From the NCBI GenBank assembly GCA_018241745.1, contig JAFEDG010000002.1:1-64000 (forward strand): a stretch of DNA of 64,000 nt, read 5' to 3'. The DNA is from Pseudomonadota bacterium. GTDB taxonomy: Bacteria > Pseudomonadota > Gammaproteobacteria > Burkholderiales > Casimicrobiaceae. The position numbers were made by a program, and so were the translations under genes. The notes beneath the pieces were generated by a model. The model did no database searches. It was given only the letters and a program-made list of their open reading frames with translations, and was not told the DNA's origin. Shown here one piece after another: positions 1 through 64,000 of the stretch. The first letter of the stretch is position 1; each line of letters starts with the position of its first letter.

Positions 1-51
1 GATGCAAAGGCAGTTGGTAATTTGAGTTTTGCCGGCCAATTGGAGTCGGCA

Positions 52-69
52 CCTTCGGGCAACCGAAGG
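52..69 (+). promoter_or_regulatory. GNRA-capped stem-loop upstream of rplC
   Basis: A perfect 7-bp stem (52-58 with 63-69) is closed by the tetraloop GCAA, 24 bases before the rplC start. GNRA loops favour RNA structure over chance palindromes. The preceding rpsJ is not visible, so bases 1-93 appear to be the rpsJ-rplC spacer. Function is not known; it may be an RNA processing or stability element in the S10 operon transcript. Confidence 0.45.
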
Positions 70-93
70 CCACTAACAAAGAGAGAGATTGCA

Positions 94-753
94 ATGTCAC
101 TCGGACTTGTCGGTCGCAAAGTCGGCATGACGCGAGTCTTCACCGAGGATGGCAACGCCATCCCGGTGACGGTCCTCGACGTCGCCAACAACCGCGTCAC
201 GCAGATCAAGACCCCCGAGACCGACGGCTATGCGGCCGTCCAGGTCACGTACGGCAAGCGTCGCGCCTCGCGCGTGACGAAGGCCGTCGCGGGCCACCTC
301 GCCAAGGCGGGCGTGGAAGCGGGCACGGTGTTGAAGGAATTCAAGGTCAGCGCGGACGAACTGTCGAAGTTCAAGGCCGGCGATGTCGTCGGCGTCGACA
401 CGTTCGCCGTCGGCCAGCTCGTCGACGTCCAGGGCACGACCAAGGGTCGCGGCTTCACGGGCGTGATCACGCGGCACAACTTCAGCTCCAACCGCGCGTC
501 GCACGGCAACTCGCGCTCGCACAACACGCCGGGCTCGATCTCGATGGCGCAGGATCCGGGCCGCGTGTTCCCGGGCAAGCGGATGGCCGGCCATTACGGC
601 GACGAGAAGCGCACGACGCAGACGCTGAAGGTCGTCCGCGTGGACGCCGAGCGCGGCCTGTTGCTGATCAAGGGCGCGGTGCCCGGCGCGGACGGCGGCC
701 ACATCGTTGTCGTGCCGTCGGTCAAGACGCCTGCCAAGAAGAAGGGGGCGTGA
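94..753 (+). CDS. rplC: 50S ribosomal protein L3
   Basis: L3 is a primary-binding protein of the large subunit that reaches toward the peptidyl transferase centre and nucleates 23S rRNA folding. The 219-residue product starts [16 protein letters not shown] and carries the conserved central segment around [15 protein letters not shown] and [10 protein letters not shown], whose conserved glutamine is methylated in other bacteria. An upstream in-frame extension to base 22 is rejected: the family start is the ATG at 94, preceded by a GAGAGAG ribosome-binding site. It is the first complete gene of the S10 operon here and is followed after 2 bases by rplD. Confidence 0.98.
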
Positions 754-755
754 CC

Positions 756-1382
756 ATGGAACTCACGCTGATCAACGCCGAGGGCCAGCCCGAGGCGACC
801 AAGCTCGCCGCGTCGGACGCGCTGTTCGCGCGCGACTACAACGAGGCACTGATCCACCAGGTCGTCACCGCCTACCAGGCGAACGGACGCCAGGGCACGC
901 GCGCGCAGAAGGGCCGCGGCCAGATCAACAAGTCGCACAAGAAGCCGTGGGCGCAGAAGGGCACCGGCCGCGCGCGCGCGGGCCAGGCCAACAGCCCGCT
1001 GTGGCGCGGCGGCGGCAAGATCTTCCCGTCGTCCCCCGACGAGAACTTCTCGCAGAAGGTCAACCGCAAGATGTATCGCGCGGGCATCGCCGCGATCCTG
1101 TCGCAGCTCGTCCGCGAGGACCGGCTGAAGGTCGTCGACGCACTCGCGCTCGACACGCCGAAGACGAAGGCGTTCGCCCAGAAGATCAAGGGCTACAAGC
1201 TCGAGGGCACCGTGCTCGTCGTCACCGACAAGCTCGAGGAAAACCTGCTGCTCGCGTCGCGGAACCTGCCCAACGTGCTGGTGCTCGAGACGCGCGAAGT
1301 GGACCCGGTGAGCCTCGTGCGCTTCAACCACGTGCTGCTGACGAAGGCGGCCGTGACGCAATTCGAGGAGACGCTCGCATGA
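756..1382 (+). CDS. rplD: 50S ribosomal protein L4
   Basis: L4 (208 aa) lines the exit tunnel through its extended loop, seen here in the basic stretch with [16 protein letters not shown] and [13 protein letters not shown] (residues about 45-80). In enterobacteria L4 also represses its own operon; no L4 leader can be judged because the operon start is outside the window. The ATG at 756 matches the family start [10 protein letters not shown]; a GTG six bases earlier is less likely. Its stop overlaps the next start in an ATGA arrangement, implying coupled translation with rplW. Confidence 0.98.
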
Positions 1383-1708
1383 ACGCCCCCAAGACTTTCA
1401 ACTCCGAGCGCTTGGCCACCATCCTGCTCGCGCCGATCATCTCCGAGAAGGGCACGATGATCGCCGAGAAGTACGAGCAGGTCGTGTTTCGCGTCGCGCA
1501 GGACGCGACGAAGCCCGAGATCAAGGCCGCCGTCGAGGCCATGTTCAGCACCAAGGACAAGAAGATCCAGGTGACGTCGGTCCAGGTGACGAACGTGCAC
1601 GGCAAGCAGAAGCGCTTCGGCGTGCACAGCGGCCGTCGCCGCAGCTGGAAGAAGGCCTACGTGTGCCTCGCTCCCGGCCAGGAAATCAACTTCGGTCAGG
1701 AGGCCTGA
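1379..1708 (+). CDS. rplW: 50S ribosomal protein L23
   Basis: L23 (109 aa) sits at the tunnel exit and is the docking site for trigger factor and the signal recognition particle. The family signatures [16 protein letters not shown] and [18 protein letters not shown] are present, and the length is normal. The ATG at 1379 overlaps the rplD stop by four bases. The reading frame stays open far upstream, but that part is a shadow of rplD. Confidence 0.97.
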
Positions 1709-1710
1709 TC

Positions 1711-2535
1711 ATGGCCCTCGTCAAGGTCAAGCCCACGTCGGCCGGCCGCCGCTCGCTCGTCAAGGTCGTCGACGCCAACCTGTACAAGGGTCGGCCCGTC
1801 GCGTCGCTGGTCGAGCCGCAGAAGCGCGGCTCGGGCCGCAACAACAACGGCCACATCACGGTTCGCCACAAGGGTGGCGGTCACAAGCACCACTACCGGA
1901 TCGTCGACTTCAAGCGCAACAAGGACGGCATCCCGGCGAAGGTCGAGCGCTTCGAATACGACCCCAACCGCAGCGCCAACCTCGCGTTGCTGCTGTACAA
2001 GGACGGCGAGCGCCGCTACGTGATCGCGCCGCGCGGCGTGGCCGTGGGCACGGAACTGGTGTCGGGCGCCGAGGCGCCGATCAAGCCGGGCAATACGCTG
2101 CCGCTGCGGAACATCCCGGTCGGCACGACGATCCATTGCATCGAGCTCAAGCCCGGTGCCGGTGCGCAGATCGCGCGCTCGGCGGGCGCCGGCGTGCAGC
2201 TGCTGGCGCGCGAAGGCGTCTATGCGCAGCTGCGGCTTCGCTCCGGCGAAATCCGCAAGGTGCACGTCGACTGCCGCGCGACCATCGGCGAAGTCGGCAA
2301 CGAGGAACACGGCCTGCGCTCGATCGGCAAGGCGGGTGCGCAACGCTGGCGCGGCATCCGGCCGACGGTCCGCGGCATCGCGATGAACCCGGTGGACCAC
2401 CCGCATGGCGGCCGCACCAACGGCGGCGGCCATCCGGTCTCGCCGTGGGGCACGCCGACCAAGGGTTTCAAGACGCGCAAGAACAAGCGCACCGATGTGA
2501 TGATCGTGCGCCGCCGGCACGCGACGAAGGGTTAA
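1711..2535 (+). CDS. rplB: 50S ribosomal protein L2
   Basis: L2 (274 aa) is needed for subunit association and peptidyl transferase assembly. The product begins [19 protein letters not shown], has the SH3-like core with [20 protein letters not shown] (residues about 45-64), and ends with the highly conserved [15 protein letters not shown] segment containing the functionally important histidine. It follows rplW after 2 bases with an AGGAGG ribosome-binding site and precedes rpsS by 3 bases. Confidence 0.98.
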
Positions 2536-2538
2536 ACG

Positions 2539-2832
2539 ATGGCACGTTCAATCAAGAAGGGTCCGTTTGTCGATGGCCACCTGCAGGCCAAGGTGGAAGC
2601 GGCGCGCGCCGTCAACGACAAGCGCCCGATCAAGACCTGGTCCCGGCGCTCGACGATCACGCCCGATTTCGTGGGCCTGACGATCGCCGTCCACAACGGC
2701 AAGCAGCACGTTCCCGTCTATGTTTCCGAAAACATGGTCGGCCACAAGCTCGGCGAGTTCTCGCTGACGCGCACCTTCAAGGGCCACTCGTCCGACAAGA
2801 AGGTCGCCGCGCCGGCGGTCAAGAGGAAGTAA
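2539..2832 (+). CDS. rpsS: 30S ribosomal protein S19
   Basis: S19 (97 aa) forms part of the small-subunit head with S13 and contacts the A-site finger. It starts [15 protein letters not shown] and contains [16 protein letters not shown] and the C-terminal [15 protein letters not shown], all diagnostic. The basic C-terminal tail (VAAPAVKRK) is slightly longer than in E. coli. It lies between rplB and rplV in the S10 operon. Confidence 0.98.
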
Positions 2833-2841
2833 GGACCGGAC

Positions 2842-3183
2842 ATGGAAACCATTGCAACGCTGAAGGGCGTGCGGCTGTCGGCCCAGAAGGGCCGGCTGGT
2901 CGCGGACCAGATCCGCGGCATGCCCGTGGACAAGGCGCTCGACGTCCTGACGTTCTCGACGAAGAAGGGCGCCCGCATCATCAAGAAGGTGCTCGAGTCG
3001 GCGATCGCCAACGCCGAGCACAACGACGGCGCCGACATCGACGAGCTCAAGGTCACGACGATCTACGTCGACAAGGGCGCCACGCTGAAGCGCCTGTCGG
3101 CGCGCGCCAAGGGCCGTGGCAACACGATCGGCAAGCAGTCGTGCCACATCCGCATTGCCGTCGGCGACGGCAAGGCCAAGTAA
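2842..3183 (+). CDS. rplV: 50S ribosomal protein L22
   Basis: L22 (113 aa) binds all 23S rRNA domains; its beta-hairpin loop narrows the exit tunnel near the macrolide site. The family pattern is clear: [16 protein letters not shown] near the N-terminus, the loop around [18 protein letters not shown], and the C-terminal [11 protein letters not shown]. Start and length are as expected. Confidence 0.97.
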
Positions 3184-3194
3184 AGGGCAGGGTC

Positions 3195-3897
<703 letters not shown>

Positions 3898-3914
<17 letters not shown>

Positions 3915-4311
3915 AAGGAAGTACCGCAAGGAACAGAAGGGCCGCAACAAGGGCCTCGCCACCACCGGCAACAAGGTGAGCTTCGGCGAGTTCGGGTTGA
4001 AGTCCACCGATCGCGGCCGCCTCACGGCGCGCCAGATCGAGGCCGCGCGGCGCGCGATGACGCGCCACATCAAGCGCGGGGGGCGCATCTGGATCCGCAT
4101 CTTCCCGGACAAGCCGATCTCCAAGAAGCCGGCGGAGGTCCGCATGGGTAACGGCAAGGGCAACCCCGAGTACTACGTCGCCGAGATCCAGCCGGGCAAG
4201 GTGCTCTACGAGATGGACGGCGTCGACGAGGCGCTGGCCCGCGAGGCGTTCGCGCTGGCCGCCGCCAAGCTGCCGCTGCGTACGACGTTCGTGCAGCGCC
4301 TGGCGAGCTGA
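3898..4311 (+). CDS. rplP: 50S ribosomal protein L16
   Basis: L16 (137 aa) helps place tRNA in the A and P sites. The ATG at 3898 gives the invariant start [19 protein letters not shown]; starting at 3874 would add eight non-family residues. The signatures [20 protein letters not shown] and [20 protein letters not shown] are complete. It starts inside the 3' end of rpsC. Confidence 0.98.
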
Positions 4312-4323
4312 CGGAGTACGACG

Positions 4324-4554
4324 ATGAAACGATCGGAAGCCAAGAAGGACCTGCACGCGAAGGACGCGGCGGGTCTCAAGACGGAGCTCGACGCGCTGCT
4401 GAAGGAGCAGTTCGGCCTGCGCATGCAGAAGGCCACGCAGCAGCTCCAGAACCACGCCAAGATGAAGGACGTGCGCCGCTCGATCGCGCGCACGCGTACG
4501 CTGATGACGCAGAAGGCGGCGGCCAAGCCCGCGGCCCGGAAGGCAGGACAGTGA
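4324..4554 (+). CDS. rpmC: 50S ribosomal protein L29
   Basis: L29 is a small two-helix protein at the tunnel exit beside L23. The 76-residue product has the helix-loop-helix core ([20 protein letters not shown], then [16 protein letters not shown]) followed by an Ala/Lys-rich tail about 12 residues longer than in E. coli. Its stop overlaps the rpsQ start in a TGATG arrangement. Confidence 0.96.
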
Positions 4555-4862
4555 TGAACGACCAAGCCCAGATGACCAGCGAGGTGGCGGCCAACGTCCC
4601 CGCGAAGAAGACGCTCGTCGCGACGCTGATCGGCCGCGTGGTCAGCGACAAGATGGACAAGACGGTGACGGTGCTCGTCGAGCGCCGCGTCAAGCACGCG
4701 CTGTACGGCAAGGTCGTGACGCGCTCGCACAAGTATCACGCGCACGACGAGGCCAACGAGTGCAAGACGGGCGACCTGGTCGAGATCCAGGCCACCCGCA
4801 AGATCGCCAAGACCAAGGCCTGGCGCGTCAGCAAGCTGCTGGAAAAGGCGGCATCGGTCTGA
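4554..4862 (+). CDS. rpsQ: 30S ribosomal protein S17
   Basis: S17 (102 aa) is a primary 16S-binding protein with an OB fold. Core motifs are [19 protein letters not shown] and [20 protein letters not shown]. The first ~20 residues ([20 protein letters not shown]) are an N-terminal extension not found in E. coli. ATG 4554 is chosen over GTG 4551 because it makes the usual TGATG overlap with rpmC. It is the last gene before a 266-base gap. Confidence 0.96.
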
Positions 4863-4863
4863 C

Positions 4864-4892
4864 GCCGGCTGCGCCGGGGCCCGCAGCCCGGC
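4864..4892 (+). other. GC-rich hairpin after rpsQ
   Basis: Immediately after the rpsQ stop, 4864-4873 pairs with 4882-4892 (one bulged C at 4887) around an 8-base loop. No T-run follows, so it is not a classical rho-independent terminator. It may be an attenuator or 3'-end stabiliser separating the S10 transcript from the spc transcript. Confidence 0.4.
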
Positions 4893-4923
4893 GCCGGAGG
4901 TGGTGGTAACCGTGGCATGGGGC

Positions 4924-4952
4924 TTGCCAGGAGTTGCAAGTCCTGCCATAAT
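4924..4952 (+). promoter_or_regulatory. sigma70-type promoter for rplN/spc operon
   Basis: TTGCCA at 4924-4929 and CATAAT at 4947-4952 are separated by exactly 17 bases; each differs from consensus by one base. Transcription would start near 4959, leaving a leader of about 170 bases before rplN. It lies in the only large gap between the S10 and spc gene groups. Confidence 0.65.
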
Positions 4953-4994
4953 CGCGGATTGCCTGTTCGCCCTTCAGGGCTCCCTTGCGCCGTC

Positions 4995-5031
4995 CCCGGC
5001 GCAGCCTCGGTCCGGCCGCTCCTGCGCCGGG
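4995..5031 (+). promoter_or_regulatory. stem-loop in rplN leader
   Basis: A perfect 10-bp GC stem (4995-5004 with 5022-5031) encloses a 17-base loop in the predicted 5' leader of rplN. It could serve ribosomal-protein feedback, as S8 does through the L5 leader in E. coli, but no known ligand motif is recognised. The remaining gap (5032-5128) shows only the GAAGAGAGTGGAAG ribosome-binding region. Confidence 0.4.
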
Positions 5032-5128
5032 CCGCCAGCAGGGAGGCCGCGGGCGATCGATTTCCCCGGACGGGGTCCAAAACTGGCTGCCCTCAGCGGC
5101 AACCAAGTTGGAAGAGAGTGGAAGACAA

Positions 5129-5497
5129 ATGATCCAGATGCAGACGGTGCTGGATGTCGCCGACAACACGGGCGCGCGCTCGGTCATGTGCATCAAGGTG
5201 CTGGGCGGAAGCAAGCGCCGGTACGCGCACATCGGTGACGTGATCAAGGTCAGCGTCAAGGACGCCGCCCCGCGTGGCCGCGTCAAGAAGGGCGAGGTCT
5301 ACAGCGCGGTCGTCGTGCGCACGCGCCAGGGCGTCCGCCGGGACGACGGCGCGCGGATCCGCTTCGACGGCAACGCCGCGGTGCTGCTCAACAACAAGCT
5401 CGAGCCCATCGGCACGCGCATCTTCGGACCGGTCACGCGCGAGCTGCGCACCGAACGGTTCATGAAGATCGTGTCGCTTGCGCCGGAAGTCCTGTAA
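5129..5497 (+). CDS. rplN: 50S ribosomal protein L14
   Basis: L14 (122 aa) forms part of intersubunit bridges and the binding site of the silencing factor RsfS. It starts [18 protein letters not shown] and contains [14 protein letters not shown] and [11 protein letters not shown], all family signatures. Upstream in-frame codons belong to the leader. It opens the spc operon and is followed 11 bases later by rplX. Confidence 0.98.
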
Positions 5498-5508
5498 GGG
5501 AGCGAGAC

Positions 5509-5826
5509 ATGCACAAGATTCGCAAGGGTGACAGCGTCGTCGTCATCGCCGGTCGCGACAAGGGCAAGCGCGGCGAGGTCTCGCGCGTCGTCGACGCCGA
5601 GCACGTCGTCGTCAACGGCATCAACCAGGTCAAGCGCAACACGCGCCCGAACCCGATGAAGAACCAGCCGGGCGGCATCATCACCAAGGAAATGCCGATC
5701 CACGTGTCCAACGTGGCCATCTGGAACCCGGTCACGCAGAAGGCGGACCGCGTCGGCTTCAAGCTGCACACGGACGGCCGCAAGCAGCGGTTCTACAAGT
5801 CCAACGGCGAGCTGATCGGCGCGTAA
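5509..5826 (+). CDS. rplX: 50S ribosomal protein L24
   Basis: L24 (105 aa) is an assembly initiator that binds the 5' end of 23S rRNA. A KOW motif is visible near the N-terminus ([19 protein letters not shown]), followed by the conserved [18 protein letters not shown] segment. Length and position between rplN and rplE are standard. Confidence 0.97.
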
Positions 5827-5837
5827 GGGGAATCGAC

Positions 5838-6377
5838 ATGGCTCGTCTCAAAGACCAATACAAGCAGGAAGTGGTGCCCGCGCTGATGAAGCAGTTCGGG
5901 TACAAGTCCATCATGGAAGTCCCGCGCATCGAGAAGATCGTCCTCAACATGGGCGTCGGCGAGGCGGTGGCGGACAAGAAGGTGCTCGAGAACGCGGTGG
6001 GCGACCTCACCAAGATCACCGGCCAGAAGCCCGTGGTCACCAAGGCGCGCAAGGCCATCGCCGGCTTCAAGATCCGCGAAGGCTACCCGATCGGCTGCAT
6101 GGTCACGCTGCGCCAGGAACGCATGTTCGAGTTCCTCGATCGCCTGATCTCGATCGCGCTGCCCCGCGTCCGCGACTTCCGCGGCATCTCGGGCAAGGGC
6201 TTCGACGGCCGCGGCAACTACAACATGGGCGTCAAGGAACAGATCATTTTCCCGGAGATCGAGTACGACAAGATCGACGCGCTCCGCGGGATGAACATCA
6301 CGATCACCACGAGCGCGAAGACGGACGCCGAAGCCAAGGCGCTGCTCACCGCGTTCAAGTTCCCGTTCAAGGGTTAG
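5838..6377 (+). CDS. rplE: 50S ribosomal protein L5
   Basis: L5 (179 aa) binds 5S rRNA and contacts P-site tRNA in the central protuberance. Signatures include [38 protein letters not shown] and [20 protein letters not shown]. The start [16 protein letters not shown] follows a GGGGAA ribosome-binding site. It precedes rpsN by 7 bases. Confidence 0.98.
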
Positions 6378-6384
6378 GACAGAC

Positions 6385-6690
6385 ATGGCCAAGCTCGCTC
6401 TGATCAACCGCAACGAGAAGCGCAAGAAGCTCGTCGCGAAGTACGCGAAGAAGCGCGCCGCGCTCGAGGCGATCATCGACAACGCGAAGATGTCCGACGA
6501 GGACCGCTTCGCCGCCCGCCAGAAGCTGCAGGCGCTGCCCCGCAACGCGCACCCGACGCGCGTGCGCAACCGCTGCTCGCTGACGGGCCGCCCGCGCGGC
6601 GTCTACGCGAAGTTCGGCCTCGGCCGCAACAAGCTGCGCGAATACGTGATGCGCGGGGAAGTCCCCGGCGTCGTCAAGGCGAGCTGGTGA
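6385..6690 (+). CDS. rpsN: 30S ribosomal protein S14 (zinc-free type)
   Basis: S14 (101 aa) is a small-subunit head protein. It is the long, zinc-independent form: only one cysteine is present (in [14 protein letters not shown]), so the CXXC zinc pairs of the short form are absent. The C-terminus, [18 protein letters not shown], is diagnostic. Position after rplE is typical of the spc operon. Confidence 0.97.
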
Positions 6691-6730
6691 TGAAGGCAAC
6701 CGCAGCGCAATCCATTACAGGTGGTGAAGC

Positions 6731-7126
6731 ATGAGCATGACTGATCCCATCGCCGACATGCTGACGCGTATCCGCAACGCGCAGATGGTCGAGCGCGCCA
6801 CGGTCGAGATGCCGTCGTCCAAGGTGAAGATCGCGATCGCCAAGGTCCTGAAGGACGAGGGCTACATCGACGGCTTCAAGGTCGGCGGCGAAGCCGCCAA
6901 GCCGGTCCTCGAGATCGCGCTCCGCTACTACGCGGGCGCGCCCGTCATCGAGAAGCTGGAACGCGTCTCGAAGCCCGGCCTGCGCATCTACAAGAGCAAG
7001 GACGAGATCCCGGCCGTGATGAACGGCCTGGGCATCGCCATCGTCTCGACGTCGCGCGGCGTGATGACCGATCGCAAGGCACGCGCCACCGGTGTCGGCG
7101 GCGAAGTCCTCTGCATCGTCGCGTAA
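6731..7126 (+). CDS. rpsH: 30S ribosomal protein S8
   Basis: S8 (131 aa) binds the central domain of 16S rRNA and is the classical autoregulator of the spc operon in E. coli. The start [18 protein letters not shown] (after MS) and the C-terminal [20 protein letters not shown] are canonical. A 40-base spacer separates it from rpsN, with GGTGG as ribosome-binding site. Confidence 0.98.
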
Positions 7127-7136
7127 GGGGACCGAC

Positions 7137-7664
7137 ATGTCGCGTATCGGCAACCATCCCATTCCGCTGCCCGCCAAGGTCGAAGTCACGACCAAGCCGG
7201 GCGAGATCACCGTCAAGGGCCCGCTGGGCACGCTGACGCAGCACCACACCGACGCCATCACGATCGAGCGCGACGGCGACACGCTCGTGTGCAAGGCCGC
7301 GGGCGAGGAGCACGGCGCCATCCACGGCACGGTGCGCGCGCTGGTGGCCAACATGGTCAAGGGCGTGTCGTCGGGCTTCGAGAAGAAGCTGACGCTGGTC
7401 GGCGTCGGCTACCGCGCGCAGGCCGCGGGCGACAAGCTCAACCTGTCGCTGGGCTTCTCGCACCCGGTCGTCCACGCGATGCCCAAGGGCATCAAGGTCG
7501 AGACGCCGCAGCAGACGGAAATCATCGTCAAGGGCATGGATCGCCAGCAGGTCGGCCAGGTCGCGGCGGAGATCCGCGCCTACCGCCCGCCCGAGCCGTA
7601 CAAGGGCAAGGGCGTGCGCTATGCGGACGAGCGCGTGGTGCTCAAGGAAACGAAGAAAAAGTAA
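7137..7664 (+). CDS. rplF: 50S ribosomal protein L6
   Basis: L6 (175 aa) supports the factor-binding region beside the sarcin-ricin loop. It has two similar alpha/beta domains; the C-terminal signature is [19 protein letters not shown] 7137 gives the family start [17 protein letters not shown]; the longer frame from 7092 is rejected because it overlaps rpsH and adds non-family residues. Confidence 0.97.
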
Positions 7665-7673
7665 GGAACAGTG

Positions 7674-8027
7674 ATGAACAAGAGACAAGCTCGAGTCCGC
7701 CGCGCCCGCAAAACCCGGGTGCGCATCGCCGAGCAGCGCGCGACGCGCCTGGTGGTGGGCCGTTCCAACAGCCACATCTACGCGCAGATCATCGCGCCCG
7801 AAGGCAACAAGGTGCTCGCCAGCGCGTCGACGCTGGAAGCCGACGTCCGCAAGGACGTGAAGAACGGCGGCAACAAGGCCGCCGCGACGCTCGTCGGCAA
7901 GCGGATCGCCGAGAAGGCGAAGGCCATCGGCGTCGAAGCCGTTGCGTTCGATCGTGCCGGTTTCCGGTTCCATGGCCGCGTGAAGGCGCTGGCCGACGCC
8001 GCCCGCGAAGGCGGCCTCAAGTTCTGA
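7674..8027 (+). CDS. rplR: 50S ribosomal protein L18
   Basis: L18 (117 aa) brings 5S rRNA to the large subunit together with L5. It shows the basic N-terminal tail, the segment [16 protein letters not shown] and the C-terminal [23 protein letters not shown] 7674 is preferred to GTG 7671 because it gives [17 protein letters not shown]. Confidence 0.97.
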
Positions 8028-8042
8028 TGCGGAATATTTGAC

Positions 8043-8573
8043 ATGGCGATGAATCCCAAGATGGCCCGGATGGCGCAGCAGGACGACCGCAGCGACGGGC
8101 TCAAGGAAAAGATGATCTCGATCAACCGCGTCACCAAGGTGGTGAAGGGTGGCCGGATCATGGCGTTCGCGGCGCTGGCGGTGGTCGGCGACGGCGACGG
8201 TCGCATCGGCATGGGCAAGGGCAAGGCGAAGGAAGTGCCGGTCGCCGTGCAGAAGGCGATGGACGAAGCCCGCCGCAACCTGCGCAAGGTGCGCCTGAAG
8301 AGCGGCACGCTGCACCACGCGGTCGAGGGCCGGCACGGCGCGACCAAGGTGTTCATGCAGCCCGCGGCGGACGGTACCGGCATCATCGCCGGCGGTGCGA
8401 TGCGCGCCGTGTTCGAGGTCGTCGGCGTGCACAACATCCTGGCCAAGACGCACGGCCCGACCAACCCGTACAACGTCGTGCGCGCCACGCTGGACGCGCT
8501 CGAGAAGGGCAACGCGCCCGCCGACATCGCCGCCAAGCGCGGCAAGACGGTCGAAGAGATCCTGGGAGCGTAA
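8043..8573 (+). CDS. rpsE: 30S ribosomal protein S5
   Basis: S5 (176 aa) sits at the mRNA entry site and affects decoding accuracy. The double-stranded-RNA-binding N-terminal domain ([19 protein letters not shown]) and the loop [20 protein letters not shown] are intact. The gene is spaced 15 bases from rplR. Confidence 0.97.
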
Positions 8574-8577
8574 GGCC

Positions 8578-8766
8578 ATGACCGCCAACGCGAAGAAGAT
8601 CAAGGTCACGCTGGTCAAGGGCATCGCCCGGACCAAGGCCGACCACCGCGCCACCGTGCGCGGCCTGGGCCTCAAGTGGACGAACCATACGGTCGAGGTG
8701 ATCGACACGCCGTCGACGCGCGGCATGATCACCAAGGTCGGCTACCTGCTCAAGGTTGCCGAGTAA
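8578..8766 (+). CDS. rpmD: 50S ribosomal protein L30
   Basis: L30 is a small large-subunit protein that is absent from some lineages. The 62-residue product contains the family core [20 protein letters not shown] and [16 protein letters not shown] 8578 lies 4 bases after the rpsE stop; the earlier in-frame codons are inside rpsE and are not used. Confidence 0.96.
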
Positions 8767-8787
8767 AGACAGAAGCGGAGCGAAGCG

Positions 8788-9219
8788 ATGCGCCTCAACA
8801 CCATCAAGCCGGCCGCAGGGTCGAAGAAGAACCGCCGCCGCGTGGGTCGTGGTATCGGCTCGGGCCTGGGCAAGACTGCGGGCCGCGGCCACAAGGGCCA
8901 GAAGTCGCGTTCGGGCGGCTTCCACAAGGTCGGCTTCGAAGGCGGCCAGATGCCGCTGCAGCGCCGGCTGCCCAAGCGCGGCTTCAACTCGCTGACCCGA
9001 GACGACACGGCGGAAGTGCGGATGGCGGACCTCGCCAAGCTGCCGGTCGCCGACATCGACCTGCTGACGCTGAAGGCCGCCGGCATGGTCCCGGCCACGG
9101 CGAAGCAGGCCAAGGTCATCAAGACGGGCAAGCTGGAAAAGGCCGTCAAGCTCAACGGCGTGCTCGCCACCAAGGGTGCCAAGGCGGCGATCGAAGCCGC
9201 CGGCGGCAGCGTCGCTTGA
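8788..9219 (+). CDS. rplO: 50S ribosomal protein L15
   Basis: L15 (143 aa) is a late-assembly protein. The Gly/Arg-rich N-terminal extension ([20 protein letters not shown]) threads into 23S rRNA, and [18 protein letters not shown] is the conserved centre. A GGAGCGAAGCG ribosome-binding region precedes the ATG at 8788. secY follows after 35 bases. Confidence 0.97.
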
Positions 9220-9254
9220 TCGGCGCACCCATCGTCGCCATCTAGGACAGGATC

Positions 9255-10583
9255 TTGGCCACCTCCAACCCGGCGCTCAAAAGCGGCAGCAAGTACGCGG
9301 ATCTCAAGCGTCGCTTGTGGTTCCTGCTGGGCGCGATGGTCGTCTATCGCATCGGCACGCACATCCCGGTCCCCGGGATCAACGCGCAGGTGCTGGACGA
9401 CCTGTTCCGCGGCCAGCAGAGCGGCATCCTGGGCCTGTTCAACGTGTTCTCGGGCGGCGCGCTGTCGCGCTTCTCGATCTTTGCGCTGGGGATCATGCCG
9501 TACATCTCGGCGTCGATCATCATGCAGCTGTGCACGGTCGTCGTGCCGTCGCTGGAAGCGCTGAAGAAGGAAGGCGAAGCCGGCCGCCGCAAGATCACGC
9601 AGTACACGCGCTACGCGACGCTTGGCCTTGCATTCTTCCAGGCCATGGGCATCTCGATCGCGCTGGAGTCACAGGCCGGCCTCGTGCTCGACCCGGGCAT
9701 GTCGTTCCGGCTGGTGTCGGCGGTCACGCTGGTCACCGGCACGATGTTCCTGATGTGGCTCGGCGAGCAGATCACCGAGCGCGGGCTGGGCAACGGCATC
9801 TCGCTGATCATCTTCGCGGGCATCGCGGCGGGCATCCCCAACGCGATCAGCCTGACGCTGGAGCAGGGCCGCACGGGCGCCTACTCGTGGCTGCTGATCA
9901 TCGGCATCGCGGTGCTGATCGTGGCGGTGACGGCGTTCGTCGTGTTCGTCGAGCGCGCGGTGCGCAAGATCCTCGTCAACTACGCCAAGCGCCAGGTGGG
10001 CAACAAGGTGTACCAGGGGCAGAGTTCGTTCCTGCCGCTCAAGCTGAACATGGCCGGGGTGATTCCGCCGATCTTCGCGTCGTCGATCATCCTGTTCCCG
10101 GCCACGCTCGCGCAGTGGTTCGGCACGGGCGAGCGGACGCTGTGGCTGCGCGATTTCGCCAACGCGCTGGCCCCGGGCCAGCCGGTGCACGAGATCCTGT
10201 ACGCGGCGGCGATCGTCTTCTTCTGCTTCTTCTACACGGCGCTGCAGTACAACCCGAAGGAAACGGCGGACAACCTGAAGAAGTCCGGCGCGTACATCCC
10301 GGGCTATCGCCCGGGCGAGCAGACCGCGAAGTACCTGGAGAAGATCACGCTGCGCCTGACGTTGCTGGGCTCGCTGTACCTGGTGGTCGTGTGCTTCATC
10401 CCGAACTTCCTGATCGCGTGGAAGAACGTGCCGTTCTACTTCGGCGGTACGTCGCTGCTGATCATCGTGGTCGTGACGATGGACTTCATGACGCAGGTGC
10501 AGGCCTACATGATGTCGCAGCAGTACGAGAGCCTGTTGAAGAAGGCCAACTTCAAGGGCAGCAACTCGCTGACGACGCGCTGA
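9255..10583 (+). CDS. secY: preprotein translocase subunit SecY
   Basis: SecY (442 aa) is the protein-conducting channel of the inner membrane and works with SecE, SecG and SecA. Ten membrane segments can be picked out. Conserved landmarks are [13 protein letters not shown] near the N-terminus, [12 protein letters not shown], and cytoplasmic loop C5 ([31 protein letters not shown]). The start is a TTG at 9255 giving [20 protein letters not shown], supported by an upstream AGGACAGGA. Its stop overlaps the infA start. Confidence 0.97.
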
Positions 10584-10801
10584 TGGCCAAGGAAGACGTC
10601 ATCCAGATGCAGGGCGAGGTGGTGGAGATGCTGCCCAACGCGACGTTCCGCGTGAAGCTCGAGAATGGCCACATCGTTCTCGGTCACATCTCCGGGAAGA
10701 TGCGGATGCACTACATCAAGATTTTGCCGGGCGACAAGGTCACGGTCGAGCTCACGCCCTACGACCTGTCGCGCGCGCGCATCACGTTCCGGGCGAAGTG
10801 A
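10583..10801 (+). CDS. infA: translation initiation factor IF-1
   Basis: IF-1 (72 aa) occupies the ribosomal A site during initiation. The OB-fold signature runs through [38 protein letters not shown] and [15 protein letters not shown]. The ATG overlaps the secY stop by one base. Location between secY and rpmJ is a betaproteobacterial marker; in E. coli infA lies elsewhere. Confidence 0.97.
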
Positions 10802-10823
10802 CGCCCGGGATCAGGAGAAAGAA

Positions 10824-10937
10824 ATGAAGGTTCTGGCCTCGGTCAAGAAAATCTGCCGCAACTGCAAGATCATCCGCCGCAACGGCGTGGTGCGTGTCAT
10901 CTGCACGGACCCGCGCCACAAGCAGCGCCAGGGTTGA
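10824..10937 (+). CDS. rpmJ: 50S ribosomal protein L36 (zinc type)
   Basis: This very short gene encodes 37 residues, [20 protein letters not shown] and onward, ending [14 protein letters not shown]. The zinc ligands C-X2-C, C and H are all present (Cys11, Cys14, Cys27, His32). An AGGAGAAAG ribosome-binding site precedes ATG 10824. It is too short for most ORF length cut-offs. A 42-base spacer leads to rpsM. Confidence 0.97.
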
Positions 10938-10979
10938 TCGGCGGCACGGACTCACGCATTCGATACGGATAGGTAAACC

Positions 10980-11360
10980 ATGGCCCGCATTGCTGGCGTC
11001 AACATTCCGAACCACGCGCACACGGACATCGCCCTGACGGCGATCTACGGCATCGGCCGTCCGCGCGCCAAGGCCATCTGCGTCGCGTCGGGCATCGACC
11101 CGACGATCAAGGTCAAGGACCTGACCGACGCGCAGATGGACAAGCTGCGCGAGCAGGTGGGCAAGTTCACCGTCGAGGGCGACCTGCGCCGCGAGGTGAC
11201 GATGAGCATCAAGCGCCTGATGGACCTGGGCTGCTACCGCGGCGTTCGCCACCGCAAGGGCCTGCCGGTCCGCGGCCAGCGTACGCGCACCAATGCCCGC
11301 ACGCGCAAGGGCCCGAAGAAGGGCCGCACTGTCGCGCTCGCCAAGGGCGTGACGAAGTAA
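10980..11360 (+). CDS. rpsM: 30S ribosomal protein S13
   Basis: S13 (126 aa) forms head-to-body and intersubunit contacts and touches P-site tRNA. It begins [20 protein letters not shown], carries the helix-hairpin-helix-type core [17 protein letters not shown], and ends with the basic tail [19 protein letters not shown]. It opens the alpha operon. Confidence 0.98.
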
Positions 11361-11375
11361 CCGAAGGATCAGACG

Positions 11376-11783
11376 ATGGCACAGCAACCCTCGCAGAAGC
11401 AGGCCGCCGCGCGCGTGCGCAAGAAGGTCAAGAAGAACATCTCGGAAGGGATCGCGCACATTCACGCGTCCTTCAACAACACGATCATCACGATCACCGA
11501 CCGTCAGGGCAACGCGCTGTCGTGGGCGACGTCGGGTGGCGCGGGCTTCAAGGGCTCGCGCAAGTCGACGCCGTTCGCCGCCCAGGTGGCGTCGGAAGCC
11601 GCCGGCCGTGCCGCGCAGGAATGCGGCGTGAAGAACCTCGAGGTTCGCGTCAAGGGCCCCGGCCCAGGCCGCGAGTCCGCGGTGCGCGCGCTGAACGCGC
11701 TCGGCTTCAAGATCTCGTCGATCACCGACGTGACCCCGGTGCCGCACAACGGCTGCCGCCCGCCGAAGCGCCGCCGCATCTGA
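11376..11783 (+). CDS. rpsK: 30S ribosomal protein S11
   Basis: S11 (135 aa) lines the platform next to the E-site codon. Signatures: [35 protein letters not shown] and the C-terminus [11 protein letters not shown]. The Lys-rich N-terminus is slightly extended. It follows rpsM after 15 bases and is followed by a structured 173-base gap. Confidence 0.98.
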
Positions 11784-11956
11784 TTTTTTCGCAAGCGTCG
11801 GGACGTAGCGCGACATGTCGCAAGACGCCCGGTGTTGAATGTAGTAGTGGCTGCTGAAAATCATCGGGCTACGCCCGGGAATTTCAGGAAGCCCGAAGGA
11901 AGCCGGGCAAAAGTAGGTTTTCACTTTTGCCCGCACATTTTAAGGATGGCTTAAAC
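11784..11956 (+). promoter_or_regulatory. structured leader of rpsD
   Basis: The gap starts with six T residues directly after the rpsK stop. It contains a perfect palindrome at 11810-11821, a small hairpin (11865-11869 with 11873-11877, loop TAC) and a perfect 11-bp hairpin (11904-11914 with 11923-11933, 8-base loop). In many bacteria S4 represses its own operon through mRNA structure, so this may be an S4-responsive leader. No canonical promoter is evident. Confidence 0.45.
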
Positions 11957-12580
11957 GTGGCTCGATACATCGGACCCAAATGCAAGCTGGCGCGACGGGA
12001 AGGCACCGACCTTTTCCTGAAAAGCGCGCGTCGATCGCTCGACTCCAAGTGCAAGCTCGAAACCAAGCCCGGTCAGCATGGGGCCAAGTCCGGTATGCGG
12101 ACTTCGGATTACGGCGTGCAGTTGCGGGAAAAGCAGAAGCTCCGCCGGACGTACGGCATCCTGGAGCGCCAGTTCCGCCGTTACTTCGCCGAGGCCGCGC
12201 GCCGCAAGGGCTCGACCGGTGAAAACCTGCTGAAGCTGCTCGAATCCCGCCTGGACAACGTCGTGTACCGGATGGGCTTCGGCTCGACGCGCGCGGAAGC
12301 GCGCCAGCTGGTCACGCACGGCGCGATCGTCGTCAACGACAAGCGCATCAACGTGCCGTCGGCGCTGCTGAAGGGCGGCGAGACGGTCGGCGTCGTCGAG
12401 AAGTCGAAGACGCAGCTGCGCATCGTCGACGCGCTGCAGCTCGCCGAGAAGGTGGGCTTCCCGTCGTGGGTCACCGTCGACCCGAAGAAACTCCAGGGCA
12501 CGTTCAAGGGCGCGCCCGACCGCTCGGAATTCGGTCAGGACATCAACGAAAACCTCGTGGTCGAACTGTATTCGAAGTAA
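11957..12580 (+). CDS. rpsD: 30S ribosomal protein S4
   Basis: S4 (207 aa) nucleates the 5' domain of 16S rRNA, acts at the mRNA entry channel and is a translational repressor of the alpha operon in E. coli. The start is GTG 11957, giving the family N-terminus (M)[19 protein letters not shown]; the ATG at 11927 would add ten unrelated residues. An S4 RNA-binding domain is seen from [20 protein letters not shown] onward. It sits alone after the structured gap. Confidence 0.97.
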
Positions 12581-12592
12581 TCCGCGGCAAGG

Positions 12593-12629
12593 GGTGCGCC
12601 GGGACGCTGTCCAGCGTCGCGGCGCCTTT
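12593..12629 (+). promoter_or_regulatory. hairpin with short T-run in rpoA leader
   Basis: Within the 79-base rpsD-rpoA spacer, 12603-12608 pairs with 12613-12618 around a 4-base loop, and the outer 12593-12597 pairs with 12622-12626, followed by TTT. It resembles a weak attenuator that could lower rpoA expression relative to ribosomal genes. The start region has AAGGGATCCGC before the rpoA ATG. Confidence 0.35.
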
Positions 12630-12659
12630 CGCGCTCATGGATACGCATAAGGGATCCGC

Positions 12660-13637
12660 ATGCAAAGCAACGCCTTGTTGAAACCGCGCATCATCGACGT
12701 GCAAAGCATGTCGCCGTTCCACGCCAAGGTGGTGATGGAACCGTTCGAGCGTGGCTACGGCCACACGCTCGGCAACGCGCTGCGTCGCGTGCTGCTGTCG
12801 TCGATGCCCGGCTACGCGCCGACGGAAGTCAAGATCACCGGCGTGCTGCACGAGTACTCGGCGCTGGACGGCGTGCAGGAAGACGTCGTCGACATCCTGC
12901 TGAACCTCAAGGGTGTCGTGCTGAAGCTGCACAACCGCGACGCGGTTGCGCTGCGCCTCGCCAAGTCCGGCGAAGGCCCGGTCACGGCCGCCGACATCGA
13001 GCCCAATCACGACGTCGAGATCATCAATCCCGAACATGTGATTGCGCACCTGACGGCAGGTGGCAAGATCGAGATGGAAATCCGCGTCGAGAAGGGCCGC
13101 GGCTACCAGCCCGCCACCGCGCGCGTGAAGCCGGAAGGCGGCCGCGCGATCGGCAGCATCCTGCTGGACGCCTCGTTCTCGCCCGTCCGCCGCGTCAGCT
13201 ACGCGGTCGAGAGCGCGCGCGTCGAGCAGCGTACCGACCTCGACAAGCTCGTGCTGGACATCGAGACCAACGGCGTCGTCGAGCCGGAGCAGGCCGTCCG
13301 CTTCGCGGCGTCCGTGCTGGTCGAGCAGCTGTCGGTGTTCGCGGACCTGAAGGGCACGGACTCGCCGTCGTCGGAGCGCGCCTCGCCCCAGGTCGACCCG
13401 ATCCTGCTGCGCCCGGTCGACGACCTGGAGCTCACGGTGCGCTCTGCCAACTGCCTCAAGGCCGAGAACATCTATTACATCGGCGACCTGATCCAGCGCA
13501 CGGAAACGGAGTTGCTGAAGACGCCGAACCTGGGCCGCAAGTCGCTGAACGAGATCAAGGAAGTGCTCGCCACGCGCGGCCTGTCGCTCGGCATGAAGCT
13601 CGAGAACTGGCCGCCGGCGGGGCTGGATCGGCCGTAA
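12660..13637 (+). CDS. rpoA: DNA-directed RNA polymerase subunit alpha
   Basis: The alpha subunit (325 aa) dimerises to nucleate RNA polymerase assembly and uses its C-terminal domain to bind UP elements and activators. The N-terminal domain includes [20 protein letters not shown] and SAVEYSC-type dimer contacts near [14 protein letters not shown]; after a short linker, the C-terminal helix-hairpin-helix domain shows [18 protein letters not shown]. Length is normal. The stop codon lies inside the first hairpin of the rplQ leader. Confidence 0.98.
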
Positions 13638-13767
13638 AAAGTAGACACCTACTTTTTACGGTAACTGCATCACCTTGGAATCGCGGGCGGAGCCCGTCGA
13701 TTCCAAGTGGCAAGAGCTACGCAGAACCGTGCGTAGCGCGTGCGTGCGGTGGCAGGTGAACGCCACC
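13632..13767 (+). promoter_or_regulatory. array of four hairpins between rpoA and rplQ
   Basis: Four consecutive inverted repeats fill the gap. H1: perfect 13 bp, 13632-13644 with 13649-13661, loop ACAC, spanning the rpoA stop. H2: 13674-13688 with 13692-13707, 15 bp with one bulged T and loop GGA. H3: perfect 8 bp, 13716-13723 with 13730-13737. H4: 6 bp, 13748-13753 with 13762-13767. No terminator T-run follows any of them. The remaining leader (13768-13847) ends with an ACGAAAGG-type ribosome-binding region. Confidence 0.6.
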
Positions 13768-13847
13768 CGCGACAGGAATAACAAGAACAGCTTGGACTCT
13801 CGGCGGCGCCGGCATGGCGCGGCCACGACAACGAAAGGCATACGACC

Positions 13848-14243
13848 ATGCGTCACCGTCACGGACTTCGGAAGCTCAACCGCACCAGCAGCCATCGCCT
13901 CGCGATGCTGCGCAACATGACCAACTCGCTGTTCCTGCACGAGGCGATCAAGACGACGCTGCCGAAGGCGAAGGAACTGCGCCGCGTCGCCGAGCCGCTG
14001 ATCACGCTCGGCAAGACGCCGACGCTCGCCAACCGGCGCCTCGCATTCGATCGCCTGCGCGATCGCGACATGGTCACCAAGCTGTTCAACGAACTCGGCC
14101 CGCGCTATGCGGCGCGCCCGGGTGGCTACCTGCGGATCCTGAAGTTCGGCTTCCGCCAGGGCGACGCGGCGCCGATGGCGCTCGTCGAGCTCGTCGACCG
14201 TCCGGAGCCGGCGGCCGCCGAAGACGACAAGGGCGCGAAGTAA
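13848..14243 (+). CDS. rplQ: 50S ribosomal protein L17
   Basis: L17 (131 aa) binds near the tunnel exit and is the last gene of the alpha operon. Signatures: [40 protein letters not shown] and [20 protein letters not shown]. The C-terminus is a short acidic/Ala-rich tail. A strong terminator lies 48 bases downstream. Confidence 0.98.
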
Positions 14244-14290
14244 CGCGCGCCGGGCGCCGCGCGCATGTCGCGCCGGCACCGATCGCGAGA

Positions 14291-14313
14291 GGCCGGGCTT
14301 GCCCGGCCTTTTT
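14291..14313 (+). terminator. rho-independent terminator of the alpha operon
   Basis: A perfect 8-bp GC stem (14291-14298 with 14301-14308) is followed directly by five T residues (14309-14313). It ends the long ribosomal transcript before galE. Confidence 0.85.
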
Positions 14314-14376
14314 CATGGCGGCCGCAGTGCACACGCTACGGGGCGCACGGGCGCGACGTCAGGTAGCATCCGGGCC

Positions 14377-15390
14377 ATGGCATCCACGGTACTCGTCACC
14401 GGCGGCACAGGCTACATCGGGTCGCACATCGCCGTCGCGCTCGCGGCTGCCGGCCACGTGCCGGTGCTGCTCGACGATTTCTCCAACAGCGAGCATGCGG
14501 TCGTCGACCGTGTCCGCGAGCTGGCCGGCGTCGCCGTGACCTGCGTCGAAGGCGACGTGCGTGACACCGCGCTGTTGCGGCGCGTGTTTCACGACCATCC
14601 GGTCACGGCGGTGATCCATTGCGCGGGCCTCAAGGCGGTCGGCGAAAGCGAGGCGCGGCCGCTCGCGTATTACGACGTCAACGTCAACGGCAGCCTGCGG
14701 CTCGCGGAGGTGATGGGCGAAGCGGGCGTCAACCGGCTGGTCTTTTCCAGCTCCGCGACCGTCTACGGCCAGCCCGACGTGCTGCCGGTCGACGAGCAGG
14801 CTGCGTTGCGGCCGCACAGCGTCTACGGGCGCACCAAGCGGCAGACCGAGGAATTCCTGCGCGACCTCGCGCGTGCCAACCCCAACTGGCACATCGCGAT
14901 CCTCCGCTACTTCAATCCGGCGGGCGCGCATCCCTCGGCGCGGATCGGCGAGGCACCCCGTGGCCGCCCGAACAATCTCGTGCCGCTGATGTGCCGGATC
15001 GCCGCGGGCGAATACCCGGAGCTGTCGATCCACGGCAGCGACTGGCCGACGCCCGATGGCACCGGCATCCGCGATTACATCCACGTGCAGGACCTCGCCG
15101 AAGGCCACGTCGCTGCGCTGGCGTGGCTCGCGCAGCACGCAGGCGCGCGCACGATCAACCTGGGCCTCGGGCGTGGCTATTCCGTGCTCGAGGTCATCGC
15201 GGCGTTCGAAAAGGCCTGCGGCCGCGTCCTGGCCAAGGCGTTTGGTCCGCGGCGGCCGGGCGATGTCGCGTGCTATTACGCCGACGCGACACGTGCCGAG
15301 CGCGAGATGGGCTGGCGTGCGACGCGCGCGCTGGACGCGATCTGCGCGGACGCCTGGCGCTGGCAGCAGGCCGGCGGGCGCTACCGCTGA
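14377..15390 (+). CDS. galE: UDP-glucose 4-epimerase
   Basis: This NAD-dependent enzyme interconverts UDP-glucose and UDP-galactose (or the N-acetyl forms) for polysaccharide precursors in the cytoplasm. The 337-residue product has the Rossmann motif VLVTGGTGYIGSHIA at residues about 5-19, the SSSATVYG strand and the catalytic YGRTK (Tyr-X3-Lys). The C-terminal substrate domain includes NNLVPLMCRIAAG and GTGIRDYIHVQDLAEGH. The ATG at 14377 follows AGGTAGCATCCGGGCC; the frame open from 14299 overlaps the terminator and is not used. hutF starts 5 bases after its stop. Confidence 0.93.
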   Translation: MASTVLVTGGTGYIGSHIAVALAAAGHVPVLLDDFSNSEHAVVDRVRELAGVAVTCVEGDVRDTALLRRVFHDHPVTAVIHCAGLKAVGESEARPLAYYDVNVNGSLRLAEVMGEAGVNRLVFSSSATVYGQPDVLPVDEQAALRPHSVYGRTKRQTEEFLRDLARANPNWHIAILRYFNPAGAHPSARIGEAPRGRPNNLVPLMCRIAAGEYPELSIHGSDWPTPDGTGIRDYIHVQDLAEGHVAALAWLAQHAGARTINLGLGRGYSVLEVIAAFEKACGRVLAKAFGPRRPGDVACYYADATRAEREMGWRATRALDAICADAWRWQQAGGRYR

Positions 15391-15395
15391 CGCCC

Positions 15396-16760
15396 ATGGA
15401 CCCGTCGCGCTTCCATGCGCCGGCCGCGCTGGTCGGCGAATCCTGGCAGCGCGACGTACGCATCGACGTCGACGCACGCGGGTTCATCACCGCGCTGGCA
15501 TTCGGCGTCGCGCCGGAAGGTTGCGAGCGGTTGCGCGGTCCGGTCATCCCGGCCATGTCGAACGCGCATTCGCACGCATTCCAGCGCGCGCTCGTCGGGA
15601 TGACCGGGCGGCTCGTGGGCGAGGACAGCTTCTGGACGTGGCGCGAGGCGATGTACGCGTTCGTCGCGCGCCTGGATCCCGACGCGCTCGAGGCGGTGAC
15701 CGCGCAGGCCTATGTCGAGATGGTGGAGGCGGGGTATGCGGCGGTCGCCGAGTTCCATTACGTCCATGCCGACGCCGATGGACGCCCCTATGCGAACGTC
15801 GCGGAGCTCGCGCACCGCGTCGTCGCCGCCGCGCAGCGCACGGGGATCGCGCTGACGCTGCTGCCCGTCGCCTACGCGCACGCGGGGTTCGGCGGCACGG
15901 CGCCACGGCCGCTGCAGAAGCGCTTCGTGCTGGAGCGCGCGCATTACGAGGCGCTCGTCGCGCAACTGGCCGACACCGCAGCGCGCGACGACGTCGTGGT
16001 CGGCGTGGCGCCACACAGCCTGCGCGCCGTCACGCCTGCGCTGCTGCACCAGGTACTGGACGCCGCACCGCCGGACGCGCCCATCCATATCCACGTGTCG
16101 GAGCAGCGGCGCGAGGTCGCAGACTGCCTCGCCTGGAGCGGCCAGCGTCCGGTCGACTGGCTGCTGGACCACGCGCCCGTCGACGCGCGCTGGGCGCTCG
16201 TGCACGCGACGCATGCGGATGCGCGGGAGATCGCGAGGATCGCGGCGTCGGGCGCCACCGTCGTGCTGGCGCCGACGACCGAAGGCGACCTGGGCGACGG
16301 CACGTTCCTGGCCGAGCGCTACGTGGGTTGCGGCGGCGCGCTCGCGATCGGCAGCGACTCCAACACGATCATCGACCCGTTCGCCGAATTACGCCAGCTC
16401 GAGTATTCGCAGCGCATCGCCACCGGTCGGCGCAACGTGCTCGCGCACGGCGACGTCCCCGTCGGTGCCGCGCTGTGGGCCGCGGCGGCGGCCGGTGGCG
16501 CGCGTGCGCTCGCGCGTCCCCTCGGCAGCATCGCCACCGGACGCCGCGCTGATCTCGTGGTGCTGGACGTCGACGAGCCTGCGCTGGCCGAGCGCGCGCC
16601 CGACGCGATGCTCGAGGCCGCGATCTTCGGGCCCGCGCGGCGCCCGGTGCGCGATGTCCTGATCGGCGGCAGGATGGTCGTCCGTGACGGCCGCCACGTG
16701 CACCGTGACGCGGTATTCCGCGCGTGGCGCGCGACGCTTGCGCGCATACTGGCGGCATGA
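15396..16760 (+). CDS. hutF: formimidoylglutamate deiminase
   Basis: HutF (454 aa) removes ammonia from N-formimino-L-glutamate to give N-formylglutamate, the first step of the two-step branch of histidine degradation. It belongs to the amidohydrolase superfamily. Metal-site motifs are visible: [11 protein letters not shown] (residues about 49-59), HIHVSEQ, a His in LVHATHAD and the Asp in GSDSNT. The start is ATG 15396, only 5 bases after galE. Together with hutG downstream it makes a consistent pair; hutH and hutU are not in this window. Confidence 0.9.
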
Positions 16761-16812
16761 GCGCGCCGAGCCAACGCCAGGGCCACGGAGCGCGCAGCGT
16801 GGAGCTGCGGGC

Positions 16813-18039
16813 ATGAGCGGGCACGGCCTGCACTTCGACCTGCTCGTCGCGGCACCGCACATCGCGACGATGGCCGATGATGGCTATGGCATCGTGCGCC
16901 GCGGCGCCGTCGGCATCCGCGGCGAGACGATCGAGTGGGTCGGGCCCGTGCACGAGTTGCCGCCGGGCAGCTCGTGGACGCAGCGGATCGACGTCGGCGG
17001 CTGGCTGCTGCCGGGCCTCGTCGACTGCCATACGCACCTCGTCTATGCGGGCAACCGTGCCGACGAGTTCGAGCGGCGGCTCGAAGGCGAGAGCTATGCC
17101 GACATCGCGCGCGGCGGCGGCGGCGTGCTCGCCACGGTACGTGCGACGCGCGAGGCGAGCCTCGATGCGTTGATCGCGCAGTCGCGGGTCCGCCTCGCGG
17201 CGCTGGCCGCCGAAGGCGTGACGACCGTCGAGATCAAGACCGGCTACGGGCTGGACCCTGCCCACGAGCTCAAGCAGCTGACGGCCGCGCAGGCGCTCGG
17301 CAAGCTGTGCGACGTCGACGTGCGCACGACGTTGCTCGCGGCGCACGCGCTGCCGCCGGAATTCGCGGGGCGCGCGGACGCGTTCATCGACGACGTGTGC
17401 CGCCGCACGCTGCCGGCGGCCCGGTTCGCGGGTGTCGACGCGGTCGACGCGTTCTGCGAGACGATCGGGTTCACGGCGGCGCAGACGCGCAAGGTCTTCG
17501 CGCACGCGGAGCGGCTGGGCCTGCGCGTCAAGCTGCACGCGGACCAGCTCTCGGACGGTGGTGGCGCCGCCCTTGCGGCCGAAGCCCGCGCGCTGTCGGC
17601 CGACCACCTCGAATGGGCGAGCGACGACGGCGTCGCCGCGATGGCGCGCGCGGGCGTTGTCGCCGTGCTGCTGCCGGGCGCCTTCTACACGCTGCGCGAG
17701 ACGCGGCTGCCCCCCGTTGCCGCGCTGCGCCAGCACGGCGTGCGGATCGCCATCGCGACCGACTGCAACCCCGGCACGTCGCCCGCGACGTCACTGCTGA
17801 TGATGCTCAGCATGGCGTGCACGCTGTTCCGGCTGACGCCGCTCGAGGCGATCGCCGGCGTGACGCGCAACGCCGCGGCCGCGCTGGGTCTCGCCGACCG
17901 CGGCATGCTCGCGCCCGGCATGCGTGCGGATCTCGTCGCCTATGCGGTCGACCTGCCGGCGGAGCTTTGCTACCGGATCGGCGCCAATCCAGCCACGCAC
18001 GTGATTCGCGGCGGGCGGCTGCGCGGAGGCCCGGGCTGA
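16813..18039 (+). CDS. hutI: imidazolonepropionase
   Basis: HutI (408 aa) hydrolyses 4-imidazolone-5-propionate to N-formiminoglutamate, feeding HutF. Amidohydrolase metal ligands are present in [31 protein letters not shown] and [10 protein letters not shown]. The start is placed at ATG 16813 ([14 protein letters not shown]); the frame from 16684 overlaps hutF. The 52-base gap from hutF has no promoter-like signal, and the stop overlaps hutG, supporting one transcript. Confidence 0.93.
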
Positions 18040-18827
18040 TGCTGCTCTGGTCGCTGCAGCGGGGCGACGGTCCGCTGATCGTCGACGTCCCGCACGCAGG
18101 CACGCATCTCCCCGACGCAATCGCACTGCGGATGACCGCCGCGGCGCGGCGCGTGCCCGACACGGACTGGCACGTCGACCGTCTCTACGGATTCGTCCGC
18201 GACATGGGCGCCACGCTGATGGCGGCCACACATTCGCGGTATGTCGTCGACCTCAACCGCGACCCGTCGGGCACGGCGCTTTATCCGGGCGCGGACAATA
18301 CCGAGCTGTGCCCGACGCGCGCGTTCGACCACGCGCCGCTCTATCGCGACGCCCCACCGGACGCCGTCGAAATCGACGCGCGGATCGCGACCTTTTTCAC
18401 GCCTTACCACGACGCGCTCGCCGCCGAAGTCGCGCGCGTGAAGGCGCGCCATGGCTATGCCGTGGTACTCGACGGCCATTCGATCCCGTCCGCGGTGCCA
18501 CGCTTCTTCGACGGCAGGTTGCCCGACCTCAACCTCGGCACGGCCGGAGGCACCAGTTGCGCGCCTGCGCTGGAACGGGTCGCGGCATCGACGCTCGCGG
18601 GGGCGACCGGCTTCAGCCATGTCGTCAACGGCCGCTTCAAAGGTGGCTGGATCACGCGCCGCTTCGGCACGCCGGCCACCGGAGTTCACGCGCTGCAGCT
18701 CGAGATGACGCAAGCGTCGTACTGCGACGAACGCGCGGCCGGTGTCTACGACGAGGCACGGGCGGCACCGCTCGTCACCGTCCTCGAGCGGCTGTGCGTC
18801 GCGCTGCTCGAATGGAGGCCGCGATGA
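18039..18827 (+). CDS. hutG: N-formylglutamate deformylase
   Basis: HutG (262 aa) releases formate from N-formylglutamate to give glutamate, completing the branch begun by HutF. Family features: VDVPHAGTHLPD near the N-terminus, SRYVVDLNRDPSG, VLDGHSIPS and the C-terminal LQLEMTQASYCDE. The ATG at 18039 overlaps the hutI stop, and its own stop overlaps the next start. Confidence 0.93.
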   Translation: MLLWSLQRGDGPLIVDVPHAGTHLPDAIALRMTAAARRVPDTDWHVDRLYGFVRDMGATLMAATHSRYVVDLNRDPSGTALYPGADNTELCPTRAFDHAPLYRDAPPDAVEIDARIATFFTPYHDALAAEVARVKARHGYAVVLDGHSIPSAVPRFFDGRLPDLNLGTAGGTSCAPALERVAASTLAGATGFSHVVNGRFKGGWITRRFGTPATGVHALQLEMTQASYCDERAAGVYDEARAAPLVTVLERLCVALLEWRPR

Positions 18828-19132
18828 AGCGCTTCTTCGCGGCATGGAACCGCGTCGACGCGTGGTTGCTGCGCGACCGCCTCCAGCACGCGGGCATCGA
18901 TTCCCACGTCTTCAACGAGCACATGGCGGCGATCGTCGGCGACGTGCCGCCCGATGTCGCCTCGCCGCAGGTGTGGCTCGCGGACGAGGCAGACCTGCCG
19001 CGCGCCCGCGCGGTGCTCGCCGAGTGGCAGGCCGAGCGCGCGCGCACGGGGCAGCGCGAATGCCGGCACTGCACGGAGATCAATCCGGCGACGTTCGACC
19101 TGTGCTGGAAGTGCGGGGCGTCGCTGACGTAG
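18824..19132 (+). CDS. DUF2007-type protein with zinc ribbon
   Basis: A 102-residue cytoplasmic protein. The first ~70 residues resemble the DUF2007 'putative signal-transducing' fold (RLQHAGIDSHVFNEHM, then PQVWLADEADLPRARAVLAE). The C-terminus has two zinc-ligand pairs, CRHC and CWKC, separated by 10 residues. It overlaps the hutG stop (ATGA), so it is co-translated with the hut genes; this need not mean a role in histidine catabolism. Function unknown. Confidence 0.8.
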   Translation: MKRFFAAWNRVDAWLLRDRLQHAGIDSHVFNEHMAAIVGDVPPDVASPQVWLADEADLPRARAVLAEWQAERARTGQRECRHCTEINPATFDLCWKCGASLT

Positions 19133-19136
19133 GAAG

Positions 19137-19243
19137 GGTTGCGTCCGCCGGAGGACCGGGGATGTGCGACTCCGCTTCACGAACACAGGCGCTGCGTCGG
19201 ACATCCCCGCTCCTCCCGCTCGGAGTGAATGCGGGACGCAGCC
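19137..19243 (+). repeat. long palindromic element C (downstream of the DUF2007 gene)
   Basis: The inner palindrome 19157-19209 pairs CGGGGATGT with ACATCCCCG around a core reading GCTTCACGAACACAGGCGC. Outer arms extend the pairing to 19137-19146 and 19234-19243, with an insertion in the right arm. It begins 5 bases after the stop codon. Its reverse complement aligns with element D over about 95 bases. See findings for the shared core with elements A and B. Confidence 0.75.
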
Positions 19244-19412
19244 TTCGACACATCCGACGAGCGCCGAGTTTCTTCGCGACTATCTGGTCAGGACGACCGC
19301 TTCCTCCGGCTTTGTGGCCAACCCCGGAGTCACGACTGCGTCACCGTTCGGATTTGAAGCGCCAGGCTGGCGTCACCGAGGGTGCGCTGGTAAGCGCGGG
19401 GCCGTTTCGCCA
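19244..19412. other. non-coding spacer between palindromes C and D
   Basis: The 169-base stretch between the two inverted elements has no ribosome-binding site followed by a plausible gene. Open frames run through it, but they continue unbroken through the palindromes on both strands and have no domain-like content. It contains a short hairpin around 19359-19375. Nothing else is recognised. Confidence 0.5.
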
Positions 19413-19506
19413 CGCATTCACGTCCGAGCCGAAGCATCGGGGGTGTCCGACGGAGCGCCTGTTCTCGTGAAGCGTAGTCGGACACCCCCGATGCTCCGGC
19501 GGCGCG
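19413..19506 (-). repeat. long palindromic element D (downstream of the prolyl oligopeptidase)
   Basis: A perfect 18-bp inverted repeat (19434-19451 with 19477-19494) flanks a 25-base core. Read on the minus strand, in the direction of the oligopeptidase gene, the core is GCTTCACGAGAACAGGCGC, almost the same as in element C. The outer arm bases differ from C but remain complementary to each other. It lies 28-41 bases beyond the gene's stop codon. Confidence 0.75.
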
Positions 19507-19534
19507 ACGATACGAACGCGAGGCAACCGCCCCC

Positions 19535-21691
19535 TCAGCGCCCCGCGCCGACCACCCGACGCATCCCGAGCTCGGTGAACAGGAACGTGTACACGTCGGC
19601 TTCCTCGAGCACGATGCCGGACAGGCTGCTGCCGATCCCATGGCCCGACTCGGCATCGGTGCGCAGCAGGATCGGACGGTCCGACGACGTCGCCGCCTGC
19701 AGCCGCGCGATCATCTTGCGCGACTCGTAGGGCGGCACGCGGCCATCGTTGTCCCCGGATGTCATCAGCACGGCCGGGTAGGCCGTGCCGTCCTTGACGT
19801 GGACCAACGGGGAATACGCGTACAGCGCGCGGAATTGCGCCTCGTCGCGGACCGTGCCGAACTCGGTCACGTTGAACTCGCCATTGGGTGTCGTCTCCAC
19901 CCGCAGCGAATCGTAGATGCCCACGGAGCTGACGACGGCGCGCATCGCTTCCGGGTGCTGCGTGAGCGCCGCGCCCATCGTCAGGCCGCCGTTGCTGCCG
20001 CCCATGATCGCGAGCCGCGCCGGGGTCGTGTACTTCGCATCGACGAGCCACTGCATCGACGCCGCGAAGTCGTCGAACACGTTCTGCTTCTTCGTCAGCA
20101 TGCCGGCCTGGTGCCACGGCTCGCCGTATTCGCCGCCGCCGCGGATGTGGGCGACGACGAACACGCCGCCCCAGTCGAGCCACAGCCGGTTCAGCGGGCT
20201 GTAGTACGGCGTCATGCTGATGCCGTAGCCGCCGTATGCATAGAGCAGCACCGGTTGCGTGCCGTCGAGCGGCGTGCCCTTGCGCCGCAGGATGCTGAGC
20301 GGGATCTGCGTGCCGTCGCGGGACGTCGCGAACGCGCGGACGACCTCCGCGTCGTCGAACGTGTAGGTCGGCCTGCCCGACAGCGCGGTGGCGACCAGCG
20401 CGTTGCGGGTGGCGACGAAGCGATACCACGTCGTGGGCACCGTGTAGCCCCGGATCGACAGCAGCAGGTTGTCGCCGTCGAGCACCGGGCCGAAATTCGT
20501 GTCGGTGGCGGGGGGCGTGGGCAGCGTCCCCAGTGCGCGACCGTCACGATTGAACGTCCGCACGATCGACGGTCCGCCGTCGCGATACTGGACGAAGATG
20601 CGCGTGCGGCTCACTGCGATGTCCTCGGCGGCCAGCGTCGATTCCGGCACGACGACACGGGCGCGCGCGATGTCGGGGGACGCGAGCGGGGTGGCGACGA
20701 TCTTGCCCAGTGGCGCGTCGCGCACGGTGCGCGCATACAGCATCCTGCCCGATCCGAACACCACCTCCTTCACGTCGTCCTTGAAGCCGGCGACAGCCTT
20801 CCACGCGCCGCGTGGATCGCGCAGGTGATAGCCGACTTCCCCGCCGTCGCCGTTGCGCACTGCGGCGAGCAGGTAACGACCATCCCGGCTCGCACGCAGC
20901 TGCACTTCCGCGATGCGCGGGAATTCGCGGCCGATCTCCAGCCGGTCCGCGGACTGCGGCGTACCGAGTGCATGGAACCACACCGTCTGGAAGAAATGCG
21001 CGTCCGCCTCGGGCCGCTCGCCGGGCGCGGGAAACCGCGTGTAGAACACGCCGCGGTTGTCGTGCGCCCATTCGACACTGCCGCCCGCCGTCGGGTAGGC
21101 GATATGCGGCAGCGTGTCTGCGAGCGCCCTGCCGCTCGCCACGTCGAAGAAGTGCAGGTCGCCGTCTTCGCTGCCATTCTTCGACAGCGAGACCGCGATG
21201 CGGCGGCCGTCGAACGACGCCGAGAAGAAGTCGATCGTCGTGTGTCCCGACGGGTCGAGCGCGTTGGGATCCAGGACCACGCGTTCGCGTGCCGGGTCGG
21301 CGTTGGCGGGCAGCACGACGAGGACCGGCTGGTTGGCCGGAGGCTGCAACCGCATCGCGAACAGCCTGCCGCCACGGAACTGGAAATCGTAGCGGCGCGT
21401 GACCTTCGCCTTCAAGAGTTCGGCAACGCGTGCCTCGATGTCCGCGCGGCCGGGCGCGCGGTCCAGCCACTCGCGCGTCAGGGCGTTCTGCGCCTTCACC
21501 CATGCGCGCACGTCGGGCGCGTCGTCGTCTTCGAGCCAGCGGTACGGATCGCTGACGGTGACGCCGTGGTACGTGTCGGTAACCGGGTGCACCGGCGTCG
21601 CCGGGTAGGGTGGCCGGTCGGCCAGCGCGGACGGTGTGGCGAGCAGCGCGAGCAGCAAGCCCGCGCAGTGTTGCAGGAACGTACGCTTCAT
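19535..21691 (-). CDS. prolyl oligopeptidase (S9A family), exported
   Basis: A 718-residue serine peptidase expected to cut short proline-containing peptides in the periplasm. A signal peptide is clear (MKRTFLQHCAGLLLALLATP, cleavage after SALA). The N-terminal half is the seven-bladed propeller; DPYRWLEDDDAPDVRAW opens the family domain. The catalytic triad is visible as Ser566 in MGGSNGG, an Asp in SGDNDGRV (about 647-649) and His684 in ESGHGIG. Its ATG overlaps the ccmH stop, placing it at the end of the ccm operon. A link to cytochrome maturation is not established. Confidence 0.9.
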   Translation of the reverse strand: MKRTFLQHCAGLLLALLATPSALADRPPYPATPVHPVTDTYHGVTVSDPYRWLEDDDAPDVRAWVKAQNALTREWLDRAPGRADIEARVAELLKAKVTRRYDFQFRGGRLFAMRLQPPANQPVLVVLPANADPARERVVLDPNALDPSGHTTIDFFSASFDGRRIAVSLSKNGSEDGDLHFFDVASGRALADTLPHIAYPTAGGSVEWAHDNRGVFYTRFPAPGERPEADAHFFQTVWFHALGTPQSADRLEIGREFPRIAEVQLRASRDGRYLLAAVRNGDGGEVGYHLRDPRGAWKAVAGFKDDVKEVVFGSGRMLYARTVRDAPLGKIVATPLASPDIARARVVVPESTLAAEDIAVSRTRIFVQYRDGGPSIVRTFNRDGRALGTLPTPPATDTNFGPVLDGDNLLLSIRGYTVPTTWYRFVATRNALVATALSGRPTYTFDDAEVVRAFATSRDGTQIPLSILRRKGTPLDGTQPVLLYAYGGYGISMTPYYSPLNRLWLDWGGVFVVAHIRGGGEYGEPWHQAGMLTKKQNVFDDFAASMQWLVDAKYTTPARLAIMGGSNGGLTMGAALTQHPEAMRAVVSSVGIYDSLRVETTPNGEFNVTEFGTVRDEAQFRALYAYSPLVHVKDGTAYPAVLMTSGDNDGRVPPYESRKMIARLQAATSSDRPILLRTDAESGHGIGSSLSGIVLEEADVYTFLFTELGMRRVVGAGR

Positions 21692-22164
21692 TGCAGGGCC
21701 TCTCGTGCGCGCTCGAGCGCGGTGTCGTTGGCGGGCGCGTCATGCGTGCCGGGGTCCGGGTCGTCATCGGGCGCGGCGTCCGCACGGCGGCGCCCGGCAC
21801 GCCACCAGGCCAGCGCGCCCACGGCGAGCAGCACGAACGGGCCGAACCACAGCGCCCACGTCAGCGGCCGCACGCGCGGCTTGTACAGGACGAATTCGCC
21901 GTAACGCGCGACCAGGTAGTCGCGGATCTGGTCGTCGCTCTTGCCCGCGCTCGCGAGCTCGCGGACTTCGCGCCGCAGGTCCTCGGCGAGCGGTGCGTTC
22001 GAATCGGCGAGCGTCTGGTTCTGGCAGACGAGGCAGCGCAGTTCCGTCTCGAGGTGCGCAAGCCGCGCACGCAGCGCGTCGTCCACGGGCACGGGCGCCT
22101 GTGCCCACGCGGATGTAACCCAGGCCAATGCGAGCAGCGCGCACGCGACGCAGAGCCGGTTCAC
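21688..22164 (-). CDS. ccmH: cytochrome c maturation protein CcmH
   Basis: CcmH (158 aa) is the thiol-reductase component that keeps apocytochrome CXXCH cysteines reduced for haem ligation by CcmF. It has an N-terminal signal segment, the redox motif LRCLVCQNQ (Cys44 and Cys47) and a C-terminal membrane anchor (LTWALWFGPFVLLAVGALAW). The start is a GTG overlapping the ccmG stop. The N-terminal-only CcmH form is encoded; the TPR part is the separate ccmI at 36-37 kb. Confidence 0.93.
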   Translation of the reverse strand: MNRLCVACALLALAWVTSAWAQAPVPVDDALRARLAHLETELRCLVCQNQTLADSNAPLAEDLRREVRELASAGKSDDQIRDYLVARYGEFVLYKPRVRPLTWALWFGPFVLLAVGALAWWRAGRRRADAAPDDDPDPGTHDAPANDTALERAREALQ

Positions 22165-22709
22165 GATTTCTCCAGCTGCCGGACGAGCGGCACGATCGTC
22201 TTCTCGATCACGTCCGCCGTCAGCGGGCCGATCTGCTTGTAGCGGATGACACCAGCCTTGTCGACGACGAACGTCTCCGGCACGCCGTAGACGCCCCAGT
22301 CGATGCCGACGCGGCCGTCGGCGTCGACGATCGACGTCCAGTACGGATCGCCGCGCTCGGCGAGCCACGCGAGCGCGAGGTCGTTCTTGTCCTTGTAGTT
22401 GAGGCCCACGATCGGCACGACGTTGGCCTTCGCGAGCTCGACCAGCAGCGGGTGCTCGTAGCGGCAGGAAACGCACCACGATGCCCACACGTTCAGCAGC
22501 CAGACCTTGCCGCGCAGGTCGGCCGCCGACAGCGTGTCGCTGGCGCCGAGCTTCGGGAGCGTGAACGCGGGCGCCGGCTTGTCGATCAGCGGCGACGGCA
22601 CTTCGCGCGGATCACGGAAGAGCCCGGTGAACAGGAAGCCGGCGAGCACGACGAACAGCACGAACGGCACGGCCCACAGCAACGTGCGCGACGTGCGTGA
22701 CCGGGCCAT
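22161..22709 (-). CDS. ccmG: thiol:disulfide interchange protein CcmG/DsbE
   Basis: CcmG (182 aa) is a membrane-anchored periplasmic thioredoxin-like reductant for apocytochrome c and CcmH. It has an N-terminal anchor (about residues 10-30), then a thioredoxin fold with the active site WASWCVSC (Cys79, Cys82) and the cis-proline region YGVPETFVVD. It starts 3 bases after ccmF and overlaps ccmH. Confidence 0.95.
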   Translation of the reverse strand: MARSRTSRTLLWAVPFVLFVVLAGFLFTGLFRDPREVPSPLIDKPAPAFTLPKLGASDTLSAADLRGKVWLLNVWASWCVSCRYEHPLLVELAKANVVPIVGLNYKDKNDLALAWLAERGDPYWTSIVDADGRVGIDWGVYGVPETFVVDKAGVIRYKQIGPLTADVIEKTIVPLVRQLEKS

Positions 22710-22712
22710 CGG

Positions 22713-24704
22713 TCAGGCCGCCGCCGTGACGGCAGCACGCGCCGAAGCGCGCGCGTTGACGGCGATACGGTAGCGCCGGTCCATGACCGCGATGAACCCG
22801 CCCAGCGCCATCATGAACGCGCCGCCCCAGATCCAGTCGACGAAGGGCTTGATGTAGATGCGCACGCCCCAGGCGCCGTCGGTGCGACCGTCTTGCGCGA
22901 CGGGTTCGCCAAGCGACACGTAGATGTCGCCGACCAGCCGCGTCGCGATGGCCGCTTCCGTCATCGCCTGCCCGGAAGCGTCGTAGATGCGCTTTTGCGG
23001 GTGCAGCGTGCGTACCAGTGCATCGTCGCGCTTGACCTCGACCGTGCCGACCAGCGCCTTGTAGTTGGGCCCCGGCGCGGGCGCCACGCCCTGGAACGTG
23101 AACGTGTAGGGGCCGACGGACACCGCCTGCCCGACGTCCATCCGCACGTCGCGCTCGACCTGGTACGCCATGACGAGCGTGACGCCGACGATGAACACCG
23201 CGATGCCAAGATGCGCGATCACCATGCCGTACCAGGCCGCGGAATTGGCCGCGAGCTTGCCCGCGAGCGACGGGCGCGGCGACGTCGCGAGCCGCTGCCA
23301 GACGAGCGCGACGGTGGCCGTGACGACCCACAGTGCCAGGAACAGCCCGGAAACGATCGCCAACGACCAGCGGCCGAGCAGGAAGGGCAGCAGCACCGCG
23401 ACGACGACCGCCGTCGCGAGCGCCCAGCGCAGCCGCGTCCACAGCGACGGCAACGACGCCTGCCGCCACGCGGCCAGCGGGCCGATGCCCATCAGGAACA
23501 CGAGCGGCGCCATCAGTGGATAGAACACCGCGTTGAAGTAAGGCGGGCCGACGGAGATCTTGCCGAGGTTGAGCGCATCGACGATCAGCGGATACAGCGT
23601 GCCCAGCAGCACGCTCGCCATCGCGACGACGAGCAGGATGTTGTTGGCGAGCAGCATGCCTTCGCGCGACACGGGCGCGAACCCGGCGCCGCCGCCGACC
23701 GCGCCGGCGCGCCACGCGAACAGCGCAAGCGAGCCGCCGACGACGATCACGAGGAACAGCAGCACGAACACGCCGCGCGCGGGGTCCGTGGCGAACGCGT
23801 GCACCGACGTCAGCACGCCGGAGCGCACGAGGAACGTGCCGAGCAGCGACAGCGAGAACGCGACGATCGCGAGCAACACGGTCCAGCTGCGGAACGTGCC
23901 GCGCTTTTCGGTGACCGCGAGCGAATGGATCAGCGCCGTGCCGGTGAGCCAGGGCATGAACGACGCGTTCTCGACCGGGTCCCAGAACCACCAGCCGCCC
24001 CAGCCGAGCTCGTAATAGGCCCACGCACTGCCGAGCGCGATGCCAATCGACAGGAAGCTCCACGCGACCGTGGTCCACGGCCGCGACCAGCGTGCCCAGC
24101 TCGCGTCGAGGCGGCCGCCGATCAGCGCGGCGATCGCGAACGCGAATGCCACCGAGAACCCGACGTAGCCCATGTACAGCATCGGCGGGTGGATCACCAT
24201 GCCGGGGTCCTGCAGCAGCGGGTTCAGGTCCGCGCCTTCCGGCGGCGCCGGCAGCAGCCGCTCGAACGGGTTGGAGGTCAGCAGCATGAACAGCAGGAAG
24301 CCGATCGCGACGAGCCCCATGACGGACAGCACACGCGCGGCAAGGACTTGCGGCAGGTTGCGGCTGCGCAGCGCCACCGCGCAGGCCCAGCCCGCCAGCA
24401 TCAGCGTCCACAGCAGCAGCGAGCCTTCATGCGAGCCCCAGGTCGCCGCGAACTTGTAGTGCGTGGGCAGCGTCGAGTACGAGTGCTCGGCGACGTTGCG
24501 CACGGAGAAGTCGCTGGTGACGAACGACGTCGCAAGGCATCCGAACGCGAGCGCGACGAGCACGAACAGCAGCACGGCGGCCGGCCGCGCGAGGCCCATC
24601 AGCGCTTCGTCGCGCCGCGCGGCGCCGACCAGCGGGATCGTGCCCAGCACGAGCGCGACGAGGAGGGCGACGATCAGCGCGAAATGGCCGATTTCAGGGA
24701 TCAT
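22713..24704 (-). CDS. ccmF: cytochrome c haem lyase subunit CcmF
   Basis: CcmF (663 aa) is the large polytopic subunit that transfers haem from CcmE to apocytochromes in System I. Diagnostic motifs are [11 protein letters not shown] (about residues 86-96) and the tryptophan-rich [16 protein letters not shown] in the periplasmic WWD region. About 15 membrane segments are visible. The real start is ATG 24704 ([12 protein letters not shown]), overlapping the ccmE stop; the longer frame to 25118 is a shadow of ccmE. A 630-residue open frame on the opposite strand is an artefact of GC content. Confidence 0.96.
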
Positions 24705-25162
24705 GGCTGCGGCTTCTCGAACGTCTTGTCGTTCATGCCTTCGCGCGCGGCCTTCATCGCGGCGGCGGCTTCGGGCGGCATGTAGTTCTCGTCGTGCTTC
24801 GCGAGAACCTCGGTGGCGCGGAACGTGCCGTCGGGCTGGAGGCTGCCTTGCGCGACGACACCCTTGCCTTCCTTGAACAGGTCCGGCAGCAGGCCCGTAT
24901 AGACGACCGGGATCGTGTGCACGGTGTCGGTGACGATGAAGCGCACCGTCAGCGTGGCCGGGTCGCGCGTGAGCGAGTGGTCGACGACCATGCCGCCGAT
25001 GCGGAACGGCTTGCCTTGCGGCGCCTCGTGCGCCACCACCTGCGACGGCGAGAAGAAGAACACGAGGTTCGACTGGAACGCATTCAGCACGAGCGCGGCG
25101 ACGACGGCGAGCACGCAAAGCCCGGCGCCGATCAGCGCAAAGCGGCGGTGGCGCGGCGTCAT
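24701..25162 (-). CDS. ccmE: haem chaperone CcmE
   Basis: CcmE (153 aa) carries haem covalently in the periplasm between CcmC and CcmF. It has an N-terminal membrane anchor (residues about 8-28) and an OB-fold domain with FRIGGMVV and [18 protein letters not shown]. His123 of the AKHDENY motif is the haem-binding residue. It overlaps ccmD upstream and ccmF downstream. Confidence 0.96.
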
Positions 25163-25287
25163 GCGGACTCCCCGGCGGCGCGCGCGCGGGCGCGGCGCAA
25201 GCGTGCCCGCGTCGCGACGAGCTCGACGACGAGCGCCAGCGCGAACGCGCCGTACGCGCCGACGAGATAGAACGCGTACTTTTCCAT
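25159..25287 (-). CDS. ccmD: haem exporter protein CcmD
   Basis: A 42-residue single-membrane-segment protein ([20 protein letters not shown] then a basic tail [13 protein letters not shown]) that helps release holo-CcmE from the CcmABC complex. Its ATG overlaps the ccmC stop and its stop overlaps the ccmE start. The family is poorly conserved, but size, charge pattern and position fit exactly. Confidence 0.9.
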
Positions 25288-26024
25288 CAGCGGGCCACCG
25301 CCGTGCGCGCGAGCCACGGCGCGCCTTCCTCGCGCTCGGCGACGATCGCCTGCACGCGCCACAGCACGACGCCGATGCAATACGCCCACAGCGCGAACGT
25401 CATCACCAGCATCGCCGTGACCATGATCGCCGCCATCGTCGGCGCGGCGGTGAGGCTGATCGACGAGCCCTGGTGCAGCGTGTTCCACCAGCGGACCGAG
25501 AAATAGATGATCGGAACGTTGACGACGCCGACGAGCGTCAGCAGCGCGCACGCGCGGTCGGCACGCCGCGCGTCGTCGAACGCACCGCGCAGCGCGATGA
25601 CGCCGACGTACAGGAACAGGAGGATCAGCGTGGACGACATCCGCGCGTCCCACGCCCAGTACGTGCCCCACGTCGGACGGCCCCAGAACGCGCCGGTCCA
25701 CAGCGCCAGCGCGGCCATCAGCGCGCCGGTGGGCGCGAGCGCCTGCGCCATCATCGCCGACAGCCGCGTGTTGTAGCCGAGCGCCAGGGCGCTCCAGCCG
25801 GCCATTACGACGTAGATGAACATCGCCATCCACGCGGCAGGCACGTGGATGAAGATGATCCGGTAGGCGTCGCCCTGCGTCGCGTCGGTGGGCGCCACGC
25901 CGAAGCCGAGCCACAGCCCGATCCCGCCGAGGACCGCGGCCGTCGCGAGGAACCACGGCGCGAGTGCGCGCGCAAGCGGCAGGAACGAAACGGGGGATGC
26001 GTAGCGGAACCAGTTGATGCCCAT
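25287..26024 (-). CDS. ccmC: haem exporter protein CcmC
   Basis: CcmC (245 aa) attaches haem to CcmE. It is a six-segment membrane protein with the tryptophan-rich motif [18 protein letters not shown] and conserved periplasmic histidines in [11 protein letters not shown] and [11 protein letters not shown]. Start ATG 26024 lies 3 bases after the ccmB stop. Confidence 0.96.
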
Positions 26025-26027
26025 TGC

Positions 26028-26750
26028 TCAATCCAGCGCGATCCGAATCGCAGCGGCCGCCGCGAACGGTGCGGCCATGCCCGCCAGCAGCAGTCCCGCC
26101 GCCAGCAGCGACAGGTGCGGGCTCGCGGACAATCCCGCCGCCTGCGCCGCCACGGCGCCGCTGCCGAAGATCAGCACCGGCACGTACAGCGGCAATGCGA
26201 GCAACGCCGCGAGGCCGCTGCCACCCCGCGCGCCCAGTGTCAGCGCCCCGACGATCCCGCCCAGCAGCGACAGGATCGGCGTGCCGAGCGCCAGGCTGGC
26301 CGCCAGCAGGGCGCCCGCGGCGGCGTCCAGCCGATAGGCCGCGCCGAGTACCGGCGCCAGTACGACGACCGGCAGGCCCGTCACGAGCCAGTGAGCCAGC
26401 ATTTTACCGGACACGAGGGCCGGCAGCGGCCGCGGCGACAGCGCGACCTGGGCCAGCGTCCCGTCGTCGAAATCGCGACCGAACAGCCGCGGCAGTGCCA
26501 GCAACGAGGACAGCAGCGCCGCGACCCACAACACGCCGGGACCCAGCATCGCGAGCGTTCCCGGCTCTGGCGCCAGCGTGAGCGGGAAGAGGCTCGCAAC
26601 GAGCACGAAGAACACGAGCTGGACCACCAGTTCGTTGCGCGAGCGGAAGGCGATCGCGAGGTCGCGCGCGAGTCCCCACCGGAGCGCCGCCAGGACCGAT
26701 ACGGTGTCGGCGCCTGCGGGCAGGCCACGGGCGGTGGCGGGTTCCGTCAC
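26028..26750 (-). CDS. ccmB: haem exporter protein CcmB
   Basis: CcmB (240 aa) is the membrane partner of the ATPase CcmA. Six hydrophobic segments are visible, and the family segment LFGRDFDDGTLAQVALSPRP follows the second. The start is GTG 26750 (VTEPATARGLP), overlapping the ccmA stop; the frame that continues to 27311 is a shadow of ccmA. Confidence 0.94.
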   Translation of the reverse strand: MTEPATARGLPAGADTVSVLAALRWGLARDLAIAFRSRNELVVQLVFFVLVASLFPLTLAPEPGTLAMLGPGVLWVAALLSSLLALPRLFGRDFDDGTLAQVALSPRPLPALVSGKMLAHWLVTGLPVVVLAPVLGAAYRLDAAAGALLAASLALGTPILSLLGGIVGALTLGARGGSGLAALLALPLYVPVLIFGSGAVAAQAAGLSASPHLSLLAAGLLLAGMAAPFAAAAAIRIALD

Positions 26751-27373
26751 AGCACCAGCTCCATGCGTCGCGCCGCGTCCATCCGCAGCGGCAAGTGCGT
26801 CGCGACCACGGCAACGCCACCGCGCGCGAGATGTGCCGCCAGCGTGGCCTCGAACCAGGCGACTGCCCCGTCGTCGAGCGATGTCGTCGGCTCGTCCAAT
26901 ACCCACAGCCGGCGCGCCGACAGCGCGAGCCGCGCGAGCAGCACGCGCCGGCGCTGGCCCGCCGACAGCGCGCGCGCGAGCACACCGGCCGCGCGACCGA
27001 TGTCGAGCAGGTCCAGTGCCGAGCGGACTGCGGCCGCCGAGGCGTCGTCGCCCCCGAGGCTCGCAAGCGCGGCAAGGTTTTCCGCCGCGGTGAGCTCGTC
27101 GGACAACGCCGGTGCGTGCCCGACGAACAGCAGGTCGTCGCGCAACGGCGGCGCGAACGGCGCGCACGGCGCGCCGCGCCAGCAGAGCACGCCCGCGTCG
27201 GCATGCGTGAGCCCGGCGACGATCCGCAGCAGCGTTGTCTTGCCGGTGCCGTTCGCGCCGCGGACGAGCAGCGCCGAGCCCCACGGCACGGCGAACGAAA
27301 CGTCGCGCCACAGCGGCATGCTGCCGCGGCGTGCGGCAAGATCCCGCGCTTCGAGGGCAAGGGTGGACGACAA
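26747..27373 (-). CDS. ccmA: haem exporter ATP-binding protein CcmA
   Basis: CcmA (208 aa) is the ABC ATPase whose ATP hydrolysis releases holo-CcmE from CcmC. Walker A GANGTGKT at residues 39-46, signature LSAGQ at 136-140 and Walker B LWVLDEP at 156-162 are all intact. It is the first gene of the eight-gene ccm operon. Confidence 0.96.
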   Translation of the reverse strand: MSSTLALEARDLAARRGSMPLWRDVSFAVPWGSALLVRGANGTGKTTLLRIVAGLTHADAGVLCWRGAPCAPFAPPLRDDLLFVGHAPALSDELTAAENLAALASLGGDDASAAAVRSALDLLDIGRAAGVLARALSAGQRRRVLLARLALSARRLWVLDEPTTSLDDGAVAWFEATLAAHLARGGVAVVATHLPLRMDAARRMELVL

Positions 27374-27409
27374 CGTGGGGCGGCAGGCGGCAGCGGGACG
27401 GGTCGCCGC

Positions 27410-27415
27410 ATTCTA
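27410..27415 (-). promoter_or_regulatory. possible -10 box for the ccm operon
   Basis: On the minus strand TAGAAT (27410-27415) lies 37 bases upstream of the ccmA start in the divergent spacer. No good -35 box is found at the expected distance, so this remains weak. Confidence 0.3.
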
Positions 27416-27548
27416 CCGCCGTGGGTCAGGCGTCCCGTCGAATTGCACGGGCGTCGAGCGGCAGGGCGTGAATTTTCGCCCCCTCTGCATGGACGGCCGG
27501 ATTATCATTACCGGCGCCGCGCACCGGGCGGCCGCCAGGGGGAAGTCG

Positions 27549-29987
27549 ATGCGTCAGGTTCGTCCGCAGTGGTCCTTCTCGTCCGCGCTGTCGCGTGCGG
27601 GTAACCGGCTGCTTGTCGCAGCGTTTCTCGCCGTTCTCGCCGGCATCGGCCTCGCGCCGGGCACCGCAATGGCGCAGACGGGCTTCAGCGCCGGCATCAC
27701 CGCCGACTATTTCGGCGACCCCCCTGTCTACAACGCCGGCGACCGCGCCGGGATGATCGTGCGGCTGTCCGCCGGCAGCGCCGACACGACGGCGATCGGC
27801 TTCACGGTGAACCTGCCATCCGGCATGACGATGTACGAGGCCCCGACGGCGTCGCAATGCGGCGGCACCGTGTCGTCGAATTCGACGTCGTTCACGCTCA
27901 CCGGCGGCAGCGTGCTGCAGGACCAGACCTGCTACGTCTATGCGTACGCGACCGCGTTGCCGGCGTCGACGACGCTGTACTCGGTGCCGCTCGGCGACGT
28001 CAACTACACGCAGTTCGCGCGGCCGCTGATCTATGGCAACGGCGGATCGCAGGCCTACCAGTTCAACGGCGTGCAACCGCCCGCGTTCCAGTACGCCTAC
28101 GACGACACGGGGCACATCGCGTCGTACTTCTATTACTACCCGTACGTCACCGGGACGCAGCCGATCACGCTCACGGCCACCGGCTTGCCGCCGGGCCTCG
28201 CGGTGACGGACAGCCAGACGATCGAGGGCACGCCGACGAAGCTGGGTGTGTACCCGGTACACCTGCACGCCGCGAACGCGTACGGCAGCGCCGACGCCGA
28301 CATCACGATCACGATCCTGCCGCCCATCCTGTCGGCCACGATGTCGTTCACGCCCAGCAGCATCCTGCCGGGCGGGTCGTCGATGCTGAAGATCGTGCTG
28401 ACGTCCACCGATAGCTACCTGTACAACATCGGCTTCCTCGACAACTTGCCGGCGGGCATGACCGCGACGGCTCCGGGCACTTCCACCGCCTGCAACGACG
28501 GCACGCTGACGGTGACGCCGACGTCGGTGGAGCTCGAGGGCGGCTTCCTCAGCTTCGACTCGGAGACGCAGACGTCGGCGAGCTGCGAGATCGACGTCCC
28601 GGTCACGGCGACGGCGGCGACGACGCACACGTTCACGAATTCGACGGGGCAGCTCTACATCACCGGCGAGGGTACCGAATACTTCCCGGGCACGTCGGCG
28701 ACGCTGACCGTCCTCGCCGCGGCGCCCAAGATCACGAGCCCGGTGCCGCCGGGCGGCAAGGTGGCGACGCCCTATTCGCACAAGATCACCGTGACCGGCA
28801 ACGCGCCGATCACGCTTGCGGTGACGGGCCTGCCCCCAGGGCTATCGTTCAACCCAGTGTCGCGGACGATTTCCGGCATGCCGACAACGGCCGGGTCCTA
28901 CCCGGGCACGATTACCGCGTCGAATGGCATCCGGCCCGACGACGTCCAGCGCTACACGATCGTCATCACGACCGCGCCGCTTGTCATCACGACCGACACG
29001 CTGCCGCCGATCACGGGTGGATCGTCGGTCAACACCCCGATCGTCGCCGCCGGCGGCAAGCCTCCGTACACGTTCGTCGTCGTGGGGGGCACGCTGCCCC
29101 CGGGGCTGTCACTCTCGCCGAGCGGCAACTTGTACGGCGTGCCCAGCGCGGCGGGGACGTTCACGTTCACGGTGCAGGCGACGGACGCTGCCGCTACCAC
29201 GGCGGTGCACGCCTACACGGTCGCGATCGACAAGGGCACGCCGACGTTCCTGTTCGACGTCGCGCCCAATCCGGCCGTCAGCGGGCAACCCGTCGTCATC
29301 ACGGCCACGCTCGTCAGCGGCGGCACCACGCCCTCCGGACAGGTACAGGTGTGGCTCGCGCACTCGTGGGAGCGCTGCCCGTTCGTGGCCGGCAGCAATC
29401 CTGTGGCGACGAACACGCAGTCGGCGACGCTGGCCGGTAACGGTACCGTACAGCTCAGCTTCGCCAACCTCGACATCGACAACTACCAGGTCTGCGGCAC
29501 CTACGCGGGCGACACGCGCTACGTGACGGTCAACGCGGGGCCGGTGGACCTGTTCGTGATCAAGGGTGCGCTGCTCGGCACGCCCGCGGTGACGCTGCGC
29601 GCGCCTGCCGTTGCGACGGCTGGCAGCGATGTCACCGCGCTCGTCCAGGTGCAGCCGCCGCCGTCGTCGGCGCAGGCTCCGCGCGGCAACGTCATGTTGC
29701 GGGCCAACGGCACGGTCATCGGCACGGTGGCCGTGGCCGACGGCGTCGCGCAGTTTGCCGTCCGCACGCCGGCAACCGCGGGCGACGTGGTGCTCACCGC
29801 AACTTATCTCGGTGACGGCGCCTATGCACCGACGACGGCGCGCCCGCAGGTGATCCGCGTGCAGCTGGGTCCGGTGGATCCGCAGGCGGTGCCAGTGCCC
29901 GCGCTCGGCACCTGGGCGCTTGCCGCGCTTGCGCTGCTGCTGGGCTTCGTCGCGGCCCGCGGCGCCGCCCACGCGCGGCGCCGCTAG
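27549..29987 (+). CDS. secreted Ig-like repeat protein with IPTL-CTERM-like tail
   Basis: An 812-residue exported protein. The start ATG 27549 follows AGGGGGAAG and gives a long signal peptide ending in GTAMAQ. Putative-Ig (He_PIG) repeats are seen near residues 203-257, 419-470 and 505-560, each with a TGLPPGL or GTLPPGL motif. Two Ig-like (Big_3-type) domains follow (about 563-674 and 681-770). The C-terminus VPALGTWALAALALLLGFVA ending in basic residues has the layout of the IPTL-CTERM sorting signal. It is probably anchored, then processed or released at the cell surface; ligand unknown. The cyclase gene follows after 12 bases. Confidence 0.8.
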   Translation: MRQVRPQWSFSSALSRAGNRLLVAAFLAVLAGIGLAPGTAMAQTGFSAGITADYFGDPPVYNAGDRAGMIVRLSAGSADTTAIGFTVNLPSGMTMYEAPTASQCGGTVSSNSTSFTLTGGSVLQDQTCYVYAYATALPASTTLYSVPLGDVNYTQFARPLIYGNGGSQAYQFNGVQPPAFQYAYDDTGHIASYFYYYPYVTGTQPITLTATGLPPGLAVTDSQTIEGTPTKLGVYPVHLHAANAYGSADADITITILPPILSATMSFTPSSILPGGSSMLKIVLTSTDSYLYNIGFLDNLPAGMTATAPGTSTACNDGTLTVTPTSVELEGGFLSFDSETQTSASCEIDVPVTATAATTHTFTNSTGQLYITGEGTEYFPGTSATLTVLAAAPKITSPVPPGGKVATPYSHKITVTGNAPITLAVTGLPPGLSFNPVSRTISGMPTTAGSYPGTITASNGIRPDDVQRYTIVITTAPLVITTDTLPPITGGSSVNTPIVAAGGKPPYTFVVVGGTLPPGLSLSPSGNLYGVPSAAGTFTFTVQATDAAATTAVHAYTVAIDKGTPTFLFDVAPNPAVSGQPVVITATLVSGGTTPSGQVQVWLAHSWERCPFVAGSNPVATNTQSATLAGNGTVQLSFANLDIDNYQVCGTYAGDTRYVTVNAGPVDLFVIKGALLGTPAVTLRAPAVATAGSDVTALVQVQPPPSSAQAPRGNVMLRANGTVIGTVAVADGVAQFAVRTPATAGDVVLTATYLGDGAYAPTTARPQVIRVQLGPVDPQAVPVPALGTWALAALALLLGFVAARGAAHARRR

Positions 29988-29999
29988 CCCGCGCGCAGC

Positions 30000-32210
30000 T
30001 TGGGACTGCCGTCCAAGCTGCTGCGCCGGCTGGCGCATGCGCCGCGCGCGCTCGTCGGCGGCGCGATCATCGCGCTGTTCGCGGTTCCCGCGCTGGCGCC
30101 GCGGTTCAACCTGCCCTTGGTGCCCAAGCTCGAGGCCATCGCGTATGACGCTCGACTCGCGCTGACGCGGCCGAACACCGGCGATCCCCAGGTCGTGATC
30201 GTCGACGTCGACGAGGCGAGCCTCGCGCGGGAAGGCCGCTGGCCGTGGTCGCGCGACAAGATGGCGCACCTCGTCACCGAGTTGTTCGACCGCTATCACG
30301 TCCGCGCCATAGGCTTCGACGTCGTGTTCGCCGAGCCCGACACGTCGAGCGGCTCGACCGTCGTCGACCAGCTGGCCAAGTCGACGTTCGCCGACGCGCC
30401 GCGCTTTGCCGAGCGCTGGCGCGCACTGCGTCCGCTGCTGGACTACGACCAGCAGTTCGCGCGCGCGCTGACGGGGCGGCTCACGGTGCTCGCGCTCGGC
30501 TTCAACGCCACCGACCAGCGGGTGAACGCGCTGCCGGCGCCCGCGTTCACGACGCGCGACCTGGGCGGCCACGTGATCCCGATCAGCGCCGAGGCCGGGT
30601 ACACGGCGAACCTGCCGCTGCTCGCTGCGGCCGCCACCATGTCGGGGCACTTCGACCCGACGTTCGATGCCGACAACCTCATCCGTCGCGTGCCAATGGT
30701 GAAGCGCTATGGCGACGGTTTCTTCCCGGCGCTGTCGCTGGCGCTTGCGGCCACCGTACTCGAGTCCAAGGCGATCACGCCGCACTTCGACAGCAACGGC
30801 GACCTCGACGGCCTCGACCTGGGCGGGCTGCTGGTGCCGACGGCCGCCGACGGCACCGTGCTGGTGCCCTACCGCGGCCCGGAGCGCACGTTCCATTACG
30901 TATCTGCGGCGTCCGTGCTGGCGGGAGACCCGAGCGTGACGGGCCTCGAAGGCGCGGTGGCCATCTTCGGCACCAGCGCCAAGGGCTTGCAGGACCTGCG
31001 CTCGACGCCGCTCGCGCCGGACTTTCCGGGCGTGGAGATCCACGCCAACCTGCTGTCCGGCATGCTCAACGACGACCTGCGCTCGGTGCCGCGAGGGGCG
31101 CACGAGCTCGATGCGCTGGTCATGGTGGTCGCGGGGCTCGTCGTCGTGTTCGGCATTTCCTGGCGGCGCCCGGTCGTCATGCTGGTGGGCATTGCCGGCG
31201 TGGCGGCGGCCGTCGTCGGGCTGAACCTCTATTTCTGGATCGCGCAGCGCGCCGTCGTGCCGATCGCCGCGACGCTGGTGATGCTCGCCGTGCTGCTCGT
31301 GTACAACCTGCTGACCGGCTTCGTGCGACAGGTGGTCGAGACGCGGCACCTGTCCGACCAGTTCGGCGAGTACGTGCCGCCCGAGCGCGTGGCGGAGATG
31401 CGCGAGAGCGGTCGCGCGTTTTCGCTCGAGGGCGAGGCGCGCGAGCTCACCGTCATGTTCTCGGACGTGCGGCAGTTCACCGCCGTGTCCGAGCGGCTGT
31501 CGCCGCGCGACCTCTCGGCCATGATGAACGCCTACCTGACCGCAATGACGGAAGCGATCCACGGCACGCGCGGGACGATCGACAAATACATCGGCGACGC
31601 GATCATGGCGTTCTGGGGCGCGCCAGTGCCAAGTCGCACGCACGCGCGCGACGCCGTCCACGCGGCGCTGGCGATGCGCGACACGATGCCCAAGCTCGGC
31701 CCCGTGTTCGAGTCGCGCGGCTGGCCCGAGCTGTCGATCGGCATCGGCATCAACACCGGCACGATGAACGTCGGCGACATGGGATCGCGTTTCCGCCGCG
31801 CATACACGGTGCTGGGCGATGCGGTGAACCTCGCGTCGCGCGTCGAGAACCTCACGAAGCTCTATGGCGTCGTCATCATCTGCGGCGAGGCGACGCGCGA
31901 AGCCGCGCCGGATTTCGTCTGGCGCGAGATCGACCGCGTCCGCGTGCAGAACCGCGCGGCGCCGGTGACGATCTGGGAACCGCTTGGCGTGACCATCGCC
32001 CCGAGCCAGCAGGCGCGGCTCGACCGCTGGAACGCGGCGCTCGCGCTCTATCGTGCGCGCCAGTTCGGAGCCGCGGCCGATGCATTCGCGGCGCTGGAAG
32101 GCGAGGACGTGTCGACGACGCTCTACACCGTCTATCGCGAGCGCTGCGAGGGCTTCATGCGTTCACCGCCCCCGGTGGACTGGGACGGGGCGACGTCTAC
32201 GTTCAAATGA
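30000..32210 (+). CDS. CHASE2-domain class III adenylate/guanylate cyclase
   Basis: A 736-residue membrane sensor. An N-terminal membrane segment (about 18-35) leads into an extracytoplasmic CHASE2 domain (VVIVDVDEASLAREGRWPW and FDVVFAEPD). Three membrane segments follow (about 373-442), then a class III cyclase catalytic domain from about residue 483. Both metal aspartates are present (MFSDVRQF and KYIGDAIMAFWG), so it should be active; whether the substrate is ATP or GTP is not settled. The start appears to be TTG 30000; no in-frame ATG precedes the first membrane segment. It follows the Ig-like gene on the same strand. Confidence 0.87.
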   Translation: MGLPSKLLRRLAHAPRALVGGAIIALFAVPALAPRFNLPLVPKLEAIAYDARLALTRPNTGDPQVVIVDVDEASLAREGRWPWSRDKMAHLVTELFDRYHVRAIGFDVVFAEPDTSSGSTVVDQLAKSTFADAPRFAERWRALRPLLDYDQQFARALTGRLTVLALGFNATDQRVNALPAPAFTTRDLGGHVIPISAEAGYTANLPLLAAAATMSGHFDPTFDADNLIRRVPMVKRYGDGFFPALSLALAATVLESKAITPHFDSNGDLDGLDLGGLLVPTAADGTVLVPYRGPERTFHYVSAASVLAGDPSVTGLEGAVAIFGTSAKGLQDLRSTPLAPDFPGVEIHANLLSGMLNDDLRSVPRGAHELDALVMVVAGLVVVFGISWRRPVVMLVGIAGVAAAVVGLNLYFWIAQRAVVPIAATLVMLAVLLVYNLLTGFVRQVVETRHLSDQFGEYVPPERVAEMRESGRAFSLEGEARELTVMFSDVRQFTAVSERLSPRDLSAMMNAYLTAMTEAIHGTRGTIDKYIGDAIMAFWGAPVPSRTHARDAVHAALAMRDTMPKLGPVFESRGWPELSIGIGINTGTMNVGDMGSRFRRAYTVLGDAVNLASRVENLTKLYGVVIICGEATREAAPDFVWREIDRVRVQNRAAPVTIWEPLGVTIAPSQQARLDRWNAALALYRARQFGAAADAFAALEGEDVSTTLYTVYRERCEGFMRSPPPVDWDGATSTFK

Positions 32211-32218
32211 GGGTTGCG

Positions 32219-32321
32219 AGCCATCCGTCGGGGTTGGGCGTGGCGTGCTTCGCACTCCGGTAACAGCCGTTGGCTGTTACCCTTCTGAGGCGCACGCCAC
32301 GCCCAACCCCGACGGATGGCT
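32219..32321 (+). repeat. long palindromic element A (downstream of the cyclase)
   Basis: Two perfectly complementary 30-base arms (32219-32248 and 32292-32321) enclose a core that itself contains a perfect 10-bp hairpin (32259-32268 with 32272-32281, loop GTT). The core reads GCTTCGCACTCCGGTAA on entry and ends GAGGCGC. The element starts 9 bases after the cyclase stop and ends 10 bases before the GNAT stop, so it could also act as a bidirectional terminator. Confidence 0.85.
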
Positions 32322-32331
32322 GGCCGCGCTC

Positions 32332-32871
32332 CTATGGGTCGAGCTGCAAGCTGTAGACCAGGACGCGGTTTTCGTAGCACTGGCCGCCGAATTCGTAGTG
32401 CGTGATGCCGCGGTCGGCATAACCACGCGCCGCGTAGAAGCTGCGCGCCCGGTCGTTGCCGGACCATGCAGTCAGCCACAGCACTCGCGCGCCGTCCTCG
32501 CGGGCCAGAAGCTCCGCAGCTGCAATCAGGCGGCTCCCGATGCGTTGACGCAGGAAAGGCGATTGCACATACAGGCGCCGCAACTCCGTGGCGGGGCGTT
32601 CCGGCACAAGCGTGTGCGCAGCGTCGCGCTCGAGATCGGCGAATGCCACCAGATGGCCCTGACGCTCCGCGAGCAACGCGACGTAGCGCGGTTGTGCGAT
32701 CAATGCCGAGAACGCGCGCAAGGAAAAGGCGTCTTCCGCCTCTCGCGCAAGCGCATCCGTGACGCCTTCTGTCGCGTAGGTTTCGAGGAACACCTGCGTC
32801 GCGACGGCGTGCAGGCGAAGGGCGTCGTCCTGCGTTGCACGCCGGATCGAGAGATCGGAGTCGCGGGTCAT
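32332..32871 (-). CDS. GNAT-family N-acetyltransferase
   Basis: A 179-residue acetyl-CoA-dependent acyltransferase of unknown substrate. The GNAT core is clear: RRLYVQSPFLRQRIGSRLIA is strand beta4 plus the acetyl-CoA pyrophosphate loop (motif A), and GNDRARSFYAARGY is motif B. There is no good ribosome-binding site before the ATG at 32871. The gene is enclosed by palindromes A and B, which are in opposite orientation, and interrupts what would otherwise be convergent cyclase and FecR genes. Confidence 0.88.
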   Translation of the reverse strand: MTRDSDLSIRRATQDDALRLHAVATQVFLETYATEGVTDALAREAEDAFSLRAFSALIAQPRYVALLAERQGHLVAFADLERDAAHTLVPERPATELRRLYVQSPFLRQRIGSRLIAAAELLAREDGARVLWLTAWSGNDRARSFYAARGYADRGITHYEFGGQCYENRVLVYSLQLDP

Positions 32872-32912
32872 CAGAGGAAGGGCAACGCAGTGCCCGGGAT
32901 GTCGTGCGTTGC

Positions 32913-33014
32913 GCCTTGCGGCGGAGTACGGCCCGGCGCGCGCCTCACGAGGGGTAATGGCCTGTGGCCATTACCGGAGTGCGAAGCGCGCCAGGGCGCA
33001 CTCCGCCGCAAGGC
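32913..33014 (-). repeat. long palindromic element B (downstream of the FecR gene)
   Basis: Outer arms pair perfectly over 15 bases (32913-32927 with 33000-33014), continue with three mismatches, then pair again (32935-32941 with 32986-32992). An inner perfect 10-bp hairpin (32953-32962 with 32966-32975, loop TGT) matches the design of element A. On the minus strand the core reads GCTTCGCACTCCGGTAA and ends GAGGCGC, as in A, while the arms are unrelated to those of A. It lies 17 bases after the FecR stop codon. Confidence 0.85.
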
Positions 33015-33031
33015 AGTCCAACCTCACCAAA

Positions 33032-34546
33032 TCACGAACACTTCGGCGACGAGCATCGTCCATAGCCGACCACGCCTTCGATCACGCCCCCGATGCGCGT
33101 GTTGAAGTAATAGTCGAGGCCGACGCCGGTGACGCCGGGCCCGGTCAGGAAGCCGGAGAAATTGCCCGCGATCACCGACTGGCAGTTGGCCCCGGTGCAG
33201 CTCGTCGTGGCGCCGAGGCCGGACGTCGAAAACAGCGGGCCGACGAGCGACGTGCTGCCGCTCATCGTATAAGTCGCGCCCGTGAACCCGACGGTCAGGC
33301 CCGTCAGCGAAAGGTTGGCCGCGCCGAAGTCGATGGTCACGAGGCCGCCCGACAGCAGCGTGCCAGTAGCGCCGGTCCCCGAGTCCGTCGGCCGCGTGCC
33401 GCCGACGGGGCTGAACGATACGACGCCGGCCGACGGGATGTTCGTGGCGGCCTGGCCGTAGATGTAGTGCAGGTTGCCGCCGTTGTTGGTGACGACGATG
33501 CCGTCGGGAAGCGTCTGCGCGATCGTCGAGCCGGGGCCTTCCCACCGTCCCCAGTTGAGCGAGCCCGCGTCCGGGGCCGAGCCCGTATCCGCCAGCGTGG
33601 CGCTGCCGAGCGACGCATTGAGCGTCGGCGACGTGAAGCCGACCATGCCGCCCGCACCGTCGAGCAGGAGCGGCGACGTGCCAGCGGCGGCCGTGCCCAA
33701 TTCCAGCGTGTAGCGGTCGGAGCCGACGACCCAGGCGACGCTGCCGCCGATCGGCGAGCCGAAGTTCAGGTCCTCGGTCGCCTGGTACGTGAACGGCGGG
33801 CTGGGCTGCGCGAACGCGAGCGGGAATGCAGGGACCTTCGAGAACTCGAGGTCGACCGGCGCCGTGGACGCGACCTGCGTCGTCGTGTGCAGCGCGTCGG
33901 CGAGGAACGTGCGCGGACCGAGCAGTCGCTCCGGCGCATGGCCGTCGGGCACGAAGAAATACTCGCGGATGCCGAACACGTCGTTGCCGAACGGGGTATC
34001 GACGCCGACCGCGCCTTCCAGCACCCCGCCATACAGCCCGGGCGGCGCCGGCGGCGAATCGGGCGCCTCGCGACACTGGCCGTCGGCGCATTCCTGCAGC
34101 ACGTAGTGCGTGCCGCGGATGCCGATGGTCGCCTGCGTCGTCAGCACCGAGTAACGGTCGTGATCGACCTTGCCGATCTGGCCGGACACGGTGCGGAACC
34201 CGCCGCGCACGAGCCGGAATACCGCGCGCTCGTTGCCGTCCGGGTGACCGTTGTAGACGAACTGCTCGATGCGGAATTCGGTGTCGGGCTTCAACGCGAC
34301 GAGCGCGTCGTCGGCGAAGCGGATTTGCGCGTGGCTGTTGGCACCGGTGACGACCGCGTCGCCGCTCGCGACGGTGGCCCCGGCCGCGAGCCGGATGCGA
34401 TCCGCGCCGCGCACCGCGGTGACGTCGCCGACCGCGAGCACGACACGCCCGGCCTGGGCCTGCACGGCCGCCGCGCACAGCATCAGCATCGCGGCGACCG
34501 CTGTGCGCATCGCACGCGCATGCCGCAAGGGGAGCAGGGCGTTCAC
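33032..34546 (-). CDS. secreted FecR-domain protein
   Basis: A 504-residue exported protein of unknown function. A signal peptide (ending AAAVQAQA) is followed by a FecR-type beta domain (about residues 33-150: GDVTAVRGADRIRLAAGATV, GANSHAQIRFADDALVALKP, TTQATIGIRGTHYVLQ). The remainder is Gly/Ser/Thr-rich, predicted beta structure. It lacks the N-terminal cytoplasmic part of sigma-regulator FecR proteins, so it is probably a periplasmic or surface protein. GTG 34546 is favoured by an upstream GAGG at 7 bases. It follows the TPR/beta-barrel gene by 15 bases. Confidence 0.8.
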   Translation of the reverse strand: MNALLPLRHARAMRTAVAAMLMLCAAAVQAQAGRVVLAVGDVTAVRGADRIRLAAGATVASGDAVVTGANSHAQIRFADDALVALKPDTEFRIEQFVYNGHPDGNERAVFRLVRGGFRTVSGQIGKVDHDRYSVLTTQATIGIRGTHYVLQECADGQCREAPDSPPAPPGLYGGVLEGAVGVDTPFGNDVFGIREYFFVPDGHAPERLLGPRTFLADALHTTTQVASTAPVDLEFSKVPAFPLAFAQPSPPFTYQATEDLNFGSPIGGSVAWVVGSDRYTLELGTAAAGTSPLLLDGAGGMVGFTSPTLNASLGSATLADTGSAPDAGSLNWGRWEGPGSTIAQTLPDGIVVTNNGGNLHYIYGQAATNIPSAGVVSFSPVGGTRPTDSGTGATGTLLSGGLVTIDFGAANLSLTGLTVGFTGATYTMSGSTSLVGPLFSTSGLGATTSCTGANCQSVIAGNFSGFLTGPGVTGVGLDYYFNTRIGGVIEGVVGYGRCSSPKCS

Positions 34547-34561
34547 GTTGTGGCCTCGCCG

Positions 34562-35878
34562 TCAGTTGAACTCGTAGCGCACCTTCAGCGCGACGACGTT
34601 GCGGGTGTAGTCGTACAGCGCGAGGTTCGAGTCATTGCGCTGGTACTGGTATTCGAGCTTGGCGCTCCAGTGGCGATGGAACAGGTACAGCGCGCCGAGT
34701 GTCGCGTTCAGGTTGTTGTCGCGCCGCGTGACGTCGACGATCGGCAGCGCGCCGTTGAAGTCGCTGCGCAGGTATGCGAGGCCGAAGTTGAACGCCCACA
34801 GCGGGTCCGGCGACACCGTGACGTCGGCGTTGGCGCCGTAGACGTCGCGGCCGAGGTAGTCGAAGCCTTCCGTGTCGCGCTGGCGCCCCACGGATACCGA
34901 CGCATTCAGCACCGGCTGCCACCGGGTCAGCCAGCCGTAACGGCCACCGACGGAAACGGCCCAGAAGTCGGCGTTCTGCGCCTCGTTGGCGCCGCTGTAC
35001 TCGATGCGCGCGATCTGCGGGATGACGCTGATCGTGGCCGTCGGCGACAGCTGGTGGCGCCATTCGAACGCGAGGCCGTTGGTCCAGCGGTACTTGTCAC
35101 TGTCGAGCAGGATCTGGCCATACGCGTACGTCAGCGCGAAGCTTTCCGCGTTGGCGTGATAGCTCGCGCCGAGATTGGCACCCAGCTGCGCGAGGTTGAA
35201 CTCGCTGGCGTCCGTATAGAACGTGCCGGAGCCCGTCGCGCCCCCGTACACCGCCCAGCCCGGCGCAACCGGCTTGTTGTACTGGATGGCGGCCGCGAGG
35301 GCACCGAATGCGCTGCCCTGGTGCACGCCGAAGTCCGCCACCGTCACCGCGCCGAGGACCGGCAACCAGATGTTGGCCTGCGTCACGCCCGCGTTGGCAT
35401 TGCTGTCGTAGCCACCGCCGAACTCGACGAAACCCGTGAGCTTGGCGAGGTACTGCGCCTCGCGCGCGGACAGCGCGTCCAGGTAGCGCTCGATGCCGGC
35501 CATCACGGCCGGCGGCGGATGCGTCGCCGCGACCTGTTCGAACTCGGTGCGGGCGCGCACGTCGTCGCCCGAATAGAAATAGGCGCGCGCGAGTTCCAGG
35601 TGCGCACGCGTGTTCGTCGGGTTGAGCAGCGTGTAGCGCTCCAGCGCGAGCACGCCTTCGCCGGTGTGCCCCGTGTCGACGGCAGCGATGCCGCACCAGA
35701 GGTCGGCGGCGGGAACCTGCGTGCGGTCGATGGCCGCGCACGCCGCCCATGCGGCGGCGGACTGGTTGCTTTCGACAAGTGCTCGCACGTCGTCGACCGG
35801 CGCACCGGACGCCGCGGTGGCGGCGAGCGGTCCGGCGAACGCGATTGCGAGGAAATGCCGGCGGATCGAACGCTGCAT
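34562..35878 (-). CDS. TPR plus outer-membrane beta-barrel protein (DUF560/Slam-like)
   Basis: A 438-residue exported protein. After a signal peptide (MQRSIRRHFLAIAFAGPLAA) come TPR-like helices (about residues 30-130: LALERYTLLNPTNTRAHLEL, YFYSGDDVRARTEFEQV), then about 290 residues of alternating aromatic strands ending NVVALKVRYEFN, a typical outer-membrane C-terminus with a terminal aromatic region. This architecture resembles surface lipoprotein assembly modulators, but that function is only inferred. ATG 35878 is chosen over 35917 because it begins the signal peptide. It lies 50 bases after ccmI and directly before the FecR gene. Confidence 0.78.
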   Translation of the reverse strand: MQRSIRRHFLAIAFAGPLAATAASGAPVDDVRALVESNQSAAAWAACAAIDRTQVPAADLWCGIAAVDTGHTGEGVLALERYTLLNPTNTRAHLELARAYFYSGDDVRARTEFEQVAATHPPPAVMAGIERYLDALSAREAQYLAKLTGFVEFGGGYDSNANAGVTQANIWLPVLGAVTVADFGVHQGSAFGALAAAIQYNKPVAPGWAVYGGATGSGTFYTDASEFNLAQLGANLGASYHANAESFALTYAYGQILLDSDKYRWTNGLAFEWRHQLSPTATISVIPQIARIEYSGANEAQNADFWAVSVGGRYGWLTRWQPVLNASVSVGRQRDTEGFDYLGRDVYGANADVTVSPDPLWAFNFGLAYLRSDFNGALPIVDVTRRDNNLNATLGALYLFHRHWSAKLEYQYQRNDSNLALYDYTRNVVALKVRYEFN

Positions 35879-35928
35879 CGTCGCCCCATGCTCCCTGGTC
35901 ACAGGCGCGGCGATCATAGCATGCGAGT

Positions 35929-37200
35929 TCAGGGCAAAACGTGGTCGATCACGAGGCGAATATTCGCGCTGGACGAGGACAAAGGACCGATCTGGCCGAC
36001 GAGATCGCCGCTCGCCGGCGTCGCGATGCCGCCCTTCGCGACGCGCGCCTCGAGCACGACCGACGGGAACGCGGAGAGCGTCATGCCGGGCGCCATCGCG
36101 AGGCTGTCGTCGAGCGTGAACGCGCGCGGCAACTCGCGTGCCGCGAAGCGCAGCACCGCAAGCGGCATCCGCGGTCCGTTGACTGCGCGTGCAAATACGA
36201 ACACGACGTCGTCCGGATGCACGCGGCTCGCGAGCGACGGCGCGAGCTCGACGCGGCCTGTCAGCCGCGCCGTGCTTGCGGCTTGCGGCGGCGATGCGGG
36301 CGCCGCGTTCGTCGCCGCGTTCGGCGCCGTGGCAGGGGTGGCGGGCGGCGTGCCGGTCGTGTGCTCGAGCTCGGCGATGGCTGCGGCCACGTCCTTGGCG
36401 TCGTCGGTGCCCGGCGGGAGCTCCTGGGCCAGTGCGCGCCAGTAGCGGAGTGCCGCTTGCGGATCGCGCCGCTCGAGCGCCGCGCTGCCTGCGAGCGCGA
36501 GCGCCTTCCGATTCCTGGGGTCGATCGCGAGTGCCTTGTCCAATAGCTCGGCCGGCTTGCCGGCGAGCGACTGGCCCTGCGTCATCGCGAGCGCCTCCGC
36601 CCAGTCGGCGTACACATCCGCGTCGTCCGGGCCGCGCTGCGCGGCTTCCGCGTACGCACGTGCGGCGTCGTCGAAACGGCCGAGGCCTGCGTAGGAGCGC
36701 GCGAGGATCCTCCAGCCCTTGGGATCAGCCGGGTTGTCCTTCATCCGCTGCGCGAGTGTCGCGACCATGGCCTCGACCTGGGCCTGCGTCACCTGGCCGG
36801 TCGCCGGCGGTGCCTGCGTGGCGACCATCGCCGCGGGCCGGCCGAGCGCGAGGTACATGAGGGCCGCGGACAGGGGGATCAGCGCGACGAGCAGCAGCGC
36901 GACGTAGAACGGAGCGCGCGATTCGCGCGCCGCGGCCGGCGTCGCGGCCGGCGCGTCGATCTCCGCACCGAGCCTGTGCGCGAGCTCGTCGACTTCGCGC
37001 GCGTACTCGCCGGCGTCGAGCTCGCCCGCCGCGCGCTCCGCCTCGAGCTGGCGCTTCTGGTCGCGGAACAGCGCGACCGACGCAGTGCCGGCCGCTGGCG
37101 CCGTGCCGGGACGTCGGCGCAACAGCGCGACGACGAGCACGCCGAGCGTGACGATGATGATCGCCGTGGCGGAGATCCAGAACAGCAGCGGGGAGGACAT
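35929..37200 (-). CDS. ccmI: cytochrome c maturation protein CcmI
   Basis: CcmI (423 aa) is the apocytochrome c chaperone of System I. The first ~120 residues hold two membrane segments (LLFWISATAIIIVTLGVLVV and FYVALLLVALIPLSAALMYL) joined by a cytoplasmic leucine-zipper-like loop with LFRDQKRQLEAERAAGELDA. TPR repeats follow (NPADPKGWRILARSYAGLGR and onward) and then a C-terminal domain beginning LTGRVELAPSLASRV. It is separated from ccmA by about 8.5 kb and lies upstream rather than after ccmH. Confidence 0.9.
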   Translation of the reverse strand: MSSPLLFWISATAIIIVTLGVLVVALLRRRPGTAPAAGTASVALFRDQKRQLEAERAAGELDAGEYAREVDELAHRLGAEIDAPAATPAAARESRAPFYVALLLVALIPLSAALMYLALGRPAAMVATQAPPATGQVTQAQVEAMVATLAQRMKDNPADPKGWRILARSYAGLGRFDDAARAYAEAAQRGPDDADVYADWAEALAMTQGQSLAGKPAELLDKALAIDPRNRKALALAGSAALERRDPQAALRYWRALAQELPPGTDDAKDVAAAIAELEHTTGTPPATPATAPNAATNAAPASPPQAASTARLTGRVELAPSLASRVHPDDVVFVFARAVNGPRMPLAVLRFAARELPRAFTLDDSLAMAPGMTLSAFPSVVLEARVAKGGIATPASGDLVGQIGPLSSSSANIRLVIDHVLP

Positions 37201-37230
37201 GCGGCGGCGAGAGGGTGAAGCGCGGCTCGC

Positions 37231-37236
37231 ATTATA
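37231..37236 (-). promoter_or_regulatory. -10 box upstream of ccmI
   Basis: On the minus strand a perfect TATAAT (37231-37236) lies 31 bases before the ccmI ATG. The best -35 at 17-base spacing is ACGGCA, a poor match. Transcription would begin near 37224 and could cover ccmI, the TPR/barrel gene and the FecR gene. Confidence 0.5.
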
Positions 37237-37263
37237 GCGGCCGGGACCGGGGCTGCCGTGGCG

Positions 37264-38610
37264 TCAGCGGCGGAACACGTAGTCGGGCAAGGCCGTCGCG
37301 ATGGCCGGGAACACCATGATCAGCGCCACGGCGACGAACATCAGCGCCACGAACGGGAGGACGCCCAGCACGACCGCGCGCAGCGGAATGTCGGGCGCGA
37401 TGTTGCGGATGACGAACAGGTTGAGGCCCACCGGCGGATGGATGAGCCCCATCTCCATCACCACCGTCATCAGCACGCCGAACCAGATGAGGTCGAAGCC
37501 TGCCGCCTTGAGCGGTGGCAGCACGATCGGTGCGGTCATCAGGATGATCGACACCGGCGGCAGGAAGAAGCCGAGCACGATGACGAACGCGAGGATCGCG
37601 ACGAGCAGCAGCCAGGGCGCGAGGTGCAGCGCGACGATGTACTCCGCGGCGGACTGCGAGATGCGCAGGTAGCTCATCACGTACGAGAAGAACAGCGACA
37701 TGCCGATGATGAACATCAGCATCGTCGACTCGCGCAGCGTTCCCGCGAGGATCGGCTTCACGTCGCGCGGCCGCCACACGCCGTACACGGCGGCGATCAG
37801 CAGCAGCGCGAGCACGGCGCCCAGGCCGGCCGTCTCGGACGGCGTCGCATAGCCGCCATACAGCGCGACCATGACGCCGATCAGCAGCACGACGAACGGC
37901 AGCACGCGCGGCAGCAGCGCGACCCTCTCGCGCAACGAATAGTCGCGCGCATCGACGTGCGCACTGCGTGCGCCGCCGGCCGCGTAGGCGGCGAGCGCAG
38001 CGTGGTGCTCGCGCCGGTACTGCCACGCCGCATAGCCGGCGAACAGCGCGACCAGCAGCAGGCCGGGACCGATGCCGGCGAGGAACAGCCGGCCGAGGGA
38101 GACCTCGGCTGCCACCGAGTACAGGATCATCGTGATCGACGGCGGCAGCAGGATCCCCAGCGTGCCGCCGGCCGCGATGATGCCTGCGGCGAAGCCGGGC
38201 GAGTAGCCGCGCTTGCGCATCTCCGGAATGCCGGCGCTGCCGATCGCCGAGCACGTGGCCGGGCTCGAGCCCGCCATGGCCGCGAACAGCGCGCACGTGA
38301 ACACGTTGGCGATGCCAAGGCCGCCGGGAATGCGCTGCATCCACGCGTGCATCGCGAGGTAGAGATCGCGGCCGGCGTTCGAGCGGCCGATCGCGGCACC
38401 CTTCAGGATGAACAACGGAATCGACAGCAGCGTGATGCTCGCCATCTCCTCGTAGACGTTCTGCGTCACGGTGTCGAGCGACGCGGCCGGCATGAACAGC
38501 GCCATGAACGTCAGCGCGACGAAGCCGAGCGCGAACGCGATCGGCATGCCGGAGAACATCACGACCAGCGTCGCGACGAGGAACAGCACGCCGATCGCCA
38601 GCACGCTCAT
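37264..38610 (-). CDS. dctM: TRAP transporter large permease (DctM family)
   Basis: A 448-residue membrane protein that forms the sodium-coupled transport channel of a TRAP system. About 12 membrane segments are visible with family motifs GMPIAFALGFVAL, FAAMAGSSPATCSAIG, AAGGTLGILLPPSITMILY and GLIHPPVGLNLFVI. The start is ATG 38610 overlapping the dctQ stop; the longer frame is a shadow of dctQ. Substrate is probably a small organic acid. Confidence 0.93.
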   Translation of the reverse strand: MSVLAIGVLFLVATLVVMFSGMPIAFALGFVALTFMALFMPAASLDTVTQNVYEEMASITLLSIPLFILKGAAIGRSNAGRDLYLAMHAWMQRIPGGLGIANVFTCALFAAMAGSSPATCSAIGSAGIPEMRKRGYSPGFAAGIIAAGGTLGILLPPSITMILYSVAAEVSLGRLFLAGIGPGLLLVALFAGYAAWQYRREHHAALAAYAAGGARSAHVDARDYSLRERVALLPRVLPFVVLLIGVMVALYGGYATPSETAGLGAVLALLLIAAVYGVWRPRDVKPILAGTLRESTMLMFIIGMSLFFSYVMSYLRISQSAAEYIVALHLAPWLLLVAILAFVIVLGFFLPPVSIILMTAPIVLPPLKAAGFDLIWFGVLMTVVMEMGLIHPPVGLNLFVIRNIAPDIPLRAVVLGVLPFVALMFVAVALIMVFPAIATALPDYVFRR

Positions 38611-39095
38611 CGCGGTCGCTCCCCGCCGCGGGTGACGATCTGCAGCAGCACCTGCAGCGCGAGCAACGTCATGCCTGCCGCCATCAGGCCATACGGTATG
38701 GCAAGCGGCGGGGCGAACGTCGAGCCGGTGGTGGCGCCGTCGCGGAATGCCTCGTGCCACAGCGCCCACGACTTCCAGGCGAAGAACGCGCAGAACACGA
38801 ACGTCAGCACGTCGACGACGCGCCGGCGCCACGCGTTGACGCGCGGCGACAGGTAGCCGGCGATCGCGTCGATGCCGACGTGCCCGCGTTGCGACTGAAC
38901 CCACGCGCCACACAGGAACGTGGCGCCGGTCAGGCAGAACACCGCGATCTCGTCCTGCCAGTCGGTGGCCATGTGGAACAGGTAACGCGTGACGACGCTC
39001 GACGTCAGTACCAGCGCGGCTGCAAGCAGCGCGAGCATGCCCACGCCCACCGCGAGGCGGTTGACGACGGCGAGGAGGCGGGCAAGTGCGTCCAT
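38607..39095 (-). CDS. dctQ: TRAP transporter small permease (DctQ family)
   Basis: A 162-residue protein with four membrane segments that pairs with DctM. The family pattern is seen in TRYLFHMATDWQDEIAVFCL and WVQSQRGHVGIDAI. ATG 39095 (MDALARLLAVVNRLAVG) is chosen; GTG 39110 would add five residues and neither has a clear ribosome-binding site. It lies 73 bases after dctP. Confidence 0.9.
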   Translation of the reverse strand: MDALARLLAVVNRLAVGVGMLALLAAALVLTSSVVTRYLFHMATDWQDEIAVFCLTGATFLCGAWVQSQRGHVGIDAIAGYLSPRVNAWRRRVVDVLTFVFCAFFAWKSWALWHEAFRDGATTGSTFAPPLAIPYGLMAAGMTLLALQVLLQIVTRGGERPR

Positions 39096-39168
39096 CTGAG
39101 TTCGATGCACAACACGACGTGCGGCGGCGGGCCCGCGCAGGCCCGCGCCGCGACGCGTGCGCGAACGA

Positions 39169-40197
39169 TCAGCTGATCAGCTTCTCGGCACCCGCGAGGA
39201 GCTTGGCGCAGGTCTCGCTGCGGCTCGCGTAGTCCTTCCACGCCGGCCGCGCGAGCGCCTGCCACTGCTTCAGCGTCGCGTCGTCGAGGTCGTGCACCTT
39301 GGCGCCGGCCTTTTCGTAGACCTTGGCCACCGCCTGGTCGTCGGCACGCGCGCCCTGCAGCGCGAATGCCTCCATCTCGGCGCCGACGGCCATGATCGCG
39401 TCCTGCTGCGCCTTGGGCAGCTTGTCGAAGACGTCCTTCGACATCAGCAGCGGCTCGAGCATGAACCAGTACGCGCGACCGCGGCCGGTCGTCAGGTTCT
39501 TGGCCAGCTCCTCCAGGCGGAACGAGATCAGGCTCGTGGACGACGTCATCGCCGCGTCCATCGCCCCCGTTTGCATCGCCGCGTAGATCTCGTTGGACGG
39601 CAGCGAGATCACCGCCGCGCCTGCGTCCTTCAGCATCATGTCCATCTCGCGGCTGCCGCCGCGCACCTTCATGCCCTTGGCGTCCGCCGGCGTGACGAGC
39701 GGCTTCGAGCGGCTGGCGACGCCGCCCGCCTGCCAGATCCACGAGACGATGACGATGCCCTTGTCGTTGAGCACCTTCGTGAAGAGCTTGCCGACGTCCG
39801 CGGTCTTCCACTGGCTGCCGATGTCGTACGACGGCACCAGCGCGGGCATCAGCCCGATGTTGACCTCCGGCACCTCGCCCCCCGCGTACGACACCGGGAA
39901 CAGCGACAGGTCCAGCGCACCCTTGCGCATCGCGCCGAACTGCGCGTTCGTCTTCATCAGCGACGAGTTCGGGTAGACCTGGAACTTGAGCGCGCCGTTG
40001 GTGCGGCGCGTGACCTCGTCCCCGAAGCGGTGGCACAGCCGGTCGCGGAAATCGCCGGTGTCGCCGGTAGCGCCCGGGAACTGGTGCGAGATCTTGAGCG
40101 TGGTCGCGTCGGCTGCATGAGCGCCGCGCGAGCCGGCGATGGCGAGCGGCAGCGCTGCGAGCGAAGCGCCGACGACGCGGCGACGTAGATGGTCCAT
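39169..40197 (-). CDS. dctP: TRAP transporter substrate-binding protein (DctP family)
   Basis: A 342-residue periplasmic receptor that captures the substrate for DctQM. A twin-arginine-like or Sec signal (MDHLRRRVVGASLAALPLAI) precedes the mature domain. DctP features are FGDEVTRRTNGALKFQVYPN, AMQTGAMDAAMTSS and the conserved RGGSREMD segment with the carboxylate-binding arginine of the family. First gene of the three-gene operon; GGAGGAAA precedes the start. Confidence 0.92.
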   Translation of the reverse strand: MDHLRRRVVGASLAALPLAIAGSRGAHAADATTLKISHQFPGATGDTGDFRDRLCHRFGDEVTRRTNGALKFQVYPNSSLMKTNAQFGAMRKGALDLSLFPVSYAGGEVPEVNIGLMPALVPSYDIGSQWKTADVGKLFTKVLNDKGIVIVSWIWQAGGVASRSKPLVTPADAKGMKVRGGSREMDMMLKDAGAAVISLPSNEIYAAMQTGAMDAAMTSSTSLISFRLEELAKNLTTGRGRAYWFMLEPLLMSKDVFDKLPKAQQDAIMAVGAEMEAFALQGARADDQAVAKVYEKAGAKVHDLDDATLKQWQALARPAWKDYASRSETCAKLLAGAEKLIS

Positions 40198-40429
40198 GCG
40201 TTTCCTCCTGATTGATGGGGCCGGGCTCGACGCGCGCCTGCGAAGTCTTGCCGCTCCGGCGATGGCGCGCTGGCCGCCATTGTAGGGGCAATGACGGCGC
40301 GCGCGTCAGGTGCGCCGCAGCGTCGCGTCGACGCTGCGGTGGCAGGCGCTGCGTCCCGCAATGCAACAAGCGTCGCGCCGAGCGATCGTTTATCATCGCA
40401 GCAACTTCCCGCGGTGCCCGTCCCGTCCC

Positions 40430-42724
40430 ATGGCAGACATTCACGACTTGCGCGCAGCGTCGCTCGAATATCATCGGGCGGCGCCGCCCGGCAAGATTTC
40501 CGTTGCCCCCACGAAGCAGCTTTCCAACCAGCGTGACCTCGCGCTCGCGTACTCGCCCGGCGTCGCCGCGGCGTGCGACGAGATCGTCCGCGACCCGGCG
40601 GAAGCGTTCAAGCTCACGGCTCGCGGCAACCTGATCGGCGTCGTCACCAACGGCACCGCGGTGCTGGGCCTCGGCTCGATCGGGCCTCTCGCCGGCAAGC
40701 CGGTGATGGAAGGCAAGGCGGTGCTGTTCAAGAAGTTCGCCGGGATCGACTGCTTCGACATCGAGCTCGACGCGATGGACCCCGACAAGCTCGTCGACGT
40801 CATCTGCGCGCTCGAGCCCACGTTCGGTGGCATCAACCTCGAGGACATCAAGGCGCCCGAGTGCTTCTACGTCGAGCGCAAGTGCCGCGAGCGGATGAAG
40901 ATCCCGGTCTTCCACGACGACCAGCACGGCACCGCGATCATCGTGGGCGCCGCGGTGCTGAACGGCCTGCGCGTCGTCGGCAAGGAGCTGCACGACGTCA
41001 AGCTCGTCGCGTCCGGCGCGGGCGCGGCCGCGCTCGCGTGCCTCGACCTGTTGGTCTCGCTCGGCATCCCGCGCAAGAACATCTGGGTCACGGACATCGC
41101 CGGCGTCGTCTACGAGGGCCGCACCGAGCTGATGGACGACAACAAGGCGCGCTACGCGCAGCCGACGTCGGCGCGCACGCTCGCGGAACTGATGCCCGGC
41201 GCCGACATCTTCCTGGGCCTCTCCGCCGGCGGCGTGCTGAAGCCCGAGTACCTGAAGTCGATGGCCGCCAAGCCGCTGGTGCTCGCGCTCGCCAACCCGA
41301 CGCCGGAAATCATGCCGGACGTCGCCAAGGAAGCGCGGCCCGACGCGATCATCGCCACCGGCCGCTCGGACTTCCCCAACCAGGTCAACAACGTCCTCTG
41401 CTTCCCGTTCATCTTCCGCGGCGCGTTGGACGTCGGCGCCACGACGATCAACGAGGCGATGAAGCTCGCGTGCGTGCGCGCGATCGCCGACCTCGCGATG
41501 GCGGAGCAGAGCGACATCGTTGCCGCGGCCTACCAGATCGAGAACCTGCGCTTCGGCCCCGAGTACCTGATCCCCAAGCCGTTCGACCCGCGCCTCATCG
41601 TGCAGATCGCGCCCGCCGTCGCCAAGGCCGCGATGGACTCCGGCGTCGCCACCCGACCGATCGAGGACTTCGCGGCGTATCGCGACAAGCTGATGCAGTT
41701 CGTCTACCACTCGGGCTTCCTGATGCGGCCGATCTTCGCGGCCGCCAAGAAGGCGCCCAAGCGGATCGTCTACGCGGAAGGCGAGGACGAGCGGGTGCTG
41801 CGTGCCGTGCAGGTCGTGGTCGACGAGAAGCTCGCGCGGCCCATCCTCGTCGGGCGGCCCGCCGTGCTCGAGCAGCGGATCGAACGCTTCGGCCTGCGCC
41901 TCAAGCCGGGCGCCGATTTCGAGGTCATCAACCCGGATTACGACAACCGCTACCGCGAGTACTGGACGGAGTACTACCGGCTGACCGCGCGGCGCGGCGT
42001 GTCCCAGCAATACGCCAAGATCGAGATGCGGCGGCGGCACACGCTGATCGGATCGATGATGATCCATCGCGGCGAGGCTGACGGCATGCTGTGCGGCACG
42101 TTCGGCACGCATGCGCTGCACCGCCAGTACATCGACCAGGTGATCGGCCTGCGCCGCGGCGTCAAGACGTACGCCGCGATGAACGCGCTGATGCTGCACG
42201 ACCTGACGCTGTTCATCGCCGACACGTACGTGAACTACGACCCGACGGCCGAGCAGCTGGCGGAGATCACGTTGCTCGCCGCCGAGGAGATCCGGCGCTT
42301 TGGCATCACGCCCAAGGTCGCACTGCTGTCGCATTCGAGCTTCGGCTCGAGCGACTTCCCGTCGGCGCGCAAGATGCAGCAGGTGCTGGGTCTCGTGAAC
42401 CAGTTGGACCCGGAGCTCGAGATCGAAGGCGAGATGCACGGGGACGCGGCCCTGGACGAGGCGGTGCGGATCGCGACGTTCCCGGGCGCGCGGCTCAAGG
42501 GCCCGGCCAACCTGCTGATCTGCCCGACGCTCGACTCCGCGAACATCGCGTTCAACCTGCTCAAGATGGCGGGCTCGAGCGGCATCACGCTCGGGCCCAT
42601 GCTGCTGGGCGTGGCCAAGCCCGTGCACATCCTGACGCCGTCCGCCACCGTGCGCCGCATCGTCAACATGACGGCGCTTACGGTCGTGGATGCGATCGCC
42701 GACCGCCAGGCGGTACTGCTCTAA
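40430..42724 (+). CDS. maeB: NADP-dependent malic enzyme (fused to phosphotransacetylase-like domain)
   Basis: A 764-residue enzyme converting malate to pyruvate with NADPH production. The malic-enzyme part (about 1-430) has YSPGVAAAC, the catalytic-site segment [14 protein letters not shown] and the nucleotide fold [20 protein letters not shown]. The C-terminal ~330 residues resemble phosphate acetyltransferase and act in regulation in MaeB-type enzymes. A TATCAT box at 40391-40396 may be its -10. It diverges from the TRAP operon, whose C4-acid-type substrate could feed it; that link is inferred. Confidence 0.94.
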
Positions 42725-42788
42725 GCGGCGGCCACCGACAGCGCGGTGCGACGTCCGCCGACGGACGGCGTGCGCTCGTTGCCGCACG

Positions 42789-42817
42789 ATGGGACCTCAA
42801 CTATCGGGAGGTCCCAT
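42789..42817 (+). promoter_or_regulatory. hairpin hiding the ribosome-binding site and start codon
   Basis: A perfect 10-bp inverted repeat (42789-42798 with 42808-42817, 9-base loop) contains most of the GGGAGG ribosome-binding site (42806-42811) and the first two bases of the ATG at 42816. Folded RNA would block initiation, so this is a candidate translational switch or RNA thermometer. Confidence 0.5.
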
Positions 42818-43316
42818 GAGCACGACACAGACCCAACGCGACGACCACGCAGCCACGTGGAAGTCGATCGAGGACGCGCGGATCGGCTTCGTCGCCACAT
42901 TCGGCAAGGACGCGGCGCCGCGGGCGCGCCCGCTGACGACCCAGAAGGCGGATCAGGGCACGCTGTGGTTCTTCATCGACCGTCACGGTGAGTTGGCCGA
43001 CGAAATCGCCGCCGATCCCCGCGTGCTGCTGACGTACGCCGACACGTCGGCGAGCTTCTATGCGTCGATGACCGGGCGCGGGCACGTCAGCGTCGACCCG
43101 CAGAAGGCGCGCGAGCTGTGGAGCAAGATCGCCGAGGCGTGGTTTCCAGGTGGGCCCGAAGATCCCAAGCTCGGCCTGCTGCGCATCGACGTCGAGCACG
43201 GCGAGACCTGGGAGCCCACGACCAACAAGGTCGTCCAGTTCATGTCCATCGCAGCGGCGGCCATCACGCACACGCCCCCCAAGCACGAAGGCAAGCACAC
43301 GGAGTTCACCGCCTGA
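42816..43316 (+). CDS. pyridoxamine 5'-phosphate oxidase-fold protein (general stress protein 26-like)
   Basis: A 166-residue protein with the split-barrel flavin-binding fold. Typical segments are ARIGFVATFGKDAAPRARPL, TLWFFIDRHGELADEI and GRGHVSVDPQKARELW with WFPGGPEDPKLGLLRIDVEH. Such proteins bind FMN or related cofactors; a specific reaction cannot be assigned. ATG 42816 has a GGGAGG ribosome-binding site; ATG 42789 is in frame but has none. Its start lies in the hairpin described above. Confidence 0.85.
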   Translation: MSTTQTQRDDHAATWKSIEDARIGFVATFGKDAAPRARPLTTQKADQGTLWFFIDRHGELADEIAADPRVLLTYADTSASFYASMTGRGHVSVDPQKARELWSKIAEAWFPGGPEDPKLGLLRIDVEHGETWEPTTNKVVQFMSIAAAAITHTPPKHEGKHTEFTA

Positions 43317-43323
43317 ACCTCCC

Positions 43324-43351
43324 AAGACAACCGGTGGCGATCGGGTAAAAT
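43324..43351 (+). promoter_or_regulatory. probable promoter of tRNA-Ser
   Basis: AAGACA (43324-43329) and TAAAAT (43346-43351) are spaced by 16 bases, 10 bases before the mature 5' end of the tRNA. Confidence 0.45.
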
Positions 43352-43361
43352 CGGCGCCACC

Positions 43362-43451
<90 letters not shown>

Positions 43452-43724
43452 GCGCTTGCACAAAACCTCCCTGCGGTCGCGCGTTCTTTGGAGGCACCAC
43501 AGCGCCCTGGCCACCCACGACGGTTCGACGCGCGGATGGCGGTGCAAGGTCGAGCGCGTTTGCTGGCCGCCCGTCATCCGGCGATTCGGAAACCGGCGCT
43601 TGCGCAATCGTTACGCTAGAATCGGCGCGCGACACACGCGAGGCAGCTTTGGCCAGGCGGGTCGGCCTGCGACACGGGCCAACGCCGATCGGCGTCGCGG
43701 CCGATACCCGCGGAGGTCAAGTTC
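43452..43724. other. spacer between tRNA-Ser and pentapeptide gene
   Basis: The 273-base stretch holds no supported gene. TAGAAT at 43617-43622 could be a -10 box, but no -35 fits. A GCGGAGGTCAAG ribosome-binding site closes it. No attachment-site duplication of the tRNA 3' end is seen nearby. Confidence 0.4.
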
Positions 43725-44930
43725 ATGCACCGGTTATTGTCCATCGCGAGCCTCCTGTCGGCCGTCACGTTGTGCCTCCTGGCGCCGGCATACGCTGCCG
43801 ACGCTCCGACGACACCTGCGGACGACCCGCTTCTCCCTTGCGAGGTCTACCAGGCCCAAACCAACTACCTCGCACCTTACTACTGCCACGACCGGTCCCT
43901 GGCCAATGCCAACCTTGCGGGCCGGGACCTCACCCGGGCGCTGCTCGAACGCACCAACCTGGCGGGCGCGGACCTGTCACGCGCGAACCTTGCGTTCGCG
44001 GAAATCCGGTGCAGTGACCTGTCCAACGCGAACCTTGCGAACGCTTACTCGGTCCGTGCGTCGTACCAAGGCTCCTTTCTCGCCTTTGCCAATTTCACCG
44101 ATGCCGACCTGACCGGTATCGTCATCGGCGATGCCCCGTGCAGGCCCACCTACAACATCCGCACCACCGTGCTGGTCGGCGTCAACATGACGCGAGCGCG
44201 GTTGCAGGAATCTACATTCGTTGCATGGCGCAAGCCGCTGCCATACATGGGTGGTTTTGGTGACTACCCCCAATATCAAATGCTGGAGATGCGCCGCGCC
44301 AACTTGAGCGGCGCCAACGCGCTTAAGGTCAGGTTCATGCAGACCGATCTTCGGTTGTCCAGCTTCCCAGGCGCAGCATTCAACTTTGTCGACTTCATCG
44401 GTTCCGACCTGTCCTGTTCCGACTTCAGCAACTCGATATGGACCAAATCGACCGTGTACCAAGGCGTGATGGCGGGCGCCGATTTCTCGGGCGCCGATTT
44501 GCGGACCGCCCGCTTCCCGGATGCACAGATGACGGGCGCCATCTTCGTCGGTGCCAATCTGGATGGCGCGGCATTCGACGGTGCGGGCCTGACCTACGCC
44601 GATTTCACCGGGGCGAACATCGGTGGCGCCAATTTCCGCAATGCCAACCTGCAGGGCGCGACCTGGGTCGACGGTACGAAGTGCATGGAAGGATCGTTTG
44701 GTGAGTGCAAGACCACGGGCAATGCCATGCCGCCGGACCCCAATGCATCCGCCGACGTGCCGCGAGGGGCGGCTTACCTGACTTGGAGTCTTGCCGACTC
44801 CCCGAACGACCCTGAAGGGGCCGCCCTGTTTTACGACTGTCCGTATTCCCGGGCCGACTATTCGGAGCGACCGATTCCACCCCAGTGCGTCCAGGACTGC
44901 AGTTCCCGTGGCCCGGACAACCAGCGATAA
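43725..44930 (+). CDS. secreted pentapeptide-repeat protein 1
   Basis: A 401-residue exported protein. The signal peptide (MHRLLSIASLLSAVTLCLLA, cleavage after YAA) is followed by several blocks of A(D/N)LXX repeats (about residues 60-135, 180-215, 235-310), e.g. NLAGADLSRANLAFAE and ADFSGADLRTARF, which should fold into right-handed quadrilateral beta-helices. Ten cysteines outside the signal peptide are conserved with the downstream paralogue, unusual for this repeat class and consistent with periplasmic disulfides. The base composition is somewhat less GC-rich than its neighbours. Function unknown. Confidence 0.85.
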   Translation: MHRLLSIASLLSAVTLCLLAPAYAADAPTTPADDPLLPCEVYQAQTNYLAPYYCHDRSLANANLAGRDLTRALLERTNLAGADLSRANLAFAEIRCSDLSNANLANAYSVRASYQGSFLAFANFTDADLTGIVIGDAPCRPTYNIRTTVLVGVNMTRARLQESTFVAWRKPLPYMGGFGDYPQYQMLEMRRANLSGANALKVRFMQTDLRLSSFPGAAFNFVDFIGSDLSCSDFSNSIWTKSTVYQGVMAGADFSGADLRTARFPDAQMTGAIFVGANLDGAAFDGAGLTYADFTGANIGGANFRNANLQGATWVDGTKCMEGSFGECKTTGNAMPPDPNASADVPRGAAYLTWSLADSPNDPEGAALFYDCPYSRADYSERPIPPQCVQDCSSRGPDNQR

Positions 44931-44948
44931 GGCCCTGGAACGAAAGCG

Positions 44949-46148
44949 ATGAAACAATCAGCTTCCATTGCAGGCATTCTGTGGGCGGCGATGCTTTGCG
45001 CGGTGGCGCCGGCGGCCTCCGCTGCTGCGCCGACGGGGAGCGACCCGCTTGAGCCTTGCGAGATCCGTACCGCCGGCACCAACGTACTTGCGCCTTACTA
45101 CTGCCGTGCCCGCGATTTTGCCAATGCCAACTTTGCGGGTCGGTCCCTCCAACGCGCGGTCTTCAATCGCACCAATCTGACGGGCGCGGACCTTTCCCGC
45201 GCAGACCTGGGTGGTGCCGACTTCAGGTGCAGTGACCTGACGAATGCCAATCTCGCGGGTGCCATTGCAACGGGGAGTTCGTATCTCGGTGCCACCCTGG
45301 CCTTCGCCGATTTCACCGATGCCAACCTGGAGCAGATGGCCGTTGGTGACGTTCAATGCAAACCCGATCCCGACTTTCTTACCAGCAACCTGGCCGGTGT
45401 CAACATGACGCGAGCCACGCTGAGGGGCACCACGTTCGTCGCCTGGAAGAGCTCGTTCGCGCCCCTGAGTGGTTATCACGAGTACCCCGAGCTTCAGTTG
45501 CTGGAGATGCGCCGCGCAACGTTGAGCGGCGCCAACGCAACACGGGTAAATTTCATGCAGGTCGATCTTCGGCTATCCAACTTTGCCGGTGCCATCTTCA
45601 AAGCGGTGAGTTTCGTCGGTTCCGACCTGTCGTGTTCCGACTTTACCAACTCGACGTGGAGCTCATCGACGTTCTACCAGGGCGTTGCGGCGGGCGTCGA
45701 TTTTTCCGGAGCCGACTTGCGGACCGCCCGCTTCCCGGGTGCACAGATGACAGGCGCCATTTTCGTCGACGCCAAACTGGACGGTGCGCTGTTTGGCGGT
45801 GCGGGCCTGACCTATGCCGACTTTACTGGCGCCACGATCGCAGGTACCGATTTCTCCGACGCCAACCTCAGTGGCGCCACGTGGGTCGACGGTACGAAGT
45901 GCATGGAAGGATCGATCGGAGTGTGCAAGACCACCGGCAATCCGATGCCACCGGACCCCAATGCATCGGCTGGCGTCCCGCGCGGGGCCGCTTACCTGCC
46001 CTGGAGCCTCCGCAACTACGTCGCCGTTCCCGGCCTGTCCCTGGAGGCGTACCCGCCGTTCCACGATTGCCCTTACTCCACGGCCGACTATTCCAATCGG
46101 CCCGCGCCGGAGCATTGCAGCGGAAGCTGCGCCATGCAGCCCCGCTAG
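44949..46148 (+). CDS. secreted pentapeptide-repeat protein 2 (paralogue)
   Basis: A 399-residue paralogue of the preceding protein, 18 bases downstream. Signal peptide MKQSASIAGILWAAMLCAVA, then the same layout: APYYCRARDFANANF, RCSDLTNANLAGA, ARFPGAQMTGAIF, GTKCMEGSIGVCKTTGNPMP. The conserved cysteines align one for one with protein 1, so the pair arose by tandem duplication followed by divergence. A GTGGGC/GCCCAC hairpin (46156-46170) follows the stop. Function unknown. Confidence 0.85.
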   Translation: MKQSASIAGILWAAMLCAVAPAASAAAPTGSDPLEPCEIRTAGTNVLAPYYCRARDFANANFAGRSLQRAVFNRTNLTGADLSRADLGGADFRCSDLTNANLAGAIATGSSYLGATLAFADFTDANLEQMAVGDVQCKPDPDFLTSNLAGVNMTRATLRGTTFVAWKSSFAPLSGYHEYPELQLLEMRRATLSGANATRVNFMQVDLRLSNFAGAIFKAVSFVGSDLSCSDFTNSTWSSSTFYQGVAAGVDFSGADLRTARFPGAQMTGAIFVDAKLDGALFGGAGLTYADFTGATIAGTDFSDANLSGATWVDGTKCMEGSIGVCKTTGNPMPPDPNASAGVPRGAAYLPWSLRNYVAVPGLSLEAYPPFHDCPYSTADYSNRPAPEHCSGSCAMQPR

Positions 46149-46250
46149 GCCGCAGGTGGGCCAAGCCCACATGATGCGAGCACTGGCGCGAGGCCGGAAG
46201 ATGCCGCATCGGGCGGGGCGGCCGGCGCTACACTGTCGTCCCAACCGCCC

Positions 46251-46424
46251 GTGAACTTCCTGTCTGTCATCCTCGGGGCCTTTCTGGTCGTCGCGTTGCT
46301 GACGGGCAAGGCCCATTTCCGCGGCACCGCATCCCGCGCCAATGACCCCTACCGCTACTGGACGATCGTCGGCTGTTACGTGGTGCTCGTGCTGGCGGGA
46401 GTCGTGTTCGCGATGATGCGTTGA
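46251..46424 (+). CDS. small membrane protein (57 aa)
   Basis: GTG 46251 opens a 57-codon gene beginning MNFLSVILGAFLVVALLTGK and ending VLVLAGVVFAMMR. Two hydrophobic segments (about 3-18 and 38-55) flank a basic loop with RGTASRANDPYRYW. TACACT at 46229-46234 may be its -10. The stop overlaps the next start (ATGA), which supports real translation. The family is not recognised. Confidence 0.65.
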   Translation: MNFLSVILGAFLVVALLTGKAHFRGTASRANDPYRYWTIVGCYVVLVLAGVVFAMMR

Positions 46425-47113
46425 TGCGCAATCCCGTCACCACCGAGCTCCATGCAACGTTCGATACCGAGCGTCGCATGGCGCGAGCGCAGCACCCGCC
46501 CGACCTCGCCAAGGTGCGCACGCAGACGGTCCACATGTACGGCCGGCTGGAAGCGCTGCAGGAACAGGTGATCGCGGACACGGGGGTGGCACTGGCCTGC
46601 GCCAAGGGATGCAGCTACTGCTGCCACCTGCGCGTCGAGATCCGCGCGCACGACGCCTTCGTCCTCGCGCACCACCTGCGCACGCAATTCAGCCTGGGGC
46701 AGCAGGCGGCGGCGCTTGCGCGGATCGAGGCCAACCTGCACCGCATCGCGGAGCTCACGCCGGAGCAGCATGTCCGTGCGGGCATCCCGTGCGCGCTGCT
46801 GGAAGACGGCGCGTGCTCGGCCTACGCGGGCCGGCCCGCCACGTGCCGCAAGTACTACTCGGTCTCCGTCGACACCTGTCGTAACGCGTACAACGACACG
46901 GCGGCGCCTCTGACCGGCGAGATCCAGGACGAAACCGTGCGCCTCGCCGGCAATGCGGTCGCGCTGGGTTACGCGAAGGGCCTCGAGGATGCCGGCTACG
47001 ACACGACGCTGTACGAGCTGCACTTTGCGCTGCATGCGGCGTTGACGCAGCCCAAGGCGGATAAGCGCTACCGGCAGGGCAAGCGGCCGTTCGTGGCTGT
47101 CCAGAATTGGTGA
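46424..47113 (+). CDS. YkgJ-family cysteine-cluster protein
   Basis: A 229-residue cytoplasmic protein with the YkgJ (Fe/Zn-chelating) pattern: CAKGCSYCCHLRVE, then GIPCALLEDGACSAYAGRPA followed by TCRKYYSVSVDTC. The clustered cysteines suggest metal or Fe-S binding; no reaction is known. ATG 46424 is in overlap with the small membrane gene; TTG 46421 is less likely. Confidence 0.85.
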   Translation: MRNPVTTELHATFDTERRMARAQHPPDLAKVRTQTVHMYGRLEALQEQVIADTGVALACAKGCSYCCHLRVEIRAHDAFVLAHHLRTQFSLGQQAAALARIEANLHRIAELTPEQHVRAGIPCALLEDGACSAYAGRPATCRKYYSVSVDTCRNAYNDTAAPLTGEIQDETVRLAGNAVALGYAKGLEDAGYDTTLYELHFALHAALTQPKADKRYRQGKRPFVAVQNW

Positions 47114-47166
47114 TTTCCCGCCCGATTTCCGGCTGACAATGCGCGCACTGCGCACTGAGCCTTCCG

Positions 47167-48981
47167 ATGTCCCTGCAACCACCCGGCAATCCGCGTCGCC
47201 GACGGCCTGAGTCGACGTTCGCGCGCCGCGCGCCAGCGGCAGGCGCGCTGCTCGCGCTATTGGCACTCTGCCTGCTGGGGACACCCGTCGAAGCGGCGTC
47301 ACCGCGACGCGTCCTGGTGCTGCACTCCTTCGGGCGCGACTTCGCGCCGTACGACACGATCACGTCCGTGTTCCGCACGTCGCTTGCCAGCCGGTCGCGC
47401 GACACCGTGATTTTCCGCGAGGCCAACCTGGATGCTGGCAGCCGAATGGCGCCCGCGGCGGAGCATGCGTTCATCAACTACCTGGCGGCGCGCTTCGAAG
47501 GCGAGGCGCCCGACGTCGTCGTCACCATAGGCCCGCCGGCGGCGCGTTTCTACGCGGCGCACCGCGACGAGATGTTCCCGCGGACGCCCTGGCTGATGGC
47601 GGCGCTGGATCAGCGCATCGCGCGTGCGATGGCCCAGCGGAACGGCGATCGCGTCGTGGCGGGGCGCGTCGACTTCCCCGTCCTCGTCGACAACATCCTG
47701 AGATTGCAGCCCGAGACGCGGAACATCGCGATCGTGTTCGGGGATTCGGATTCGGAGCGCTTTTGGCAAGCCGAGCTGCAGCGCGAGCTCGCCGCTTACA
47801 ACGACCGCATCAACTTCATCTGGCTCAACAAGCTTTCGCTGGAACAGATGCGCCACGCGGTCGCCACGCTGCCTCCGGATTCCGCCATCTTCTACGGACT
47901 GATGGTCGTCGACGCCGCAGGCATTCCGCACGAGCGCCAGGATGCGCTCGCCGCACTGCACAGCGTGGCCAATGCGCCGATCTACGGCATCTACGACAGC
48001 GAGTTGGGCAGCGGCATCGTCGGTGGACCCTATACGTCGACGCACGTGGCCGGTGAAGACATCGCGACGGCGGCGCTGGCCATGCTCGACGGACCGCGGC
48101 TGCCGCCGCAAATGGAAGTGCACGACTTCGAGCGGCCGCTGTACGACTGGCGGGAATTGCAGCGCTGGAATATCGACGAAGCGCGGCTCCCACCGGGCAG
48201 CAAGATCGCGTTCCGCCAGCCATCGCTCTGGGTCGAGCATCGGAGCGCGGCGATCGCGATCACCGCGATCGTGCTGCTGCAGGCTGCCATGATCATCGCG
48301 CTGCTGTGGCAACGCGGTCACCGTCGACGCGCCGAATCGGAAGCGCGCGCACTGGGCGGTCGCCTGATCACCGCGCACGAGGACGAGCGTCGCCGCCTCG
48401 CGCGCGAGCTCCACGACGACGTGACCCAGCGCCTCGCCAGCCTGGCGATCGCCGCGACGCGGGCGCAGGCGCACGGGGTCTACGGCGACGGCACGGCGCA
48501 CGCGATCCGCGACGGCCTCGTCAAACTGAGCGAGGACGTGCACGGCCTGTCCTACCGCCTCCACCCCTCGATGATCGAGGACCTGGGCCTGGTGGAGGCG
48601 CTGCGGGCGGAGTGCGAACGCATCGAGCGCGCGGAGAACTTGCAGGCGACCCTCGTCGCCACGGACATTCCCGCCAAGCTTCCGCCGGAGATAGCGCTCT
48701 GCTTGTTCCGGATCGCGCAGGAGGCGCTACGCAACGTCGTGCGCCACGCGAAGGCGAGTCGTGTCGAAGTGTCGCTGACACGAGCGGGCGGGACCCTGGT
48801 GCTGGCGGTGCGCGACGACGGGTCCGGATTCGCCACGGCGGGCGACGCGGGTCGTGGCAGCCTTGGGCTCGCGAGCATGCGTGAGCGCGTGCGGCTCCTC
48901 AACGGATTCGTCGACATCGAGAGCGCGCCTGGGCGCGGGACCACGGTCACGGCGAGCGTGCCGTGGGGAACGACGCCATGA
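47167..48981 (+). CDS. membrane sensor histidine kinase with ABC substrate-binding-like sensor domain
   Basis: A 604-residue kinase. A signal/anchor segment (about 20-42) is followed by a periplasmic domain of the ABC-transporter substrate-binding type (VLVLHSFGRDFAPYDTITSV and VVVTIGPPAARFYAAH), a membrane segment at about 361-381, a HisKA_3 dimerisation domain with phospho-acceptor His416 (RELHDDVTQRLAS), and a HATPase domain with NVVRHAKASRVEVS and DDGSGF. It senses an unknown external ligand. The stop overlaps the regulator gene. Confidence 0.93.
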   Translation: MSLQPPGNPRRRRPESTFARRAPAAGALLALLALCLLGTPVEAASPRRVLVLHSFGRDFAPYDTITSVFRTSLASRSRDTVIFREANLDAGSRMAPAAEHAFINYLAARFEGEAPDVVVTIGPPAARFYAAHRDEMFPRTPWLMAALDQRIARAMAQRNGDRVVAGRVDFPVLVDNILRLQPETRNIAIVFGDSDSERFWQAELQRELAAYNDRINFIWLNKLSLEQMRHAVATLPPDSAIFYGLMVVDAAGIPHERQDALAALHSVANAPIYGIYDSELGSGIVGGPYTSTHVAGEDIATAALAMLDGPRLPPQMEVHDFERPLYDWRELQRWNIDEARLPPGSKIAFRQPSLWVEHRSAAIAITAIVLLQAAMIIALLWQRGHRRRAESEARALGGRLITAHEDERRRLARELHDDVTQRLASLAIAATRAQAHGVYGDGTAHAIRDGLVKLSEDVHGLSYRLHPSMIEDLGLVEALRAECERIERAENLQATLVATDIPAKLPPEIALCLFRIAQEALRNVVRHAKASRVEVSLTRAGGTLVLAVRDDGSGFATAGDAGRGSLGLASMRERVRLLNGFVDIESAPGRGTTVTASVPWGTTP

Positions 48982-49619
48982 GCCGCGCACGCGTGCTGCT
49001 CGCCGACGATCACCGCATCGTTGCCGAAGGCCTGCGCAGCATCCTCGTCGCGGAGTTCGACCTCGTCGACATCGTGGCGAGCGGTGACGCGATGGTGGAA
49101 GTCGTCGCCACGTCGCGCCCCGACGTGGTCGTCGCGGATATCTCGATGCCGGTGTTGAACGGGATCGACGCGATGCTGGAACTGCGCAAGCGTGGCTTTG
49201 CCACGCCGGTGATCTTCCTGACGATGCACCGCGAGGTCGCCTATGCGCGGCGCGCGCTCGACGCCGGGGCCGCCGGCTATGTGCTCAAGCACGCGGCGGC
49301 CGATGAGCTGGCGCAGGCGATCCGTGCCGTGCTGGGCGGAGGCACGTTCGTCAGTCCCGCACTGGCACGCGAGCTGTTCCGGCTGATGAATTCGGGAACG
49401 CCCGCGCCGGCCGATCCGGTGGCCCAGCTGACGCCGCGCCAGCGCGAGATCCTACAGCTGCTGGCGCGGGGCGTGGCGGTCAAGGAGATCGCACGCAAGC
49501 TGGACATCTCGCCGCGGACCGTCGAGTTCCACAAGTACCAGATGATGGAAGCGCTCGGCGCGAAGGCCAGCTCCGACCTCATCCACTTCGCGATCCGGCA
49601 CGGCCTGGCAGACGGCTGA
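48978..49619 (+). CDS. NarL/LuxR-family response regulator
   Basis: A 213-residue DNA-binding regulator cognate to the kinase, by overlap (ATGA). The receiver domain has the acidic pair in LLADDHRI, phospho-acceptor Asp54 (VVADISMP) and the conserved lysine in GYVLKHA. The C-terminal LuxR helix-turn-helix shows LTPRQREILQLLARGVAVKE and LDISPRTVEFHKYQMM. It probably controls the genes that follow. Confidence 0.94.
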   Translation: MSRARVLLADDHRIVAEGLRSILVAEFDLVDIVASGDAMVEVVATSRPDVVVADISMPVLNGIDAMLELRKRGFATPVIFLTMHREVAYARRALDAGAAGYVLKHAAADELAQAIRAVLGGGTFVSPALARELFRLMNSGTPAPADPVAQLTPRQREILQLLARGVAVKEIARKLDISPRTVEFHKYQMMEALGAKASSDLIHFAIRHGLADG

Positions 49620-49665
49620 AGCCAGTACGACGCGCAGGCAGTCGCGCCGCCAACGGGCGGCGATC

Positions 49666-49705
49666 CCTCGTAAATTCCGGCGCCGGACCTCGTAATTTTA
49701 CGAGG
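49666..49705 (+). promoter_or_regulatory. candidate regulator-binding sites (CCTCGTAA half-sites)
   Basis: CCTCGTAA occurs at 49666-49673 and again at 49688-49695, exactly 22 bases (two helical turns) apart. The second copy forms a perfect palindrome with TTACGAGG at 49698-49705. The region lies between the LuxR regulator and the receiver gene, so it could be the LuxR operator. Confidence 0.45.
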
Positions 49706-49806
49706 TGACCCACACGCCACACCGGTCCATTCTCCGCATCGTCTTGCAAGCGTCGCCGCCTCCCGGCGTGCGATACCGCATCAACGGGCACCTGTGGAAT
49801 GGAACC

Positions 49807-50202
49807 ATGAATTGTGTGCTGCTCGCCGGACGGCATCACGGGCTTGGCGAGGGCATACGCGCGTTGCTCGAGTCCATGTTCGACAAGGTGTTCATGGTCG
49901 CCAACCAGAACGCGCTGCTGGATGGGGCGCAAAGGCTCGGCCCCGAGGTCATCGTGATGGACGTTGCGCTGGCGGAAGGCGATGCCGCGTCGCTGCTGTC
50001 CGAAATCAAGCGCCGGGCGCCGCGCGCGAAGGTGCTGATGCTGAGTGTGCATGACGAACCCGCGGTCACCTCCGCCATGGTCGCCGCAGGCGCCGACGGC
50101 GTCGTGTTCACCCGCGCGATCGCCACCGATTTGCTGTCCGCCGTCGATTCGGTTTGTGCCGGAGGACGGTTCGTATCAGCGGCGCCACTTGGCAGTCGCT
50201 AG
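49807..50202 (+). CDS. degenerate stand-alone receiver-domain protein
   Basis: A 131-residue receiver with no output domain. Asp52 (VIVMDVALAEGD) matches the phospho-acceptor, but the acidic pair seen as ADDH in the neighbouring regulator is AGRH here (LLAGRHHGL), and the conserved lysine is threonine (VVFTRA versus YVLKHA). It is therefore probably not phosphorylated normally. Similar overall layout suggests descent from the adjacent regulator with loss of the DNA-binding part. ATG 49807 is preferred to GTG 49705. Confidence 0.75.
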   Translation: MNCVLLAGRHHGLGEGIRALLESMFDKVFMVANQNALLDGAQRLGPEVIVMDVALAEGDAASLLSEIKRRAPRAKVLMLSVHDEPAVTSAMVAAGADGVVFTRAIATDLLSAVDSVCAGGRFVSAAPLGSR

Positions 50203-50234
50203 CGTCTGTTCTTCAAACCCCTGAGGAGACCCAC

Positions 50235-51347
50235 ATGTATTTCACGGACGATTCACTGTTTCCCGAAAACATGCAGCCGACGATCATCACGGCAGCGCCG
50301 TACGGCCCCGAGTGGCTGCCCGGCGACGTGAAGGACTTGCCGGTGACGTTCGACGAGCAAGTGCAGGCCGCGGTGGATTGCTACAACGCCGGCGCCACGA
50401 TGCTGCACTTCCACGTCCGCGACCCGAAGACCGGCCAGGGTTCGTCGAATTTCGACCAATACAACGAGATGCTCGCGCGCGTCCGCCAGGCCGTGCCGAA
50501 GATGATCATCCAGGTAGGCGGATCGATTTCCTTCGCGCCCCATACCGAAGGGGCCAAGGCCAAATGGCTCGACTACGACACCCGTCACATGCTCACCGAG
50601 CTGGACCCGAAGCCCGATTTCGTCACCGTTACCACGGGCACGACGCTGTGGGACATCACGCAAGCCTTTGTCCCGGGCGACGCGGACGGCACGCATCTGG
50701 CGGACCCCAAGGTCGCCGAAGCCTGGGCCGGCATGGTGGTGGACTCGCTGCCGTCGTTCTACATCGAGCACCTGAAGCGCCTGCGCAAGAACAAGATCCA
50801 GCCTTACTTCGTGCCTTGCGGTACCGCGCACCTCGAGATCATCGAGCGGCTGATCCGCAGCGGCGTCTACATGGGGCCGCTGAACCTGGCGCTCTGCGCC
50901 TACGGCGGCGGCACGATGGGCCGCAACCCGTACGACTGGATGGAAGCGCTGCGCCGCACCCCCCACGGCACGTCGAGCGTTACCTACTGGAGCAGCATGC
51001 GCGGCAATATCGCGCTGCAATCGATCGCCACGGTCCTGGGCCTCAACGTGCGCGTCGGCAATGAAGACAACATCTGGGACATGCATCGCAAGCCGTGGAC
51101 GACCGTCCAGCAAGTCGAGTGGGCCGTCAAGCAGAGCGAGCAGTTCGGCCGCAAGGTTGCCACGGCCGACGAGGCGCGCAAGATCATGAAGGTCGGTGTC
51201 TGGTACGACACGGTCGAGGAAACGCTGCTGAAGCTCGGCCTGCCGCCGAACCGCCCGGAAGGCTACAAGGGATTCCTCTCGTACGACACGGACGGCCGCC
51301 TGGCCAAGCCGGCAGACACGAAGACGAGCCCCGCCAGCATCCTGTAG
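50235..51347 (+). CDS. BKACE-family (DUF849) beta-keto acid cleavage-type enzyme
   Basis: A 370-residue protein of the family that includes 3-keto-5-aminohexanoate cleavage enzyme, which condenses a beta-keto acid with acetyl-CoA. The zinc-binding HXH motif is His58 and His60 in MLHFHVRDP; PTIITAAPYG near the N-terminus and GNEDNIW near the end are family-like. It is longer than usual members (about 270-310 aa), so the substrate may differ. ATG 50235 has GAGGAGA upstream; the frame from 50154 overlaps the receiver gene. Confidence 0.85.
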   Translation: MYFTDDSLFPENMQPTIITAAPYGPEWLPGDVKDLPVTFDEQVQAAVDCYNAGATMLHFHVRDPKTGQGSSNFDQYNEMLARVRQAVPKMIIQVGGSISFAPHTEGAKAKWLDYDTRHMLTELDPKPDFVTVTTGTTLWDITQAFVPGDADGTHLADPKVAEAWAGMVVDSLPSFYIEHLKRLRKNKIQPYFVPCGTAHLEIIERLIRSGVYMGPLNLALCAYGGGTMGRNPYDWMEALRRTPHGTSSVTYWSSMRGNIALQSIATVLGLNVRVGNEDNIWDMHRKPWTTVQQVEWAVKQSEQFGRKVATADEARKIMKVGVWYDTVEETLLKLGLPPNRPEGYKGFLSYDTDGRLAKPADTKTSPASIL

Positions 51348-51413
51348 GCAAGCCGGCGCACGAGGATCGGGCGTCGTACGGCGCCCGATCCCTCACTTGA
51401 GAAGAGGGTTCCC

Positions 51414-51731
51414 ATGGCAGAGTTCATCAAGGTGGCCTCACTCGACGAGGTGCAGCCGGGCACGGGCACCACGGTCTCGGCGGGTGACGTCGACATTGCA
51501 TTGTTCAATGTCGGCGGCACCGTGTACGCCATCAACGACCGCTGCGCTCATGCGGGGCAGTCGCTGGGCTTCGGCGAGCTGACCGGCAAGGTCGTACGCT
51601 GTCGCGCCCACGGTTGGAAATACGACGTCACGACGGGCTTCGCCAACGGCATCCAGGGCTTCGGCGTGGCGTGCTATCCCGTGAAGGTCGTCGACAACGA
51701 CATCCTGGTGGCGGTCGGCGCGGGTCAGTGA
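51414..51731 (+). CDS. Rieske-type [2Fe-2S] ferredoxin
   Basis: A 105-residue soluble electron carrier. The Rieske ligands are Cys44-X-His46 (DRCAHAG) and Cys63-X2-His66 (VRCRAHGW). The size matches ferredoxin components of aromatic dioxygenases or small nitrite-reductase-like subunits. No oxygenase is encoded next to it. GAGAAGAGGG precedes the ATG. Confidence 0.92.
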   Translation: MAEFIKVASLDEVQPGTGTTVSAGDVDIALFNVGGTVYAINDRCAHAGQSLGFGELTGKVVRCRAHGWKYDVTTGFANGIQGFGVACYPVKVVDNDILVAVGAGQ

Positions 51732-51812
51732 AGCCCGGCGTGGCGTCGGTCGTCGCGCCGCGCTCGCACAAACCAGCACGCGTTCCCGCGTGCGCCTTTC
51801 TGGAAACGACAC

Positions 51813-52535
51813 ATGGCAACATCGACTGAAGCGGGACCGTGGGACGCCGCATACACGCAGTTGCGCGAATGGGATCCCGAATGGGCCGAACTCTGCTCGC
51901 GGATGGCGACCAACCCGTGGCGATCGGGAGTACTCGCGCCGAAGTTCGTCGAACTCGTCAGCCTCGCCATCAACGGCGCGTGCACGAACCTCAATGCGGA
52001 CGGCATGCGCCGCCACATACGCGCGGCACTCGCCGCGGGCGCGACGCGAGTCGAGGTCCTGACGATCCTCAAGATGGCGGCGGTCATGTCGATCCATTCG
52101 TGCAGCCTGGGCGCGCCCATCCTGCTCGAGGAGGCGAAGGCGGCCGGCAAGCAGGCTGCACCGAGGCCGGAGGGTGCGACTCCCGCGTGCGACCGCATGA
52201 AGGCGATCGGCCAGTGGAACTCGGCGTGGGATCCATTCTTCGCGCTCGACCCGACCTGGACCGACGAATTCATGGCGACCGGTGCCGCGATCTATACGAG
52301 CGGCACGTTTACGGCCAAGGACGTGGAGTTGCTCAGCATCGCGTTCGACGCGTCGTTCACCCACATGTACGCGCCGGGCACACGCCGGCACATCCGCAAC
52401 GCGCTGGCGGCGGGGGCCTCGATCGAGGAAATCATGGAAGTCCTGAAGCTCTGCACCGCACAGGGCGTCCAGGCGTTGAATCTCGGCGTCCCGATCCTTG
52501 CGGAAGAACTGGCACGTAAGGAAGCGGGAAACTGA
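51813..52535 (+). CDS. double-domain carboxymuconolactone decarboxylase (CMD)-family protein
   Basis: A 240-residue protein with two CMD/AhpD-like helical domains. The first (about 35-115) has GMRRHIRAALAAGATRVEVL; the second (about 160-235) has GTRRHIRNALAAGASIEEIM. The two halves are clearly related, so the gene arose by internal duplication. No CXXC redox pair is present, so it is not a peroxidase-type AhpD. Substrate unknown; it lies within the BKACE cluster. Confidence 0.85.
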   Translation: MATSTEAGPWDAAYTQLREWDPEWAELCSRMATNPWRSGVLAPKFVELVSLAINGACTNLNADGMRRHIRAALAAGATRVEVLTILKMAAVMSIHSCSLGAPILLEEAKAAGKQAAPRPEGATPACDRMKAIGQWNSAWDPFFALDPTWTDEFMATGAAIYTSGTFTAKDVELLSIAFDASFTHMYAPGTRRHIRNALAAGASIEEIMEVLKLCTAQGVQALNLGVPILAEELARKEAGN

Positions 52536-52536
52536 G

Positions 52537-53082
52537 ATGAGCACAAGCAAGGCAAGCCTCAAGAAACGCGCCGTCGAGGAGCTGAAGGCCTACTGGCTTA
52601 TCGTGCTGTACCTGGTGGTGCTGTTCGGCTCGTTTACCGTGTACCGAAGGCTCATCACCGCTGAAACGGACGACCCCTACCTGCACTATGGCGTTGCGCT
52701 GGTAGAAGCCCTCGTCATCGCCAAGGTCCTCCTGATCGGCAGGCTGCTCGGATTCTCGCGGCGCTATGAGGACCGTGCGCTCATTGTCCCCGTGCTCTAC
52801 AAGTCGGTGTTCTTCGGGATGCTGGTGGTGCTGTTCGGCGTACTCGAGCGCCTGATCCAGGGGTGGTTCCACAAGGAAGACCTCGTCGCCGTCCTTGCGA
52901 ACATCGCGTCGATCGGCCGCAACGAGCTGGCCGCGCGGCTGCTGATCCTCGTCGTCACGTTCATCCCGTTCTTCGCGTTTGGCGAATTGAGCCGGGTCAT
53001 CGGGATGCAGCGACTCACCGGCATGTTCTTCTCGTCGCACCCCGAGCATGGCGTACACGCATCCGGTGATGGAAGGCCCTGA
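52537..53082 (+). CDS. hypothetical membrane protein
   Basis: A 181-residue protein with four predicted membrane segments: AYWLIVLYLVVLFGSFTVY, LHYGVALVEALVIAKVLLIG, ALIVPVLYKSVFFGMLVVLF and LAARLLILVVTFIPFFAFG. The C-terminus is cytoplasmic and polar. The start ATG 52537 lies 1 base after the CMD stop, so it is in the same transcript. The family is not recognised. Confidence 0.7.
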   Translation: MSTSKASLKKRAVEELKAYWLIVLYLVVLFGSFTVYRRLITAETDDPYLHYGVALVEALVIAKVLLIGRLLGFSRRYEDRALIVPVLYKSVFFGMLVVLFGVLERLIQGWFHKEDLVAVLANIASIGRNELAARLLILVVTFIPFFAFGELSRVIGMQRLTGMFFSSHPEHGVHASGDGRP

Positions 53083-53100
53083 ACGCGCGCTAGATGCGTG

Positions 53101-53119
53101 ACCCGCGGGGAGAGCGGGT
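53101..53119. terminator. possible terminator hairpin between convergent genes
   Basis: ACCCGC (53101-53106) pairs with GCGGGT (53114-53119) across a 7-base loop in the 69-base space between convergent genes. No T-run is present on either strand. Confidence 0.3.
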
Positions 53120-53151
53120 GGTCAAAGTCAGGCCTCCCGCGTTCCGATGGG

Positions 53152-53700
53152 TCATACGCGTCGCACCGGCGTAAGCGGGTCCAAGTCGGTCCAGTCGCCG
53201 CCGACGATGTGGCCTTGCCCCTTCTCGAGGTCGAACGCGCCGGCCTCGCGCAGCACGTGCTTCGCACGCATCTCGCTGTCCGCGTCGGGTGTCTCGACCG
53301 ACAACATCATGCCGGCCTTGCGGCTCGCGAACTCTCGCGGGTCGGCATTCACGGCGCCCGGCACCGGCTTCTCGTCCGTGCCGGCGACCGCACCGTGTAG
53401 CGAACCGACATACGCACCCACCGCCGCGCCTGCCGCCGCGCCGGCAGGACCCGCCAGCGCGCCCGCCAGTGCACCCACCGCCGCTCCGCCCGCGGCACCT
53501 TCCACCGCGGTTACCGGGGCCATTTCGGTACCAGGCGATTCCGCTTCGTCGCCACCGACCGGGTACAGATCGTGCTGGCCCGCGTCGTTGACAAAGAAGG
53601 CGGCACAGCGGTCGCGGGGAAACCCGGCTGCGACCAGTGCCTCGAGGGCCTGATCGGTCGTCGACTGCTCGACGAAACGTCCGGAAATGATCGTGGTCAC
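53152..53700 (-). CDS. glycine-zipper protein, general-stress-protein-like N-terminus
   Basis: A 182-residue protein. The first ~60 residues (TTIISGRFVEQSTTDQALEA, AAGFPRDRCAAFFV) resemble small stress proteins of the YflT/GspM type. A central Gly/Ala-rich stretch (VGALAGALAGPAGAAAGAAV) is a glycine-zipper membrane-associated segment. The C-terminus is polar with DFEKGQG-like text. GTG 53700 has GGAG at a suitable distance. Function unknown. Confidence 0.7.
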   Translation of the reverse strand: MTTIISGRFVEQSTTDQALEALVAAGFPRDRCAAFFVNDAGQHDLYPVGGDEAESPGTEMAPVTAVEGAAGGAAVGALAGALAGPAGAAAGAAVGAYVGSLHGAVAGTDEKPVPGAVNADPREFASRKAGMMLSVETPDADSEMRAKHVLREAGAFDLEKGQGHIVGGDWTDLDPLTPVRRV

Positions 53701-53831
53701 GGCTGTGCTCCGCAGGATTCGATACCTGCGATGTTCGAGCGCGTGCCGCGTGCCGTCAGTAGGACCGCTGCTTGCACGGGTGTCGGAAAGAGGACGACGT
53801 GCACGGCGCCGGCGGGAAGGGATAATCGTGG

Positions 53832-55109
53832 ATGCCCAAATCCAGTGGTCCCGCATCCGTCCGCGCCGACGCGATGCCGTTCTCGCCCTACCAGAAGTTC
53901 GTCGCCGGCCTGCTCGCGTTCCTCCAGTTCGCCGTCATCCTCGACTTCATGATCGTGGCGCCGCTCGGCGCCATCATCATGCCCGCGCTGCACACGACGA
54001 CCGAGCAGTTCGGCTCGATCGTGTCGGCGTATGCGTTCAGCGCGGCGGCGAGCGGCGTGCTCATGGCGGGCTTCGCGGATCGCTTCGACCGCAAGCGGAT
54101 CCTGCTGTTCTTCTACGCGGGATTCGTGCTGGGCACGCTGTGGTGCGGGCTCGCGCAGTCGTTCCATTCGCTGCTCGCCGCGCGCATCGTCACCGGACTG
54201 TTCGGGGGCGTCATCGGGTCGGTGGTCATGGCCATTGCCACGGACCTGTACGCGCCGCAGCAGCGCGGTCGCGTGATCGGCATCATCCAGACCTCGTTCG
54301 CCGCGAGCCAGATCCTCGGATTGCCCATCAGCATCTACCTCTCCAACCGGTACAGCTGGCACGCACCGTTCCTGGTGATGGTGGGGATCGCGCTGGTGGC
54401 GGGCGCGGTGGTCGCGTGGAGGATGCAGCCGGTGACGGCCCACCTCGGGCAGCCGCAGGAGAAGAGCGCGTTCATGCACCTGGTCGACACGGTCAAGGCG
54501 CGCCAGCACTGGATGCCGTTCGCGACGACGGCGTTGCTGACGACCGGTGGGTTCATGCTGATGCCGTTCAGCAGCGCCTACGTCGTCAACAACCTGGGCA
54601 TCGCGATCGAGCACCTGCCGATCATCTACGTGGTGACGGGCGTGTTCACGATCTTCATGGGGCCGCTGATCGGGCGCATCGCGGACCGCGTCGGCAAGTA
54701 CCCGGTGTTCGTCGGCGGCAGCGTGGTGTCGATGGTCATGGTGACGGTGTACACGCACCTGCCACCGATTCCGCTCTTCGTGCTGATCGCCATCAACGTC
54801 GTGCTGTTCATGGGCATCTTCTCGCGGATGATCCCGTTCCAGGCGATGATCACGTCGGTGCCCGAGCCGACCAAGCGCGGCTCGTTCAACGCGATCAACG
54901 CGTCGCTGCAGCAGGTCGCAGGCGGCATCGCGTCGCTGGCGGCGGGGCACATCGTGACGCTGGCCCCCGACGGCAAGCTCCAGCACTTCCCGTGGATCGG
55001 CTACGTGATTGTCGGTACGACGCTGCTGTCGCTGTTGACGCTGTGGCGCGTCAAGCAGGCGCTCGCCGCACGGCCCGCACCTACGCTGCCCGCGTCAGCG
55101 CCAGCTTGA
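53832..55109 (+). CDS. MFS transporter (DHA1-like)
   Basis: A 425-residue inner-membrane transporter with 12 predicted segments. The MFS loop 2-3 motif is GFADRFDRKRILLFFY, with a second copy in GRIADRVGKYPVFVGG in the C-terminal half. Drug or metabolite efflux is likely; the substrate cannot be told. Its 3' end overlaps the convergent small gene by 29 bases. Confidence 0.9.
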   Translation: MPKSSGPASVRADAMPFSPYQKFVAGLLAFLQFAVILDFMIVAPLGAIIMPALHTTTEQFGSIVSAYAFSAAASGVLMAGFADRFDRKRILLFFYAGFVLGTLWCGLAQSFHSLLAARIVTGLFGGVIGSVVMAIATDLYAPQQRGRVIGIIQTSFAASQILGLPISIYLSNRYSWHAPFLVMVGIALVAGAVVAWRMQPVTAHLGQPQEKSAFMHLVDTVKARQHWMPFATTALLTTGGFMLMPFSSAYVVNNLGIAIEHLPIIYVVTGVFTIFMGPLIGRIADRVGKYPVFVGGSVVSMVMVTVYTHLPPIPLFVLIAINVVLFMGIFSRMIPFQAMITSVPEPTKRGSFNAINASLQQVAGGIASLAAGHIVTLAPDGKLQHFPWIGYVIVGTTLLSLLTLWRVKQALAARPAPTLPASAPA

Positions 55110-55350
55110 AACGCAGGTCGCGGCGCTCGGGAAACACGCCCACGACGCGCAGGTGGCGATTCGAGATGAACCACGTCTCGTCGCGGTCGTTCGCCAGGAT
55201 GTAATAGCACTCGCTCGTCTCGGATGCGCTATGGAGGCCCAGCGCGCGGTAGGCGCAATCGGGCGAGAAGCCGTTGCGCAACGGAAGCGGGTGCGCGCGA
55301 TCGGGCAATTCCTGCACGCGTACGTAGATGCCGGGTTCGAGATGGATCAC
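55081..55350 (-). CDS. conserved hypothetical protein (89 aa)
   Basis: GTG 55350, preceded by TTGGAGAACC, starts an 89-residue protein (IHLEPGIYVRVQELPDRAHP, then YYILANDRDETWFISNRHLR). It is rich in charged and aromatic residues and has no membrane segment. The good ribosome-binding site and protein-like composition argue that it is real. It overlaps the MFS gene tail to tail. Confidence 0.6.
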   Translation of the reverse strand: MIHLEPGIYVRVQELPDRAHPLPLRNGFSPDCAYRALGLHSASETSECYYILANDRDETWFISNRHLRVVGVFPERRDLRFKLALTRAA

Positions 55351-55395
55351 GGCGGTTCTCCAACCGTGCTCGCACACGCGAGCGACCCGGGTGAT

Positions 55396-55436
55396 GCTGC
55401 GTCCGGCGCGTCGCCGACGCAGTCGGCGGATGCAGC
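55396..55436 (-). other. hairpin downstream of the aldolase-family gene
   Basis: A 9-bp stem (55396-55404 with 55428-55436, one G-U pair) surrounds a 23-base loop in the 107-base gap between the aldolase-family gene and the 89-aa gene. It may be a weak terminator or stabiliser. Confidence 0.3.
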
Positions 55437-55457
55437 GATCCGGTGTAGGCGTACGCC

Positions 55458-56174
55458 CTAGGGGGCGAACCGCGCCTTCCACAGCGCCCACGGGCGCCCG
55501 ATGACGCCGGTGTTCGTCGTGTCGGCCATGCTGCCTTCCTCGGGGGACAGGTAGGCGACGTCGCCGCCCAGCGCGATCGCGCGCTGCTGCAACTCGGCGT
55601 TCTGCTGCGTGTAGTAGGCCCGATAGACGGCCTGCTCGATGCTTCCGCCCACCGCGCAGAACCCGTGCCCCCGCATCAGCACGACGTGGCCGGTGCCGAG
55701 CGTGTCCGCAAGCGCCGCACCCTGTTCGCGGCTGCGCACCAGCAGGTCGGTCATGCCAAAGCGCTCGCGCATCTCGAATATCGGTGCGCCGGCGGCGAGG
55801 AAGCCGCTCATGTGGAAGATCGGCCGCAACGGCACGCTGGACGCGGCAAACGGCACCACCGGCGCCGAATGTGCGTGCACGACCGCCGTCACGTCCGGCC
55901 GGCGTGCATAGATCTCGCCGTGGATGAAGCGCTCGAGGTAGCCGTTGCGCGTGTCGCCGCCTTGGGCATTCGACGCGAGATCGAACGTCATGATGTCGTC
56001 GCGCTCGATCTGCTCGGGGGCGCGCGACCGCGACAGCAGGTAGCGGTCCGGTTGGTGTGGATGGCGGACGCTGACGTGGCCGAAGCCGTCGACGACGGCG
56101 AGGCCGGCGAGGATACGGTTGGCGGCGACGAGGTCGTCGATCAGCGTGGCGAGCGGCACGGGCGGGGCGGTCAT
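55458..56174 (-). CDS. class II aldolase/adducin-family protein
   Basis: A 238-residue zinc-dependent aldolase-fold protein. Family features: DGFGHVSVRHP, FIHGEIYARRPDVTAVVHAH with the zinc-ligand HXH, and LMRGHGFCAVGGSIEQAV with a further zinc histidine. Members act as sugar-phosphate aldolases or decarboxylases; the specific reaction is unknown. ATG 56174 is chosen over GTG 56213 because the added residues are not family-like. It diverges from the sox regulator. Confidence 0.85.
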   Translation of the reverse strand: MTAPPVPLATLIDDLVAANRILAGLAVVDGFGHVSVRHPHQPDRYLLSRSRAPEQIERDDIMTFDLASNAQGGDTRNGYLERFIHGEIYARRPDVTAVVHAHSAPVVPFAASSVPLRPIFHMSGFLAAGAPIFEMRERFGMTDLLVRSREQGAALADTLGTGHVVLMRGHGFCAVGGSIEQAVYRAYYTQQNAELQQRAIALGGDVAYLSPEEGSMADTTNTGVIGRPWALWKARFAP

Positions 56175-56266
56175 CGAAGGGAGGTTCAGTACGAGGTGTC
56201 GCAACGCTAGCACGATCGCCGTGGCCGCCGTGGCCGGGCCGCATCTTCCGATTGCTGCACCGCAAG

Positions 56267-56295
56267 TTGACTATATGAGCATCTGCGCATACGGT
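56267..56295 (+). promoter_or_regulatory. promoter with overlapping operator-like repeat for the sox operon
   Basis: TTGACT (56267-56272) and TACGGT (56290-56295) are 17 bases apart. Between them lies an imperfect inverted repeat, TATGAGC and GCGCATA (56274-56280 and 56285-56291), in a suitable place for an ArsR-type repressor. The -10 match is weak. Transcription would start about 56302, at or just before the ATG at 56304. Confidence 0.5.
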
Positions 56296-56303
56296 CACCA
56301 CCC

Positions 56304-56693
56304 ATGAAACGCAAACCCGTGCGCTCCGCGGGCGAAGCCGACGAGGTGTTCGCCGTCGTCGCCGCCTATTTCGCCGTGCTGGCCGAGCCGATGCGGCTCA
56401 AGATCATGCGTGCCGTCTGCGAGGACGAGCGCTCGGTCGGCGAAATCGTCGAGGCCGTCGGCGCCACGCAGACCAACGTATCGCGTCACCTGGCGCTGAT
56501 GCTGCGCGGCGGCGCGGTCGCGCGGCGCAAGGTAGGCAACCACGTGTATTACCGGGTCGCCGACCCGACGATGATGGAACTGTGCCGCGACGTCTGCATG
56601 CGCATCGTCGCGCGGATGGACGAGGACGAGCCGATGCGCGCGGAGCTGCTCCACCTGACGCCCCGGCGCACTCGCGCCCGGCGCGCGGCATGA
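56304..56693 (+). CDS. ArsR-family transcriptional regulator
   Basis: A 129-residue winged-helix regulator heading the sox operon, in the place of the sulfur-oxidation repressor SoxR. The helix-turn-helix is RSVGEIVEAVGATQTNVSRH followed by the wing RRKVGNHVYYRV. Cysteines at the start (AVCEDE) and in the C-terminal helix (LCRDVCMR) could form a thiol switch that senses sulfur compounds, as proposed for such regulators. Its stop overlaps soxC. No ribosome-binding site precedes the ATG. Confidence 0.88.
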   Translation: MKRKPVRSAGEADEVFAVVAAYFAVLAEPMRLKIMRAVCEDERSVGEIVEAVGATQTNVSRHLALMLRGGAVARRKVGNHVYYRVADPTMMELCRDVCMRIVARMDEDEPMRAELLHLTPRRTRARRAA

Positions 56694-58042
56694 TGCGCCC
56701 GCCGCCGCGGCCCGCGCGCATCACGCGCGCGCCGGAGAACTTCCTCAGTGCCGCCGACATACGCGACGTCCAGGCGGGGCGCCGCGGGTTCCTCGCGCAG
56801 GCATTCGCGGCGGCCGTCGCGCTCGGCGGCGCCACCGCGGTGCGCGCGGCCGCCGGGACGGCCACCGGCACTGCCGCGGGCGACCCGGCAATCCTCGAGC
56901 TGCCGCCGTGGAGCACGACGCTCGGGCACCCCGTCGCCGCCCGACCCTACGGGCAGCCGTCGGTCCACGAGAAGAACCTGGTCCGGCGCGAAAGCCCGGG
57001 CCTCACGCGCGTCAACGCGGCGTCCGTGTCGTTCGCACCGCTGCAGGGGCTGTTCGGGATCATCACGCCGTCGGGCCTGCACTTCGAGCGCCACCACCAG
57101 GGATGGCAGGACATCGACCCGACGCGCCACCGGCTGATGGTCGAAGGGCTGGTGCGTACGCCGACGGTCTACACGATGGAAGACCTGATGCGCCTGCCCA
57201 GCGTTTCGCGAATCCATTTCATCGAATGTGGCGCCAACTCCGGCATGGAGTGGGCGAACGTCGCGGTGCCGACGGTCCAGTACACGCACGGCATGCTGTC
57301 GTGCAGCGAGTTCACCGGCGTGCCGCTGTCGCTGCTGCTCGACCAGTGCGGCCTCGACCGCAAGCGCGGGCGCTACGTGCTCGCCGAAGGCGCGGACGGC
57401 GCGAGCCTCACGCGCACGATCGCGATGGACCGCGCGCTCGACGACGTGCTCGTCGCCTACGGCCAGAACGGCGAGATGCTGCGCCCCGAGAACGGTTACC
57501 CGCTGCGGCTCGTCGTACCGGGTGTCCAGGGCGTGTCGTCGGTCAAGTGGCTGCGCCGGCTCAAGGTGGGCGACCAGCCGTTCAACACGCGCGAGGAGAC
57601 GATCCACTACGTGGACCTGATGAAGGACGGCATGCTGCGGCAGTACACGTCCATCCAGGAGTGCAAGTCGGTGATCACGTCCCCGTCGGGCGGCCAGGTC
57701 ATCGTCGACCAGGGCTTCCTCAACGTCACCGGCCTCGCGTGGTCGGGACGTGGGAAGGTCAAGCGCGTCGACGTGTCGTTCGACGGCGGCCGCAACTGGA
57801 AGACCGCCCGCCTCGAGACGCCGGTGCTGTCCAAGGCGCTGACGCGGTTCAACATCGACTGGGTATGGAACGGCCAGCCCGCCATCCTCCAAAGCCGCGC
57901 GATGGACGAGACCGGCTACGTACAGCCGCGGATGATGCAGCTGCGCGAGGTGCGCGGTACGCGCTCCATCTATCACAACAACGCGATCCAGTCGTGGCAG
58001 GTGACCGCGGCGGGGGACGTCAACAATGTCCAGGTCGACTGA
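56690..58042 (+). CDS. soxC: sulfane dehydrogenase subunit SoxC
   Basis: SoxC (450 aa) is the molybdopterin subunit of Sox(CD)2, which oxidises protein-bound sulfane sulfur in the periplasm. A twin-arginine signal (Arg31-Arg32, RRGFLAQAFAAAVAL) indicates folded export. The cofactor cysteine is Cys180 in FIECGANSGMEW. The C-terminal dimerisation domain includes FDGGRNWKTARLETPVL. ATG 56690 overlaps the regulator stop; ATG 56693 is a near-equal choice. It overlaps soxD by 17 bases. Confidence 0.95.
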   Translation: MMRPPPRPARITRAPENFLSAADIRDVQAGRRGFLAQAFAAAVALGGATAVRAAAGTATGTAAGDPAILELPPWSTTLGHPVAARPYGQPSVHEKNLVRRESPGLTRVNAASVSFAPLQGLFGIITPSGLHFERHHQGWQDIDPTRHRLMVEGLVRTPTVYTMEDLMRLPSVSRIHFIECGANSGMEWANVAVPTVQYTHGMLSCSEFTGVPLSLLLDQCGLDRKRGRYVLAEGADGASLTRTIAMDRALDDVLVAYGQNGEMLRPENGYPLRLVVPGVQGVSSVKWLRRLKVGDQPFNTREETIHYVDLMKDGMLRQYTSIQECKSVITSPSGGQVIVDQGFLNVTGLAWSGRGKVKRVDVSFDGGRNWKTARLETPVLSKALTRFNIDWVWNGQPAILQSRAMDETGYVQPRMMQLREVRGTRSIYHNNAIQSWQVTAAGDVNNVQVD

Positions 58043-59096
58043 CGTGCGCGGCCTCGTCCGTGCGACGCGCCACGCGTTCGCGCTTGGCGCGCTCGTGGCC
58101 TGCGCCACCGTGGGTGCGGCACCGGCGGACGCGACGCAATACCCCGGCGTCGGGCGCCCGGCCACGCCCGCGGAGATCAAGGCCTGGGACATCGACGTGC
58201 GCCCGGATTTCCAGGGCCTGCCGCCCGGGTCCGGGTCCGTCGCCGACGGGCAGAAGATCTGGGACGGCAAGTGCGCGATGTGCCACGGCGACTTCGGCGA
58301 CAGCAACGAAGTCTTCACGCCGCTTGCCGGTGGGACGACGCAGGAGGACATCAAGGCCGGGCGCGTCGCATCGCTGCGCAATCCGGAGCAGGTGCGCACG
58401 ACGCTGATGAAGGTGTCGACGGTGTCGACGCTCTGGGATTACATCCGTCGTGCGATGCCGTGGAACGCGCCCAAGTCGCTGTCCACCAACGACGTGTATG
58501 CGGTGCTCGCCTACCTGCTGAACCTGGGCGCGATCGTGCCGGACGACTATGTGCTGTCCGACCGCAACATCGCGGACGTCCAGCAGAAGATGCCCAACCG
58601 CAATGGCATGATGCGGATGCCGGGATTGTGGGATGTCCATGGCACGCCGGACGTCGCCAACGTCGCGTGCATGCACGATTGCCCGGTACGAGGTGCCGTC
58701 ATCTCGTCGCTGCCGGGCGCGGCGCGCGGCTCGCACGGGGACCTCGCCGACCAGAACCGCACGTACGGGCCGGTACGGGGCCAGGGCGTGCCGACGGTCG
58801 CGGCCGCTGCAAAGCCCGGCGACGGCGCTGGCGGGAATGATGCGAAGATGACGGCATTGGCCGATCGCTCGGGCTGCCTCGTGTGTCACGGGCTGACCAG
58901 CAAGATCGTCGGTCCCGGTTACAGCGACGTCGCGGCCAAGTACCACGGCGACCCGGCTGCGCAAGCGCGGCTCGAGGCCAAGGTGAAGGCAGGGGGCGCG
59001 GGCGCGTGGGGTGCAGTGCCGATGCCCGCGCAGACGCAATTGAGCGACGCCGACGTCCACGCACTGGTGCAGTGGATCCTGGGCAGCACGAACTGA
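58026..59096 (+). CDS. soxD: dihaem cytochrome c SoxD
   Basis: SoxD (356 aa) is the cytochrome partner of SoxC. A signal peptide is followed by a first haem site CAMCH (residues 83-87) and a second CLVCH (284-288), with Met ligands likely in the following segments. The two-haem length is the full SoxD form. Maturation needs the Ccm system found in this window. Confidence 0.94.
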   Translation: MSRSTDVRGLVRATRHAFALGALVACATVGAAPADATQYPGVGRPATPAEIKAWDIDVRPDFQGLPPGSGSVADGQKIWDGKCAMCHGDFGDSNEVFTPLAGGTTQEDIKAGRVASLRNPEQVRTTLMKVSTVSTLWDYIRRAMPWNAPKSLSTNDVYAVLAYLLNLGAIVPDDYVLSDRNIADVQQKMPNRNGMMRMPGLWDVHGTPDVANVACMHDCPVRGAVISSLPGAARGSHGDLADQNRTYGPVRGQGVPTVAAAAKPGDGAGGNDAKMTALADRSGCLVCHGLTSKIVGPGYSDVAAKYHGDPAAQARLEAKVKAGGAGAWGAVPMPAQTQLSDADVHALVQWILGSTN

Positions 59097-59140
59097 AGCG
59101 CGACCGCGAGGGCGGCGCGAACCACGAGGAGAGGATGGGC

Positions 59141-59608
59141 ATGGACAACGGACGCAGGCAGGCATTGCGCACGGGCGGCGGCGCGGGATTGGTCGCGCTG
59201 CTCGTCGCGGCGGGCTTTCTGAAGCCGGGCGAGGCGCTGGCCGACTGGAACAAGCCCGCCTTCGGCGCGACGACGGTGGCCGACGTGCTGAAGGGCCTCG
59301 GCGGCACCGCGTCCGCCGCGTCGAAGGACGTGATGATGACGGCGCCCGACATCGCCGAAAACGGTGCGGTCGTGCCGGTGCAGGTGACCAGCATGCTGCC
59401 GAAGACGGAGTCGATCGCGATCCTCGTCGAGAAGAATCCCAACACGCTCGCGGCCGTCTTCGACATCCCGGCCGGCACCGAGCCCTGGGTCTCGACGCGG
59501 ATCAAGATGGGCCAGACATCCAACGTCGTTGCGCTGGTGAAGGCCGACGGCAAGTTCTACACGGTGACCAAGGAAATCAAGGTCACGCTCGGCGGCTGCG
59601 GCGGCTGA
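59141..59608 (+). CDS. soxY: sulfur carrier protein SoxY
   Basis: SoxY (155 aa) carries the sulfur substrate covalently on its C-terminal cysteine. The diagnostic GGCGG ends the protein (Cys153), and a Tat-like N-terminal segment (RRQALRTGGGAGLVALL) exports it. ATG 59141 is preferred to 59135 because GAGG lies six bases before it. Confidence 0.95.
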   Translation: MDNGRRQALRTGGGAGLVALLVAAGFLKPGEALADWNKPAFGATTVADVLKGLGGTASAASKDVMMTAPDIAENGAVVPVQVTSMLPKTESIAILVEKNPNTLAAVFDIPAGTEPWVSTRIKMGQTSNVVALVKADGKFYTVTKEIKVTLGGCGG

Positions 59609-59629
59609 CGGCGGAAGGAGGAGAGCGAC

Positions 59630-59941
59630 ATGGCAGACCCGATGAAGATCCGCGCGGCGATGCAGGGCGACGTCGTCGACGTGAAGATCCTGATGAACCA
59701 CGAGATGGAAACCGGCCAGCGCAAGGATTCGGAAGGCAAGATCGTGCCGGCGCATTTCATCCAGAACGTGACCGCCACGGCCAACGGCAAGACCGTCCTG
59801 TCGGCGCAATGGGGCCCCGCGGTCGCCAAGAACCCGTTCCTCGAATTCAAGTTCAAGGGCGCGCAGAAGGGTGACAAGGTCCAGGTCACCTGGCTCGACA
59901 ACAAGGGCGGCACGCGGACGGACGAAGCGACGATCGCGTGA
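59630..59941 (+). CDS. soxZ: SoxZ
   Basis: SoxZ (103 aa) is the partner of SoxY in the SoxYZ carrier. It starts MADPMKIRAAMQGDVVDVKI, has the family segment VQVTWLDNKGGTRTDEA at the C-terminus and no signal of its own, relying on co-export with SoxY. It is preceded by a GGAAGGAGGAGAG ribosome-binding site. Confidence 0.95.
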   Translation: MADPMKIRAAMQGDVVDVKILMNHEMETGQRKDSEGKIVPAHFIQNVTATANGKTVLSAQWGPAVAKNPFLEFKFKGAQKGDKVQVTWLDNKGGTRTDEATIA

Positions 59942-59985
59942 TCGTGGGTGGCCGCCTCGAAGGTGGCATGCGGGAGGAGACCAGC

Positions 59986-60822
59986 ATGAAGCGACAACGA
60001 TTGGGGATGGTGGCGGTGGCATGCGCGGCGCTGGCGGCGATGCTTGCGCTCGCAACCGCCGCGTCGGGCCAGGACGCGTCGACGCAGGACACGGCCGCCG
60101 AGATCGCGAAGTACCGGCAGCTGCTGCAGGACGGCAACCCGGCCGACCTGTGGGAAGCACGCGGCGAGGAACTGTGGAAGCAGAAGCGCGGCCCGAAGAA
60201 CGTGTCGCTCGAGCGTTGCGACCTCGGCAAGGGCCCCGGCGTCATCGCCGGCGCGTACACCGAGCTCCCGCGCTACTTTGCCGACGCCGGCCGCATGATG
60301 GACCTGGAGACGCGGCTCGTCTGGTGCATGGAGACGCTGCAGGGTTTCGCGCCCGCCGATGCGATGAAGCAGCCGTTCGGCAACGGCGAGAAGCGCTCGA
60401 CGGTCGAGGCGCTCGTCGCCTACGTCGTCGCCGCGTCGCGCGGCATGAAGATGAACGTGTCGCTGGCCGATCCGCATGCGCAGCGCGCCTACCAGATCGG
60501 CGAGCAGATCTTCTTCTTCCGCGGCGCCACGCACGATTTCGGCTGCGTGACGTGCCACGGTGCGTCCGACAAGCGGATCCGCCTGCAGGACCTGCCCAAC
60601 CTGACGACGAAGGCGGACGCGCAGCGCGCCTACACGACGTGGCCCGCGTATCGCGTGTCGCAGGGCGAGTTCCGGACGATGCAATGGCGCCTGAACGACT
60701 GCCTGCGCCAGCAGCGCTTCCCGGACCTCAAGTTCACGTCCGAGGCATCGGTCGCGCTGACGACCTACCTCGCCTACAACGCCAACGGCGGCACGATGGA
60801 TGCGCCGGGCCTCAAGCGCTAG
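59986..60822 (+). CDS. soxA: cytochrome c SoxA
   Basis: SoxA (278 aa) with SoxX joins thiosulfate to SoxYZ. It has a signal peptide, a single CXXCH haem site (CVTCH, residues 187-191) and the active-site Cys239 in NDCLRQQRFP, which acts as haem ligand/persulfide in known SoxAX. Two other cysteines (LERCDLG and VWCMETL) could form the disulfide that replaces the first haem in single-haem SoxA. The start is ATG 59986; the 59938 frame overlaps soxZ. Confidence 0.93.
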   Translation: MKRQRLGMVAVACAALAAMLALATAASGQDASTQDTAAEIAKYRQLLQDGNPADLWEARGEELWKQKRGPKNVSLERCDLGKGPGVIAGAYTELPRYFADAGRMMDLETRLVWCMETLQGFAPADAMKQPFGNGEKRSTVEALVAYVVAASRGMKMNVSLADPHAQRAYQIGEQIFFFRGATHDFGCVTCHGASDKRIRLQDLPNLTTKADAQRAYTTWPAYRVSQGEFRTMQWRLNDCLRQQRFPDLKFTSEASVALTTYLAYNANGGTMDAPGLKR

Positions 60823-60831
60823 GAGACGACG

Positions 60832-61464
60832 ATGACTGCGAAGCGATGGGGATGGACGCTGGCGGCGCTCGGCGCGCTGGTGGCGGGTTGCATGACGATG
60901 ACGGATACGACGCCCAAGGTCACGCCGGCGGAGACGCTCGCGGTGATGAAGTCGTCGTTTGCGCCGCGCGGACAGGCGACGCTGGAGCGCCTCGACCAGG
61001 ACGACCTGCAGAAGGCGTGCAGCCGCACGCCGGCGCAGGGGCCGCTCCCCGCGGCGATGGCTGCGGAGCTCGAGAAGGCGCAGATGGCGACGATCCGCTA
61101 CCCGGCTGACGGCCACTACCTCGGCGACTGGAAGGAAGGCGAGAAGATTGCGCAGACCGGTGTCGGCAAGCAATTTTCCGACGACCCTTCCAAGCCGTCG
61201 GGTGGCAATTGCTACGCGTGCCACCAGCTCTCCAAGCAGGAGATCGCGTACGGCACGATCGGCCCCAGCCTCTACCACTACGGCAAGCTGCGCGGCGAGA
61301 GCGTCGAGGTGCAGAAGTACACGTACGGCCGCATCTTCAATCCGGACGCGTTCCTTGCCTGCTCGAACATGCCGCGCTTCGGCCACAACGGCGTGCTGAC
61401 GGAGAAGCAGATCAAGGACGTCGTCGCGTTGCTGCTCGATCCCAAGTCGCCGGTGAACCAGTAG
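60832..61464 (+). CDS. soxX: cytochrome c SoxX (predicted lipoprotein)
   Basis: SoxX (210 aa) is the second subunit of SoxAX. A lipobox (ALVAGC, Cys20) predicts a lipid anchor. The haem site is CYACH (residues 127-131), and the likely axial Met is in CSNMPRFGHNGVL. The N-terminal ~100 residues form an extension before the cytochrome domain. Confidence 0.92.
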   Translation: MTAKRWGWTLAALGALVAGCMTMTDTTPKVTPAETLAVMKSSFAPRGQATLERLDQDDLQKACSRTPAQGPLPAAMAAELEKAQMATIRYPADGHYLGDWKEGEKIAQTGVGKQFSDDPSKPSGGNCYACHQLSKQEIAYGTIGPSLYHYGKLRGESVEVQKYTYGRIFNPDAFLACSNMPRFGHNGVLTEKQIKDVVALLLDPKSPVNQ

Positions 61465-61507
61465 CGGACGGCCGGGGGCGCGCGACGCCTGGGCAGATGA
61501 GCCGACG

Positions 61508-63235
61508 ATGGGCATGACGCGCCGCGAGTTCCTGGAGGTGCTGGCCGCGGCGAGCGCCGCGGGCTTTGCGCTCGACGGCCGCGCGGCATTGGCGAATGCC
61601 GATGGTGCGCGCCTGTACGACGTGCCGCGCTTCGGCAACGTGAGCCTGCTGCATTTCACGGATTGCCACGCGCAGCTCAACCCGATCTATTTCCGCGAGC
61701 CGTCCGTCAACATCGGTGTCGGCGCCGCGGCCGGCCAGCCGCCGCACCTCGTCGGCGAGGCACTGTTGAAGCGCTTTGGCATCCCGCCAGGCACGCCAGA
61801 AGCGCATGCGTTCACGTTCCTCGATTTCGAGGCCGCGGCGCGGGCCTACGGCAAGCTCGGCGGCTTTGCGCATCTCGCCACGCTCGTCAAGCGGCTGAAG
61901 GCGAGCCGCCCCGGGGCGTTGCTGCTCGACGGCGGCGATACGTGGCAGGGCAGCGGGCTGTCGCTGTGGACGCGCGGCCAGGACATGATCGACGCGCAGA
62001 AGAAGCTCGGCGTCGACGTGATGACGGCGCACTGGGAGTTCACGTACGGCGCCGAGCGCGTCCGCGACGTCGTCGCCAGGGACTTCAAGGGCAGCGTCGA
62101 CTTCGTCGCGCAGAACGTGCGCACGGCCGACTTCGACGACCCGGTGTTCGCGCCTTACGTGATGCGCACGATCAACGGCGTGCCGGTCGCGATCATCGGC
62201 CAGGCGTTCCCGTACACGCCCATCGCCAACCCGCGCTATTTCGTGGCCGAGTGGACATTCGGCATCCAGGAAGAGAACCTGCAGAAGGTCGTCACCGAGG
62301 CGCGCAGCAAGGGCGCGGCGGTCGTCGTGCTGCTGTCGCACAACGGCATGGACGTCGACCTCAAGCTCGCGTCGCGCGTGCGCGGCATCGACGCCATCCT
62401 CGGCGGCCACACGCACGACGGCGTGCCCGCGCCGACGCTCGTGGCCAACGCGGGCGGCAGGACGCTCGTCACCAACGCGGGCTCCAATGGCAAGTTTCTC
62501 GCGGTGCTCGACTTCGACGTGCGCGACGGCAAGGTTGCCGACTATCGCTACAAGCTGCTGCCGGTGTTCGCCAACCTGCTGCCGGCGGATGCGGACATGG
62601 ACGCGTACATCCGCGCCGTCCGCGCGCCGCACGCAGCCAGGCTCGGCGAGACGCTGGCAACGACGGACGGCCTCCTGTACCGCCGCGGCAACTTCAACGG
62701 CACGTTCGACCAGCTGATCGTCGACGCGCTGATGGCGGAGAAGAACGCCGAGATCGCGTTCTCGCCGGGATTCCGCTGGGGCACGACGCTGCTGCCGGGC
62801 AGCGCGATCACGCTGGAAGCGTTGCTCGACCAGACGGCGATCACGTACCCTTACACGACGGTCAACGAGTTCACCGGCGAGATGATCAAGACGATCCTCG
62901 AGGACGTCTGCGACAACCTGTTCAACCCCGACCCTTACTACCAGCAGGGTGGCGACATGGTGCGTGTCGGCGGCATGCGCTACACGTGCGAGCCGACAGC
63001 GCCGATGGGCCAGCGGATCACGAACATGACGCTCGCAGGCAAGCTGATCGAGCCGGGCAAGCGCTACAAGGTGGCTGGCTGGGCGCCGGTCGCCGAGGAA
63101 TCGCGCGCGGCGGGCGGCGAGCCAGTGTGGGAGGTCGTCGCGCGCCACCTGCGCGCGCTCAAGACGGTCGCCGCGCGCGCGCCGGACCAGCCCGCGCTGG
63201 TCGGCGTAGCCGGCAATCCCGGCATCGCCGGATGA
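61508..63235 (+). CDS. soxB: thiosulfohydrolase SoxB
   Basis: SoxB (575 aa) hydrolyses the terminal sulfate from SoxYZ-bound thiosulfonate. A twin-arginine signal (MTRREFLEVLAAASAAGF) is followed by a 5'-nucleotidase-like di-manganese domain: FTDCHAQLNP, LLDGGDTWQGSG, LLSHNGMDVD and LGGHTHDGVPAP. The C-terminal domain contains the family segment NEFTGEMIKTILEDVCDNL. Its stop overlaps the next start. Confidence 0.95.
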   Translation: MGMTRREFLEVLAAASAAGFALDGRAALANADGARLYDVPRFGNVSLLHFTDCHAQLNPIYFREPSVNIGVGAAAGQPPHLVGEALLKRFGIPPGTPEAHAFTFLDFEAAARAYGKLGGFAHLATLVKRLKASRPGALLLDGGDTWQGSGLSLWTRGQDMIDAQKKLGVDVMTAHWEFTYGAERVRDVVARDFKGSVDFVAQNVRTADFDDPVFAPYVMRTINGVPVAIIGQAFPYTPIANPRYFVAEWTFGIQEENLQKVVTEARSKGAAVVVLLSHNGMDVDLKLASRVRGIDAILGGHTHDGVPAPTLVANAGGRTLVTNAGSNGKFLAVLDFDVRDGKVADYRYKLLPVFANLLPADADMDAYIRAVRAPHAARLGETLATTDGLLYRRGNFNGTFDQLIVDALMAEKNAEIAFSPGFRWGTTLLPGSAITLEALLDQTAITYPYTTVNEFTGEMIKTILEDVCDNLFNPDPYYQQGGDMVRVGGMRYTCEPTAPMGQRITNMTLAGKLIEPGKRYKVAGWAPVAEESRAAGGEPVWEVVARHLRALKTVAARAPDQPALVGVAGNPGIAG

Positions 63236-64000
63236 CCCCGCGCACGCGACGCCGGGCGAGCTTCCGCCACGTCGCGGCCCTGGGACTGCTCGCCGCGGCG
63301 TGGGGCACGGACGCGGCTGCGGCCGCCCCCGACATCGCCGTGCTCGTCGCCCACGGCGGCAACGGCGTACCCGCGTGCGTCGCATGCCATGGCAACGCCG
63401 GCGAGGGCCAGCCGGCCGCGGGCTTCCCCCGGCTGTCCGGGCAGGGCCGCGCGTATCTCGAACGGCAGTTGCACGCGTTCCGCGACGGCACGCGCGCAAG
63501 CGCCGTGATGGGACCGATCGCCAGGAGCCTCGACGACGCGACGATCGCGGGCCTCGCCGGTTACTACGCGTCGCTGCGTGCATTGCCCGCGACGGCCGTC
63601 GCGCCGACTGCGCCGGTGCTGGCCGCGATGCTCGCCCATGGACGCCGGCTTGCCGAGGACGGCGACTGGGACCGCGACGTTCCCGCGTGCCGCGATTGCC
63701 ACGGCGCGACGCTGGCGGGCATCGCGCCCACGTTCCCGGCCATCGGCGGGCAGAACGCGATGTACACGGCCGCGCAGTTGCGCGCCTGGCAGTCGGGGGC
63801 GCGCGCCGGCGATCCGCAGGGCCTGATGAAGGCGGTCGCGTCGCGGCTGACGAGCGCCGACATCGACGCGGTGGCCGCATGGCTGGAGGGCGTGGGCCCG
63901 GCCGGGACCAGCACGACGCCGATCGCGGCTGCCCCTGCGCCGGCTCGCGCCAATGCGCCGCGCTCGACGCATCCTGCGCCTCCCCTCGCGTCCATTCCGG
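63232..64000 (+). CDS. c4-like dihaem cytochrome c (incomplete at window end)
   Basis: The gene starts at ATG 63232 over the soxB stop and remains open to the window end (256 codons visible). After a signal peptide come two haem sites, CVACH and CRDCH, each followed by a c4-type segment (AGFPRLSGQGRAYLERQLHA and FPAIGGQNAMYTAAQLRAW). The C-terminal visible part is Ala/Pro-rich. It probably takes electrons from the Sox proteins. The final length is unknown because the stop lies outside the window. Confidence 0.85.
   Translation, partial: MTPRTRRRASFRHVAALGLLAAAWGTDAAAAAPDIAVLVAHGGNGVPACVACHGNAGEGQPAAGFPRLSGQGRAYLERQLHAFRDGTRASAVMGPIARSLDDATIAGLAGYYASLRALPATAVAPTAPVLAAMLAHGRRLAEDGDWDRDVPACRDCHGATLAGIAPTFPAIGGQNAMYTAAQLRAWQSGARAGDPQGLMKAVASRLTSADIDAVAAWLEGVGPAGTSTTPIAAAPAPARANAPRSTHPAPPLASIP

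Follow-up and report, generated by a model that had tools for sequence, protein, structure and literature searches.

The window, by which we mean the whole 64,000-nucleotide stretch analysed here, belongs to contig C91 in a draft assembly totalling 3.47 Mb and 168 contigs. Within it, a GNAT acetyltransferase gene lies between a CHASE2-guanylate/adenylate cyclase gene and a gene for a FecR-domain protein, and is enclosed by two long palindromic elements, A and B (Table 1). At gathering score, Rfam matched only a tRNA in the window, leaving A and B unmatched, and a scan of the A-GNAT-B region for promoters and terminators found none, with no promoter-like site for GNAT. A small extra inverted repeat (GCAACGCA/TGCGTTGC) is present at 32880-32912, between B and the start of GNAT.

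Table 1. Genes, hairpin elements and element parts in the window
Feature	Position	Strand	Remark
CHASE2-guanylate/adenylate cyclase	30000..32210	+	stop 9 nt before A
Element A	32219..32321	+	candidate 3'-end hairpin of the cyclase gene; outer arms of 30 bp, perfect; RNA fold z -12
A outer arms	32219-32248 / 32292-32321		30 bp, perfect
A conserved left core GCTTCGCACTCCGGTAA	32247..32263	+	
A inner hairpin GGTAACAGCC-gtt-GGCTGTTACC	32259..32281	+	perfect 10-bp
A conserved right core GAGGCGC	32287..32293	+	
GNAT acetyltransferase, 179 aa	32332..32871	-	foreign composition; missing here in three congeners
Element B	32913..33014	-	candidate 3'-end hairpin following FecR; 29-bp outer arms, 3 mismatches; RNA fold z -8
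B outer arms	32913-32941 / 32986-33014		29 bp; 3 mismatches, so B is imperfect
B inner hairpin GGTAATGGCC-tgt-GGCCATTACC as read on +	32953..32975	-	perfect 10-bp
B conserved left core GCTTCGCACTCCGGTAA	32971..32987	-	
FecR-domain protein	33032..34546	-	stop 18 nt before B, read along the gene's strand
Short-loop family member	19150..19216	+	18 nt past stop of gene ending 19132
Short-loop family member	19428..19500	-	35 nt past stop of - strand gene ending 19535; inverted partner of 19150-19216

The initial annotation described A and B as inverted elements with a common core and unrelated arms, and the first half of this description holds. Both carry the core GCTTCGCACTCCGGTAA (2 occurrences against 0.22 expected), a perfectly paired 10-bp inner hairpin of differing sequence (GGTAACAGCC in A, GGTAATGGCC in B) and the GAGGCGC exit, in opposite orientation, and the arms of A are indeed perfect throughout; about 1e-10 30-bp hairpins of this kind are expected by chance in the window. 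The outer arms, however, are not unrelated. Compared in the register of the core, the left arms are identical in 17 of 25 positions, where shuffled arms give 9.1 +/- 2.2 (p = 0.0006, uncorrected for this pair being tied as the most similar of 15 pairs).

In the congeners G012, G004 and G019, the orthologues of the cyclase and FecR genes are directly convergent without GNAT, as had been predicted for the locus lacking its insert, and are separated by 118, 33 and 117 bp, respectively; the gap in the genome studied here is 821 bp. The GC3 of GNAT is 0.778, in the lowest 1%, where the mean is 0.909 (sd 0.035); by GC3 and codon score the gene ranks among the lowest 1-2%. The closest homologue from the genus shares 45% identity with it, and a plasmid search returned relatives of only about 30% identity that do not name a donor. 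Based on its absence from three congeners and its foreign composition, GNAT is, by sequence comparison, an insertion between cyclase and FecR. The cyclase-FecR gap of G012 (L125 1394-1494) holds a different repeat, GTCATYCCCGCG..., which also occurs at many other G012 loci and is the dominant long hairpin of that genome, so that gene ends gather different palindromes in different species.

A and B are members of a hairpin family, of which we located further copies by pattern and covariance-model searches; the sequence sampled came to some 535 kb for this genome and 212 kb for G012. The family numbers about 23 copies here and 15 in G012. A scan of 44 other relatives gave zero copies at the threshold used, a core-1 search of 60 relatives gave nothing convincing, and an exact-core search of 84,980 genomes gave a single chance match, which fell within a Roseomonas gene. 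The tip, GCTTCG...GAGGCGC, is asymmetric and conserved in every copy; it often contains an inner hairpin, encloses a loop of about 21-91 nt and stands on a stem of 15-41 bp (mean 26, 94% paired) whose sequence differs from copy to copy. A scan for long stems in the 535 kb found 23, most of them from this family or from a second palindrome family, GGGTCCGACCC.

Two types of copy can be told apart. Besides A and B, the type with an inner hairpin occurs on C55, C71, C58 (twice), C47 (at the contig end), C168, C54 and C80. The short-loop type, with a loop of mostly 25 nt (GCTTCACGAnnACAGGCGC), comprises the two further copies in the window, four on C135, and others on C45, C46, C58, C67, C80 and C84; the loop of the C84 copy (GCTTCGACTTTTGAGGCGC) bridges the two types, and the copy at C58:74336 has its own, longer loop. 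All 15 copies in G012 are of the short-loop type, some of them in arrays with 118- or 138-bp spacing. Two A-type copies in L014 (5383-5450 and 7687-7755) have a much longer inner hairpin carrying GGGGTC(A/G)GG. These inner hairpins resemble the GGGTCGGACC repeat, possibly as one palindrome nested in another.

The position of the copies relative to genes is polar. Neighbouring genes were called by a codon score trained on 13 genes of the same genome, a script that is less than a full annotation, and polarity was counted over the 22 copies having both flanks. Nineteen of these start 9-57 nt past a same-strand stop codon, behind genes that include cyclase (A), FecR (B), glmM, purB, acs and lolD, in the order stop, G-rich arm, GCTTCG...GAGGCGC, C-rich arm. 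When four tight convergent cases are left aside, 15 copies fit this polarity and 1 is opposite (p = 3e-4), and adding six gene-adjacent G012 copies, judged by inspection, gives 21 against 1 (p = 5e-6). The exceptions, C54:43119, C80:13070 and C135:12188, are not closely behind a same-strand gene, and some G012 copies adjoin gene starts or fall within a divergent region (L154 +, L159 and L168). In this genome the best stem of convergent intergenic regions averages 13.3 bp against 6.75 after shuffling, whereas divergent regions have no excess of long stems (7.1 against 6.8).

The genome contains five inverted pairs including A/B, and G012 contains more. The other four (19150/19428 in the window, C135 30095/30349, C58 74094/74336 and C135 12188/12433) occupy intergenic regions and enclose nothing that is a gene. 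At 19150-19500, two convergent genes are each followed by a hairpin, and the 211 bp separating the two hairpins are free of genes; at C135 12188/12433 the + copy is not behind a + gene. Since the orientation of an element is set by its upstream gene, a convergent gene pair automatically yields an inverted hairpin pair, and no cassette is needed to explain one. The regions downstream of glmM and purB are too diverged across the genus to reveal empty sites.

In light of these observations, we suggest that A and B are probably low-copy 3'-end hairpins of the cyclase and FecR genes, REP/BIME-like in kind, and that GNAT is a later foreign insertion. A would be the gene-end hairpin of cyclase and B that of FecR; convergence of the two genes, each with its own hairpin, would produce the inverted pair, and GNAT would have entered between them afterwards. 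A sits 11 nt past the GNAT stop as well, so that it could serve both convergent genes, cyclase and GNAT. To judge from their position, polarity and stability, the hairpins most likely act as a polar 3'-end cap or a terminator helper. In the RNA, the hairpin may cap mRNA 3' ends by blocking 3'-5' exonucleases; alternatively, it may help Rho-type termination between converging genes. No copy has a U-tract after the stem, with at most 3 T in the next 8 bases, so these are not classical intrinsic terminators, and some 23 copies against thousands of genes cannot constitute a general terminator. In Escherichia coli, inverted repeats are likewise concentrated just past stop codons (PMC6060812), but the present hairpins differ from intrinsic terminators in lacking the U-tract, in having arms and loops of much greater length, and in their conserved, asymmetric tip and G-rich 5' arm.

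Our observations are consistent in several respects with descriptions of REP and BIME sequences, whose stems measure 5-13 bp and loops 2-20 nt, and which bear an unpaired GTAG or CGTC tag at one end (Di Nocera 2013, PMC3733652). Like these, the family is dispersed and intergenic, lies mostly just 3' of coding regions in convergent or unidirectional gene gaps (PMC3733652), and forms inverted dimers and some clusters. It differs in its stems of 15-41 bp and loops of about 21-91 nt, in conserving the tip and not the stem, in apparently having no constant terminal tag, in its copy number of about 23, and in that no linked tyrosine transposase was found. By eye, CGTCCG stands at the base of roughly half the short-loop copies and is absent from the A/B-type copies. 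REPINs show compensatory stem changes, with conserved outer ends and a variable inside (Bertels and Rainey 2011, PMC3116915). The present family resembles them in its hairpin units with compensatory changes, its inverted organisation and its arrays in G012, but keeps the apex, varies the stem and has no RAYT link. We would therefore provisionally file it as a REP-like variant outside any named REP family.

It is possible, if not our expectation, that the copies are non-autonomous REP/REPIN-like mobile hairpins, moved in trans by a Y1 or other single-strand transposase that inserts one way at gene ends, any 3'-end effect being incidental. Dispersed copies with near-identical cores would fit such movement, as would the head-to-head pairs, the 118-138 bp arrays in G012 and the two copies, at C45 and C135:30095, that have most of their arms in common. 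A Y1 transposase gene is present in the genome, but the sole Y1_Tnp found is flanked by GGGTCCGACCC palindromes and not by hairpins of the A/B family; moreover, the stems are far longer than REP stems and unconserved in sequence. The GGGTCCGACCC palindromes are a separate family (GGGTCCGACCC-TATTT...) with an inner part that is variable yet paired, occurring at G000 C105 (L130), L015 325, L073 17272, L088 7523 and other sites.

A structured RNA under RNA-level selection, its stems covarying since pairing in the transcript matters, would account for the fixed polarity, the 3'-UTR position and the very stable folds, and covariation is strong. Two-sided changes are seen in 19 of 25 stem pairs for the A-type alignment; for the short-loop alignment, which spans two species, the figure is 15 of 19. 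These alignments were built from sequences selected as hairpins, so that high pairing is expected by construction, but the variety of pairs is not. None of 500 shuffles scored as high, and sliding the partner abolished the signal. Compensation at the RNA level should, however, leave G-U intermediates, and these are not in excess. On the sense strand of all copies in this genome, G-T mismatches number 9 and A-C mismatches 10. Alignment A5 has 100 two-sided changes and zero G-U cells, with mismatches of 0 G-U against 9 A-C, a difference that is partly due to common descent: because the G012 copies are closely related, the missing intermediates stand for few independent lineages. We regard selection on the RNA as unlikely to be the main explanation of the family.

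The lack of an excess of G-U favours, without proving, arm-to-arm copying of DNA by template switching over ordinary RNA compensation as the cause of stem pairing. Template switching can create and keep hairpins (PMC8794818), and the stems described here resemble its products in their instant two-sided changes, perfect pairing and absence of G-U intermediates. That work concerned RNA genes; here the substrate of the process would be a dispersed repeat whose stems are very long. Were one arm copied onto the other in the DNA, pairing would be preserved while the sequence changes, and the conserved tip may be the part recognised by some protein or mobilizer. We offer only tentatively the fuller model of a class of dispersed gene-end hairpins in which recognition falls on the conserved tip and the long stem can change freely, one arm being repeatedly rewritten from the other in DNA, so that stems would evolve concertedly and differ between loci. 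Integron attC sites have the opposite arrangement, with conserved R'/R'' ends and a variable centre, whereas in this family the ends vary and the centre is conserved.

The initial annotation had proposed that A, GNAT and B form a small mobile or exchangeable cassette, the inverted hairpin ends being recognised by a recombinase or transposase. The foreign composition of GNAT and its absence from the locus in three congeners agree with such a unit, as do the common core and inversion of A and B and arms that are among the most similar pairs tested. At other sites, however, no different cargo was met between similar elements. Within the sampled part of this genome, the search for further pairs returned only the four gene-free ones, with differing spacers; cargo-free pairs do exist, but many copies, such as those after glmM, purB, acs and lolD, are solitary, which is largely the outcome that the annotation itself had taken to speak against a cassette. 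Upstream genes alone account for the polarity and distance of the elements, and no direct repeat longer than 9 bp was found between the A-side and B-side junction regions. We consider it improbable that A and B are the ends of a mobile unit.

Next to a highly conserved tip the arms drift strongly, and their similarity does not go with inner-hairpin type, which leaves room for arms of another origin. One such origin, fold-back duplication of the native 3' flank, disagrees with the base composition and was rejected: in 22 of 22 copies the left arm is G-rich or neutral, whereas the native flank downstream of a gene has, on average, more C than G (mean G minus C of -1.2 over 60 nt). It is improbable that the core alone is the element and was inserted into existing terminator stems, as near-identical cores on differing arms might suggest, since across the 535 kb sampled the stems of non-repeat hairpins after genes measure 9-12 bp (save one of 15 bp) against an arm mean of 26 bp, and the arms, besides their composition, are still similar in register. 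Arm composition and the short non-repeat stems thus argue against derivation from flanks or old terminators.

Inverted repeats on either side of an additional gene do not have to mark a mobile unit, as two convergent genes with polar 3'-end hairpins give the same arrangement. Perfect, locus-specific stems of 25-40 bp would be hard to reach by step-by-step compensation, and this family, shared by two related species, offers natural material on which to test whether DNA template switching maintains perfect hairpins and whether repeats of the REP kind serve as polar 3'-end elements.
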